Assembly: GCA_018263505.1 (NCBI GenBank)
Contig: JAANXA010000004.1
Span: forward strand, 1-45,074
DNA: 45,074 nt
Direction: 5' to 3'
Origin: Candidatus Nitrosopumilus sp.
Lineage (GTDB): Archaea > Thermoproteota > Nitrososphaeria > Nitrososphaerales > Nitrosopumilaceae
Positions 1-45,074 of the stretch are shown piece after piece. The notes under the pieces were generated by a model. That model ran no database searches. It saw only the letters and a list, made by a program, of their open reading frames with translations, and was not told the origin of the DNA. Positions within the stretch are counted from its first letter, which is position 1. Every line of letters begins with the position of its first letter. Position numbers and translations under genes: made by a program.

Positions 1-169
1 TGTAATGGAGATTCCTCCAACTGTCCAAGGTTCAGGGTCAGGTTCTGCTGAAATCCCAGCTTGGATCAAAAATAATGCAGGCTGGTGGGCAGATGGCTCC
101 ATTGATGATGCCTCCTTTATCCAAGGAATCCAATTCTTAATCAAAGAAGGAATTCTAAGCGTTCAGTAA
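1..169 (+). CDS. C-terminal end of a WIKNNAGWW-module protein (partial)
   Basis: This is the 3' end of a gene that begins outside the window; the reading frame starts at base 2 and stops with TAA at 167-169. The visible 55 residues hold a Gly/Ser linker (QGSGSGS) followed by one module of the form IPAWIKNNAGWWADG, then a helix ending ILSVQ. The same module occurs twice at the C-terminus of the gene at 414-1982, and bases 26-110 are nearly identical to 1839-1923. By analogy with that neighbour the protein is probably exported and the module sits outside the cell. The function of the module is unknown to me. Confidence 0.8.
   Translation, partial: VMEIPPTVQGSGSGSAEIPAWIKNNAGWWADGSIDDASFIQGIQFLIKEGILSVQ
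26..110 (+). repeat. 85-bp direct repeat, copy 1 (linker plus WIKNNAGWW module)
   Basis: Bases 26-110 match 1839-1923 at 82 of 85 positions by eye. Both copies are in coding sequence and encode the Gly/Ser linker and most of one module. Such low divergence in neighbouring genes suggests recent duplication or gene conversion. Confidence 0.85.
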
Positions 170-175
170 TAGGTT

Positions 176-183
176 TTTAAATA
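176..183 (+). promoter_or_regulatory. TATA-like box for the small gene at 206
   Basis: TTTAAATA is centred about 27 bp before the ATG at 206, the spacing expected for a leaderless archaeal transcript. This is inferred from position and sequence only. Confidence 0.5.
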
Positions 184-205
184 AATTCTGTAAAGTGATT
201 GTACC

Positions 206-412
206 ATGAAAGACATCAACGACATAATGCCAAAAGTTCCAAACATGAGATGGGGAGCTTTAATGAATAAGGCTCCTACAAATGAGAAAGTTGAGGAGAT
301 GAATAAAATCTTCCCAAGTAATGGAAAATGGCATACTGTATTTGAAGAAAATGAATCAGTTACAATTGATGGAAAAGAAATTCGTAAAAAAGATCCTACA
401 AAGTGGACATAG
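206..412 (+). CDS. Small uncharacterised protein, 68 aa
   Basis: A short, soluble, charged protein (MKDINDIMPKVPNMRWG at the start) without a signal peptide, membrane segment or cysteine pair. A TATA-like box sits 27 bp before the ATG, and the stop codon lies 1 bp before the TTG start of the exported protein at 414, so the two are probably co-transcribed. The W-rich, lysine-rich sequence reads like real protein. I do not recognise the family and propose no function. Confidence 0.65.
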   Translation: MKDINDIMPKVPNMRWGALMNKAPTNEKVEEMNKIFPSNGKWHTVFEENESVTIDGKEIRKKDPTKWT

Positions 413-413
413 A

Positions 414-1982
414 TTGAAAAGTTTCATTTTATTTTCTGTTTTATTCTTTACAGCATTTTTTGTATTTGACAGTGTTCATGATAATGCATACGGTCATGGA
501 GTTGGAAGTGAAATATTTCCTCCTGTGGAATTAAATGGAAAACAGGTTGCTTTAGAAGTCTCATCTTCACAAAATGATCCTGAAACTAGTGATGATCAAC
601 AAATATCAATTTCATTAATTGATTTTGATTCAAAAATAACTTTACGTGATGTAACCTTTCTAATAACTTCTCATCGTGGTGATACATTTTTGTTTGAAAA
701 AGAATTCAAAGCAGATAATGGATTTGTTGTTTTTAATTTTATTTCAAAAGACACTGATTCAGTAATTATTGAAGAACAAAATGATTCAAATCTATTTGGT
801 TCATTGCTCGGACTTGATAGTAGATTAGTTAATGTTTCAGGACCAAAACTAAGTGAAGGTGGATTATACAAATTGGATATTAGTATAATTACAGCTGAAG
901 GATATTCCAAAAAATTTGATGATCCATTAATTTTCAATGCTGGTATATCTATTGCTCAAACAACAAGACACAATATTGTTGATCCAAATTTTGGGGAACA
1001 ATACATAGATGTTGTAACATTTTATGACGAAATCAGTGACTTTCAATATGATAGTTCCACCAAAGAAACTTCTTTTTTCATGCCTTTTGAGTGGACTCAG
1101 ACAAATATTGATCAAACATCTGTAGTTCATGAAGAACTAATAATTCCAGAATCATTTGGAGATATGCTAGTTTCAGGATTTACAATATATGTTAATGATT
1201 TACAATTATCTGATGATATTGTAACAATTGATGATTTTTTCTCAGAACAACGAACTGTTCATTTTATAATTTATCAAAAAGAATTACAGAGAATTTTTGA
1301 TACCAATTCTAATCAAAATGGAATGAATTTTGTAATTACACCTGATAGAGATTATACTCATTTGAGTTCTGTTACTGAAAATGGACAGTTTAGAATTTTA
1401 GTTTCGTGGGATCCTGAAAATTTAAAATCAAATGATAAAGCAAAAATTATTTTTGATGTAACTGACATCTTTTTGAAAAATAGACCTATTGCCACACCTT
1501 ACGAATTTTCTATCACTCAAAATGAACAAGTAATTTTTGAACAAAACGGAATCAGTTCCGATTCAAAAGAGAATCCTAATGTTGCAGAATTTTTTGTTCC
1601 TAAAGACATTTCTGGTGTTATTAATTTGAATTTTAATAATTTGGATAACAATAACCTTGCAAAAACTGCAATTCCTATTGTTATAGATAGAGTGGTACCC
1701 CAAAATGATATTTCTATTCCATCCTGGATCAAAAACAATGCTGGTTGGTGGTCAAGTGATGATATCGATGATGAGACCTTTGTACGTGGAATTGAATATT
1801 TGGTAAAAAATCAAATCATTTCAACTTCATCAACTGCTCAAGGTTCAGGGTCAGGTTCTGATGAAATCCCAGCTTGGATCAAAAACAATGCAGGCTGGTG
1901 GGCAGATGGTTCCATTGATGATGAAACTTTTGTAAATGGAATTGAATATCTAGTGGAATATGGCATAATTCGAATTAACTAA
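414..1982 (+). CDS. Exported protein with two C-terminal WIKNNAGWW modules
   Basis: The frame is open from 321, but the first 31 codons overlap the gene at 206-412 and look non-coding. Starting at TTG 414 gives 522 residues with a clean signal peptide: MKSF, then a hydrophobic run, then residues around AYGHG. The middle is rich in beta-strand-like sequence with many Asp, Asn and Ser. The last 110 residues carry two modules, IPSWIKNNAGWWSSDD and IPAWIKNNAGWWADGS, joined by a Gly/Ser linker. It is probably anchored or released at the cell surface. It meets the minus-strand gene at 1979 tail to tail with a 4-bp overlap. No enzymatic motif is visible, and the function is unknown. Confidence 0.85.
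   Translation: MKSFILFSVLFFTAFFVFDSVHDNAYGHGVGSEIFPPVELNGKQVALEVSSSQNDPETSDDQQISISLIDFDSKITLRDVTFLITSHRGDTFLFEKEFKADNGFVVFNFISKDTDSVIIEEQNDSNLFGSLLGLDSRLVNVSGPKLSEGGLYKLDISIITAEGYSKKFDDPLIFNAGISIAQTTRHNIVDPNFGEQYIDVVTFYDEISDFQYDSSTKETSFFMPFEWTQTNIDQTSVVHEELIIPESFGDMLVSGFTIYVNDLQLSDDIVTIDDFFSEQRTVHFIIYQKELQRIFDTNSNQNGMNFVITPDRDYTHLSSVTENGQFRILVSWDPENLKSNDKAKIIFDVTDIFLKNRPIATPYEFSITQNEQVIFEQNGISSDSKENPNVAEFFVPKDISGVINLNFNNLDNNNLAKTAIPIVIDRVVPQNDISIPSWIKNNAGWWSSDDIDDETFVRGIEYLVKNQIISTSSTAQGSGSGSDEIPAWIKNNAGWWADGSIDDETFVNGIEYLVEYGIIRIN
1839..1923 (+). repeat. 85-bp direct repeat, copy 2
   Basis: This is the second copy of the module-coding repeat at 26-110. It differs at three positions (GCT/GAT in the linker, AAT/AAC and GGC/GGT). 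Confidence 0.85.
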
Positions 1983-2290
1983 TCTTCATCAACATAGTCA
2001 TCTTCTTCAAGTATCTGATTTGCTATTTTGTCAACTTCACTTTCTTCATCATCTTCAATCCCCAAAATCTCTTCAAGATACTCTTTTGCCTCATTGATGT
2101 TATCAAGAAAATACTGAGCGATGTCAGGATAATTCTCAAATGTATCTTCTGCACCGCTAGTAATATTTCCCCTTCCTCCAATGTCTTGCTCCATTACATC
2201 TTTGCCATCGGTAAAGTCAACGTCTCTGTATAGTGCTTCTTCGTTCAAACGTGTTCCACAACACGGACATCTTGCTCGAATTTTTAACAT
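1979..2290 (-). CDS. Small acidic protein with N-terminal CPCC zinc knuckle, 103 aa
   Basis: The N-terminus reads MLKIRARCPCCGTRLNEEAL, a cysteine knuckle (C8, C10, C11) that could hold zinc, perhaps as a dimer. The C-terminal half is highly acidic and ends EEDDYVDED. A 16-bp perfect palindrome at 2303-2318 lies where a leaderless transcript would have its TATA box, so the gene may be repressed there. It is convergent with the exported protein at 414-1982. I do not recognise a named family, and a nucleic-acid or metal-handling role would only be a guess. Confidence 0.75.
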   Translation of the reverse strand: MLKIRARCPCCGTRLNEEALYRDVDFTDGKDVMEQDIGGRGNITSGAEDTFENYPDIAQYFLDNINEAKEYLEEILGIEDDEESEVDKIANQILEEDDYVDED

Positions 2291-2302
2291 TATTTAGTAT
2301 AA

Positions 2303-2318
2303 TTTAGGCATGCCTAAA
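2303..2318. promoter_or_regulatory. Perfect 16-bp palindrome, candidate operator
   Basis: TTTAGGCATGCCTAAA is a perfect inverted repeat 13-28 bp upstream of the minus-strand start at 2290. It covers the expected TATA position. The half-site TTAGG resembles those bound by DtxR/MntR-family metal regulators, but that assignment is inference. Confidence 0.55.
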
Positions 2319-2335
2319 TCCTTTTTGTGATTCTA

Positions 2336-2505
2336 TTTGAACAAATGAACAATCATTTGAACGATTTTGATTCTATTTGAACAAAAATACACTTGGTTTG
2401 AACGATTTTGATTCTATTTGAACAAAAATACACTTGGTTTGAACGATTTTGATTCTATTTGAACAAAAATACACTTGGTTTGAACGATTTTGGTTTTACT
2501 TGAAT
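2336..2505. repeat. Phased array of TTTGAAC heptamers (three 41-bp tandem units plus flanks)
   Basis: TTTGAAC starts at 2336, 2356, 2376, 2397, 2417, 2438, 2458 and 2479, with a degenerate copy (CTTGAAT) at 2499. Spacing is 20 or 21 bp throughout, two helical turns, so all sites face the same side of the helix. Three identical 41-bp units lie at 2356-2396, 2397-2437 and 2438-2478. The array ends about 115 bp before the HTH/coiled-coil gene at 2621. It resembles iterons, a centromere-like partition site or a multi-site operator. The rest of this 330-bp gap (2291-2620) holds the palindrome at 2303 and a TTAAAAT box at 2592-2598, 26 bp before the TTG at 2621. Confidence 0.9.
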
Positions 2506-2620
2506 GATTTGGAAAATCACTGAAATCATGTCAATATTATCACATTTACCTTATTTTTGAATCAAATTTTGAAAAAAAATTGGAGGTTGACTTAAAATCT
2601 TCAAACGACTATGATTTGTA

Positions 2621-3898
2621 TTGCCAACAGAAATTACAGAAAAAACAAAATCTGAAATCATTTACTATCTACTTTCAGGGTATAGTTATTCTGAAATCAT
2701 TGATTCAATTAAAACATCAAAGGGTACTATCACAAAAGTTGTACAAGAGTTAGACCTGATTCATGGAAAAAATAACATTGATTTGTTACTATCATTTGCA
2801 AAATCTCTCAAAAAAGAACAACTAACACCTCCTCAAACATTAATTGGCATTAGAATCCATTCCATCTTAAAATCATTGAATTGCAATGAGGAATATGTCC
2901 AAGAATTTTTAGATAAAATAGTATCTAAATGCAAATCTCAAAATCTTTCCCCCGATGATTTAGTGAGATATTCAACAATGCTCTTTGAGTTATCCCAATT
3001 AACAGATATTCCATTAGAAAAACTAGAGAGTCATAATTCCTCATTAATTCAAAAAAACAAATCACTTAATGATTCCATTATACAATTAAACAAAGAGAAA
3101 AAAGAAGTAAAGAAAAGACTAGATGATGCATTACACCATGAAAATACAACTATTCAATCATTAAATGAATTCAGTAATATCAAAAAAAGACTAGGGGAGT
3201 TTAACATAGACATTGGTGATTTGGATTTACTTGTATCAATGTTAAAGGAATCATCCAGATTAGACTTTGATCCTCACAAAGTGATACAATACATCAAAAA
3301 AGAATCCTCCTTTGAGACTCGAATTGATTTATTACAAAAAGACATTGATAAAATGGATAATACTGTACAACAAAAACAAAACGAATTGACTAGAATTCAA
3401 AGTGATATTGATGAGTTAAAACTACAAAAAGAACAATTGATATCACAAAATGATTCTTTACAGGAACAAATCAAATTCTCAAAAGATACTACACTATCTA
3501 CCATCACTAAAATCAAAGATTCTTCTGTATCTGCCATTGATTTGTCTGCAAAAGCAGCAAAAGATTCCATTGTATCAACTAATGATACTGCTCAAAAAGA
3601 GATGAAAATCATTACTGATACTGCAAAAAGTAACTTTGAAGAAATTACAACAGACTTTGAATCACTACTATCCAAGGTATCTCAAGCATCAACTGAAATT
3701 GGAAAGATGCAGGCATTAATACCGCTATATCTGATGATCACACAACTCAAAGGAGACACAATTCCTGTGTACATCAGTTTGCTATCCATGTTTGATTCAT
3801 TACTAATTTGGGAAAAAACTCATCATGCACCAATTGGAGTGGTGAATCATATCAATTATTTACAGAATATTTTACGAGAATATCTTGCAAAGCAATAA
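2621..3898 (+). CDS. HTH and long coiled-coil protein of unknown function, 425 aa
   Basis: Residues 8-42 look like a helix-turn-helix (SGYSYSEIIDSIKTSKGTIT, then KVVQEL). Residues about 130-185 and 230-290 are strongly heptad-like coiled coil, and about 290-345 is an Ala/Thr/Ser-rich amphipathic helix. The C-terminal 75 residues are more globular (QALIPLYLMIT). No Walker motif, transposase or recombinase residues are visible. The start is TTG; no ATG is in frame upstream, and a TTAAAAT box lies 26 bp before it. The gene directly follows the TTTGAAC array and overlaps the next ORF by 14 bp. A DNA-binding, array-recognising role is inferred from HTH plus context. Resemblance to a partition or chromosome-organising protein is speculative. 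Confidence 0.8.
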   Translation: MPTEITEKTKSEIIYYLLSGYSYSEIIDSIKTSKGTITKVVQELDLIHGKNNIDLLLSFAKSLKKEQLTPPQTLIGIRIHSILKSLNCNEEYVQEFLDKIVSKCKSQNLSPDDLVRYSTMLFELSQLTDIPLEKLESHNSSLIQKNKSLNDSIIQLNKEKKEVKKRLDDALHHENTTIQSLNEFSNIKKRLGEFNIDIGDLDLLVSMLKESSRLDFDPHKVIQYIKKESSFETRIDLLQKDIDKMDNTVQQKQNELTRIQSDIDELKLQKEQLISQNDSLQEQIKFSKDTTLSTITKIKDSSVSAIDLSAKAAKDSIVSTNDTAQKEMKIITDTAKSNFEEITTDFESLLSKVSQASTEIGKMQALIPLYLMITQLKGDTIPVYISLLSMFDSLLIWEKTHHAPIGVVNHINYLQNILREYLAKQ

Positions 3899-4283
3899 TT
3901 CTGTAGATGAATTGATTCATCTTGCAAATGATGCTAATACTACTCTAACTCAAAATGCAAGAAAAATAGTTTTAGATATTTTGCATCAAGGTACTACATC
4001 TAACACCAGTAATCTGGATAAAATTTTATCACTTGGGAAATATTTTGGTGATGAAACAATTAAACAAATCGGAACTAACAAGGTTCATCAAATCACTCAA
4101 AATGAACAAAAAAGCAAAGAACTATCTGATAAAGTATCTCAATGTATCTCAAAAATTAACCAAATGTCATATGATTCATTGATTATAGTACTTGAGCAAT
4201 ACTCTATTGGAGGAGTGGAATCTGCAACAAACTACATTCAGACTGATACAAGAATAATTAAAACAAAAAGAATCACTGGTTAA
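3885..4283 (+). CDS. Uncharacterised helical protein, partner of the HTH/coiled-coil gene, 132 aa
   Basis: The TTG at 3885 gives 132 residues and overlaps the upstream gene by 14 bp; a TTG at about 3910 (giving MIHLANDANTT) is an alternative. The overlap implies translational coupling. The sequence is predicted to be mostly helical (NARKIVLDILHQG, NKVHQITQNEQKSKEL) with a basic tail ending KTKRITG. I see no cysteines, membrane segments or catalytic motif. By position it is likely to act with the HTH/coiled-coil protein, but no family is recognised. Confidence 0.7.
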   Translation: MQSNNSVDELIHLANDANTTLTQNARKIVLDILHQGTTSNTSNLDKILSLGKYFGDETIKQIGTNKVHQITQNEQKSKELSDKVSQCISKINQMSYDSLIIVLEQYSIGGVESATNYIQTDTRIIKTKRITG

Positions 4284-4390
4284 AACTTTCATTTCATTGC
4301 GATAACTACAACTGTTACATGTACGTGTGGAATGGGTGTATCTGCATCCAATAATCTTATTATACAAATTTCAATGATTAAACATAACTA

Positions 4391-5170
4391 ATGTTTCCAT
4401 TACGTGATGAAAATCCTCATCCCCCTGGGTTTAAACCAAAAGTAACAATTGCATTAATAATTGTAAATGCAGTTGTATTTCTAATACAAGCAGTATATAC
4501 TGGACAAATACTTGATTTTACAAACCCAAATGCATTTACAATGTTTTACAATTGGGGTGCTGTTCCAAATTGTGTAACTGGAGCTACTGGTTCATTAATT
4601 GATTTTGGTGCAGGTGCAGTACAACTTGATTGTCCATCAGTCCCATACGTATCTCTACTTAGTTCTATTTTCATGCATGGTGGATTACTTCACTTTGCAG
4701 GTAACATGTGGTTTTTGTGGATTTTTGGTGATAACATTGAACAAAAGTTTGGTAAACTAAAATTTCTAGGAATTTATTTAATTTGGGGAATTCTTGCAGG
4801 ACTAGTTCACATTCTTGGTGATACTTCAAGTGTAATTCCTGCAGTTGGAGCATCAGGAGCTATTTCTGGAGTATTGGGTGCATATTTGGTAATTTTTCCA
4901 AGAGCTCGAATTCAAACTTTCATGATGTTGGGATTCTTTTGGAGAATGATGCATATTCAAGCACGTTGGTTCTTACCATTTTGGTTAGTTTTCCAAAACT
5001 TACTCCCATTGTTTACTAGTGGATTTGGAGTTGCAGGTGGTGGAGTAGCATATTTGGCACATATTGGTGGATTTGCAATTGGTTTGGCGACTGGATATTT
5101 GTACAAAAAAACACACAGTTCTGATTTTACATATGGTACTAGGTATGGGTACAGATCAGATTACCGATAA
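4391..5170 (+). CDS. Rhomboid-family intramembrane serine protease
   Basis: Rhomboids cut transmembrane helices of other proteins inside the membrane. The 259 residues contain about six hydrophobic segments. The catalytic serine is in GASGAISG (Ser155), the catalytic histidine in YLAHIGG (His224), and the oxyanion-side HFAGN motif (His101, Asn105) lies in the second helix. This set and order are diagnostic. A TTATTATA-like box lies about 30 bp upstream of the ATG. The C-terminal tail is short and basic, probably cytoplasmic. The substrate cannot be told from sequence. Confidence 0.93.
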   Translation: MFPLRDENPHPPGFKPKVTIALIIVNAVVFLIQAVYTGQILDFTNPNAFTMFYNWGAVPNCVTGATGSLIDFGAGAVQLDCPSVPYVSLLSSIFMHGGLLHFAGNMWFLWIFGDNIEQKFGKLKFLGIYLIWGILAGLVHILGDTSSVIPAVGASGAISGVLGAYLVIFPRARIQTFMMLGFFWRMMHIQARWFLPFWLVFQNLLPLFTSGFGVAGGGVAYLAHIGGFAIGLATGYLYKKTHSSDFTYGTRYGYRSDYR

Positions 5171-5225
5171 TTAATCAAGTGAAAATTTTTGAAAGAATAA
5201 ATTCCTAATTTCATTTGAAATTTTT

Positions 5226-5402
5226 ATGCCTTTGATAACAGTGTCAATGTATCCTGGACGTACTCAGGAACAAAAAGATGAATTTGCAAAAGCAATTACA
5301 AAGTCAGCAGTTGATATTCTAAAAACAAAAGAAAATCATGTTATTGTTGTTTTTGAAGACAATCCAAAAGAAAATTGGTTTCTAGCTGGAAACCAACTTT
5401 AA
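5226..5402 (+). CDS. 4-oxalocrotonate tautomerase-family protein, 58 aa
   Basis: This small gene reads MPLITVSMYPGRTQEQKDEF at its start. Family members use the N-terminal proline (Pro2 here, exposed when Met is removed) as the catalytic base. The usual Arg (Arg12) and Trp (Trp51) are in place, and 58 residues is the typical size for a hexameric 4-OT enzyme. The substrate is unknown; in archaea these proteins rarely have an assigned pathway. It lies alone between the rhomboid and nitrilase genes. The short length makes it easy to miss. Confidence 0.88.
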   Translation: MPLITVSMYPGRTQEQKDEFAKAITKSAVDILKTKENHVIVVFEDNPKENWFLAGNQL

Positions 5403-5511
5403 TTATTTTTTAAAAAATTTACTGGAGATATTCCTGTCCAGTTCAGGTATGACATACACACATTCCTATGGTCGGTTAATAATATTGAAACAAATTTGTA
5501 TAATAACAAAA

Positions 5512-5534
5512 TGGTACATTTAGCTATTGTACCA
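5512..5534. promoter_or_regulatory. Inverted repeat next to the TATA box of the nitrilase-family gene
   Basis: TGGTACA, nine bases, TGTACCA form perfect 7-bp arms. The repeat ends 4 bp before the TTTATC box at 5539-5544 that would serve the ATG at 5574, a typical operator position. The cognate regulator is unknown. Confidence 0.5.
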
Positions 5535-5573
5535 GCCCTTTATCCTTTTATTCTCATATGATTATTTTATTTT

Positions 5574-6371
5574 ATGAAAGTTGCAGTGGTTCAATTCAAA
5601 GCATCAACTAGTAAGGAGATTAATTTACAAAAAATTATTTCATACATATCAAAAGCTGCTGCAAACCATGCAACTCTTTGTGCATTTCCAGAATTCATGA
5701 TGTTTTATACAAATTCTAAACAAACACCAAAACAACTTGCAGAACTTGCAGAAACAATTCATGGAAATTTTGTTACACAAATTGCAAAAACTGCAAAAGA
5801 AAATCATATTCAAGTTATTGGTTCATTTTATGAAAAGAGTAAAAAGAAAAATAGAGTTTATGATACTTCATTTATTATTAATGAATTTGGTAAAGTAATC
5901 TCTACGTATAGAAAAATCCATCTTTATGATGCGTTAGGTTTTAGAGAGTCTGACAAGATGGCTCCAGGCTCAAAAATCACAAAACCTGTTAACACATCAA
6001 TTGGAAAAACAGGCATGATGATTTGTTATGATTTGAGATTTCCTGAAATGTCTCGCTCTTTAGCTCTTACTGGTTCTGAAATTTTAGTTGCACCATCAGC
6101 TTGGGTGAAAGGTAATATGAAAGAAGATCATTGGATCACAATTAACAAAACACGTGCAATTGAAAATGGATGTTATGTAATCTCTCCTGATCAAGTTGGA
6201 AATATTTACTGCGGAAGAAGTTTAGTTGTTGATCCATATGGAAAAATTTTACTTGATATGAAAAAGAAACAAGGAATCAGTTATGTTACAATTAATCTAG
6301 ATAAAGTAAAACAAACGCGAAAAACTTTGCCGTTATTAAAAAATAGAAAACCTACTTCTTATTCTTTGTAG
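5574..6371 (+). CDS. Carbon-nitrogen hydrolase (nitrilase superfamily), 265 aa
   Basis: Enzymes of this superfamily hydrolyse amide or nitrile C-N bonds through a Glu-Lys-Cys triad. Here Glu40 (AFPEFMMF), Lys114 (YRKIHLYDA) and Cys151 (MICYDLRFPE) are all present and correctly spaced. The closest match I recognise is the Nit/omega-amidase-like branch, which acts on small amides such as deaminated glutathione or 2-oxoacid amides; the exact substrate is open. A TTTATC box lies about 32 bp upstream of the ATG. The gene ends inside the minus-strand zinc-finger gene with a 20-bp convergent overlap. Confidence 0.93.
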   Translation: MKVAVVQFKASTSKEINLQKIISYISKAAANHATLCAFPEFMMFYTNSKQTPKQLAELAETIHGNFVTQIAKTAKENHIQVIGSFYEKSKKKNRVYDTSFIINEFGKVISTYRKIHLYDALGFRESDKMAPGSKITKPVNTSIGKTGMMICYDLRFPEMSRSLALTGSEILVAPSAWVKGNMKEDHWITINKTRAIENGCYVISPDQVGNIYCGRSLVVDPYGKILLDMKKKQGISYVTINLDKVKQTRKTLPLLKNRKPTSYSL

Positions 6372-6825
6372 ATTTCACTTCTCTACTTTTACAATTAAAA
6401 TTTGCACACTGCTTTGTCCATTTTTGATTCTTTGAATATCTAAAAATTATCATAGGCCATTTACAAATATCACATGGTTGTTTTGTTGCACGAAGTCTTG
6501 CCTTTTGTAAAAGTGGAGAAGATGCTTTACATCCACCATAAAAATTCGAACAACCCATGAAACGTTTTCTTGTAGTTCTTGAACGAATCACCATTAATTC
6601 ACCTAGATTACATTGTGGACATTGAACTAGTCCATTTTTTGGAGAATTAGTTCCAAGAATCATGTATTTTTTTTCTTTTGATGACCAAGAAAGATACCCA
6701 TTACTATCCAAAAATTGTATGATCTCTTTTTTGAATATGCTAGTTTTTGACTTTGAAGTTTTTACAATGTGCCTTGCAGTAATTTTTTTAATTTGAACTG
6801 TACGGAGTCTTTTTTTTGTCGGCAT
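6352..6825 (-). CDS. Topoisomerase-type C4 zinc-finger protein, 157 aa
   Basis: Residues from about 68 hold CPQC, GELMVIRSRTTRKRFMGCSN and GGCKASSPL, the pattern of the C4 zinc fingers found at the C-terminus of topoisomerase I. A second finger follows (CDIC ... CANFNC). The first 40 residues are very basic. No topoisomerase catalytic domain is present, so this is a stand-alone nucleic-acid-binding protein rather than an enzyme. It is convergent with the nitrilase gene (20-bp overlap) and divergent from the thiolase gene. Confidence 0.85.
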   Translation of the reverse strand: MPTKKRLRTVQIKKITARHIVKTSKSKTSIFKKEIIQFLDSNGYLSWSSKEKKYMILGTNSPKNGLVQCPQCNLGELMVIRSRTTRKRFMGCSNFYGGCKASSPLLQKARLRATKQPCDICKWPMIIFRYSKNQKWTKQCANFNCKSREVKSTKNKK

Positions 6826-6853
6826 TATCTATGGACAAATTACTAAAACGATT

Positions 6854-6859
6854 TTTATA
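6854..6859 (+). promoter_or_regulatory. TATA box of the thiolase operon
   Basis: TTTATA is centred about 26 bp before the GTG at 6882, which supports GTG as a leaderless start. Confidence 0.6.
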
Positions 6860-6881
6860 GGGATTTGCATCAGCGACTTTT

Positions 6882-8036
6882 GTGGAAAAGGTTTGTGTTC
6901 TTGGTGCAGGTAGTACCAAATATGGAAAATTAGCAGATAGTATTGCTGATATTGCAACTCAGGCGTCAGTTTCAGCCATAGAAACTGCAGGAATCGATCC
7001 AAAAGAGATCAAAGCATCTTACATTTCAAATGTTTTTGGAGTTGCAGACAAACAAGTACATCTTGGACCTGTTTTAATGAGTAATTTAGGAATTTCAGAT
7101 AAACCATCATTATCAATTGAATCAGCATGTGGAAGCGGTTCTGTAGCATTTAGAGAAGCATATGCAAATGTTGCTGCAGGATTTTATGATTGTCTTGTAG
7201 TTACTGGTGTTGAAAAAGTTACTCATACTGGAACTGAATGGACAACAACTTACTTTGCATATTGTTCAGATTTCTTTTATGAAGGTCAAGCTGGTGCATC
7301 ATTTCCAGGATTGTTTGCATCAATGGCAAGAGCTTACTTGACAGAATTTGATGCAACAGAAGAAGATTTTGCTAAAGTTGCAGTAAAGAATCATGAAAAT
7401 GGTTTACTAAATCCAAAAGCTCATTTGCAAAAGAAAATTACTGTTGATGATGTTTTAAATTCTGCAGTTGTTGCTAGTCCGTTAAAACTTTATGATTGCT
7501 GTCCATTTTCAGATGGTGCAAGTTCTGTAATTTTGTGTTCTGAAAAGTTTGCAAAAGAACATGGAAATGATTACGTAGAAGTAATTGGTTCTGGTCGTGG
7601 TGGTTCACCTGCTGCATTACAAGGACGTGAACATATGACAACCATTCCTAGTACAAAGATTGCAGCACAAGCTGCATATGACATGGCAGGAATCACTGCA
7701 AAAGATATAGACTTTGCAGAAATACATGATTGTTTTACAATTGCAGAGATTGTTGACACTGAGGATTTGGGATTCTTTGAAAAAGGAAAAGGAGTTCAAG
7801 CAGTACGTGAAGATAGAACAAAATTAAATTCTGATATATCCATTAATCCATCTGGAGGTCTAAAATCTAAAGGCCACCCAATTGGAGCTACAGGTGTAGG
7901 ACAAGTAGCAGAAGTGTATGATCAATTAACTGGAAAAGCAGGTGCAAGAACTGTAAAAGATGCAAAACTTGGTTTAACTCATAATTTTGGTGCAACAGGA
8001 GCTAGTTGTGCTGTTCACGTCTTCCAAAGTGTATAA
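6882..8036 (+). CDS. Thiolase (acetyl-CoA acetyltransferase / SCP2-type), 384 aa
   Basis: Thiolases condense two acyl-CoA units or cleave 3-ketoacyl-CoA. The acylated cysteine is Cys83 (ESACGSGS), with His282 (AEIHDCF), His332 (SKGHPIGATG) and Cys376 (FGATGASC) completing the active site. The GTG start has a TATA box 26 bp upstream. A DUF35 zinc-ribbon/OB-fold gene begins 1 bp after the stop; archaeal thiolases commonly work in complex with such a partner. Possible roles are acetoacetyl-CoA formation for isoprenoids or acetoacetyl-CoA cleavage in the 3-hydroxypropionate/4-hydroxybutyrate cycle; the sequence alone does not choose between them. Confidence 0.93.
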   Translation: MEKVCVLGAGSTKYGKLADSIADIATQASVSAIETAGIDPKEIKASYISNVFGVADKQVHLGPVLMSNLGISDKPSLSIESACGSGSVAFREAYANVAAGFYDCLVVTGVEKVTHTGTEWTTTYFAYCSDFFYEGQAGASFPGLFASMARAYLTEFDATEEDFAKVAVKNHENGLLNPKAHLQKKITVDDVLNSAVVASPLKLYDCCPFSDGASSVILCSEKFAKEHGNDYVEVIGSGRGGSPAALQGREHMTTIPSTKIAAQAAYDMAGITAKDIDFAEIHDCFTIAEIVDTEDLGFFEKGKGVQAVREDRTKLNSDISINPSGGLKSKGHPIGATGVGQVAEVYDQLTGKAGARTVKDAKLGLTHNFGATGASCAVHVFQSV

Positions 8037-8037
8037 C

Positions 8038-8406
8038 ATGTCTGTCAAAGAATTACTTATTGAAAATGCCAAACAAGGTAAGGTATTGACTCACAAATGT
8101 ACTAGTTGTGGACATCTTCACCTTTCAACTGTTTACTATTGTGAAAAATGTGGTAGTAAAGAATTTGAGAATGAAATTTTGGAAGGAACAGGCACGATTG
8201 CCACTTATACTATCATTACAGTTGCTCCTGCAGGCTTTGAGAAATACACCCCATATGCTTTTGTTGTTTTACATTTAGATAATTCTGATTTGAGAATTTC
8301 TGGATTTATGGCAAATATTGCCGTTCCTGAAGATCTTCCAGTTGGAACAAAAGCCAAAATCACTGATTTTGATGAACATCGCGGAATTATTGTTGAAAAG
8401 CAGTAA
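8038..8406 (+). CDS. DUF35 (zinc ribbon plus OB fold) thiolase-associated protein, 122 aa
   Basis: The ATG at 8038 lies 1 bp after the thiolase stop; an in-frame TTG at 7987 inside the thiolase gene is unlikely. Residues about 19-38 are a zinc ribbon (CTSCGHLH ... CEKCGS), and the rest is an OB-like fold (GTIATYTIITVAP, YAFVVLHLDN). In methanogenic archaea the homologous protein bridges thiolase and HMG-CoA synthase and helps pass the acyl intermediate. Here no HMG-CoA synthase is adjacent, so the partner is most simply the thiolase. Confidence 0.92.
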   Translation: MSVKELLIENAKQGKVLTHKCTSCGHLHLSTVYYCEKCGSKEFENEILEGTGTIATYTIITVAPAGFEKYTPYAFVVLHLDNSDLRISGFMANIAVPEDLPVGTKAKITDFDEHRGIIVEKQ

Positions 8407-8436
8407 AATAATTTATTTGAATTATTAAAATTATTT

Positions 8437-8448
8437 AGAATCGATTCT
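8437..8448. repeat. 12-bp palindrome after the thiolase operon
   Basis: AGAATCGATTCT is a perfect palindrome 30 bp after the DUF35 stop codon and 29 bp before the next ATG. It could be an operator or part of a terminator; a T-rich stretch follows. Confidence 0.35.
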
Positions 8449-8476
8449 TAATTATTTTGTATATCAGATTATTTTC

Positions 8477-8638
8477 ATGTCAGTAGAAATTGCATGTGGA
8501 AAATGTGGTGAAAAGATCAAAGACATGAAGATGCTAAAATCTCTAAAAGATGTTATGAAACCTTCTGATGGTAGATGTCCTTCATGTGGACAAAAACTTT
8601 CAACAGCAGAATTTTCACTTGATGTTCAAGAAAAATGA
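8477..8638 (+). CDS. Small zinc-ribbon protein, 53 aa
   Basis: The ORF encodes MSVEIACGKCGEKIKDMKML and ends FSLDVQEK. Two CxxC pairs (CGKC near residue 7 and CPSC near residue 34) fit one zinc ribbon. It lies between the thiolase operon and the wHTH/ATP-cone gene and reads as a genuine compact protein. The role is unknown; nucleic-acid or protein binding is typical of such ribbons. Confidence 0.8.
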   Translation: MSVEIACGKCGEKIKDMKMLKSLKDVMKPSDGRCPSCGQKLSTAEFSLDVQEK

Positions 8639-8730
8639 TCTAGAAAAAATGATCATATAAAGATCTTTTCTTTTTTCCAAATTTTTTTCTAGGCACAAAT
8701 GTTAATAATCCCTCTTTCTGTAAAACTTGC

Positions 8731-10881
8731 ATGAAGATGAATGAAGAAGAATTAGAAATGGATATGGATGATGATTTTGATGATGATAATGATTTAGAAA
8801 ACGATTCGGATTCTCCTGGTAGAGGCGGAATAATGCAATCTACATCAAAACGTGTCAGAATGATATTCTCTGTAATGGCAAGTCCAAACAGAATTGATAT
8901 TCTTCGAATTCTAAATTCTAAAGGACCTTTAACTTATTCAGAACTAAAATCTCTTGCGGGTTTCAAATCAAAGAAAGAAAGTGGCAAGTTTGCATATCAC
9001 TTGAGAAAATTACTTAGACAATCACTTGTTGCATTAAATAAATCTGAAAGACGTTATACCATTACAAATCTTGGAAAATTAGTTCTAAGTCTGGCAAGAC
9101 AAATTGAAGAACGCTCAATTATTGAAAGTGGAAAAATGTATGTTAGAACCTCAAAGGACTCCATTGAAGAATTCAATTCTCATAAAATTATCCAATCTCT
9201 TGTACGAGAAGGTAGTCTTCCATTAGAGTTGGCACAAAAAATTACTGAAGAAGTTGAAAATAGAATTTACAAGTATCAAATTACCTACCTTACAGGCTCA
9301 TTAATTCGAGAAATGGTAAATTTTGTGTTATTAGAGCATGGTCATGAAGAGTACAGGAACAAATTGGCACGTGTAGGCATGCCTGCTTTTGATGTTAAAG
9401 AAATGATTTCTAATCTTGATCATGTGAATAATGGCGCTGAAGGACTTTTGTTCAATGCTGGACAGCGTGTATTTGCAGAGCATCTTTTAACAAATGTTCT
9501 ACCAAAAGATGTATCTGATTCTCATATCTCTGGAGACTTACACATTACAAATCCTGGAGTTTGGTCCATGATTCCTGATACAATATTTGTTAACGTTAAA
9601 GAATTAATTGAAGATGGAATTGATCTAGGTGGAAAATATCTTGATGTATCAAGAATTTCTGCATCAAAACAACTTGACGAGATAACAAGTTCACTATCTA
9701 TTATTATTTCTCTTCTCTCAAAAGAAGCATCACAAGAAATTGTACTTGATGGATTAGTTGGATTATTTACAAAACATTCAAAATCCTTACCAGAACTTGA
9801 AGCAAGATTAACTAATGCGTTTGCTACAGCATCTACAACTTCTGAATACAATAATTCAAGTACTGTTGTTTCAATTCGATTACAATTAGGTTCTGATACA
9901 AAAATAATTAATTCAATTATTAATGCATACAAAAATTATACAAAGATTACACCAACTCCAAAAATTGGTTTGATAATTAATCATGATAAAGGAAAAATTT
10001 CAGATGTTTCAGAAATAGTTTCAGAAATAGTTTCTATTGGTGGAAAAGTAATGTTTGCAAAAGGACAAGTATCTAGTTCCGGCATTACAAATTCAACTGC
10101 AAAAACTAGTGGACCTCTTTCAATCATGTTACAGTCTGTTTCAATTAATCTCCCAAGATTGGCATTTGAATCAAATAAAGATGAAACTTACTTTAGAGCC
10201 AGATTAGCACTTTTAATGAAACCTGCTTTGGCATCTATGGCATTAAGAAAGAAAGAAATTTCAGATCTTACACGACGTGGACTTAATCCAATTCTTGCAA
10301 AAAATACTCAATACATGCAAAAGAGTTCTGTTTCACTTGTTGTAAATTTGGTGGGACTCAAAGAGGCAGTCTTTAACATATTGGGATTAAAAGACAATAA
10401 AAATGGTAGAGCAATTCTCCATAAAGTAATTGAGACTGCAGTAGATGTTGGAGCCAAAAAAGGTAAGGAATTAGGCGATTCTGTGACTATATGTATGACT
10501 GAGACTGAAGGTTCTACCCGTTTTGTGACTTTGGATGGTGAAAAATATGGTAAAAACTCTGCACTTAACTCCATGGATAGTGACTCTTACTCTGATAGAA
10601 TTACTCTTGATGCCTCTGAGGTATCTGACTATACTAACAAAAGTGAACCTATCTCACAATGCAACAAATTATCAAAATTACTCAATGGTGGATTATTTGT
10701 CACATTGAATATAGATAATGATGCAAAAATTGCAGACATTAAAAAATCCATAGAACAAACCTCTTTGCTTACACCAACTTTCAAACCAGTCAAGACAGTT
10801 GCGATTTGCGGTGAATGTGGATTCAAAGATGAACCATTTGAAGACAAGTGTCCAAAATGTAAATCACCTTACGTAATCTGA
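8731..10881 (+). CDS. wHTH + ATP-cone + NrdD-like protein lacking the glycyl radical site, 716 aa
   Basis: After an acidic leader (residues 1-28), residues about 38-115 are an ArsR-like winged helix (ASPNRIDILRILNSKGPLTY). Residues about 135-225 are an ATP-cone (VRTSKDSIEEFNSHKIIQSL), the nucleotide-sensing module of ribonucleotide reductases and NrdR. The remainder resembles anaerobic reductase NrdD (SHISGDLHI near 9520). The C-terminus has a CxxC...CxxC ribbon (Cys693, 696, 707, 710) as in NrdD but stops six residues later, so the R-x-x-G-Y glycyl-radical loop is absent. It is therefore probably not a reductase but a dNTP/ATP-responsive DNA-binding regulator. It precedes nrdJ by about 200 bp in the same direction. 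The regulatory role is inference. Confidence 0.85.
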   Translation: MKMNEEELEMDMDDDFDDDNDLENDSDSPGRGGIMQSTSKRVRMIFSVMASPNRIDILRILNSKGPLTYSELKSLAGFKSKKESGKFAYHLRKLLRQSLVALNKSERRYTITNLGKLVLSLARQIEERSIIESGKMYVRTSKDSIEEFNSHKIIQSLVREGSLPLELAQKITEEVENRIYKYQITYLTGSLIREMVNFVLLEHGHEEYRNKLARVGMPAFDVKEMISNLDHVNNGAEGLLFNAGQRVFAEHLLTNVLPKDVSDSHISGDLHITNPGVWSMIPDTIFVNVKELIEDGIDLGGKYLDVSRISASKQLDEITSSLSIIISLLSKEASQEIVLDGLVGLFTKHSKSLPELEARLTNAFATASTTSEYNNSSTVVSIRLQLGSDTKIINSIINAYKNYTKITPTPKIGLIINHDKGKISDVSEIVSEIVSIGGKVMFAKGQVSSSGITNSTAKTSGPLSIMLQSVSINLPRLAFESNKDETYFRARLALLMKPALASMALRKKEISDLTRRGLNPILAKNTQYMQKSSVSLVVNLVGLKEAVFNILGLKDNKNGRAILHKVIETAVDVGAKKGKELGDSVTICMTETEGSTRFVTLDGEKYGKNSALNSMDSDSYSDRITLDASEVSDYTNKSEPISQCNKLSKLLNGGLFVTLNIDNDAKIADIKKSIEQTSLLTPTFKPVKTVAICGECGFKDEPFEDKCPKCKSPYVI

Positions 10882-10906
10882 AATTCATAAATAAAAAACT
10901 AGTACC

Positions 10907-10951
10907 GATCATTTCTAAAATCTTTTTGATCATTTTCGGTTTTGCGATCAT
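10907..10951. promoter_or_regulatory. Three GATCAT repeats upstream of nrdJ
   Basis: GATCAT occurs at 10907, 10928 and 10946, again at 11058 beside the nrdJ TATA box, and at 8651 upstream of the wHTH/ATP-cone gene. Spacings of 21 and 18 bp are near two helical turns. They could be sites for the adjacent putative regulator, but this is speculative. Confidence 0.3.
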
Positions 10952-11043
10952 CGTTATAATTTATTGTTGTACTACCAATATGAAATTCATAGTAGTGGTG
11001 TCAAATTTTTTGAATTAAAATTTAAAAAAAAATTGGATAATGA

Positions 11044-11049
11044 TTTATA
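11044..11049 (+). promoter_or_regulatory. TATA box upstream of nrdJ
   Basis: TTTATA lies 40 bp before the TTG at 11086. Transcription would start near 11072, giving a short leader with an AAGGT ribosome-binding site at 11074-11078. The earlier in-frame TTG at 11056 is only 7 bp from the box and would be outside the transcript. Confidence 0.5.
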
Positions 11050-11085
11050 CCCTCATTGATCATAACTGCTACTAAGGTAATTATT

Positions 11086-13734
11086 TTGGACAATTCACAA
11101 ATAGAAAACACAATCGTTGATATACGTAAACGTAATGGTGCAGTAACTGCATTCAATAAAGATAAAATTTCAAATGCCATTTTCAAGGCATTGGCTGCCA
11201 CCTCTAAAGCCGACCGTGAGCTAGCCGATCAATTAGCATCAAATGTTGTTGATAAATTAGTTGAGCAAGGATTTACAAGTTCTAGAACTCCAACTGTTGA
11301 AGATATTCAAGATATTGTAGAATCAACTTTGATTGATAGCGGTAATAGTGATATTGCAAGAGCATACATTGTTTACAGACACGAGAGAAGAAAATTAAGA
11401 GATGAAAAGATGAATGTCTTGAATCTCAAAACACTTGATCCCGTTTCAAAAAAGTTTGACTTGAATTGTCTTAGAGTAATTGCATCACGTTATTTGTTCA
11501 GAAATAGCAAAAATGAGATCATTGAATCTCCAACCCAGATGTTTGAGAGAGTTGCTATTTTGGTGGGAATTGGCGATATACTATATGATTCCCAAATATT
11601 TGACAAATCTGGTAATTCTACGCAGGAAATAGATGAAGCAAAATCATACCTAGAGAAGTTAGATGCATTTGATTATAAATTCAAAGTAGGTGACTATTTC
11701 TTCAATAAATGGCATTTTAGATCTCTAATCAATCACTATGTGACATTGGCAAATAAAGGCCAAATGAAAATTAGTTTCAAATCTGTTTTGACGTTATTAG
11801 CTGCAAAAAAACTCGATCAATATGCTGATAAGATTACTGAATACTTTGATTTGATGGTAGCACAAGACTTTTTGCCTAACTCTCCTACCATGATGAATTC
11901 AGGTGGAAGACTAGGGCAACTATCTGCATGCTTTGTTCTTGGAATGGATGATGGTATGGAACAAATCATGAAATCAACTTCTGATGCAGCATTAATCTTC
12001 AAGTCTGGTGGTGGTGTTGGAATTAATTATTCAAATCTTCGTGAAGAGGGGGACATTGTTGCATCAACTTCCGGTGTTGCATCAGGCCCAGTATCTTTTA
12101 TGAACATCATAAACACTGTAACTGAAGTTGTTAAACAAGGTGGAAAAAGACGTGGTGCAAACATGGGAATCATTGAAGCATGGCACCCTGATGTTGAAAA
12201 ATTTATCACAAACAAAACTGAACCAGGTGTTTTAGAAAATTTTAACATTAGTGTTGGAATATGGGAAGACTTTTGGCATTCTCTTGTAAACACAGATGGT
12301 AATTACATTTTACGTAGCCCACGTGATAAAAAACCTGTAAAAGAAATTAATTCACATCAATTAATTGATCTAATTGCATTATCTGCATGGAAGAGTGCAG
12401 AACCAGGATTGATCTTCTTTGATCAAATAAACAAATACAATGTGTTTGCAAAAGCAAGACAAGCTCCACTAAGAGCTACAAATCCATGTGGTGAACAAAG
12501 TCTATATCCATACGAATCATGTAATCTTGGTTCTATCAATTTGGCAAATCTTGTAAAAAGACAAGCTGATGGAACTTTTGAATTTGATTGGCAAAGATAT
12601 GAAGAGACAATCAGAAAAACAACAAGATTCCTAGATAACATAATTGATGTAAATAATTACCCAGTTGAAGAAATCACTATTGCATCAAAAGAATCTAGAA
12701 GAATTGGATTAGGTGTTATGGGAGTAGCTGATCTGCTTTACAAACTAAGAATTCCATACAACTCCAAAGAAGGATTTGAATTCCAATCAAAACTATCTGA
12801 AGCATTAACCTATTACTCCATGGAAGAAAGTGTAGCCATAGCAACAACTCGTGGTGATTTCCCACTTTGTTCAAAAACTGAATATTCTGAAGGAAAAATT
12901 CCAATAGCAGGATATTATGAGAAACCAAAAGAATCTCACTCTTACGAATGGGATGCATTAATTGCAAAAATCCAAAAACATGGAATTAGACATGTTTTGA
13001 CTACTACTGTAGCTCCAACTGGTACAATTGCAATGATTGCAGATTGTTCAAATGGAATGGAACCTGCATTTGCTCTTGTATTTGAAAAGAGAGTAACTGT
13101 TGGAAGATTCTTTTACACAAACAAAATTGTTGAAGAAGCTCTTAAAGAACATGGTCTATACAATGATGAAATTCTTGCAAAAATTGCAGATAACTATGGT
13201 TCTCTAAAAGGATTAGAAGAAATTCCACAATGGATGCAAGATGTGTTTGTTACTGCAATGGATATTCATTGGTCTGATCATCTAATGGCTCAAAGTGTTT
13301 GGCAACAATGGATTGGAAATGCAATTTCAAAAACAATCAACATGCCAAATGATGTTACAGTAGAAGATGTAAAATCTGCATATCTATTGGCACATGAATT
13401 GGGATTGAAAGGCATGACTGTTTATCGTGACGGTTCTAGGCATCAACAAGTTCTTCATATGACAAGTGAGAATGCACAAAAAACATTTGAAGTTACTCCA
13501 AGCAAAAATATCATACAATATGTTACGGACAATATCTCAAATCCATACATCAAATCACAAATCAATGCAGCTCTTGCATTAAAAGTTCATGATGAAGAAC
13601 TCAAAGTTGAAGCTCCAGTACCTGATGAATCTTCTGAAGAACGTCTATGTCCAACATGTAAAAACAATCTAGTGTTTGTTGAAGGTTGCAGCATGTGTAT
13701 TGAATGTGGATATAGTGGTTGTACTTCAGGATAA
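11086..13734 (+). CDS. nrdJ: Class II (adenosylcobalamin-dependent) ribonucleotide reductase, 882 aa
   Basis: The enzyme reduces ribonucleotides to deoxyribonucleotides using a radical from adenosylcobalamin, without oxygen. An N-terminal ATP-cone (VDIRKRNGAVTAFNKDKI) precedes the barrel. The substrate-site cysteine Cys282 is in SACFVLG, and the radical Cys468 and Glu470 are in NPCGEQ. The C-terminal tail is a cysteine-rich ribbon (CPTC ... CSMCIECGYSGC) that regenerates the active-site disulfide. Start: TTG 11086 (MDNSQIENT) is preferred because of the AAGGT site and TATA spacing; TTG 11056 would add ten residues. The B12 cluster at 39.6-43.8 kb supports cofactor supply. The wHTH/ATP-cone gene upstream is the likely regulator. 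Confidence 0.95.
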   Translation: MDNSQIENTIVDIRKRNGAVTAFNKDKISNAIFKALAATSKADRELADQLASNVVDKLVEQGFTSSRTPTVEDIQDIVESTLIDSGNSDIARAYIVYRHERRKLRDEKMNVLNLKTLDPVSKKFDLNCLRVIASRYLFRNSKNEIIESPTQMFERVAILVGIGDILYDSQIFDKSGNSTQEIDEAKSYLEKLDAFDYKFKVGDYFFNKWHFRSLINHYVTLANKGQMKISFKSVLTLLAAKKLDQYADKITEYFDLMVAQDFLPNSPTMMNSGGRLGQLSACFVLGMDDGMEQIMKSTSDAALIFKSGGGVGINYSNLREEGDIVASTSGVASGPVSFMNIINTVTEVVKQGGKRRGANMGIIEAWHPDVEKFITNKTEPGVLENFNISVGIWEDFWHSLVNTDGNYILRSPRDKKPVKEINSHQLIDLIALSAWKSAEPGLIFFDQINKYNVFAKARQAPLRATNPCGEQSLYPYESCNLGSINLANLVKRQADGTFEFDWQRYEETIRKTTRFLDNIIDVNNYPVEEITIASKESRRIGLGVMGVADLLYKLRIPYNSKEGFEFQSKLSEALTYYSMEESVAIATTRGDFPLCSKTEYSEGKIPIAGYYEKPKESHSYEWDALIAKIQKHGIRHVLTTTVAPTGTIAMIADCSNGMEPAFALVFEKRVTVGRFFYTNKIVEEALKEHGLYNDEILAKIADNYGSLKGLEEIPQWMQDVFVTAMDIHWSDHLMAQSVWQQWIGNAISKTINMPNDVTVEDVKSAYLLAHELGLKGMTVYRDGSRHQQVLHMTSENAQKTFEVTPSKNIIQYVTDNISNPYIKSQINAALALKVHDEELKVEAPVPDESSEERLCPTCKNNLVFVEGCSMCIECGYSGCTSG

Positions 13735-13772
13735 ATCACAACTTTTTTACTTTCTTCAATTTTTGAATCTAT

Positions 13773-14894
13773 ATGGACAAAAAAATTCTAGGCGTACTTG
13801 TAGGCATAGGTGCAATTATTGCATTATCTGCAGTAGTATTGAGTATTCCTTCATCTCAAACTATTACCATTCAAGAAACTAATGAAAAAATTGGTCTTGT
13901 GATTAATTCTCCAAAACAAGCAACAACTATACAAGATTTAGATAAAATTTATTCTACAGCATCAAGTACTGGAATTGGAAGAAGTAATGTTTACTTGTTC
14001 TGGAATTTAGTTGAACCAGAACGTGGAGAATTTGATTGGACACAATCAGACATATTGATGAGTCTTAACAAAAAAAATGATCTCAAAGTAACCCTCTACT
14101 TTTCAATCATTAATGGAGAAACACTTGGACCGTTTCCTAATTGGATTGGAAAACCACCACTTCTGTCTTTAGGCGATGAAAGAGTAGTAAGTGTTCTTGA
14201 TGCTATACTATCTAGATATGATATCGTAGACACTGTAATAATTGCAGGGGACACTGAATCACAATTCAGATTTAATGAACAAAATATTCCCGTTTATCAA
14301 AACCTCTTTAATGAAATCTATGAACAAATCAAAGAAAAACATCCTGATGTAAAAATTGGAAATTCATTTGCATTGCATCAAGTAATTAACAAAAATTTAC
14401 ATCATATAGTCACTGAATTAACAATTGGTGATTTTGTCGCATTTTCATATTTTCCAGTTGATACACTAAATGATATTGTTAAGACTCCACAAGAAGCCAA
14501 AGAAGAATTACAACAAATATTTGATTTGGTAAATGGAAAAAAAGTTGGAGTTTTTGAATTAAGTTGGAGTACTTCGGATTTTGTAGGAGGTAGTGAATTA
14601 TCTCAAGCAGAATTTTTAGAAAAATCCTTTGAGTTTTACGCTGAAAATGAATCTGAATTGGAATTTTTTACTTGGTATAGACAGTTTGACAAGCCTATGG
14701 GAACATGTTCATTTGAAGAACATGAAATTGGCGATGATACCACTCTTAGTATTGGTGGTTCAGGCTTTGGTACTAGTGAACATGTGATTGAAAGACTGAA
14801 TAATTACATATGTGATGCTGGATTAATTGATGCAAATAATACTCCAAAACAAAGTTGGAATGTATTTAAAAAACAAATTGAAATGAACAACTAA
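13773..14894 (+). CDS. Exported TIM-barrel, glycoside-hydrolase-like protein, 373 aa
   Basis: Residues 1-30 form a signal anchor (MDKKILGVLVGIGAIIALSA). The mature part begins with GLVINSPKQATTIQDLDKI and contains NVYLFWNLVEPERGEFDW, a pattern typical of the first strands of TIM-barrel glycosidases in which a W-x-x-x-E-P-x-x-G-x-F motif recurs. Candidate acid residues include the Glu in VFELSWS and in DTESQF. The sequence is too diverged to name a GH family. It is likely to act outside the membrane, perhaps on cell-surface glycans. It ends 1 bp before the nep1 gene. Confidence 0.75.
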   Translation: MDKKILGVLVGIGAIIALSAVVLSIPSSQTITIQETNEKIGLVINSPKQATTIQDLDKIYSTASSTGIGRSNVYLFWNLVEPERGEFDWTQSDILMSLNKKNDLKVTLYFSIINGETLGPFPNWIGKPPLLSLGDERVVSVLDAILSRYDIVDTVIIAGDTESQFRFNEQNIPVYQNLFNEIYEQIKEKHPDVKIGNSFALHQVINKNLHHIVTELTIGDFVAFSYFPVDTLNDIVKTPQEAKEELQQIFDLVNGKKVGVFELSWSTSDFVGGSELSQAEFLEKSFEFYAENESELEFFTWYRQFDKPMGTCSFEEHEIGDDTTLSIGGSGFGTSEHVIERLNNYICDAGLIDANNTPKQSWNVFKKQIEMNN

Positions 14895-14895
14895 A

Positions 14896-15564
14896 ATGAT
14901 TTCTTTGGTTTTAGTAGAATCTGCATTAGAACTTGTTCCATCAGAATTAAAACATCATCAATCAGTTGTTTCACATGCAAGAAAATTAGGAAAATACTCA
15001 TCAGAAATTTTACTTGATAATTCCTGGCATTTTGCAGCTATGAAAGGAATTGAAAATGAAATGAAAAGAGGACGTCCAGATTTAGTACACTTTTCAATAC
15101 TTGAAGCAACTACAATCCCTTTGTATCTTAAAAATAAATTGAAACTTTATGTTCATACTATTGATGATAAAGTAATATCTTTTGGAGAAAATGTCCATAT
15201 CCCAAAATCTTATCATAGATTTGCAGGTGTTATTGAAAAGTTGTATCAAGAAAAACAAATTGTTGCAAACAATGACGTATTACTAAAAATTAAAGATCAA
15301 ACATTTCCTGAACTGTTAGATGAAATTAATCCCTCAAATGTAATTGGTTTTTCAACTAATGGGCAATCTAGTTCATATGAAAAAATTGCATTAGACATTT
15401 CAGATAATGATTGTTTAGTAATTGGAGGATTTCAAAAAGGGCATTTTTCAAATCCAATTGAAAATAAAATAAATAAATTGTATTCTGTTGGCAATGAATC
15501 CTTTGAAGGTCATGTTGTAACATCTAGAATGCTTTACGAGTACGAAAAAACCATTTTTATGTAG
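14896..15564 (+). CDS. nep1: rRNA pseudouridine N1-methyltransferase Nep1/EMG1
   Basis: Nep1 is a SPOUT-class methyltransferase that N1-methylates a pseudouridine in helix 35 of 16S rRNA and helps small-subunit assembly. The diagnostic motif RGRPDLVHFSIL spans residues 58-69, followed by LYVHTIDD. The C-terminal SAM-binding knot contains VIGGFQKGHF. The length of 222 residues is typical. It starts 1 bp after the TIM-barrel gene and is followed by a tRNA and rnp4, an RNA-maturation context. Confidence 0.95.
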   Translation: MISLVLVESALELVPSELKHHQSVVSHARKLGKYSSEILLDNSWHFAAMKGIENEMKRGRPDLVHFSILEATTIPLYLKNKLKLYVHTIDDKVISFGENVHIPKSYHRFAGVIEKLYQEKQIVANNDVLLKIKDQTFPELLDEINPSNVIGFSTNGQSSSYEKIALDISDNDCLVIGGFQKGHFSNPIENKINKLYSVGNESFEGHVVTSRMLYEYEKTIFM

Positions 15565-15586
15565 GAACTAAAGTTTTCAACTTATT

Positions 15587-15660
15587 GCAGTCATAGTATA
15601 GCCTGGTTAGTATTCGGGGTTTCCAACCCTGTGACGCGGGTTCGAATCCCGCTGACTGCA
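15587..15660 (+). tRNA. tRNA-Gly (anticodon TCC)
   Basis: A full cloverleaf can be drawn. The acceptor stem GCAGTCA pairs with TGACTGC and the discriminator is A. The D-arm contains AGCCTGGTTA. The anticodon stem CGGGG/CCCTG encloses the loop TTTCCAA, so the anticodon is TCC. The T-arm is GCGGG-TTCGAAT-CCCGC. No intron is present and CCA is not encoded. A T-rich stretch (TTTCTTCTTT) follows and may end transcription. Confidence 0.95.
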
Positions 15661-15711
15661 TTTCTTCTTTAATATGATAACTCATTTTTAGGTCTGTACT
15701 GAGAAATTATT

Positions 15712-16014
15712 GTGAGATCTAAAGCAAGAAAAATTGCAATGGAGAGAATGCAAATTTTGATTGATAATGCATTAACAAATGCAAAAACAAATCCTGAATT
15801 ATCTCAAAGGCAGGCATTTCTTGCTAGAAGAATCAGTACACGACATAAAATTAGAATGCCTTATCATCTAAGAATGGTTTTTTGTAAAAAATGCAAATCA
15901 TTCATTGCACCTGGAATTAATTCTAGAATTCGTTTAGGAAGAACATCAATCAAGTCGATCAGAATTACTTGTAATCTGTGTGGGCATACTTATCACAAAA
16001 TCATACCTCAATGA
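15712..16014 (+). CDS. rnp4: Ribonuclease P protein component 4 (Rpp21 homologue)
   Basis: This protein binds RNase P RNA and aids 5' maturation of tRNAs. It has the typical basic N-terminal helices (RKIAMERMQIL), ARRISTRHKIRMP, and a zinc ribbon of Cys58, Cys61, Cys87 and Cys90 (FCKKC ... CNLC). The length of 100 residues suits the family. The start is GTG. It lies just after a tRNA gene. The TATA box of rps19e begins 1 bp after its stop codon. Confidence 0.92.
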   Translation: MRSKARKIAMERMQILIDNALTNAKTNPELSQRQAFLARRISTRHKIRMPYHLRMVFCKKCKSFIAPGINSRIRLGRTSIKSIRITCNLCGHTYHKIIPQ

Positions 16015-16020
16015 TTTATA
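16015..16020 (+). promoter_or_regulatory. TATA box of rps19e
   Basis: TTTATA begins directly after the rnp4 stop codon and is centred about 28 bp before the ATG at 16046. Thus rps19e has its own promoter and probably a leaderless message. Confidence 0.6.
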
Positions 16021-16045
16021 AGACGATTATCGATTTTTTGTCTTC

Positions 16046-16498
16046 ATGGCAAAGGTATACGATGTACCAGCAGACGTATTGATTGGAAGACTCGCAGAGA
16101 TCCTAAAAAGTGAAGATATTCCTGCACCTTCTTGGACTCCGTTTGTAAAAACTGGTGCTCATGCAGACAAACCTCCACAAGATAGAGAATGGTGGCATAC
16201 TCGATGTGCATCAATTATGAGAAAAATTTACCTTCATGGCCCAATTGGAATTAATGAATTAAGAAAAGATTATGGCGGTGGTAAACCATCTGGATATGGT
16301 GCTGCACATCACAAGTCTGCAGGTGGTGCAATTATTAGAAATGCAATTCAAGGGTTAGAAAAACTTGGATATGTAGAAAAAGTAGAGAAAAAAGGCAGAC
16401 TTGTTTCAAAACAAGGAATGCAAAAACTTGATAGATTAGCAACAGAAATTCTTAAAGAACTAATTGTTGAAAATCCTCAACTCAAAGTATACCGTTAG
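16046..16498 (+). CDS. rps19e: 30S ribosomal protein S19e
   Basis: S19e is an archaeal/eukaryotic small-subunit protein. The sequence shows the usual YDVPADVLIGRLAEILK start, the PSWTPFVKTG segment, DREWWHTRCASIMRKIYLHG and the winged-helix C-terminal part with the basic GGGKPSGYG loop. The 150 residues match the family. It is followed after 7 bp by the PDCD5-family gene, a common archaeal pairing. Confidence 0.97.
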   Translation: MAKVYDVPADVLIGRLAEILKSEDIPAPSWTPFVKTGAHADKPPQDREWWHTRCASIMRKIYLHGPIGINELRKDYGGGKPSGYGAAHHKSAGGAIIRNAIQGLEKLGYVEKVEKKGRLVSKQGMQKLDRLATEILKELIVENPQLKVYR

Positions 16499-16505
16499 AT
16501 GAACA

Positions 16506-16802
16506 ATGAGCTTTCCAGAAGATGATCAATTCTCTTTAGATGCAAATCAACCTAATCCTCAACAAAATGAACAAGCAGCACAAAAAGAACAGATTCTAAA
16601 ACAAATTCTTACACCTGATGCTAGAATGAGATTAAATAATATCAAAATGGTAAAACAAGAATTATCAGATCTTGTAGAACAATATCTTATTGGAATGGCA
16701 ACTCAAGGAAAAATCCCTGGTCAAATCAATGATGCACAATTAAAGCAAATTTTACTCTCAATTCAACAACCAAAACGAGATTTTAAGATAAATCGAGTTT
16801 AA
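16506..16802 (+). CDS. PDCD5-family DNA-binding protein, 98 aa
   Basis: The archaeal PDCD5/TFAR19 family consists of small helical proteins thought to bind DNA or assist translation. The conserved core here is QILTPDARMRLNNIKMVKQE followed by VEQYLIGMATQGKI and a helix ending in a basic tail. The first 30 residues are low-complexity and rich in Asn/Gln. It starts 7 bp after rps19e and is probably in its operon. The molecular role is not settled for the family. Confidence 0.93.
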   Translation: MSFPEDDQFSLDANQPNPQQNEQAAQKEQILKQILTPDARMRLNNIKMVKQELSDLVEQYLIGMATQGKIPGQINDAQLKQILLSIQQPKRDFKINRV

Positions 16803-16843
16803 TTCAGTAAAAATATAATTATGGGAATAAATTTGGTTAAGTT

Positions 16844-17923
16844 ATGAAAGCCGTTGTATATAATGAATACGCACCAGATGATAATTTTGCTAAAATCCTT
16901 AAAGTCCAGGATATAGATGAACCAAAACCAAAAGCAGATGAAGTTGTTTTTAAAGTAAAATCTGCAGCCCTAAATTATAATGATATTTGGGGAATGCGAG
17001 GAAATCCAGTTCCAGTTCCGTTACCACATGTTTCAGGTTCTGATGCTGCAGGAGATGTAATCGCAGTTGGAGATGACGTTAAAAATATCAAAGTTGGAGA
17101 TAGAGTAGTTTCTCACTCTAACATGTCATGCAGAGTTTGTAAAGCATGTACTGACGGACGAGAATTTGATTGTGTTAAAAGAACAATTTGGGGATTTCAA
17201 ACTGGTCCAACATGGGGTGCATTCCAAGAAGTAACTCATCTTCCAGAAGTTAACGTTTCAAAAATTCCAGAAGGTGTATCCTATGATGAGGCAGCAGCAG
17301 CATCAATGACAATCTTGACATCCTGGCACATGTTAGTTGGAAGAGCCAAAATTACTCCTGGACAAACTGTGTTAATCATGGGTGGAGGTTCAGGTGTTGG
17401 TAGTTTTGGAATTCAAATTGCAAAATTATACAACTGTGATGTTATTGCAACAGCCAGTCCTGACAAACTTGATAAATGTCTTGAACTTGGAGCAGACTTT
17501 GCAGTAGATCATAGAAAAGATGATTGGCATAAAGAAGTTAGAGCAATCGCTAAAGAATTAGCAAAGAAGAAAGGTGAAGCACCTGGAATTGATCTCTCAT
17601 TTGATCACATTGGTGAGACTCACTGGAATAAACAATTACAGTTGTTAAAGTATGGTGCAACACTTGTTTCATGTGGAGCAACTACAGGTTACAATGCACA
17701 AACTGATCTTAGACATGTGTTCTTTAAAGGAACTAACATCTTAGGTTCAACACAAGGAACTAAGGCTGAACTTGATCAAGCCCTATATTGGATGGGTCAA
17801 GGCAAAATTAAAGCTGCTATTGATTCAACATACACATTTGAACAAGCAGCAGAGGCACACACAAAGATGTTAACCGGAAAAGGCATGTTTGGCAAAATCT
17901 TAATGAAGCCTGAAGGCGCTTAG
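16844..17923 (+). CDS. Zinc-type MDR oxidoreductase (alcohol dehydrogenase / enoyl reductase family), 359 aa
   Basis: The N-terminal GroES-like domain has a structural zinc site (Cys96, 99, 102, 110 in the segment CRVCKACTDGREFDC). The catalytic-zinc cysteine of true alcohol dehydrogenases is replaced by the NYNDIWG segment, as in quinone or enoyl-CoA reductases. The Rossmann nucleotide loop is GGGSGVGSFG (residues 180-189). It is followed after 7 bp by a CitE-like lyase, so it may act on CoA esters; an acryloyl- or crotonyl-CoA reductase role is a plausible inference, not shown. The substrate remains open. Confidence 0.88.
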   Translation: MKAVVYNEYAPDDNFAKILKVQDIDEPKPKADEVVFKVKSAALNYNDIWGMRGNPVPVPLPHVSGSDAAGDVIAVGDDVKNIKVGDRVVSHSNMSCRVCKACTDGREFDCVKRTIWGFQTGPTWGAFQEVTHLPEVNVSKIPEGVSYDEAAAASMTILTSWHMLVGRAKITPGQTVLIMGGGSGVGSFGIQIAKLYNCDVIATASPDKLDKCLELGADFAVDHRKDDWHKEVRAIAKELAKKKGEAPGIDLSFDHIGETHWNKQLQLLKYGATLVSCGATTGYNAQTDLRHVFFKGTNILGSTQGTKAELDQALYWMGQGKIKAAIDSTYTFEQAAEAHTKMLTGKGMFGKILMKPEGA

Positions 17924-17930
17924 TCATTTA

Positions 17931-18785
17931 ATGACTCAGCTCTTCCGTAGCCTTATTTTTGTACCTGGAAATAATCTGAGATTTCTTGAAAAGGCAAAGA
18001 AGATTCAAGCTGATATTGTTTGTTTTGATTTAGAAGATTCTGTTCCAGATGATGAAAAATCTAAAGCAAGAAAATTAATAAAATCTGCATTAAAGTTGCG
18101 TAAACAATTCAAATCATCTATTTTTGTTCGTACAAATTCCCCAACATCTGGAAAAATTCCATCTGATCTTAAAGAAATTATTCAAGATGGGATTGATGGC
18201 ATTGTAATTCCTAAAGTGAATAATGTAAAAGAAATGAAAAAAATCGAAAAACTAATTTCCAGATTAGAAAAATTAAAAAAACTCAAACCAATTCAAATTA
18301 TTCCTTCTATTGAATCTGCAGAAGGAGTAGTGAACACTTTTAGTATTGCATCTTTTGGAAAAAGAGTTCCTGCAGTAGTATTTGGTGTATTTGATTTGTT
18401 AAATGATATTGGAGTTGAATACACAAAAGAATCTGAAGGTGAAAAATATTCTCGAGGTAAAATTCCTGTAGATGCACACGCTGCAGGTATTGTTGCTATA
18501 GATGCAATTTGGCAAGATCTTAAAGACTCAAAAGGATTTCAAAAGGATTGTAAATTTGGTAAAAGTCTTGGTTATTCTGGAAAAAGTATCATTCATCCAG
18601 ATCAAATTAAAACCGTCCATAAACTATTTCATCCAAACAAAAGTGAAATTAATTGGGCTCAAAAAGTATGTAAAATTTATTCTGAATCTACAAAAAAAGG
18701 AAAAGGTGCTACAACAATAGATGGAAAAATGATTGATGAAGTACATTTCAAACAAGCTAAAGCACTTTTAGAATTAGTAGGATAA
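17931..18785 (+). CDS. HpcH/HpaI aldolase, citrate lyase beta-like (CoA-ester lyase), 284 aa
   Basis: The family cleaves or forms beta-hydroxyacyl-CoA thioesters such as malyl-CoA or citramalyl-CoA. Diagnostic segments are RSLIFVPGNN, FDLEDSVPD, VFVRTNSP and IPSIESAEGV, whose Glu binds Mg2+ with the Asp in VFGVFDLLND. The length is usual for the CitE-like branch. It sits 7 bp after the MDR oxidoreductase, likely in one transcript. No citrate lyase alpha or gamma subunits are present, so a citrate lyase role is unlikely. Confidence 0.9.
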   Translation: MTQLFRSLIFVPGNNLRFLEKAKKIQADIVCFDLEDSVPDDEKSKARKLIKSALKLRKQFKSSIFVRTNSPTSGKIPSDLKEIIQDGIDGIVIPKVNNVKEMKKIEKLISRLEKLKKLKPIQIIPSIESAEGVVNTFSIASFGKRVPAVVFGVFDLLNDIGVEYTKESEGEKYSRGKIPVDAHAAGIVAIDAIWQDLKDSKGFQKDCKFGKSLGYSGKSIIHPDQIKTVHKLFHPNKSEINWAQKVCKIYSESTKKGKGATTIDGKMIDEVHFKQAKALLELVG

Positions 18786-18891
18786 TTGCCTTAATTTGGA
18801 AAATACAATTAATGAATTAACATATAATTGTAGAAAAATTATTGAACTTGACTTTACAAATTTGATTAGAAAATATTTTCATAAAAATCAT

Positions 18892-18897
18892 TTTATA
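18892..18897 (+). promoter_or_regulatory. TATA box of ribE
   Basis: TTTATA is centred about 26 bp before the ATG at 18921, which favours ATG over the adjacent TTG at 18918. Confidence 0.6.
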
Positions 18898-18920
18898 GCT
18901 ATAATTTTCAGTTTTCTTTG

Positions 18921-19505
18921 ATGTTTACTGGAATTGTAGAGGGTATAGGTAAAGTAGAAAAAATTTCTAAAAATACAAAAAATAGAAGTGCAATTCAAAT
19001 GACTGTGAATTTGGGTAAACATGCAAAAGGACTAAAGATTGGTCAGAGTGTTGCTCTCAATGGTGTGTGTTTAACTGCAACAAAACTATCAAAATCAAAT
19101 TGTATTTTTGAAATGATTGACGAAACTACAAAAAAAACTGATTTGGGAAATCTAAAAGTTGGTGGAATTGTAAATATTGAAAGAAGCTTAAAAGCTGGAG
19201 ATCGATTAGAGGGTCATTTTGTTTTAGGCCATGTTGATGGTGTGGGAATTATTAAAAAAATTCTAAAAAAACCCAAAGAAGTTCAAGTTTGGTTTGAAGT
19301 TCCAAAAAAACTTTCAAAATATGTTGTTAAGAAAGGTTCTATAGCTATGGATGGTATTAGTTTGACTGTTGTTGATATCAAAAAAAATCTTGCATCTGTT
19401 TCATTAATTCCTCACACCATTGAAGTAACAAGTTTTCACACAAAAAAGGTCGGCGATAAAATAAATATCGAAACCGATATTCTTGGAAAATATATTTTAA
19501 AATAA
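18921..19505 (+). CDS. ribE: Riboflavin synthase, bacterial-type (trimeric, two-barrel)
   Basis: The enzyme dismutates two 6,7-dimethyl-8-ribityllumazines into riboflavin. It begins with the invariant MFTGIVEGIG and shows the internal duplication of the family: VALNGVCLT in the first barrel and GSIAMDGISLTVV in the second, with the GHFVLGHVDGVG joint. The 194 residues are typical of the bacterial alpha-chain type. Many archaea instead use a lumazine-synthase-like riboflavin synthase, so this is a non-archaeal form, presumably gained by transfer. It heads the riboflavin cluster and has its own TATA box. Confidence 0.95.
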   Translation: MFTGIVEGIGKVEKISKNTKNRSAIQMTVNLGKHAKGLKIGQSVALNGVCLTATKLSKSNCIFEMIDETTKKTDLGNLKVGGIVNIERSLKAGDRLEGHFVLGHVDGVGIIKKILKKPKEVQVWFEVPKKLSKYVVKKGSIAMDGISLTVVDIKKNLASVSLIPHTIEVTSFHTKKVGDKINIETDILGKYILK

Positions 19506-19512
19506 TACTTTG

Positions 19513-19539
19513 ATTACCAATAAAATGGTAATTACCAAT
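19513..19539. promoter_or_regulatory. Candidate operator upstream of ribB (TGGTAATTACCA)
   Basis: ATTACCA at 19513-19519 pairs with TGGTAAT at 19526-19532, and TGGTAATTACCA at 19526-19537 is itself a perfect 12-bp palindrome. The three half-sites lie 12-40 bp upstream of the ribB TATA box. A riboflavin-responsive regulator such as RbkR is conceivable but unproven. They also follow the ribE stop codon, so an RNA hairpin is the alternative. Confidence 0.45.
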
Positions 19540-19551
19540 TTTTAAGTAAAC

Positions 19552-19557
19552 TTTATA
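19552..19557 (+). promoter_or_regulatory. TATA box of ribB
   Basis: TTTATA is centred 27 bp before the ATG at 19582. The earlier in-frame TTG at 19564 would lie upstream of the predicted transcription start. Confidence 0.6.
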
Positions 19558-19581
19558 GTTAGTTTGAAGGATTTTTTTAAT

Positions 19582-20247
19582 ATGTCATTAGAATCTGCAT
19601 TAGAATCTCTAAAACGAGGTGAATTTGTTTTGTTGTTTGATTCTGCTGGCCGTGAAAATGAAATTGATATGGTTGTTGCTGCTGAATTCATTACTCCTGA
19701 ACACATTGCAAGAATGCGTCAACATGCAGGTGGTCTGTTATGTATGGCATTAGATCATAATTTTGCTACCTCACTTGAACTAAAATACATGCATGAAATT
19801 CTTTCTGATTCTCCAATTTCAAATAAAGAAATGATAATGGGATTGGCACCATATGGTGATCATCCAACTTTTTCTTTATCTATTAATCATTATCAAACGT
19901 ATACTGGAATTACTGATAAAGATAGGGCATTGACAATTAAAGAAATGGCAAATATCTATCAAGTAGAAAATAAACAGAAAAAATTTGCATCATATTTTAA
20001 AACACCTGGACATGTTCCTTTACTAATTTCTTCTAAAGGACTGTTATCTACACGACAAGGTCATACTGAAATGTCTATTTATCTAACCCAAATTGCAGGT
20101 TTAATCCCTATTACTGCCATTTGTGAAATGATGGATGCTGAAACATATTCTGCATTATCTGTTGAAAAAGCAGAAAAATTCGCAAAACAAAATGGAATCC
20201 CATTAATTGATGGAAAAGAACTATTAGAATACGCAAAGGTGCATTAA
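19582..20247 (+). CDS. ribB: 3,4-dihydroxy-2-butanone 4-phosphate synthase
   Basis: RibB converts ribulose 5-phosphate to the four-carbon unit used by lumazine synthase. Motifs are DSAGRENEIDMV (acidic metal/substrate loop), ARMRQHAGGLLCMAL and TRQGHTEMS near the C-terminus. No GTP cyclohydrolase II domain is fused. The ATG at 19582 (MSLESALESL) is chosen over TTG 19564 because of the TATA box. It is followed after 2 bp by ribH. Confidence 0.95.
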   Translation: MSLESALESLKRGEFVLLFDSAGRENEIDMVVAAEFITPEHIARMRQHAGGLLCMALDHNFATSLELKYMHEILSDSPISNKEMIMGLAPYGDHPTFSLSINHYQTYTGITDKDRALTIKEMANIYQVENKQKKFASYFKTPGHVPLLISSKGLLSTRQGHTEMSIYLTQIAGLIPITAICEMMDAETYSALSVEKAEKFAKQNGIPLIDGKELLEYAKVH

Positions 20248-20249
20248 TT

Positions 20250-20666
20250 ATGAATATAGCAATAGTAGTTTCAGAATTCAATGAAGATGTGACATCTAGA
20301 ATGCTTTCAGTAGCACAAGAAAAAGCTGAATCTATGAAATTAAAAATAACTCATACTAGTAAAGTGTCAGGTTCTTATGATATGCCTGTAATTGTAGATA
20401 CTTTATTGAAGAAGAATGATGTTGACGGAATTGTTACTTTGGGTGCAATAATTACTGGACAAACCAAACATGATGAGATAATAGCACATGCTACTGCAAA
20501 ATCACTAACTGAATTATCAATAAAATACCAAAAACCTGTTTCTTTAGGCATAATTGGACCTGCTTTACAAGAAAAACATGCCCACGCAAGAATAAGACCT
20601 GTTTCTGAACGTGCAGTTGAAGCTGCAAAAAGAATTTTTGATGAACTCAAACGGATAAAACAATGA
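20250..20666 (+). CDS. ribH: 6,7-dimethyl-8-ribityllumazine synthase
   Basis: RibH joins the RibB product with the ribitylaminopyrimidine to make lumazine. The sequence has the N-terminal VVSEFNEDVT phosphate/ring-binding strand, SGSYDMPV, the GAIITGQTKHDEI loop with the catalytic histidine, and the C-terminal VEAAKRI helix. The 138 residues fit the compact archaeal form. It overlaps the downstream GTP cyclohydrolase III gene by 4 bp (ATGA). Confidence 0.93.
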   Translation: MNIAIVVSEFNEDVTSRMLSVAQEKAESMKLKITHTSKVSGSYDMPVIVDTLLKKNDVDGIVTLGAIITGQTKHDEIIAHATAKSLTELSIKYQKPVSLGIIGPALQEKHAHARIRPVSERAVEAAKRIFDELKRIKQ

Positions 20667-21409
20667 TTCAACTTAGTATTTTAAAAATCAGTGAATATGG
20701 TCCATGGACTTTAACTCTTGGTAGTGATAGAGAACATGAACTTCAAATGCTTCAGTCATCTCTTTACAAGGAATTACAAAAACTTTTTTCAGAAAAAAAT
20801 TGTCTTGTATTTCTTAATCGGGCTGATGAATTTTTTGTTGTTTCAAATGGACTTTCTCTAGATGATCATATACAAATTCAAAAAACACTTGAAAAATCTT
20901 TTGAAATTAGATTAACAATTTCAATTGGTTATTCAAAATCACCATTTGAAGCAAATTTGAAAGCATATGAAGGAAAGAAAAATGAAATAATTTTAAATGA
21001 AGAATATCGAATTTTTGGTTTTATTAATGATGAATCAAATTCACATGTTTCTATAATGCATTTAGATGTAGATGATCTTAGTTCTAAAAGAAAAACTGAT
21101 TCACCATATGAAATTTCATCAACAATTTTTGAATTATATTCAAAAATGTCAAAATTCTTTTTGACAAAAAATTCACTCACTTTTTTTATGGGAGGTGATA
21201 ATTTTATGGTTGTTGCAAGTGATGATGCAAAATCCTCTGTACAAAATTTTATTGATATGATAAAAAATGACGATGAAATTTCTTTGAATTGTGGAATTGG
21301 AAATTCTCATACATCTAGAGAAGCTGTTAAACTAGCTACAAAATCCCTTGATACAATAAGAGAAATTAGAGATTCGGGAAAAGAAAAACCTGATGTTTAT
21401 GAACTATAA
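20663..21409 (+). CDS. arfA: GTP cyclohydrolase III (ArfA)
   Basis: ArfA opens the GTP imidazole ring to give the formylaminopyrimidine (FAPy) nucleotide, the first step of archaeal riboflavin/F420 synthesis. The two halves are related (MIQLSILKISEYGPW and VSIMHLDVDDLSS), each like a nucleotide-cyclase fold. Metal ligands are likely the aspartates in LDVDD, with GGDNFMV in the second half. The 248 residues are typical. It overlaps the upstream gene by 4 bp and the next by 1 bp (TAATG). Confidence 0.92.
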   Translation: MIQLSILKISEYGPWTLTLGSDREHELQMLQSSLYKELQKLFSEKNCLVFLNRADEFFVVSNGLSLDDHIQIQKTLEKSFEIRLTISIGYSKSPFEANLKAYEGKKNEIILNEEYRIFGFINDESNSHVSIMHLDVDDLSSKRKTDSPYEISSTIFELYSKMSKFFLTKNSLTFFMGGDNFMVVASDDAKSSVQNFIDMIKNDDEISLNCGIGNSHTSREAVKLATKSLDTIREIRDSGKEKPDVYEL

Positions 21410-22599
21410 TGTTAATTAAAAATATCAGTGCATTATTAGGAGATGAATTAAATTTTGTTTCAAATACTAATATCCAAATTCAAAATAATAAATTCAAAAG
21501 AATTCAACCAAAAATAAAACCTAGTGGAAAAGAAGAACACTTTGATTGTGAGGGACTTTTAATGATTCCTGGATTTGTTAATGCTCATACTCACATTGGT
21601 GATTCAATTGGAAAAGATATCACATTGAATAGCTCAGTTGACAAAAAAATTCACCCTGTATTTGGAGCAAAATCAAAAATTCTAAAAAATACATCTAAAG
21701 CAAATTTGACTAGTTTTATGAAAAATTCATGTTATTCAATGATTAGAAAAGGAATTACTACTTTTGTAGATTTTAGAGAAGGAGGATTAGATGGTGTAAT
21801 TTTATTGAAAAAAGTATTATCTGAAACTCCCATTCGTTCAATAATTCTTGGAAGAATTGAATTTTATCAAGATGTAGTGCAAATTAAGAAAAATAATCGC
21901 TTTCCTGGAGAAAAAATTGATGAATTTAACGAACTAATCAAAAAATGTGATGGAATTGGAGTGAGCGGTGCTAATGAGAATAGTACATCAGTTCTAAATT
22001 ATTATTCTAAAATAACAAAACTTAGAGCAATTCATTCTTCTGAAACCAAACAAAGTGTTTCAAGATCAAAAAAAAATACTGGCATTTCTGAAACAATAAG
22101 AGCATTATCTCTAAAACCTCATTTTTTGGTTCATATGACACATGCATCAAAAAGTGATCTTCATTCAGCGGCAAAAAAAATTAGAGGAATTGTTATTTGT
22201 CCAAGAGCTAATTCTTCATTAGCTGAAGGAATTCCTGATATTGAATTTATGCAAAAAGCAGGATGTACACTAGCTTTAGGCACAGATAATGTTATGATTA
22301 ATTCACCTGATATGTTTAGAGAAATGGATTTTTTATGGAAAGCAACTATGGGAATTCATAAAAAAAGAATCAATCCAAAAGACATTCTTAAAATGGCTAC
22401 TGTAAACGGTGGGAAAATTTTGAAAAAAAATATTGGAGTTATTGGAAATGGAAAAATTGCAGATTGTATTTTTCTTGATAAACATTCTTTAGATCTAGAA
22501 CCTATGCATGATCCTTATGCATCAATTGTTCATAGAGCATCAGAATCTACAATTAAAGCTGTAATGATTGGAGGTAAAATTGTTCATGGAAAAATCTAG
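21409..22599 (+). CDS. Amidohydrolase/deaminase-family protein in the riboflavin operon, 396 aa
   Basis: This is a metal-dependent amidohydrolase of the cytosine/SAH-deaminase-like branch. Metal and catalytic residues are all visible: His60 and His62 (NAHTH), His209 and Glu212 (AIHSSE), His242 or His245 (LVHMTHAS) and Asp293 (GTDN). It lies exactly between arfA and arfC with a 1-bp overlap upstream and 14 bp downstream, so it is co-translated with them. Archaeal riboflavin synthesis needs a formyl hydrolase (ArfB in methanogens) and a pyrimidine deaminase; no creatininase-type ArfB or RibD deaminase domain is nearby. This protein is a strong candidate for one of these steps. The deaminase residue set slightly favours the deaminase. 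Confidence 0.85.
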   Translation: MLIKNISALLGDELNFVSNTNIQIQNNKFKRIQPKIKPSGKEEHFDCEGLLMIPGFVNAHTHIGDSIGKDITLNSSVDKKIHPVFGAKSKILKNTSKANLTSFMKNSCYSMIRKGITTFVDFREGGLDGVILLKKVLSETPIRSIILGRIEFYQDVVQIKKNNRFPGEKIDEFNELIKKCDGIGVSGANENSTSVLNYYSKITKLRAIHSSETKQSVSRSKKNTGISETIRALSLKPHFLVHMTHASKSDLHSAAKKIRGIVICPRANSSLAEGIPDIEFMQKAGCTLALGTDNVMINSPDMFREMDFLWKATMGIHKKRINPKDILKMATVNGGKILKKNIGVIGNGKIADCIFLDKHSLDLEPMHDPYASIVHRASESTIKAVMIGGKIVHGKI

Positions 22600-23242
22600 A
22601 CCTCATGTAATTCTTAGTGCAGCTACATCTATTGATGGAAAAATTGCTACACGAACTGGAGATTCAAAATTTTCTTCAAAACAAGATATTTTTAGACTTC
22701 ATAAATTACGTTCAAATGTAGATGCTATTCTAATTGGTAAGAATACTGTTTTAATAGATGATCCATTATTGACCGTACGTTTTACTAATGGCAAAAATCC
22801 AATTAGGATCATTTTAGATTCTAAAGGCTCTTTATCTGAAAAATCAAAAATTTTACAAACATGTAATGAGACAAAAACCATTATTGCTGTATCAAAAAAA
22901 ATTACAAAATCAAATTTAAAAAAACTCCATAAATTTCCTGTAGAAATTATTACTGTAGGAGAAAATCGTGTAAATCTTAAATTACTTTTAAAAAAACTTT
23001 TTCAGAAAAAAATTAAAACTATTCTTATTGAAGGTGGTGGAACAACAAATTGGGATTTCATTAAATATGATCTTTTTGATGAATTGATTATCACTTTATC
23101 TCCTTTTTTAATTGGGGGAAATAATTCTGTATCATTTATTGAAGGTGATGGATTCTCAAAACTTTCTAAATCTCCCAATCTTCGATTAAAATCAACTAAA
23201 AGGCTCAAAAATCACCTTGTTTTACATTATGAAAAACTGTAA
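22586..23242 (+). CDS. arfC: Ribosylamino-pyrimidinone reductase (ArfC / RibD reductase domain)
   Basis: The enzyme reduces the ribose of the diaminopyrimidine phosphate with NADPH. Signature segments are RPHVILSAATSIDGKIAT, the LRSNVDAILIGKNTVLIDDPLLT stretch (22713-22781) and LIEGGGTTNWDF, all typical of the dihydrofolate-reductase-like RibD/ArfC fold. No deaminase domain is fused. ATG 22586 is chosen over TTG 22568 because GGAGGTA at 22570-22576 is spaced correctly before it. The start overlaps the amidohydrolase gene by 14 bp. Confidence 0.93.
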   Translation: MEKSRPHVILSAATSIDGKIATRTGDSKFSSKQDIFRLHKLRSNVDAILIGKNTVLIDDPLLTVRFTNGKNPIRIILDSKGSLSEKSKILQTCNETKTIIAVSKKITKSNLKKLHKFPVEIITVGENRVNLKLLLKKLFQKKIKTILIEGGGTTNWDFIKYDLFDELIITLSPFLIGGNNSVSFIEGDGFSKLSKSPNLRLKSTKRLKNHLVLHYEKL

Positions 23243-23278
23243 GTTCTTATACTTTATTTAAAACAAAATTACAAGAAA

Positions 23279-23515
23279 TTGGCAATTAAAAAGAAAACTA
23301 CAACAAAAAGTAAGGTTACAAAGAAAAAGGCTGCACCAAAAAAGAAAACTACTAAATCAAAAACCAAAAAACCTGCATTTGGTGGATATGCAATTAATTT
23401 TGCAGGTCGTCAAGAAACTGTGGAACAAGTATTTGGTAAAAAACCAATTGCACCAAGTGAAATGACTAAAAAGATTTGGGCTTTTGTTAAATCAAAAAGT
23501 CTTTCTAATCGTTAA
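23279..23515 (+). CDS. Small basic protein with lysine-rich tail, SWIB-like C-terminus, 78 aa
   Basis: It starts with TTG. The first 35 residues are almost only Lys, Thr, Ala and Pro (KKKTTTKSKVTKKKAAPKKK), like a histone tail. The remainder contains GGYAINFAGRQETVEQVFG and PIAPSEMTKKIWAFVKSKSL, which faintly resembles the end of a SWIB/MDM2 domain. It is probably a nucleic-acid-associated protein, with no firm family. It follows arfC by 36 bp. Confidence 0.7.
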   Translation: MAIKKKTTTKSKVTKKKAAPKKKTTKSKTKKPAFGGYAINFAGRQETVEQVFGKKPIAPSEMTKKIWAFVKSKSLSNR

Positions 23516-23523
23516 ACTTACTT

Positions 23524-23543
23524 GTTAACGAAAAATCGTTAAC
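23524..23543. terminator. Hairpin after the basic protein gene
   Basis: GTTAACG, AAAAAT, CGTTAAC form perfect 7-bp arms and a 6-base loop 8 bp after the stop codon at 23515, followed by T-rich sequence. Terminator or operator for the hemerythrin gene are both possible. Confidence 0.4.
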
Positions 23544-23618
23544 TAATTTCTATCTTTTAATTATTCTTCTTAAAAAAATAAACAAGATATAGATATTGGA
23601 TATTTTTTTAAATTAATT

Positions 23619-24176
23619 ATGTCTACAATCTCATTAAGACGTGATCATGATCTTATTGAAAAAGTAATCAAATCTATGGAAGCTACAATTCAACTATTAA
23701 CTGATGGAAAACAAATACCAGAATCAATATTACTTCCAGTGATTGATTTTACTAAAAATTTTACAGATGTATGTCATCATAGTAAAGAAGAAAAATCATT
23801 GTTTCCTGCATTAGAAAAAGCTGGTTTGCCAAGTAATATGGGCCCTGTTGCAATGATGTTAATGGATCATGAACGTTCTAGAGAAATTGGTACTCAAATG
23901 GAAGAATCAGCAAAAGAATATCTTTCATCCGGTGATTCTACAAAATTGGTTAGTGACATGCAATTGTATGTTGATCATATAACTGAACATTTGTGGAAAG
24001 AAAACAACAAATTGTTCATGATGGCTGAAGCAAGATTACAATATGTTTCAGAACAAGTTGACAAAGAACTTACTGAAATAGAAATATCAAAACTTAATGA
24101 TTTAGGAAAATCTAGAGAGCATTATGAACAATTAGCTGAAAGTCTTTCTAAAGATGTGTCTCAAGAAGGAAATTAA
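23619..24176 (+). CDS. Hemerythrin-like HHE-domain protein, 185 aa
   Basis: A four-helix bundle with likely di-iron ligands: His10 (RRDHDLIE), His53/His54 and Glu58 (CHHSKEEKS), His84 (LMDHERSRE), and His120/His124 with Glu128 (DHITEHLWKE). Such proteins bind O2, NO or iron, or sense redox state. A C-terminal extension of about 45 residues is helical and charged. It is followed after 2 bp by an acidic small protein, probably co-transcribed. The physiological ligand is unknown. Confidence 0.9.
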   Translation: MSTISLRRDHDLIEKVIKSMEATIQLLTDGKQIPESILLPVIDFTKNFTDVCHHSKEEKSLFPALEKAGLPSNMGPVAMMLMDHERSREIGTQMEESAKEYLSSGDSTKLVSDMQLYVDHITEHLWKENNKLFMMAEARLQYVSEQVDKELTEIEISKLNDLGKSREHYEQLAESLSKDVSQEGN

Positions 24177-24178
24177 AT

Positions 24179-24487
24179 TTGTCATATAGCTTATTTGGCC
24201 AAGTAATAGGCGTTAGAAAATTTGCAAACGGTGATGTTGAAATTGATTTCTATAATGATGATAAAATTACTGAATGTAGATATTCTTCTGATATTGGTAG
24301 ATTGGGAAATTTTCCTAAAGAATTGATTGAAACTTTAGCTTCTACATTAGCTTCTGATATTTGTGTTGAAATTTTTTTTAGTGATGATGGAAATCCTACA
24401 CATATTGAATTAGAAGAATGTGGTGAAGATGACGAAGATGACGAAGATGACGAAGAATTTGAAGATGACGAAGATGAAACAGAATAA
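24179..24487 (+). CDS. Small acidic-tailed protein, 102 aa
   Basis: The TTG start lies 2 bp after the hemerythrin stop. The N-terminal 75 residues look like a small beta-rich fold (SLFGQVIGVRKFANGDVEID), and the last 25 residues are almost only Asp and Glu, encoded by a simple GACGAAGAT-type repeat. I do not recognise a family. The tight spacing links it to the hemerythrin-like protein. Confidence 0.7.
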   Translation: MSYSLFGQVIGVRKFANGDVEIDFYNDDKITECRYSSDIGRLGNFPKELIETLASTLASDICVEIFFSDDGNPTHIELEECGEDDEDDEDDEEFEDDEDETE

Positions 24488-24642
24488 AATTCTGTTCAAA
24501 TTTCCCATAATTACATAATAAATCAAATTACACGTAAAGTATTTCCAAATTTTTAATTTCAATTATATGTTAAATTACTTTTTATCTGAATAGATTTTAA
24601 ATTGAAATACTTTTGTTAATTTTTTTAAATGATTTATTATAT

Positions 24643-25158
24643 TCAGAAAATTTGTTGCATATCTTTTTTAATTTCATCAATTTTTTTTGTATATGCTTTT
24701 TTAGATTTATCATTCTTTTTTAGATTTAAAACATTTCCACATGATGGACATTTGAACATGCCTTCTAGTGAATCCTCAAATGTTACTCTTGGGCAATCTT
24801 CATTCCCACAATGATAAAAGTCACCTGCATTCTCAAAATCTAATCTCTGCTGTAATCTCTCTGTAATCTTTTTCTTTTGGTTTTCAATAAAATGCTCAAC
24901 TTCTTCTCTACGTGTTCTCCACCTATACACAAACCATCCTTTTCTTTCATCCTTAACTCTAATTCCAGTAATGAGAGTTTTTCCAAACAAATCATACAAA
25001 ACTTTTCTTACCATGTTAATTCTGAGACCTGTAGAACTTGCAATTTCTTCATCTGTTGCATCTTCAGCTTTTAACAATGATCGTGCTACTTTGAGATATT
25101 CATCTCCTCCAATCATTGAAGCAATTCTAACAAAAGGATCTTCGTATTTGTCTACCAA
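24643..25158 (-). CDS. tfe: Transcription factor E, alpha subunit
   Basis: TFE assists TBP and TFB in promoter opening by RNA polymerase. Residues about 10-85 form the winged helix (DEEIASSTGLRINMVRKVLY), a linker with a coiled helix follows, and a zinc ribbon is made by Cys117, Cys122, Cys137 and Cys140 (HCGNEDCP ... CPSCG). The 171 residues are typical of archaeal TFE. It lies 27 bp downstream of trm56 on the same strand. The 155 bases between 24488 and 24642 show no gene. Confidence 0.95.
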   Translation of the reverse strand: MVDKYEDPFVRIASMIGGDEYLKVARSLLKAEDATDEEIASSTGLRINMVRKVLYDLFGKTLITGIRVKDERKGWFVYRWRTRREEVEHFIENQKKKITERLQQRLDFENAGDFYHCGNEDCPRVTFEDSLEGMFKCPSCGNVLNLKKNDKSKKAYTKKIDEIKKDMQQIF

Positions 25159-25185
25159 CTAAAATCATTTGAAATTTTTCTATTA

Positions 25186-25719
25186 TTAATCTCTTGGTTC
25201 GTTAACTAGTACATTTTTACCCTTTTTTGTGGGTATTATTTTTCTTTTAGCATCAGGGAATGATTTCTCAAATTGCATTCCATTTTGAATACGATCAAGA
25301 AGTATTGCTAAAGCACTAATTTCTGAGTGTGGTTGGCTTCCAACACCTACATTATAGTCTGCCAATTCATAAATTTCTCTTGGAACTTTTTCTGCACCAA
25401 CAACAATGAGTAAATTTTCTTCATTTCTAAGCTCTTCTTGAACTTCGTTAATACTTTCTCCATACATTGAAAGATGAATAATTTTATAATTTTCCTCTTT
25501 TTTCTTTTTAACAATTGTTTTCCATTTATCTATGAATTCTACAGTAAAACTACCCCCCCACGTTTCATTGATCTTATTTAACGTCTCTTTGATTTCTGGA
25601 TTTACTTCCGTCATGAAAATTTTTTGAGCACCAAATGCTCTTGATACTAAAGCAACATGAGTTGTAACTCTGTCATCTCTTACTATTCTTTGACCAATTC
25701 TAACTACTTCTATTGCCAA
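25186..25719 (-). CDS. trm56: tRNA (cytidine(56)-2'-O)-methyltransferase
   Basis: aTrm56 is a SPOUT methyltransferase that 2'-O-methylates C56 in the T-loop of archaeal tRNAs. The start [20 protein letters not shown] and the knot region [20 protein letters not shown] with [16 protein letters not shown] are diagnostic. The 177 residues match. It overlaps the upstream hflX gene by 10 bp, so the two are translationally coupled. Confidence 0.95.
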
Positions 25720-26825
25720 TCTTTTTGTTCTCCAAATTCTTCTTTTTTAGATTTGTATGGATTTTGATTTTCAATCAAATCTTTGATTAACTCTTTTATT
25801 TTCTTCACATTATTTCCCGTTTTTGCAGAAACTAAAAGCCATTTTCTATTTTCCATCAAAGCAAGAACATCTATTTTTTCTTCAACTTCATCATCAGTTA
25901 ACAAATCTGCTTTGTTTAATGCATAAACCATTCTATCTCTTTCAACTCCTAATTCACTAAGTGTTCTCATACAGCTAGCAAATTTTTTTTTCAATTCAAG
26001 AAGTGAATCATTGATATCAATTACAATTACTATTATGTCTGCATGTTTCAATTCTTCTAATGTTGATTTGAAAGCATCTATCATATATGCTGGTAATTTA
26101 CTGATGAATCCAACTGTATCTGAAATTAAAAATGGTTCTTGATTAATTGTAATTCTTCGTGTAGTTGTAGATAGAGTTGTGAATAATTCTTTGCTTTGAA
26201 TTTTTGATTCTCCCGTCATTTTGTTAAATAATGTTGTTTTACCTGCTGATGTGTATCCTGCTAATGAAATTGTTTTAAACCCCATTCGTTTTCTTCCTTG
26301 TCTATGAAGCTCTCTTTGTTTTCCAGCTTTTTCAAGTTTTGATCTAACTGTTTTCATTCTATGTTTGATATCGTTATAGTAAACATCCACCTCAAATTTT
26401 CCTATTCCCATAAATCCTGGTTGCTCTCCCATGCTTGAAAGTCGAACTTTTTCTTTGGCTCGTGTCATTTCATATCTCAATTGTGCTAATTTCACTTGTA
26501 ATTTTGATTCTGCACTAGATGATCTACTTTCAAAAATTTCTAGAATTAATGCTTCTCTGTCTAAAATTTCTCTATGTAAAACAGATGCAAGATTATAATT
26601 CTGGTTAGGTTTCAAAATTTCATCAAAAACAATTACATCTGGTCGAAGTTTACTTGCTAGTTCTTCTAACTCTTCTAAAACTCCTCCACTAATTCCATAT
26701 TTTGGCTTTTTTAGAAATTTTTGTTTTATTATGTGAACTACTTGATACCCTGCAGCATCACACAATCCTTTAGCCTCATTAATGGAATCCTCTTTATCAT
26801 ATGTGATTAAAATTGCTGAATTCAT
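25710..26825 (-). CDS. hflX: GTPase HflX
   Basis: HflX is a ribosome-associated GTPase that in other organisms splits stalled ribosomes. An N-terminal HflX domain (residues about 1-180, with the helical stretch [20 protein letters not shown]) precedes the G domain: G1 GYTSAGKTT (190-198), G3 DTVGF (236-240) and G4 NKAD. The 371 residues are usual for the archaeal form. It overlaps trm56 by 10 bp and begins 56 bp after the PhoU-family gene. Confidence 0.94.
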
Positions 26826-26881
26826 TTTGATTCTTTTTTTTGACTATAATTGACGTTAAAGATTCTACCTGTTTTACCAAA

Positions 26882-27925
26882 TCATGTTTTTTTCAACGTT
26901 TTTTCTATGTTCATGTTTAATACTATTTCTGCAATATCTGTAGCATATTCCGAAACTCTTCTGATATTTTCAGTCATTCTTCTAATTCTATAAACCTCTT
27001 CTTCATTCTTTAGTGATTTTGATGCATCTCTAATTTTTCTTTCATATTTTACTATACTATCTGCCTTCTCAATGATATTTTCAGCTTCGACATAATCTTC
27101 TTTGAATAGTGCTAGACTTGCATCATCTAATAATGAAAGACTAAACTCGTTCATATTTTCAATTTTATCAATTATTTCTTTTTTAATTGATTTTTTGTAT
27201 TCTAAAACATCTTTTGCAATAAAGGCTGCATGATCTCCTACTCTTTCTATATTTTTTACTACTAATCTATACCCCAAACAATTTCTGGGATTTCTAAATC
27301 CCATCTCTTTTAGAATATGTTTATTCTGAATTGCTATTTTTAATTGGCGTATAATATAAAATCCAAATCTATCAACCTCATCATCTGTATTAATAACCTC
27401 TTGAGCTAATTCTACATTATTTTCTTTTGTTGCTAAAATTGCATCACTAGACATGGATTTAGCTAAATGAAGCATTCGTTTGAATGCCCCATCAACTGAC
27501 AGTTCTAATAAATTCACAAGAACTTGAATTGTAATACCGTTTGTTGAATCTGAAATTATTTCAGATCCCATTAGCATTCGTTTGACTGCTTCTTTTACTG
27601 TATTTCTTTGAGTTGGGACGAGTCTACCATTTTTGGGTTTAACATTAATTGTTTTGTATCCTAAAAAATACAACGAAATTAATTTTCTTACAATTGATGA
27701 TGCTTTTTCTTCTGAATTGATTTCAATTATGGCTTCTTCATTTTTATTATTTCGTGATTCTAATTTTGGTGGGAAAAGTTCTAACGTCGATGAATCTTTT
27801 CTAACCATTCTGATATGGTCACCTTGTTTTAGACCAAGTTCTATGATCCATTGTTTAGGTAGAGAAATTATGTATGATGATTTTCCAGTAAACTGTATTT
27901 TTCTTGTTTCTTCTTTTTCTTCCAT
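26882..27925 (-). CDS. AbrB-PhoU phosphate-type regulator, 347 aa
   Basis: Residues about 8-52 form a SpoVT/AbrB DNA-binding domain (FTGKSSYIISLPKQWIIELG), followed by two PhoU-type helical bundles (VEHV-like ERVGDHAAFIAKDV and the C-terminal RRVSEYATDIAEIV) that bind metal ions. Archaea commonly use this fusion to control phosphate uptake. No Pst transporter is in the window. It is divergent from the PUA gene at 28016. Confidence 0.9.
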   Translation of the reverse strand: MEEKEETRKIQFTGKSSYIISLPKQWIIELGLKQGDHIRMVRKDSSTLELFPPKLESRNNKNEEAIIEINSEEKASSIVRKLISLYFLGYKTINVKPKNGRLVPTQRNTVKEAVKRMLMGSEIISDSTNGITIQVLVNLLELSVDGAFKRMLHLAKSMSSDAILATKENNVELAQEVINTDDEVDRFGFYIIRQLKIAIQNKHILKEMGFRNPRNCLGYRLVVKNIERVGDHAAFIAKDVLEYKKSIKKEIIDKIENMNEFSLSLLDDASLALFKEDYVEAENIIEKADSIVKYERKIRDASKSLKNEEEVYRIRRMTENIRRVSEYATDIAEIVLNMNIEKTLKKT

Positions 27926-27932
27926 GATCTAA

Positions 27933-27949
27933 AGATAAAAATGTTATCT
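27933..27949. promoter_or_regulatory. Small inverted repeat in the PhoU/PUA divergent region
   Basis: AGATAA, five bases, TTATCT lies 8 bp upstream of the PhoU-family start. It could be an operator, but a 6-bp AT-rich repeat may arise by chance. Confidence 0.25.
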
Positions 27950-28015
27950 ATATAGTTTAAGATCTATAATATGGTTTTACATTCAACTAATATTTAGAAA
28001 AATTTTTACAATGTT

Positions 28016-28483
28016 GTGGATCAAATTTTAAAGCTTGAACATTCACTTGATGCATTATTTGGAAATGGTGTTTCAAAATATTTACCCAAAGACATTGAAA
28101 TTATTTTTTCTAGAAAAACTGGAAGAATTCGAACTGTTTATCATAATGACAAGATTCTTTGTACTTTAAGAATTGATGGTGGATTAGCTATTAGCACACA
28201 TTTTGCTCAGATTCTACTAAAAAGTAAATCCTTTAAAGAAAATTGCATTGAAGTAAATTCTGATGCTGCACCATTTGTGATGGAGGGAAGATCTGTATTT
28301 TGTAAACATGTAACAAAATGTGGAAAAAAAGTAAGGATTTCTGCTGATACGCCAATTTTATTCAAAAATAAGGTAATTGCAGTTGGTAGAGCTGTTTTAT
28401 CCTCTGAAATGATCTCTGATTTCAATCAAGGTGTGGCTGTAAAGGTTAGAGATAGTTTAAAAAGTCGTAACGAGGAAAAATAA
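28016..28483 (+). CDS. PUA-domain protein, arcTGT C-terminal-like, 155 aa
   Basis: The C-terminal 80 residues are a PUA RNA-binding domain (FVMEGRSVFCKHVTKCGKKV, then AVGRAVLSSEMI and GVAVKVRDS), close to the PUA end of archaeosine tRNA-guanine transglycosylase. The N-terminal part resembles the C2-type domain before it. No TGT catalytic domain is attached, so it is either the detached C-terminal half of a split TGT or an independent PUA protein. The start is GTG. It is followed after 4 bp by NAC. Confidence 0.8.
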   Translation: MDQILKLEHSLDALFGNGVSKYLPKDIEIIFSRKTGRIRTVYHNDKILCTLRIDGGLAISTHFAQILLKSKSFKENCIEVNSDAAPFVMEGRSVFCKHVTKCGKKVRISADTPILFKNKVIAVGRAVLSSEMISDFNQGVAVKVRDSLKSRNEEK

Positions 28484-28487
28484 TCAC

Positions 28488-28829
28488 ATGATGCGTGGAG
28501 GAAATCGCGAAATGCGAAGAATGATGGATAAGATGGGACTTGATATGAATGAACTTTCTAATGTTCAAGAGGTAATTATTAAGACTGATAAAAAAGAGAT
28601 CATTATTGCTAAACCTTCTGTTACAGAAATGAAAGCAAAAGACAATTCAATTTTTACTGTAACTGCTGACAGTTATGAGGAAAAAGAACTGGAAGTTCCA
28701 ATATTTTCAGAAGAAGATATTCAATTAGTTAGTTTACAGTCTGGCGTTGATGAAGAAAAGGCAAGAATTGCTTTAGAGGAAGCAAAAGGCGATCTAGCCA
28801 AAGCAATTTTGAATCTCACTTCTGCATAA
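28488..28829 (+). CDS. nac: Nascent polypeptide-associated complex protein
   Basis: Archaeal NAC binds nascent chains at the ribosome as a homodimer. The beginning (MMRGGNREMRRMMDKMGLDM) and the NAC core (VQEVIIKTDKKEIIIAKPSV) are typical, and the C-terminal 40 residues form a UBA domain (EEDIQLVSLQSGVDEEKARI). The 113 residues match. It is 4 bp after the PUA gene. Confidence 0.95.
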   Translation: MMRGGNREMRRMMDKMGLDMNELSNVQEVIIKTDKKEIIIAKPSVTEMKAKDNSIFTVTADSYEEKELEVPIFSEEDIQLVSLQSGVDEEKARIALEEAKGDLAKAILNLTSA

Positions 28830-28912
28830 TTTACTGATTTTTTGAATTTTGTGCCTAAAAAACAACTGTGAATGAATGATTTAAGTAATGGATTCATTGG
28901 ATTTTTAGTATA

Positions 28913-29248
28913 ATGAGTAATATGGCTGAATCTAAAGTAACTGGAATTATCAAGTCTTTGAATGCTTTGGAAGATGATTTAGACTCCTTAAATGGAAAGT
29001 CTGGAGATATGAAAAAACAACTTGCAGTAAAGGCTCAGACAGAAATTGATACTTTGTTGGAAAAAACTCGAGAAATGGCTACAAAAGAAGCAGAAGTTAT
29101 TATTACTGCATCTAAAGAAAAAGCAACTACAGAATCTGCAAAAATAGTTCAAGAAGGAGATGCAAAATTATCTGAAATTCAATCAAAAATCGATGCTAAT
29201 TTTGATGATGCAGTAAAGCATGTTGTGTCAACTGTTTTGAAAGCATAA
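28913..29248 (+). CDS. Coiled-coil protein resembling an A/V-ATPase peripheral-stalk subunit, 111 aa
   Basis: Nearly the whole length is amphipathic helix with Ala/Glu/Lys heptads (KEAEVIITASKEKATTESAK), similar to subunit H (G) of the archaeal ATPase stalk. It ends with a short hydrophobic VVSTVLKA segment. No other ATPase genes are adjacent, so it may be an isolated stalk subunit or an unrelated coiled coil. A TTTAAG box is about 30 bp before the ATG. Confidence 0.65.
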   Translation: MSNMAESKVTGIIKSLNALEDDLDSLNGKSGDMKKQLAVKAQTEIDTLLEKTREMATKEAEVIITASKEKATTESAKIVQEGDAKLSEIQSKIDANFDDAVKHVVSTVLKA

Positions 29249-29254
29249 TTCTAA

Positions 29255-29932
29255 ATTATATTTTTAATTTCAAGAAGTATAGATCCTTTACAAAAATCTA
29301 AAATTGGTGTTGCTACAACTTATGGTAAACATTACTATAGATTTTCAACCTATCTTAATACTCTAAAATTGCCTTTTGATTCTATTCTCCCTGATGAAAT
29401 TTTAAAATATTCTGGAAATCTTATTCTTACTACTAGAAAGGAATCCCCTAAAAAATGTGAAATTCCCATTCTTTGTGAAGATATTTTAGAATATCATCCT
29501 ACTGTTCTTAGAGGTTTAATGATGCAAAAGTTGGATTTGAATTATGAGGAAGAATTTTTGATTTTAGGAATAGATCCTGGACAAAGAATTGGATTATCCA
29601 TTTTTTATTACGGAAAAGAAATTGAAAATTCATTTTATTCATCTACTGAAAAATTAGTTTTTCATATAATTGGAATTTTAAGTGGATTAAGGGCTAAAAG
29701 AAAAATTGTAAAAATTGGAAATGGACATATGAAAATTGCAAAACAAATTGTTTCGATGTTAAATCTAAATTTTTGTTCCTCATTTGAAATTGAATTTGTT
29801 GATGAAAGAAAAACTAGTTTGAAAATTAAAAATTTTAATCAAAGAGGAAAACGTGATATGCTTTCTGCAAAGTATATCTCTCAAAGAAATGGCCATAGAT
29901 ATTCGATTCTTCCATTATCGATAGTAGGTTAA
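29255..29932 (+). CDS. RuvX/YqgF-like RNase H-fold protein with unclear start
   Basis: The C-terminal 130 residues carry ILGIDPGQRIGLSIFYYG, VDERKTS and KRDMLSAKYIS, the same order as the RuvX/YqgF resolvase-like nucleases (D-x-G, DER-T, D-x-x-A). The first good start codon is TTG 29369 (187 aa), yet the frame stays open back to 29255 and encodes plausible protein (KIGVATTYGKHYYRFSTYL) with no ATG, GTG or TTG. A TTATAT box at 29256-29261 would start transcripts near 29283. Translation may therefore begin at a rare codon such as ATA or ATT, or the TTG may be right. The coordinates cover the whole open frame. The substrate is unknown. Confidence 0.7.
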   Translation: MIFLISRSIDPLQKSKIGVATTYGKHYYRFSTYLNTLKLPFDSILPDEILKYSGNLILTTRKESPKKCEIPILCEDILEYHPTVLRGLMMQKLDLNYEEEFLILGIDPGQRIGLSIFYYGKEIENSFYSSTEKLVFHIIGILSGLRAKRKIVKIGNGHMKIAKQIVSMLNLNFCSSFEIEFVDERKTSLKIKNFNQRGKRDMLSAKYISQRNGHRYSILPLSIVG

Positions 29933-30212
29933 GATTGATCTATTGTAAAAATAATAATTCTTTTTGAAAAAACTTGTAATTTATCATATTTTCTTTAGTA
30001 ATTTGTCTCCGAGTCACTAAAAAATCTGATTTCACATAATTCTTCTAATTTTTTTCAAAAAAAATGTAATTTTTACTCAAACAACTATAAGTAGATGTAG
30101 CATTTTTTCAAGAAAAACGATTTTCAAACTTTGCATACATATTTATTGAAGAATTTATGTTTTTTTTGAAACATTTCATTTTGATCGATATTATTTATGA
30201 AATAATTTCATA

Positions 30213-30234
30213 TTTTTCATAAATTTTTCATAAA
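30213..30234 (+). repeat. Tandem 11-bp repeat upstream of the zinc-ribbon gene
   Basis: TTTTTCATAAA occurs twice back to back, directly after the ATTTCAT palindrome arm and 17 bp before the TATA box. A regulator site is possible. Confidence 0.5.
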
Positions 30235-30250
30235 TTTCACCGATCCATGC

Positions 30251-30257
30251 TTATATA
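30251..30257 (+). promoter_or_regulatory. TATA box of the zinc-ribbon gene at 30285
   Basis: TTATATA is centred 31 bp before ATG 30285 and only 7 bp before ATG 30261, so the later ATG is preferred. Confidence 0.6.
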
Positions 30258-30284
30258 CTTATGATTTCTATACTAACTACCAAG

Positions 30285-30746
30285 ATGACTTGTAAAGGAA
30301 TTTGTGTAAGATACAAGGCTCAAAAGCCTGTTGGAACCGGAAGATATGCTTCTGGACAACGTCGATGTCAAATTTGCGAAATTTTCATCAAATGGGAAGG
30401 ACTTTGGTGTCCATGCTGTGGATATAGATTGAGAACAAAACCACGTAATCTAAAATATAAAGCAAAATTACGTGCACGAGTTGAAGCTGATTCTATTGAA
30501 GCTCAAGCAGTTGCTGAAAATCAACCAGAAGTTGAAGTAACAATCAAAACTAAAACAAAATCTAAAGCAAAAACTACCAAAGCTAAAACAACTAAATCCA
30601 AATTATCAGCAAAAGGAAAAGAAAAAACAGCATGTCAGTTCTGTGAAAAACTCTTTGTTTATCCAGACAAACATGAAAAAAACTGTAAAAAAAATCCTGA
30701 TATTGATGGTTCCCAAAAAAATGAATCAATAGCAATAAAAGCATAA
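30285..30746 (+). CDS. Zinc-ribbon protein with basic linker and C-terminal C2HC finger, 153 aa
   Basis: It begins MTCKGICVRYKAQKP and has a ribbon with Cys28, Cys31, Cys42 and Cys45 (CQIC ... CPCC), a form I know as frequent and often multi-copy in Nitrososphaerota. A lysine/threonine-rich linker (TKTKSKAKTTKAKTTKSK) leads to a second finger, CQFCEKLFVYPDKHEKNC. It is likely to bind nucleic acid. The start at 30285 rather than 30261 follows from the TATA position and the conserved MTCKGIC beginning. Confidence 0.82.
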   Translation: MTCKGICVRYKAQKPVGTGRYASGQRRCQICEIFIKWEGLWCPCCGYRLRTKPRNLKYKAKLRARVEADSIEAQAVAENQPEVEVTIKTKTKSKAKTTKAKTTKSKLSAKGKEKTACQFCEKLFVYPDKHEKNCKKNPDIDGSQKNESIAIKA

Positions 30747-30793
30747 GACTTGTTCATAGCTTATTGAACTCTCCAGATGGATTTTTCCATAAA

Positions 30794-31105
30794 ATGGTAC
30801 ATTTGGAGAGCCGAAATTTTTCTTTACAAATTCAAAAATTTGAAAATGGATTTTTTGTATCTGTTTCTGAAGATTCTAATAAAATTGGTTCTATGGTTGT
30901 CTCTTTAGCAACTGGACCTACTCCAATCACAACTACAATAATCCCATCTAGAACTGAGACTTTATTTCTAAAACTTGTTGCTGAAAGAATTAGTACTAGA
31001 ATGAGAGGAATTGCTATAGTCTCAGCTTTTGTTAAAAAAGAATTTGAACCATCTGTTGCAAAAGGATTAATGACTGAGATTATGGAGATGATAGAGAATG
31101 AGTGA
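30794..31105 (+). CDS. Uncharacterised small protein upstream of ubiD, 103 aa
   Basis: The ATG at 30794 (MVHLESRNFSLQIQ) is preferred to TTG 30764 because a CTTATTGA box at 30760-30767 lies 31 bp before it. The sequence has alternating strands and one helix (TLFLKLVAERISTRMRGIAI), suggesting a compact alpha/beta fold. It overlaps the UbiD-family gene by 8 bp, so the two are translationally coupled and may work together. I do not recognise the family. Confidence 0.7.
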   Translation: MVHLESRNFSLQIQKFENGFFVSVSEDSNKIGSMVVSLATGPTPITTTIIPSRTETLFLKLVAERISTRMRGIAIVSAFVKKEFEPSVAKGLMTEIMEMIENE

Positions 31106-32429
31106 TTTAAGAAATTATATTTCACAAGTTAAAAAGAGTGGAGAACTAAAAACTATTAAAACTAAGGTCACTACAAAATATGAAATTGCAGGTATCACTG
31201 CAAAAGTTGACGGTTCTAATGCAGTTTTATTTGAAAATATCAAAGAAAGTAACTTTAGATTGGTTGCCAATTTGGTTGGAACTAGGAAAAGATTTGCTCT
31301 GGCAGTTGGAGGAACTGAAGATAATATTCACAAAAAAGTAATCACTGCAATTAAAAAATCAAAACGTCCAAAAATTGTTTCTACCGGAAAATTCATGGAA
31401 AATAAATCCAATAATGCATTTTCTATGCCTATTGTGAGACATTTCGAAAAAGAATCTGGCCCATTTATTACATCATCAATTGCTTATGCAAAAAATCCTG
31501 AAACAGGAAAACAAAATTCGTCTTTTCATAGAATGATGCCAATAGACAAAACACATTTTTCAATCAGAATGGTTGAGGGACGTCATTTACATCGATGTTT
31601 TGTTGATGCAAAGGAACATGGAGAAGATTTGAAAATTGCCATTACCGTTGGTGTACATCCAGCAATTTCTATTGCAGGTGCATATCAAGCTGAATGGGGA
31701 AAAGATGAAATCAATATTGCAAATTCTCTTTTAGGTGGAAAACTCACCTTAGCAAAACTTCCTTCTACTGGTTTGAATGTCCCTTCTGGTGCAGAAATTG
31801 TTATGGAAGGAAAAATCCTTCGTGATAAAACTCATCCTGAATGGATGGTAGAAATGCTTCAGACATATGATCATAAAAGAATTCAACCTGTTTTTGAACT
31901 TGAAAATCTTTTCTTTAGAAATAATCCTATTTTCCATGATGTTTTATCTGGATATTCTGAACATAGATTGCTTATGGGGATGCCTATTGAATCAAAACTT
32001 AATGGAGAATTGAAAAGTTCTTTTTCTCAAACTCGTCAGGTTTCTATGACTAATGGTGGATGTAATTGGTTACATGCAGTTGTACAAATTAAAAAAGAAA
32101 ATAGTACTGATCCTAAAAAAATTATCAAAAAAACATTTGATTCACATCGTTCACTAAAACAAGTCACTGTTGTTGATGATGATATTGATCCTAACAATGC
32201 AGAATCTGTTGAATATGCCATGGCTACACGATTCCAAGCTGATAAAGATTTGGTGATAATGAAGAATTTACGTGGTTCTAGTCTTGATCCTTCTAGTGAT
32301 CAAAAAAATTTACAAACTGCAAAAATAGGAATAGATGCAACTAGATCCTTTTCCAAACGTCCTGAAGGATTTGAATTGGCAAAAATTCCAAAAATCGATA
32401 AAATCAAACTAACAAAATATTTCAAATAA
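31098..32429 (+). CDS. UbiD-family decarboxylase, 443 aa
   Basis: UbiD enzymes decarboxylate unsaturated acids using prenylated FMN. Typical segments are HFEKESGPFITSSIAYAKNP, RMMPIDKTHFSIRMVEGRHL, VGVHPAISIAGAYQAEWGKD and the C-terminal VEYAMATRFQADKDLVI. In many archaea a UbiD member acts as anhydromevalonate phosphate decarboxylase in the modified mevalonate pathway, and that is a sensible hypothesis here. No aconitase-X partner or UbiX is in the window. It overlaps the preceding small gene by 8 bp. Confidence 0.9.
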   Translation: MSDLRNYISQVKKSGELKTIKTKVTTKYEIAGITAKVDGSNAVLFENIKESNFRLVANLVGTRKRFALAVGGTEDNIHKKVITAIKKSKRPKIVSTGKFMENKSNNAFSMPIVRHFEKESGPFITSSIAYAKNPETGKQNSSFHRMMPIDKTHFSIRMVEGRHLHRCFVDAKEHGEDLKIAITVGVHPAISIAGAYQAEWGKDEINIANSLLGGKLTLAKLPSTGLNVPSGAEIVMEGKILRDKTHPEWMVEMLQTYDHKRIQPVFELENLFFRNNPIFHDVLSGYSEHRLLMGMPIESKLNGELKSSFSQTRQVSMTNGGCNWLHAVVQIKKENSTDPKKIIKKTFDSHRSLKQVTVVDDDIDPNNAESVEYAMATRFQADKDLVIMKNLRGSSLDPSSDQKNLQTAKIGIDATRSFSKRPEGFELAKIPKIDKIKLTKYFK

Positions 32430-32487
32430 TCAAAATCAACTGCTTAAATTAAATTGGATGAATTATGTATTTCTAAACAGACTAAAA

Positions 32488-32976
32488 ATGTCCTTAGACA
32501 ATTCAAAAATTCCTGAAAAAAGTCCCTCTGAATCACATGCCGAAGTAATTGTCCGAATGTTCCCTTCTGATGCAAATCCAGCAGGAAATGTGTTTGGTGG
32601 TGAAATTTTAAAACATATTGATATGGTTGCAGGAATTGTTGCACAAAGACATGCTCAATCTAATGCTGTTACAGTATGTATGGATAGTGTGAATTTTCTC
32701 AAACCTGTGTTTGTAGGGAATGTTCTTACATTAAATGCTAGAATTAATTATGTTCATAATTCGTCTATGGAAATTGAAGTTAAAGCAGAAGCTGAAGATA
32801 TCTTAACTGGAATAAGAACTGTAACTGGAACTGCTTTTGTTACTTTTGTAGCTCTTGATGAAAATGGAAAGCCTTCACGTGTTGCAAACTTGTCTCTTAA
32901 AACTGATGATGACAGGATCAAATTCAGTGAGGGGAAAATACGAATGGAAAAAAGATTGAAAAACAGACAAAAATAA
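32488..32976 (+). CDS. Hotdog-fold acyl-CoA thioesterase, 162 aa
   Basis: The enzyme hydrolyses acyl-CoA to free acid. The motif SDANPAGNVFGGEILKHID (residues about 27-45) with Asp45 is the active-site signature of the BFIT/YciA-like group, followed by AVTVCMDSVNFLKPVFVG. The ATG at 32488 (MSLDNSKIPE) is preferred; ATG 32458 would add ten residues and lies too close to a TTAAAT box at 32444 if the gene has its own promoter. The substrate chain length is unknown. Confidence 0.88.
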   Translation: MSLDNSKIPEKSPSESHAEVIVRMFPSDANPAGNVFGGEILKHIDMVAGIVAQRHAQSNAVTVCMDSVNFLKPVFVGNVLTLNARINYVHNSSMEIEVKAEAEDILTGIRTVTGTAFVTFVALDENGKPSRVANLSLKTDDDRIKFSEGKIRMEKRLKNRQK

Positions 32977-33029
32977 TGTTCTAATTTTTAATAGATCCCT
33001 TTAAGAATAATGAATATTGACTTTAATCA

Positions 33030-33443
33030 ATGTCTGAAGAACAAAAAAGCCATGAATGGGATTCATTATGGGAAGAATATACTAAATCACTAGAAAACTG
33101 GAAATCTCTTTTCGACCAAATTCAAAATTCTAATAATGAGATGCAAGATAAATTTAATCAAATTTGGGAAAAAGCAGCCGGGGAATCTAGTAATGACACT
33201 CTAAAATTATTTGGAGAAAATTGGCAAAAAGCTATGACTGATGCAGGAATGAATTATTTTAAAGACTTTGGTACAAATTGGCAAAAAGCTCTTAATGACA
33301 CCAATGCTTCAACGTTTAAACAATTTATTGAAAATTGGCACAAATCTCTTAGCACATCTGGTTTAGAACAAATGAATACCTACGGTGAAATGATGAAAAA
33401 ATTTACTGAAACATGGAATTCTATGTGGCCTAAACAACAATAG
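33030..33443 (+). CDS. Phasin-like helical protein with W-K repeats, 137 aa
   Basis: A soluble, strongly amphipathic helical protein. Similar segments recur (FGENWQKAM, FGTNWQKAL, FIENWHKSL) at about 20-23 residue spacing, and the start (WDSLWEEYTKSLENWKSLFD) resembles PhaE/phasin proteins bound to polyhydroxyalkanoate granules. A TTTAAG box is 27 bp before the ATG. A related protein is encoded at 36011-36484. No phaC gene is in the window, so granule association is inference. Confidence 0.75.
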   Translation: MSEEQKSHEWDSLWEEYTKSLENWKSLFDQIQNSNNEMQDKFNQIWEKAAGESSNDTLKLFGENWQKAMTDAGMNYFKDFGTNWQKALNDTNASTFKQFIENWHKSLSTSGLEQMNTYGEMMKKFTETWNSMWPKQQ

Positions 33444-33503
33444 TTTTTTTGAATATTATTTATTTTATATTAAAAAATCTGTTATCCCACATTTTTAATT
33501 CAT

Positions 33504-34184
33504 TTATTTCCATGCTGTAAGTTCTTTAATTTTCTCTCTTACATCTTCAATTAATCGCTTCATCACTGTGATGTAGATTTCAGATATGTAAACAATTTCG
33601 ACGTATTTGTGATTATCTATATCTAAAAATGCTGATGCAACTATTTGTTTGTCATTTACTTTTGGCTCATTTTTCATTTTTCTTTTTTGATTCATAATTT
33701 CTAGAAATGTGGGCAATTGTCTCTTTATCTCAACTGTTATTTCTTCTTTTGAGCGTAATTTTTTATTGCTTAAATCAACATTGATTTGTTGATTTATGTC
33801 ATCTTTGTATCTGTTTGATGCTCTAATCATAATTTTGATTTCAGGCATTTTTTGATTTTTTTTAGATTGACAAATTTTTCTCATCATATTTGGAAATGGA
33901 TTTTGATGTTCTTGTAAAAATTTTTTAATATACCATTTTGAAAATTCTATTGCTTTTGAATCCATTTTTGTTTTTGCACTATCCGTAAATTTTTCATATG
34001 TAATTTTTTCTGAAATGAATAAACCAAAATCTCTATTTGCTTCTTCAAAAATTAAATTAAATATTTTCTCGATTGAATTAATATATTTTGTAAAAAAATA
34101 ATTTACGTAAAATGGATCTGGATCATATTGTTTGATTTGTTTTAAATAAATCTCACAATTCTCAATTTCTTTTTCAACATCCAT
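33504..34184 (-). CDS. Uncharacterised helical protein, 226 aa
   Basis: A lysine- and glutamate-rich, largely helical protein (MDVEKEIENCEIYLKQIKQY) with a more beta-like C-terminal third (ASAFLDIDNHKYVEIVYISE). No signal peptide, membrane segment or metal motif is visible. It is 13 bp downstream of another unknown minus-strand gene and probably in one operon with it. I cannot name a family. Confidence 0.7.
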   Translation of the reverse strand: MDVEKEIENCEIYLKQIKQYDPDPFYVNYFFTKYINSIEKIFNLIFEEANRDFGLFISEKITYEKFTDSAKTKMDSKAIEFSKWYIKKFLQEHQNPFPNMMRKICQSKKNQKMPEIKIMIRASNRYKDDINQQINVDLSNKKLRSKEEITVEIKRQLPTFLEIMNQKRKMKNEPKVNDKQIVASAFLDIDNHKYVEIVYISEIYITVMKRLIEDVREKIKELTAWK

Positions 34185-34197
34185 TAGTTTTTCCAGA

Positions 34198-34563
34198 TTA
34201 AGTTATGTCATATTTTGATTGTTTCTTTAAATTTTTTGCCAAATCTTTGAAAATTTCATTTACGCTTACATCTACTAAATTTATGGTGGCATTTTCTTTG
34301 ACTATTTGCTTTTCAAATTTTTCTTTTAATGCAAAAGATACTGATGACCAATGGAGAATTCCTTTTAACTGTTCTTCAATAGTTGCATTAGTTGTTGGAA
34401 AAGTTGCTGGTGAAAAAACAATTCCATTTGTCCATTGCATTGTAGGAATACCTCCACCAGAAGATTTAGTACTAAATGCTATTTGTTTTACCCAATCTTC
34501 AAATTGATACTCAATAATTTCATGAATAATCAGTTTTTTCCACGGCTCTACAGATATTTCCAT
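34198..34563 (-). CDS. Uncharacterised protein, 121 aa
   Basis: It begins MEISVEPWKKLIIHEIIEYQ and contains STKSSGGGIPTMQWTNGIVF, perhaps a loop-rich binding site, then helical sequence ending KQSKYDIT. An opposite-strand ORF (34205-34507) is the weaker reading. It starts 115 bp from the divergent start at 34679 and is co-directional with the gene at 33504-34184. No family is recognised. Confidence 0.65.
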   Translation of the reverse strand: MEISVEPWKKLIIHEIIEYQFEDWVKQIAFSTKSSGGGIPTMQWTNGIVFSPATFPTTNATIEEQLKGILHWSSVSFALKEKFEKQIVKENATINLVDVSVNEIFKDLAKNLKKQSKYDIT

Positions 34564-34645
34564 CCATTTTGATTTTCTTAAACCAATTATAATCTTATTT
34601 TTATAAATATGCTAAAAATTTGTTTTTTTGAAATTATCCGATTGC

Positions 34646-34653
34646 TTATTTAT
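34646..34653 (+). promoter_or_regulatory. TATA-like box for the repeat protein
   Basis: TTATTTAT is centred 29 bp before ATG 34679, which supports that start over the in-frame codon at 34628. Confidence 0.5.
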
Positions 34654-34678
34654 TAGAAAACAATCACTATTTTCTATA

Positions 34679-35986
34679 ATGAATAAATGGGCTGATTACT
34701 TAATCTCTGAAGTAAGTTATGATTCTGATCATTTGATCTTACTTGCACTTAGACATAAAGAAACAAAAGATGGAATAACTAAAGGAAAACCTGTTGATCG
34801 TTTAACAATTTCTTCAGATATCAAAAATGGATCTGTTTACATTACAATCTATAATCTAACAAAATCTTGGAAAAGAGGAGAAAAAATCAAAACTTTTTCA
34901 ATTGATGGTACTCCTTATCTCAGAATTGATGAAAATAAAGATAAATTAGATTTTCTTGGCGATTTACCTCCTTTGCAAATAATCAAACCCGAATCAATTC
35001 AAGAATCAGAATTTCCATCTGATAATGAATTTTCTACAGAACAGTTATCTCAAATAGATGACTTGGAAAAACAAATTAAAAAATTAGAAGATACATTACC
35101 CTCTCAAACTCCCCAAAAAGTTATTTTTAACGATAATGAATTTTCTACAGAACAACTATCTCAAATATCTGATTTGAAAAAACAAATTCAGGAATTAGAA
35201 TCAACACCAGAACCATCCAGTCCTAGAGGTTCATTACCAAAAGAATCCTCAGAAGAACTTTCCCAGGAATTAGAATCAACACCAGAATCAGAACCTGAAG
35301 AAGCTACTCCAGAACAATTAGCTAGACTAGAACAATTAGAAAAACAAATTCAGGAATTAGAATCAACACCAGAACCATCCAGTCCTAGAGGTTCATTACC
35401 AAAAGAATCCTCAGAAGAACTTTCCCAGGAATTAGAATCAACACCAGAATCAGAACCTGAACAACTTTCACAAGTAAATGATTTGGAAAAACAAATTGAT
35501 GAGTTGGAAGATGTGTTATCTGTTCAGCGCTTGCCTGACACTCCTATTGAAGAAGATCCTACTCCTGAACAACTTTCACAAGTAAATGATTTGGAAAAAC
35601 AAATTGATGAGTTGGAAAATGTATTATTTACCCAATTAAATACATCTTCACAAGATCCTCCAACTTCTGAACAATTAACTAGAATTAAAGAATCAGAAAA
35701 TGAAATTGAAAAATTAGAATCTATTGATATTGAACATGAAATCATTGATACATTAGCAAAACAGAATAAGAAACTTGATGACATTGAAAAAAATCTTCAC
35801 ATTCCTTTAGAAACCAAAAAAATCGAATCTACTAATCCTATGGAAGCGTACTGTGTAAAATGTAAAATCAAAAGAGAAATCAAAAATCCTGAAGAAATAA
35901 TTATGAAAAATGGAAGAAATGCTGTAAGAGGATTTTGTATTGTTTGCAACTGTAAAATTTTTCGAATTGGTAAAATAAAAAAATAA
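34679..35986 (+). CDS. Protein with DUF3892-like head, 18-residue coiled-coil repeats and zinc-ribbon tail, 435 aa
   Basis: Residues about 1-75 (MNKWADYLISEVSYDSDHLI) resemble DUF3892. Residues about 115-370 are built from an 18-residue unit, EQLSQVNDLEKQIDELED and variants, separated by Pro/Ser/Glu-rich linkers. The last 45 residues are a ribbon (AYCVKCKIKREIKNP ... CIVCNCKIFRIG) like DUF5679. The DNA repeats are partly identical, so the number of units probably varies between strains. It may be a scaffold or adaptor. ATG 34679 is chosen by TATA spacing. The function is unknown. Confidence 0.8.
   Translation: MNKWADYLISEVSYDSDHLILLALRHKETKDGITKGKPVDRLTISSDIKNGSVYITIYNLTKSWKRGEKIKTFSIDGTPYLRIDENKDKLDFLGDLPPLQIIKPESIQESEFPSDNEFSTEQLSQIDDLEKQIKKLEDTLPSQTPQKVIFNDNEFSTEQLSQISDLKKQIQELESTPEPSSPRGSLPKESSEELSQELESTPESEPEEATPEQLARLEQLEKQIQELESTPEPSSPRGSLPKESSEELSQELESTPESEPEQLSQVNDLEKQIDELEDVLSVQRLPDTPIEEDPTPEQLSQVNDLEKQIDELENVLFTQLNTSSQDPPTSEQLTRIKESENEIEKLESIDIEHEIIDTLAKQNKKLDDIEKNLHIPLETKKIESTNPMEAYCVKCKIKREIKNPEEIIMKNGRNAVRGFCIVCNCKIFRIGKIKK
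35178..35299 (+). repeat. 122-bp direct repeat inside the repeat protein, copy 1
   Basis: It is identical by eye to 35340-35461 (offset 162 bp = 54 codons). Perfect identity at the DNA level implies very recent duplication. Confidence 0.9.
35340..35461 (+). repeat. 122-bp direct repeat, copy 2
   Basis: This is the second copy of the repeat at 35178-35299, in the same reading frame. Confidence 0.9.
35456..35509 (+). repeat. 54-bp repeat unit, copy 1 (second at 35564-35617)
   Basis: A 54-bp identical block encoding the 18-residue unit recurs after 108 bp at 35564-35617. Offsets of 108 and 162 bp are both multiples of 54. Confidence 0.88.
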
Positions 35987-36010
35987 TTTGATCTTTTTAA
36001 TTTAAAAATA

Positions 36011-36484
36011 TTACATTTGATTTGATTGCCATGCTTGATTGAATCTTTTAATAGCTTCTTGATATGCCATTATGGAATCTTCCCCTGATGTTTTGAGAAA
36101 TCTTTCCCATTGGTCGTTAAATTTTTTAACTGATTCAATATTTGTTTCTTTGAAAATACCTTCAATCATTTTTGTTTGTTGTTTAATGTATTCTGGTCCT
36201 ATCTCTTCCCATGTATTTTCCCAACTCGAATTCACTTTTTTTAATAATTCTGCATCTGATTCAATTGCTTTTTGACATGCATCATGATATGTCATCAAAG
36301 TTTCATTGGTTGCTTTTTGCCATTGTGCTAGTGATTCTTTCCATCCATTTAATGCAGAATTGTATTCTTTCCATGCTTTGTCAAATTCAGGTTTTTTTGA
36401 TGATTGTTTTGCTTGTTTTTTAGGCTTAGAAACTGTCTTTTTCACTGATTTTTTCTTTGCAGTATTTTTCTTTTTTACGGCCAT
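36011..36484 (-). CDS. Phasin-like protein with lysine-rich histone-like tail, 157 aa
   Basis: The first 30 residues are lysine-rich (MAVKKKNTAKKKSVKKTVSK), like the DNA-binding tails of PhaF or H1-like proteins. The remainder is amphipathic helix with Trp spaced as in the protein at 33030-33443 (WKEYNSALNGWKESLAQWQK). It may coat granules and tether them to DNA, as PhaF does in pseudomonads, but this is inference from architecture only. Confidence 0.75.
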   Translation of the reverse strand: MAVKKKNTAKKKSVKKTVSKPKKQAKQSSKKPEFDKAWKEYNSALNGWKESLAQWQKATNETLMTYHDACQKAIESDAELLKKVNSSWENTWEEIGPEYIKQQTKMIEGIFKETNIESVKKFNDQWERFLKTSGEDSIMAYQEAIKRFNQAWQSNQM

Positions 36485-36537
36485 ATGTTATTTTGATAAT
36501 GGTATATGTTAAATCTTTTAGGTTCATTCAAAAAATT

Positions 36538-36702
36538 TCATTTTTTACTAAACTCGGATGCTTTGTTAAATTTTGGAAAATATTCTTTATCTTTATTTGA
36601 GAATAATTCTAAATGTTTTTGACAAAGATTTCGTGTTTCATGAAAACTTATTTTGACTGTTTCTTTAGCTTTTAACTTACATTCTGAAATACTACATTGC
36701 AA
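36538..36702 (-). CDS. Small C4-type zinc-finger-like protein, 54 aa
   Basis: This short ORF lies in the 309-bp gap at 36485-36793. From TTG 36702 it reads MQCSISECKLKAKETVKISF and ends FNKASEFSKK. Cys3, Cys8, Cys27 and His30 form a CxxxxC...CxxH pattern able to hold zinc. A GAGGTT site about 10 bp and a TTTAAT box about 28 bp upstream support the start. It is separated from the phasin-like gene by 53 bp on the same strand. The family is unknown; the rest of the gap shows nothing else. Confidence 0.7.
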   Translation of the reverse strand: MQCSISECKLKAKETVKISFHETRNLCQKHLELFSNKDKEYFPKFNKASEFSKK

Positions 36703-36793
36703 TATGAAAAATAACCTCTATTTACTATTAAAATTTTGAAATTATGTAATTACCTTCTACTAGATTTTTATCATTGAACATTATTGATAAATT

Positions 36794-37003
36794 ATGAATG
36801 ATGATGAAAAAGGCAAACGATTTTTAGAATTAATAGATGAACAAAATAATCTTCAATGGAGTATAATTGCAAAATTATCTTCACTTGTAAATATGAAATG
36901 GAATTCAGATGAATTACAACAAGAATTAGAAACTTTAACTAAAAAACATTCTACGATTACAAAAGAACTTAACAGTCTTGATGAAAATAACAGTATTTTA
37001 TAA
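36794..37003 (+). CDS. Small coiled-coil protein, 69 aa
   Basis: MNDDEKGKRFLELIDEQNNL and the following residues form one amphipathic helix with a turn near MKWNSD, then a second helix rich in Glu, Lys and Leu. It ends 6 bp inside the convergent ctaB gene. No family is recognised. A two-helix hairpin adaptor is a reasonable structural guess. Confidence 0.6.
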   Translation: MNDDEKGKRFLELIDEQNNLQWSIIAKLSSLVNMKWNSDELQQELETLTKKHSTITKELNSLDENNSIL

Positions 37004-37927
37004 TGCTGAGTCAACCATTAATGCAATAAATAATACCGCCAAATAAGGACTAGAAAATTTAAACAAAGTCCATGATGCTTTTTCTACAGGTTTGATAATT
37101 ACCCAAATTGATAATCCAATCATTAATGCTCCTGAGGCAATTGCAGTCCATAAATATACATCACTTACCATCTCATCACCACTTTCAGTTGTAATGAAAA
37201 ACGGGGCAATTGAAAATAACACCATTACTACAGTAGAACCCGCAATGGCTCTTGCTGATGTTTTTTCAGACTGAACTGCAGTTAACATCGGAACGTTGAC
37301 TTTGTTATAATCTTCTTTGAAATGTAATGTTAATGCCCAAATATGCATCGGAATCCATATGAATACTAATCCTGCCATTGCTAATCCCATAGTCCATAAA
37401 TCTGTCATTGTAACTGCTACCCATCCAATCATTGGAGGTGAACCGCCACATAATCCACCTAAAATAATATTTGTTCGTGAATTTCTTTTTAATCCATAAG
37501 AGTATACTAATACATTATTTGCTAATCCAAATGCAATAAATGCCGTTGCCCAAACCCCTTGTTCAATTGTAGTTGTTAAAGAAATACCTAATGCTAACAC
37601 TAATGAGATTCCAGCTAACACCAACCCAAAATTTCTAGCTTTTACAGCTGGAAAAATTCTCTTTGATGGTAAAGGCCTGCCTTTTGTTCTCTCCATGATG
37701 GCGTCAATATCTTTATCATGATAATTTGTTAAGGTATTAGCAGCTGCAGAACCTGCTGCAACTGAAAATAACATTAACAACCATGTTGCTGGAGAAATTT
37801 CAATATTGTAAATATTTGAAGCTGTTAATGCTGCACCAAATGCAGTAAATACTAACAAATACCAAATTTTTGGTTTAGTTAATTCATAATATACTGCAAC
37901 TCTTGATTCTGATTTTTGCTTTTGCAC
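36998..37927 (-). CDS. ctaB: Protoheme IX farnesyltransferase (heme O synthase)
   Basis: It attaches a farnesyl group to heme B for heme-copper oxidases. The UbiA-type Asp-rich motif NYHDKDIDAIMERTKGRPLP spans residues 68-87, and about eight hydrophobic helices follow. A second conserved loop is HFKEDYNKVNVPM. The GTG start gives 309 residues, as expected. The Lrp-type regulator gene ends 2 bp upstream, so the two form an operon. Aerobic respiration is implied. Confidence 0.95.
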   Translation of the reverse strand: MQKQKSESRVAVYYELTKPKIWYLLVFTAFGAALTASNIYNIEISPATWLLMLFSVAAGSAAANTLTNYHDKDIDAIMERTKGRPLPSKRIFPAVKARNFGLVLAGISLVLALGISLTTTIEQGVWATAFIAFGLANNVLVYSYGLKRNSRTNIILGGLCGGSPPMIGWVAVTMTDLWTMGLAMAGLVFIWIPMHIWALTLHFKEDYNKVNVPMLTAVQSEKTSARAIAGSTVVMVLFSIAPFFITTESGDEMVSDVYLWTAIASGALMIGLSIWVIIKPVEKASWTLFKFSSPYLAVLFIALMVDSAL

Positions 37928-37929
37928 TT

Positions 37930-38397
37930 TTAGTCATTACCTTTTGATGTCATATATGGCATTGCTTTTGTACGTGATTTCATTTCAATAAATGATTCTG
38001 AAGATTGAATTCCTTCAATCCTGCCAATATTCTCAGATACAAGTTTGTGCATTTGATCTAATGATTTTGAATACATTGTTACTAAAATGTCAAATCTACC
38101 TGTAACTTCTGCAACTTCTCTAACTCCTTCAATTTTGAAAAGTTCTTCAATAACATGATCTCTTTTTTTTGTATCCATATTAATTCCTGTTAGAGCTTTA
38201 ACATCATATCCTAATTCTGAATCGTTAACAACAATAGTAAAACGCTCAATTAATTTTCTTTTTACCAATCGTTTGATCCTTGAATAGACTACAGATGAAT
38301 TAACATTGATTTTTTTTGATAAACGTGGAACTGAAATTGAAGCATCATTTGATAATTCAGATAAAATCTGTAAATCTAAATCATCTACTTTTACCAT
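37930..38397 (-). CDS. Lrp/AsnC-family transcriptional regulator
   Basis: An N-terminal HTH (LQILSELSNDASISVPRLSK, then KINVNSSVVYSRIKRL) is followed by the RAM ligand-binding domain (VREVAEVTGRFDILVTMYSK). The 155 residues are typical. Such proteins respond to amino acids or other small ligands. It lies 2 bp upstream of ctaB and 70 bp after asd, so it may regulate heme synthesis or amino-acid genes; the ligand is unknown. Confidence 0.93.
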   Translation of the reverse strand: MVKVDDLDLQILSELSNDASISVPRLSKKINVNSSVVYSRIKRLVKRKLIERFTIVVNDSELGYDVKALTGINMDTKKRDHVIEELFKIEGVREVAEVTGRFDILVTMYSKSLDQMHKLVSENIGRIEGIQSSESFIEMKSRTKAMPYMTSKGND

Positions 38398-38467
38398 TTA
38401 AAACACCTGAATCGCTCTAATTTTTGGATCTTATAAAGTTATTATTGAAAAAATTTCAAAAAATCGT

Positions 38468-39544
38468 CTAAATTTTATCTTTTTTGTATAACATTTCTGC
38501 CAATAACACTGCACCTTTTGCAGAACCCATTTTCTTGTTATGGGAAAATAGCATGTACTTTAATCCATGATCAAACAATTCTTCATTTTCTACTCTTCCA
38601 ATTGTAGTAGTCATTCCATCTCCAACTGTTCTTTCCATTCTTGGTTGTGGTCTTGTAGGATCTTCATGAAATGCATAGTAGTCTTTTGGAGCTGATGGTA
38701 ACCCTGTGACTGAAATTTCTTTGTTAGTTTGATTGTAAGTTTCCTTTGCTTTTTGTGGATCAATTTCTTCAGTTGTTTCTACAAATACTGATTCAGTATG
38801 ACCATCTATTACTGGAACTCTAGTACACGTGCAACTAATTTTTATGTCTGCATCCTCAATTTTTCCGTCTTTTAATTTTCCTAAGATTTTTTTTGTCTCT
38901 AATCTTACTTTTCCTTCTTCTTTTGGAATGTATGGAATAATGTTATCTGTAATTCCCATTGCAGAAACTCCTGATTTTCCTCCTCCTGAAATAGCCTGCA
39001 TTGAAGTCATCATAACTTTTTTTGCACCATATTTTTCTAATAGTGGTTTTAATGTAATTGCTAAACCTGTTGTTGTACAATTAGGAAGTGGTGCCACCCA
39101 TCCTTTCCAATTTCTATTCTTTTTTTGCACTTCTAATAATTCTGTTTGTTCATCATTAATTCCTGGAATAAGTATTGGAACATCATCTTCATATCTATAT
39201 GCTGAACTTGTAGAAATCACTGGAATTTCAGCTGCCATTTTAGTTTCAATGTCTCTTGCAGCTACTGATTCTACTGCTGAAAATACTAAGTCTAATTGTG
39301 ATGTATCTAATTCATCTATACTTTTCACTGTCATTGTTTTGATGTATTCTGGAATTTCTCCACCTACATCCCAAGCAACAATTCCATTAGCGTCTTTAAT
39401 TGCATCTAGATAATTTTTACCTGCAGAACGCTCAGATGCTGCTATTTGGGTTACCTCAAACCATGGGTGATTTTCTAAAGATTGAACAAATTCTTGTCCT
39501 ACAGCACCTGTCACTCCTATAATTGCCACTTTTTTCTTATCCAT
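38468..39544 (-). CDS. asd: Aspartate-semialdehyde dehydrogenase (or malonyl/succinyl-CoA reductase relative)
   Basis: Asd reduces aspartyl phosphate to the semialdehyde for Thr, Met and Lys. The Rossmann motif GVTGAVGQEF (10-19) binds NADP, the catalytic Cys156 is in PLPNCTTTG, SGGGKSG follows, and a histidine lies in VPVIDGHTES. The archaeal Asd fold is shared with malonyl-CoA reductase of Sulfolobales, so an alternative role in carbon fixation cannot be ruled out. It is divergent from the cobalamin cluster. Confidence 0.9.
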   Translation of the reverse strand: MDKKKVAIIGVTGAVGQEFVQSLENHPWFEVTQIAASERSAGKNYLDAIKDANGIVAWDVGGEIPEYIKTMTVKSIDELDTSQLDLVFSAVESVAARDIETKMAAEIPVISTSSAYRYEDDVPILIPGINDEQTELLEVQKKNRNWKGWVAPLPNCTTTGLAITLKPLLEKYGAKKVMMTSMQAISGGGKSGVSAMGITDNIIPYIPKEEGKVRLETKKILGKLKDGKIEDADIKISCTCTRVPVIDGHTESVFVETTEEIDPQKAKETYNQTNKEISVTGLPSAPKDYYAFHEDPTRPQPRMERTVGDGMTTTIGRVENEELFDHGLKYMLFSHNKKMGSAKGAVLLAEMLYKKDKI

Positions 39545-39652
39545 ATTTTGAATGTTGATTCATCAATTAATAATCGTTTTCTGAATTACCACAACATACT
39601 AAATCCACCAATTCTATTTGGAACTGTGAAAATAAGAACAAAAAGCGCAATT

Positions 39653-40705
39653 ATGAAACATAATCCTGTTATTCATGGTGGAAAATTCTCCATTTCTGAT
39701 TTAGATCCTGAAATTATCGATTTTAGTTCCAATGTTGGCCCATTGGGAATCCCCCCACCTGTCAAACAAATTCTAAAAAAAATCCTTGATAAAATGAGTC
39801 TTTATCCGGATTTAGATTCAACTTCTCTAAGATCAGATCTCAAAAAATATGTTGGATTCCCAGAATCAAATTTGATTGTTGGAAATGGTGCTATTGAAAT
39901 AATCTATAATTTTTGTAATGCATTTCTTGCTAAAAAGAAAATTTTAATTCCTGCTCCAACATTTAGTGAATATGAATCTGCATCAAAACTTGTAGATTGT
40001 AAAATTGAATTTTTTAAAACTATGAATTTATCTGAAAATCTAGATTTATTCATTTCTAAAATTCCAACTAATGGCTGTGTGTTTATTTGTAATCCAAATA
40101 ACCCAACTGGAAATATTTTATCAAAAAAACAACTAAAACAAATTATTTTAACTGCTAAGAAGAAATCTTGTTTTGTTTTTGTCGATGAATGTTTCATTGA
40201 ATTAGTTCCAAAATCAAATGAATCTGTATTACCTTTGATTAAAAAATTTGACAATCTTTTTGTGTTAAGATCATTGACAAAATCCTTTGGTTTAGCTGGA
40301 GTTAGAATTGGATATGGAGTTGGCTCAAAACAAATGATTAAGATTTTACAAAAAATAAAAATTCCATGGAGTGTAAATGTATTAGCTCAAGAAGCTGGAA
40401 TTCTTGCAATAAAAAATAAATCTCATTTAAAAAAATCAAAATTGATTATACAAAAAGAATATCTTTTTCTAAAAAACAGTATCAACAATATTAAAGGATT
40501 TGAATGTCATGAATCTTCAACTAATTTTATTTTAATTAAAACAAAACAAAATTCTACAAAAATTCAAAAACAATTACTGAAACATAAAATTTTGATACGA
40601 GATTGTAGAAATTTTCATGGATTAAATAATAATTACATTCGAATTGCAATTAAATCTCATAAGGACAATCTAAAATTAGTTAAGGCCATGGAAATAATAT
40701 CATGA
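39653..40705 (+). CDS. cobD: Threonine-phosphate decarboxylase-like PLP enzyme of cobalamin synthesis
   Basis: This class I/II aminotransferase-fold enzyme resembles histidinol-phosphate aminotransferase but starts HGGKFSI ... DFSSNVGPLG, as CobD/CobC proteins do. The Schiff-base Lys210 is in RSLTKSFGLAGVR, with NPNNPTG (147-153) and Asp178. Next to cobQ and cbiB it most likely makes (R)-1-amino-2-propanol O-phosphate for the B12 side chain. The ATG 39653 is preferred to the open frame from 39482, which overlaps asd. It overlaps cobQ by 4 bp. Confidence 0.88.
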   Translation: MKHNPVIHGGKFSISDLDPEIIDFSSNVGPLGIPPPVKQILKKILDKMSLYPDLDSTSLRSDLKKYVGFPESNLIVGNGAIEIIYNFCNAFLAKKKILIPAPTFSEYESASKLVDCKIEFFKTMNLSENLDLFISKIPTNGCVFICNPNNPTGNILSKKQLKQIILTAKKKSCFVFVDECFIELVPKSNESVLPLIKKFDNLFVLRSLTKSFGLAGVRIGYGVGSKQMIKILQKIKIPWSVNVLAQEAGILAIKNKSHLKKSKLIIQKEYLFLKNSINNIKGFECHESSTNFILIKTKQNSTKIQKQLLKHKILIRDCRNFHGLNNNYIRIAIKSHKDNLKLVKAMEIIS

Positions 40706-41541
40706 ATTCAATAATGATTCAGGGCACTGCTTCAGGTGTTGGAAAAACCACTATTGTTGCAGCATTATGTAGAATTTTCTCTGATAAGGGTTATCGTGTG
40801 GCTCCTTTCAAATCCCAAAATATGTCCAATTTTGCATACACATCTTCAAATTTTGAAATTTCTCGTGCACAAGCAATTCAAGCAGTTGCTGCTAGGTGTA
40901 AAATTGAGCCTGATCTTAATCCAATTATGCTTAAACCCTTGGGAAATTACTATAGTGCAATTTTCTTAAATGGAAAATATTTCAAAAAAATGTATGCAAA
41001 AGATTACTATTCAAAATTTGTAAAAACAAAAGGTATCAAAATTGCAACTGATTCTTTATCTCGTCTAAAGAAAAATTATGATTTAATAATTTTAGAAGGT
41101 GCAGGCTCTCCAGCTGAAATAAATCTACAGAAATTCGATATTGCAAATATGAAAATTGCTCAAAAAGCAAATGCTTCTGTATTGTTGGTATCTGATATTG
41201 ACAAAGGTGGTTCTTTTGCTAGTCTTGTTGGAACAATGTCTTTAATTGAAAAAAAATATCAAAAATTTGTAAAAGGATTTGTTTTGAATAAATTTAGAGG
41301 AGATGTTGATGTGTTAAAACCAGGATTAAGAAAAATTAAACAAATTACAGGAATTCCAATTTTAGGAACAATTCCTATGATTGAAACAAATTTACCTGAA
41401 GAAGATTCATTGAATGTAAAACCAAAAGAATTTTCATGGTCAAAAAATAATATTTCTAAAATTGACAAGGATATTGATAAGTTAGCAATTACTGTAAAAA
41501 ATAATCTGAATATTAAAACTATTGAGAAGATGATAAAATGA
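40702..41541 (+). CDS. cobQ: Cobyric acid synthase, synthetase domain only (no GATase domain)
   Basis: CobQ amidates adenosylcobyrinic acid a,c-diamide at four sites using ATP and Gln-derived ammonia. Residues 8-17 are the P-loop GTASGVGKTT, followed by FKSQNMSNFA, EGAGSPAEIN, SDIDKGGSFASL and PEEDSLN, all of the N-terminal domain. The protein ends at residue 279, whereas typical CobQ has about 480-500 residues with a C-terminal glutamine amidotransferase domain. That domain is absent, and the next gene begins 4 bp inside this one, so there is no hidden frameshifted remainder. Free ammonia or a separate glutaminase may supply nitrogen. Confidence 0.88.
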   Translation: MNSIMIQGTASGVGKTTIVAALCRIFSDKGYRVAPFKSQNMSNFAYTSSNFEISRAQAIQAVAARCKIEPDLNPIMLKPLGNYYSAIFLNGKYFKKMYAKDYYSKFVKTKGIKIATDSLSRLKKNYDLIILEGAGSPAEINLQKFDIANMKIAQKANASVLLVSDIDKGGSFASLVGTMSLIEKKYQKFVKGFVLNKFRGDVDVLKPGLRKIKQITGIPILGTIPMIETNLPEEDSLNVKPKEFSWSKNNISKIDKDIDKLAITVKNNLNIKTIEKMIK

Positions 41542-42509
41542 TTTTAGAATCTATTATAATTATTGGATTTGCAATGTGTTTAGATTTAATTTTTGGTGAT
41601 CCTAAGAATCGTTATCACCCAACTGCATGGATTGGAAATATGATTTCTGAAATAACTCCTTTGACAAAAAATACTAATCCCAGGATTGAAAAACTATTGG
41701 GTATTTTCATTATTTTAATCCCTTCAATTATTGTAATTGGATTACTCTTAGTTTTGGATTTAGGAATTTCATTAATTTCAACTGATTGGATTACTCTAAT
41801 TGTTTCTATTTTCGTAGGAATTATTTTGTTTAAAACTACCATTGCTATTAGAGGCATGGAACGATACGCTCTTGCTGTTGTGGATTCTTTAGAGAATGAT
41901 AATTTGGACTCTGCACGTGTAAATTTATCTATGATTGTAAAAAGAAATACCAAAAATTTGGATAAAAATCATGTAATTTCAGGTGTACTTGAGAGTATTA
42001 GTGAAAATACTGTTGATGGTGTAACTGGACCATTGTTTTATTATGCATTTTTTGGTATTATTGGTGCATTTGTGTATAGGGTAGTAAATACTGCAGATTC
42101 AATGATTGGTTACAAAACAAAACTTTTTAAAAATATTGGTTGGTTTGCAGCAACGTGTGATACCATTCTAAATTATATTCCATCTAGATTAACTGGATTA
42201 ATTATGATACTTTCAGCTGCTATTTTACGAAATAATTGGAAAGAATCATACAAGATAATGTTACGTGATGGCAAAAAAACAGAAAGTCCTAATGCTGGTT
42301 ATCCAATGGCAGCTCTTGCAGGAGCTCTTGAAACAAAATTTGAAAAATTAGATCACTATAGCTTAGGAAATATTGAAACTACATTGACAAAAAAACATGT
42401 TTTGTCTGCAATTACAATAATGAAATTAACTTCGGTTCTTTTCTTTGGAATGATCACAATTCCAATAATTATTACTTTATCATTACTTGGATGGTGGATT
42501 CATGCTTAG
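41538..42509 (+). CDS. cbiB: Adenosylcobinamide-phosphate synthase (CbiB/CobD-type)
   Basis: CbiB joins aminopropanol phosphate to adenosylcobyric acid. It is a membrane protein with about five hydrophobic segments. Signature stretches are LDLIFGDPKNRYHPTAWIG, SENTVDGVTGPLFYYAFFG and YKTKLFKNIGWFAATCD, with SPNAGYPMAALAGAL. The 323 residues match. It overlaps cobQ by 4 bp and cobS by 8 bp. Confidence 0.95.
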   Translation: MILESIIIIGFAMCLDLIFGDPKNRYHPTAWIGNMISEITPLTKNTNPRIEKLLGIFIILIPSIIVIGLLLVLDLGISLISTDWITLIVSIFVGIILFKTTIAIRGMERYALAVVDSLENDNLDSARVNLSMIVKRNTKNLDKNHVISGVLESISENTVDGVTGPLFYYAFFGIIGAFVYRVVNTADSMIGYKTKLFKNIGWFAATCDTILNYIPSRLTGLIMILSAAILRNNWKESYKIMLRDGKKTESPNAGYPMAALAGALETKFEKLDHYSLGNIETTLTKKHVLSAITIMKLTSVLFFGMITIPIIITLSLLGWWIHA

Positions 42510-43227
42510 AGAAATTGGCTCTGTTTTTTCATTTCTAACAATATTTCCTTCATCCAATACAACTTTGGAAAATATTGCAAAATACATGTATGTTTTTCCT
42601 GTTGTGGGAATTGTTATTGGACTTTTGATTGGTTCGTTTGGTTTCGGATTATCTTTCTTTTTAGATCCTTTGTTGGTTAGTTTGTTAGTTGTGGCATCTA
42701 TTGCAATAGTTACTGGAATTCATCACGCAGATGGTTTGGCCGATTTTGCTGATGGATTGATGGTAAAAGGAAGTCACGAGAAAAAAATCAAAGCAATGAA
42801 AGATCTTTCTACTGGTTCAGCTGGAATTGTAGCAATCGTTCTATATTTGATTGGTCTGATAGTGACTATTTCTCTTACAAATGGATTTGATTTGTTTAAA
42901 GCAATTTTGATTAGTGAAATTTTAGCCAAGTTTTCAATGGTGCTTATGGCAAGTTTGGGAAATTCTGCATCTTTAGGCTCAAATTCTCCTTTTGTAAAAA
43001 TTATGAAGGATAAGAAAAAACTCTCAGCAGCATTCATCATTATGTTAATTCCAGTCATAGTCATTGGGGAGTCTGTGGGTTTGGTTATGTTGGGTGTAGC
43101 TGTCACTTTAACAATATTTCTTCTTGCAGTATCTACTCGAAGTTTTGGTGGAATCACTGGTGATGTTCTTGGTGCTACAAATGAATTTACTAGATTAGCT
43201 TCACTAATGGTATTTGTTTCAATATGA
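42502..43227 (+). CDS. cobS: Adenosylcobinamide-GDP ribazoletransferase (cobalamin synthase)
   Basis: CobS adds alpha-ribazole to AdoCbi-GDP to finish the nucleotide loop. It has several transmembrane segments and the Asp-rich active motif HHADGLADFADGLM, followed by KDLSTGSAGIVAIV. The ATG at 42502 (MLREIGSVFSFLTIFP) is chosen over TTG 42487 because GGTGG at 42493-42497 precedes it and family members begin near here. It overlaps cbiB by 8 bp and cobY by 4 bp. Confidence 0.94.
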   Translation: MLREIGSVFSFLTIFPSSNTTLENIAKYMYVFPVVGIVIGLLIGSFGFGLSFFLDPLLVSLLVVASIAIVTGIHHADGLADFADGLMVKGSHEKKIKAMKDLSTGSAGIVAIVLYLIGLIVTISLTNGFDLFKAILISEILAKFSMVLMASLGNSASLGSNSPFVKIMKDKKKLSAAFIIMLIPVIVIGESVGLVMLGVAVTLTIFLLAVSTRSFGGITGDVLGATNEFTRLASLMVFVSI

Positions 43228-43808
43228 TTGGACTTGTTATGGCTGGAGGGAAAGGCACTAGAATGAATTTAGATGATGAAAAATTATTACTTGTACATAA
43301 AAAACCAATTATCCTCCAGGTAGTTGAATCTCTAAAAAACTCCAAATGTTTTTCAAAAATTCTTGCAATAACTAGTCCAAATTCTCCAAATACAAAAAAA
43401 TTCTTACAAGAAAAAAATGTTGATATTTTTAATTCATCTGGAATTGGATTTGTTGAAGATCTTAATTCTGTTCTTAAAATTATCGATGATGATGTATTCG
43501 TTACTTCTGGAGATCTCCCCTTATTGAATAAAAAAATAATCCAAAAAATTGTCAATCAATATAATCCACAAAAAATTTGGACTAGTGTTCTTGTTACTGA
43601 CAAGTTTCTTATTTCTCTCGGACTCGAATCTAATTATTTTATAAATTTTGAAAATCAAAAATGTCACTACTCTGGAATTTCTTTAATAAATTCTAAAAAA
43701 ATTACATCACTTGATAAACTAGATGAAAATTATGTTGTAATTGATGATAAGCGAGTCGCTTTTAATCTAAACACAAAAAATGATTATAATTTACTCAGCA
43801 CTACCTGA
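43224..43808 (+). CDS. cobY: Adenosylcobinamide-phosphate guanylyltransferase
   Basis: CobY transfers GMP to AdoCbi-phosphate and is the archaeal replacement of bacterial CobU. The nucleotidyltransferase loop MAGGKGTRM spans residues 6-14, and TSGDLPLL holds the metal-binding Asp. No kinase P-loop is present, as expected. The 194 residues match. It overlaps cobS by 4 bp, and its 3' end overlaps the convergent rps27e by 18 bp. With cobD, cobQ, cbiB and cobS it makes up the late B12 pathway; cobT is not seen here. Confidence 0.92.
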   Translation: MIGLVMAGGKGTRMNLDDEKLLLVHKKPIILQVVESLKNSKCFSKILAITSPNSPNTKKFLQEKNVDIFNSSGIGFVEDLNSVLKIIDDDVFVTSGDLPLLNKKIIQKIVNQYNPQKIWTSVLVTDKFLISLGLESNYFINFENQKCHYSGISLINSKKITSLDKLDENYVVIDDKRVAFNLNTKNDYNLLSTT

Positions 43809-43988
43809 AATTTTACCGTTGATTTTTGCTTTAGATCCTGTTGCTTCTACTAGAGTATTGCCACAAGAATTACATGAAATTTGTGTTGATGCATGAGAAT
43901 AAACTATTTGCAATTCACCACATTCATCACAATTAACTTTCTGAAACTTGCTAGATGGTTTTGGAATCTCAATATGGTCTTTCTTCAT
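43791..43988 (-). CDS. rps27e: 30S ribosomal protein S27e
   Basis: A small-subunit protein with a zinc ribbon made by Cys20, Cys23, Cys39 and Cys42 (CDEC ... CNSC). The IPKPSSKFQKVNC start is typical. It overlaps the upstream rpl44e by 4 bp, the usual archaeal gene pair. Its 3' end is convergent with cobY. Confidence 0.95.
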   Translation of the reverse strand: MKKDHIEIPKPSSKFQKVNCDECGELQIVYSHASTQISCNSCGNTLVEATGSKAKINGKISGSAE

Positions 43989-44266
43989 GCTGCTACCAAC
44001 TCAAACTTTTTAATTCTAACACCTTTTTTATTGTATTTCTTTTTACACACAGTACATGTCATAAGTGGAGTAACTTTCTTTGTAACTTTGGCTGGTTTTG
44101 CTAATTTAGGGAATTTTTGTCCACCATACCCTTTTTTACGTTCAGCATGTCTACGTTCACCTCTTGCAGAACCTCGTCTTTTACCAGCTTTGTAAATGGA
44201 GACCTTTTGTTCAGTATGTGTTTTACATTTTGCACAATACTTTCTGATCACCTTTGGTATGTTCAT
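43985..44266 (-). CDS. rpl44e: 50S ribosomal protein L44e
   Basis: A large-subunit protein near the E site. Cys11, Cys14, Cys71 and Cys74 (YCAKCKTHT ... CTVCKKKY) bind zinc, and the basic segment RRGSARGERRHAERKKGYGG is diagnostic. It overlaps rps27e by 4 bp. The 70-bp region up to 44336 is a divergent promoter with the adenine deaminase gene. Confidence 0.95.
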   Translation of the reverse strand: MNIPKVIRKYCAKCKTHTEQKVSIYKAGKRRGSARGERRHAERKKGYGGQKFPKLAKPAKVTKKVTPLMTCTVCKKKYNKKGVRIKKFELVAA

Positions 44267-44306
44267 ATCAACAAAACCTCCTCACCCGTAATTTAAGCAT
44301 TGAATC

Positions 44307-44313
44307 TATAATA
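44307..44313 (+). promoter_or_regulatory. TATA box of the adenine deaminase gene
   Basis: TATAATA is centred 27 bp before GTG 44337, favouring that start over the in-frame ATG at 44385. Confidence 0.55.
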
Positions 44314-44336
44314 GGCATAAAATCCAATCAAAAGGC

Positions 44337-45074
44337 GTGACATCTAATCTATCTACTTCAATTTACTCTTTGAATTCTGTAGCTATGGGCGATAAAAAAG
44401 CCGATTTGATCTTCAAAAATTGTAATTTGTTATCTGTCTACACTAGAGAAATAATTCCAAAAATACAGATTGCAATTATTGGTGATAGAATTGCTTATGT
44501 TGGTCCAGATGCATCACATTCAGTTGGCTCAAAAACTAAAGTAATTGATGTAAAAAACAAATATGTTAGTCCCGGTTTTGCAGATCCCCATTTACACATT
44601 GATCAATTTGTACTCCCTTCTGAATTTGCAAAAAAAGCACTTCTTTGTGGAGTGACATCTCTTTTCTCAGATCCGATTGATGTAGTAAGTGTAGGAGGTT
44701 ACAAAGGTTTTCAAGAATTTCTCAAACTTGGAGAAAATTTACCTATTAGAATTTTTCAAGTTGTACCTGGAGGTCTCCCAGTTGATGCAAAATTTAGTAA
44801 TAGTAAATCTCTAACTCTAGCACAAGAAAAATCAGCTGTTAAAAATTCACATGTACTTGGTTTAGGTGAAGTTTTTTCTTGGACAAAAGTTACTTTACGT
44901 GAACCTAAAACAATGAAATCTCTTTCTGCAATGTTAGAATGTGATTGTATAATCAATGGACATACTGCAGGTGCTAGTGAAAAAAAACTTAATGCTTATG
45001 TTTCATCTGGAGTACTTTCATGTCATGAACCAATTAATTTTGATCAAGTCTTAGAACGATTACGTCTAGGAATG
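44337..45074 (+). CDS. Adenine deaminase-family amidohydrolase (partial, N-terminal 246 aa)
   Basis: The gene runs off the right edge. From GTG 44337 it encodes MTSNLSTSIY and later KADLIFKNCNLLSVYTREII, a typical Ade N-terminal strand, then YVSPGFADPHLHIDQFVLPS with the metal pair His85/His87, and TSLFSDP. Adenine deaminase converts adenine to hypoxanthine, releasing ammonia. The rest of the active site lies outside the window. ATG 44385 is an alternative start; the TATA box and the customary N-terminal helix favour GTG 44337. Confidence 0.88.
   Translation, partial: MTSNLSTSIYSLNSVAMGDKKADLIFKNCNLLSVYTREIIPKIQIAIIGDRIAYVGPDASHSVGSKTKVIDVKNKYVSPGFADPHLHIDQFVLPSEFAKKALLCGVTSLFSDPIDVVSVGGYKGFQEFLKLGENLPIRIFQVVPGGLPVDAKFSNSKSLTLAQEKSAVKNSHVLGLGEVFSWTKVTLREPKTMKSLSAMLECDCIINGHTAGASEKKLNAYVSSGVLSCHEPINFDQVLERLRLGM

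Follow-up and report, generated by a model that had tools for sequence, protein, structure and literature searches.

What does a phased array of short DNA repeats do beside a gene for a helix-turn-helix (HTH)/coiled-coil protein in an ammonia-oxidising archaeon, and does the pair regulate a promoter, start replication or hold and organise DNA? Segregation and organisation of chromosomes and mobile elements are little known in these archaea, and the locus offers a defined pair of protein and DNA that can be tested and has many natural variants. The locus lies in a 45,074-nucleotide stretch of a Candidatus Nitrosopumilus genome, here called the window. An initial annotation had described eight exact TTTGAAC sites and one degenerate site, in one orientation and with 20-21 bp phasing, and this was confirmed at 2336-2505, all on the + strand. 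The exact sites (2336..2485) start at 2336, 2356, 2376, 2397, 2417, 2438, 2458 and 2479, giving spacings of 20, 20, 21, 20, 21, 20 and 21 bp; the degenerate CTTGAAT (2499..2505) is in phase with them, and TRF reported a 41-bp unit repeated 4.3 times across 2328-2504. The heptamer alone was not enriched (19 in the window against 20.8 expected), and the longest in-phase chain was 8, compared with 2 in each of 40 Markov shuffles. The improbable feature of the array is its phasing rather than the number of heptamers. Across the whole genome the triple-site pattern occurred 14 times and the reversed control did not occur. A CRISPR was ruled out, since what repeats is a heptamer and its spacers are both too short and too similar to one another, and an Rfam search returned nothing beyond a sub-threshold chance match.

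Downstream of the array, a 425-aa protein (2621..3898, + strand) with an N-terminal tetrahelical (LuxR/NarL-like) HTH, a helical region and long coiled coils is encoded, which is the probable array-binding protein. Its ORF starts with TTG, and the M-P start aligns with ATG-started homologues. The gene for a 132-aa all-helical partner (3885..4283, + strand) overlaps it by 14 bp. Both ORFs had been annotated in this arrangement and were confirmed, and the overlap is also present in the other partner-bearing loci. The AlphaFold2 model of the HTH protein showed the HTH in helices at residues 7-48 and long helices at 132-173, 218-286 and 293-364. The HTH domain was modelled with confidence (mean pLDDT about 90 across residues 11-60); for the whole protein the mean pLDDT was 77.9 and the pTM 0.31, a value that makes the overall domain arrangement in the model unreliable. 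The partner model was all helical (pLDDT 72.5). The best Foldseek matches of the N-terminus were LuxR/NarL folds (DosR, VpsT, probability 0.93-0.97) and MarR types, none of them at E<0.001. No specific family was found for the HTH gene or the partner in PHROGs, NCBIfam or the Pfam matches listed; among the matches listed in a Pfam scan, ten family members gave generic HTH and coiled-coil models only, and when the family profile was searched against the sequences of solved structures, nothing but coiled-coil noise was obtained. The orthologues in the window and in genome G072 have a common recognition-helix segment, TSKGTITKVV, and a common heptamer, TTTGAAC. A second family member of G072 has a different recognition helix and TTTGACG sites.

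On the other side of the array are two parts absent from the initial annotation, an 18-bp perfect palindrome (ATTTAGGCATGCCTAAAT, 2302..2319) and a divergent gene (1979..2290, - strand) for a 103-aa Cys-rich (CPCC) protein. Cys-rich gene, palindrome, array, HTH gene and partner form a cassette (approximately 1983..4350) between a 553-aa gene and a rhomboid gene. In the close relative G005 (rhomboid protein 98% identical) the cassette is absent, as it is in others, and ~87 bp separate the 553-aa gene from the rhomboid gene; the two genes are likewise adjacent in G013. The cassette recurs in G072 in the same region, where the Cys-rich orthologue occupies the same place and the HTH protein is 78% identical to that of the window, and G001 has an array at the cassette site with the partner reduced to remnants. 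The window cassette is accessory, and its patchy presence could reflect gain or loss. It contains no integrase, and inspection of its junctions by eye revealed no target duplication or terminal repeat. GCATGC-centred palindromes (AAATACGCATGCGTATTT) accompany the other array copies, including solo ones.

The link between array and gene was tested across the family using upstream DNA of 84 family genes, 79 of which had at least 1 kb upstream. The density of TTTGAC in the 84 genes was 10.5/kb at 0-100 bp upstream against 0-0.64/kb beyond 300 bp, and that of the reversed motif was 0.38/kb. A TTTGAC-type site was present within 200 bp upstream in 55 of the 79 loci, compared with 5 of 79 at -800 to -1000, and the 79 loci held 138 proximal and 5 distal sites (sign test, p about 2e-13, a nominal value because related loci are not fully independent). 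The motif had been picked after some of the tested loci had been seen, and the window itself adds nothing to the test because its motif is TTTGAAC. Distances between same-strand TTTGAC pairs peaked at 9, 11, 12, 21, 22, 33 and 44 bp. This family-wide concentration of phased sites just upstream of the genes makes array binding by the HTH protein, and autoregulation, likely. The association behind the initial proposal that the HTH protein binds the array therefore stands, and from it we infer the binding. The further expectation that an array always precedes the homologues holds only in part: TTTGAC was absent from the proximal 200 bp in 24 of the 79 loci, including the integrase-linked genes of G102, G064 and G081. 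In two integrase-linked members lacking TTTGAC, the region upstream of the operon contains TTTAG-type repeats at distances of 20 or 42 bp, which may be chance.

An unbiased scan of 14 genomes for three close TTTGAC sites revealed 11 distinct arrays, eight of them directly upstream of a family gene (in G211 the family gene is a short weak fragment) and two of the remaining three located 3' of nuoN (G043 and G127). Independent extremes just upstream of a family gene were 11 copies of the 11-bp TTTGAACAGTA in G119 and nine of the 11-bp GTCAAACCCTG in G043, both in another family. Of the genomes that the triple-site pattern scan also matched (G119, G027, G037 and G062), G119 alone has its array next to a family gene, and the other matches look like unrelated coding or chance repeats. 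Since the heptamer differs among members (TTTGAAC, TTTGCAC, TTTGACG, TTTGACC), recognition can be read from their comparison.

A rival explanation is a plain autoregulated transcription factor that uses the array to repress or activate the operon encoding it, along with a small number of targets, and has no role in DNA maintenance. Archaeal autoregulators often bind their own promoter, and arrays cluster most tightly at family-gene promoters. In agreement with such a role, the copies examined in family f8 are mostly solo, with no detectable partner or integrase, and look like ordinary chromosomal genes. On the other hand, up to 17 phased copies together with long coiled coils exceed the needs of a simple repressor, and several solo arrays lie away from promoters (trxA/tfb, and 3' of nuoN in G043 and G127). 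We regard this explanation as possible, but doubtful.

Solo arrays allow autoregulation to be separated from action at a distance. A DNA search of the genome of the window (G000) found three to four solo array copies beyond that of the window: on contig C24, where a Cys-rich gene paralogous to that of the window lies downstream of the array; on C21, 3' of amoB; on C68, 3' of a tfb gene; and at the end of C14. The assemblies are drafts in which contig ends fall within arrays, and C14 and C68 are probably parts of a single trxA-array-tfb locus, joined as the contig ends of G005 are by a 43-base overlap. The trxA/tfb array occupies the gap between convergent genes, and its tfb-linked copy carries an inverted site pair on the opposite side of the palindrome. 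Comparison of G000 with G005 showed the five TTGAAC sites of this array to be identical at 30/30 bases and the spacers at 45/64 (Fisher p = 3e-4). Sites were kept while spacers drifted, indicating selection on the sites. The nuoN-linked arrays of the two species occupy matching positions, also in convergent gaps, in another family than that of the window, and no family HTH gene was found near them. The location of solo arrays in convergent gaps argues against a purely promoter role, and the presence of the same motif in solo arrays elsewhere in the genome supports the action at multiple sites that had been suggested from the window. Arrays are also retained in G001 and G005, in whose incomplete assemblies no cognate HTH orthologue was found.

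Several features of these copies were recorded in passing. The C21 copy, a solo palindrome plus phased array (L008:1020-1260), immediately follows the 3' end of amoB, which is a core gene of ammonia oxidation, and is about 96% identical to the tfb-linked copy. On C24 the paralogous Cys-rich gene is followed by a gene for a small 125-aa protein, Toprim-like by eye (L007:436-813). The arrays immediately 3' of nuoN are of an 11-bp TTTGAC type, with four copies in G043 (L285:2923-2961) and 17 in G127 (L286:3855-4036). G001 has three array copies (L092, L093, L094) in which TTTGCAC replaces TTTGAAC at 20-21 bp spacing, a concerted motif change; they have the same palindrome and decayed neighbour genes.

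Alternatively, the dispersed arrays could be what remains of decayed cassettes or of a small mobile repeat, and only the promoter copy would have a function today. The G001 arrays have degenerate Cys-rich genes and remnants of the partner next to them, which would fit such decay, and in G000 recent copying is suggested by the amoB- and tfb-linked copies, which are 96% identical. This explanation is nevertheless unlikely, considering that sites were selectively conserved over spacers at the tfb-linked copy, that the amoB and tfb copies have no cassette-gene remnants next to them, and that similar solo arrays are present 3' of nuoN in another family.

Within this archaeal order the HTH/coiled-coil family is widespread: a profile built from ten members was positive in 65 of 300 genomes, and many f8 genomes had at least five matches to the family. 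Beyond the order, matches across the phylum mostly covered the coiled coil only and were treated as compositional, and a few (G509, G351, G506) included the HTH. In the genus of the window the HTH gene is followed by the overlapping helical partner, and the pair is usually near tyrosine integrases, as it is in G102, G064, G081 and G099. The initial annotation had noted that no Walker ATPase is present at the locus, and this holds for the window cassette, which encodes no Walker-type ParA/SegA ATPase; in G102 a ParA-type ATPase (AAA_31, E = 1.5e-28) lies downstream of the pair in the same direction, the only ParA found beside such a pair. Neither viral contigs nor phages yielded a confirmed relative of the window protein, nor did plasmids yield one of the G102 homologue, so that an origin from a described virus or plasmid is unsupported. 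Two small integrated elements (L099:4221-9963 and L101:189-4585) were seen to consist of an integrase, an unknown ORF of ~360 aa, a Cys-rich gene, the HTH/coiled-coil gene and the partner, and they adjoin the same geranylgeranyl-reductase-like gene in two species. It is very improbable that the array is an iteron-type, perhaps relict, replication origin at which the HTH protein serves as the initiator for an integrative element, despite the direct repeats with an adjacent palindrome, the AT-rich, element-like context and the integrases in relatives, given that neither the HTH protein and its partner nor the other cassette genes have a Rep-type, initiator, helicase or primase domain among the matches listed, that there are several array copies per 1.4-Mb genome, and that multiple family matches are common in f8 genomes.

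Our preferred reading, with a probability of roughly 0.5, is that the cassette is an autoregulated, repeat-binding module for DNA maintenance or organisation, and that it is an archaeal analogue rather than a demonstrated homologue of KfrA and pSK1 Par. The HTH/coiled-coil protein would bind the phased TTTGAAC array and dimerise or multimerise there. Since the sites are two helical turns apart, the bound dimers would line one face of the DNA, and the coiled-coil tails and the helical partner could tie them together. Binding at its own promoter would autoregulate the operon, as the position of the array suggests. The protein probably also occupies the distant solo arrays, an action to which the conserved sites and the location of the trxA/tfb and nuoN arrays in convergent gaps point, and by oligomerising it may help to hold, organise or segregate the DNA that carries them. 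An integrative element is the probable source of the module, which now resides in the chromosome. DNA binding, oligomerisation, autoregulation, the maintenance function and the direction of transfer are what we infer from these comparisons, and a part in segregation is put forward as a hypothesis. The integrase-bearing elements and the single ParA neighbour in relatives are circumstantial and fit a maintenance role. Against the reading stand the family loci that lack a proximal TTTGAC site, the ordinary-looking f8 copies, the occurrence of ParA beside one pair only, the LuxR/NarL-like type of the HTH, and the arrays kept in G001 and G005.

Among known systems, the best functional parallel is KfrA of plasmid RA3, followed by pSK1 Par and RocS. 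KfrA proteins (RA3 IncU, IncP-1) likewise have an N-terminal HTH and a long alpha-helical coiled-coil tail, KfrA of RA3 has five 9-bp direct repeats at its own promoter that resemble the promoter-side array of the window, and a separate helical partner, KfrC, corresponds to the 132-aa protein; KfrA also contacts ParA/ParB (PMC7783346, PMC7821693). The AlphaFold2 model of the window protein has this order of HTH and long coiled-coil tail, and the sequence arrangement in the window and the family places short direct repeats at the gene's own promoter. Unlike KfrA, the present family is archaeal, its heptamers are 11-12 or 20-21 bp apart, the partner gene overlaps downstream and most copies are chromosomal; no KfrA model appeared among the matches listed in the Pfam scan of the window protein and nine relatives. 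In pSK1 Par, RocS and RacA the HTH also precedes the coiled coil, and pSK1 Par achieves segregation without a dedicated NTPase (PMC11500499). These proteins, however, have a MerR-type winged HTH, and Par and RocS also DUF536, whereas the window protein is LuxR/NarL-like, and DUF536 was absent from the Pfam matches listed for family members. Since membership in the KfrA or the pSK1 Par/RocS group was not supported by profile or fold tests, we say that the module works like these systems, not that it is one of them.

In SegAB and AspA-ParB-ParA, too, a site-specific DNA-binding protein acts on sites upstream of its own operon (PMC5120986), but these systems use palindromic sites and a ParA-type ATPase in the operon, in place of the phased direct repeats without ATPase of the window. 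Tyrosine-integrase elements like the integrated mobile elements of Thaumarchaeota here also host several HTH/coiled-coil and partner pairs; the text of the survey of those elements mentions no coiled-coil proteins and names ParB-like proteins instead (PMC6563490). The open-access literature searched contained no published description of this pairing of protein and array in the order. More tentatively, the family as a whole could represent a centromere or chromosome-organising system of archaea that works without an ATPase, a large group of rapidly diverging LuxR-type-HTH coiled-coil proteins, each with its own helically phased heptamer array, which would act in trans on solo arrays at gene ends and be spread by integrative elements.

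Elsewhere in the window, at 24425-24485, acidic coding repeats (GAAGATGAC) form the low-complexity tail of a 102-aa ORF.
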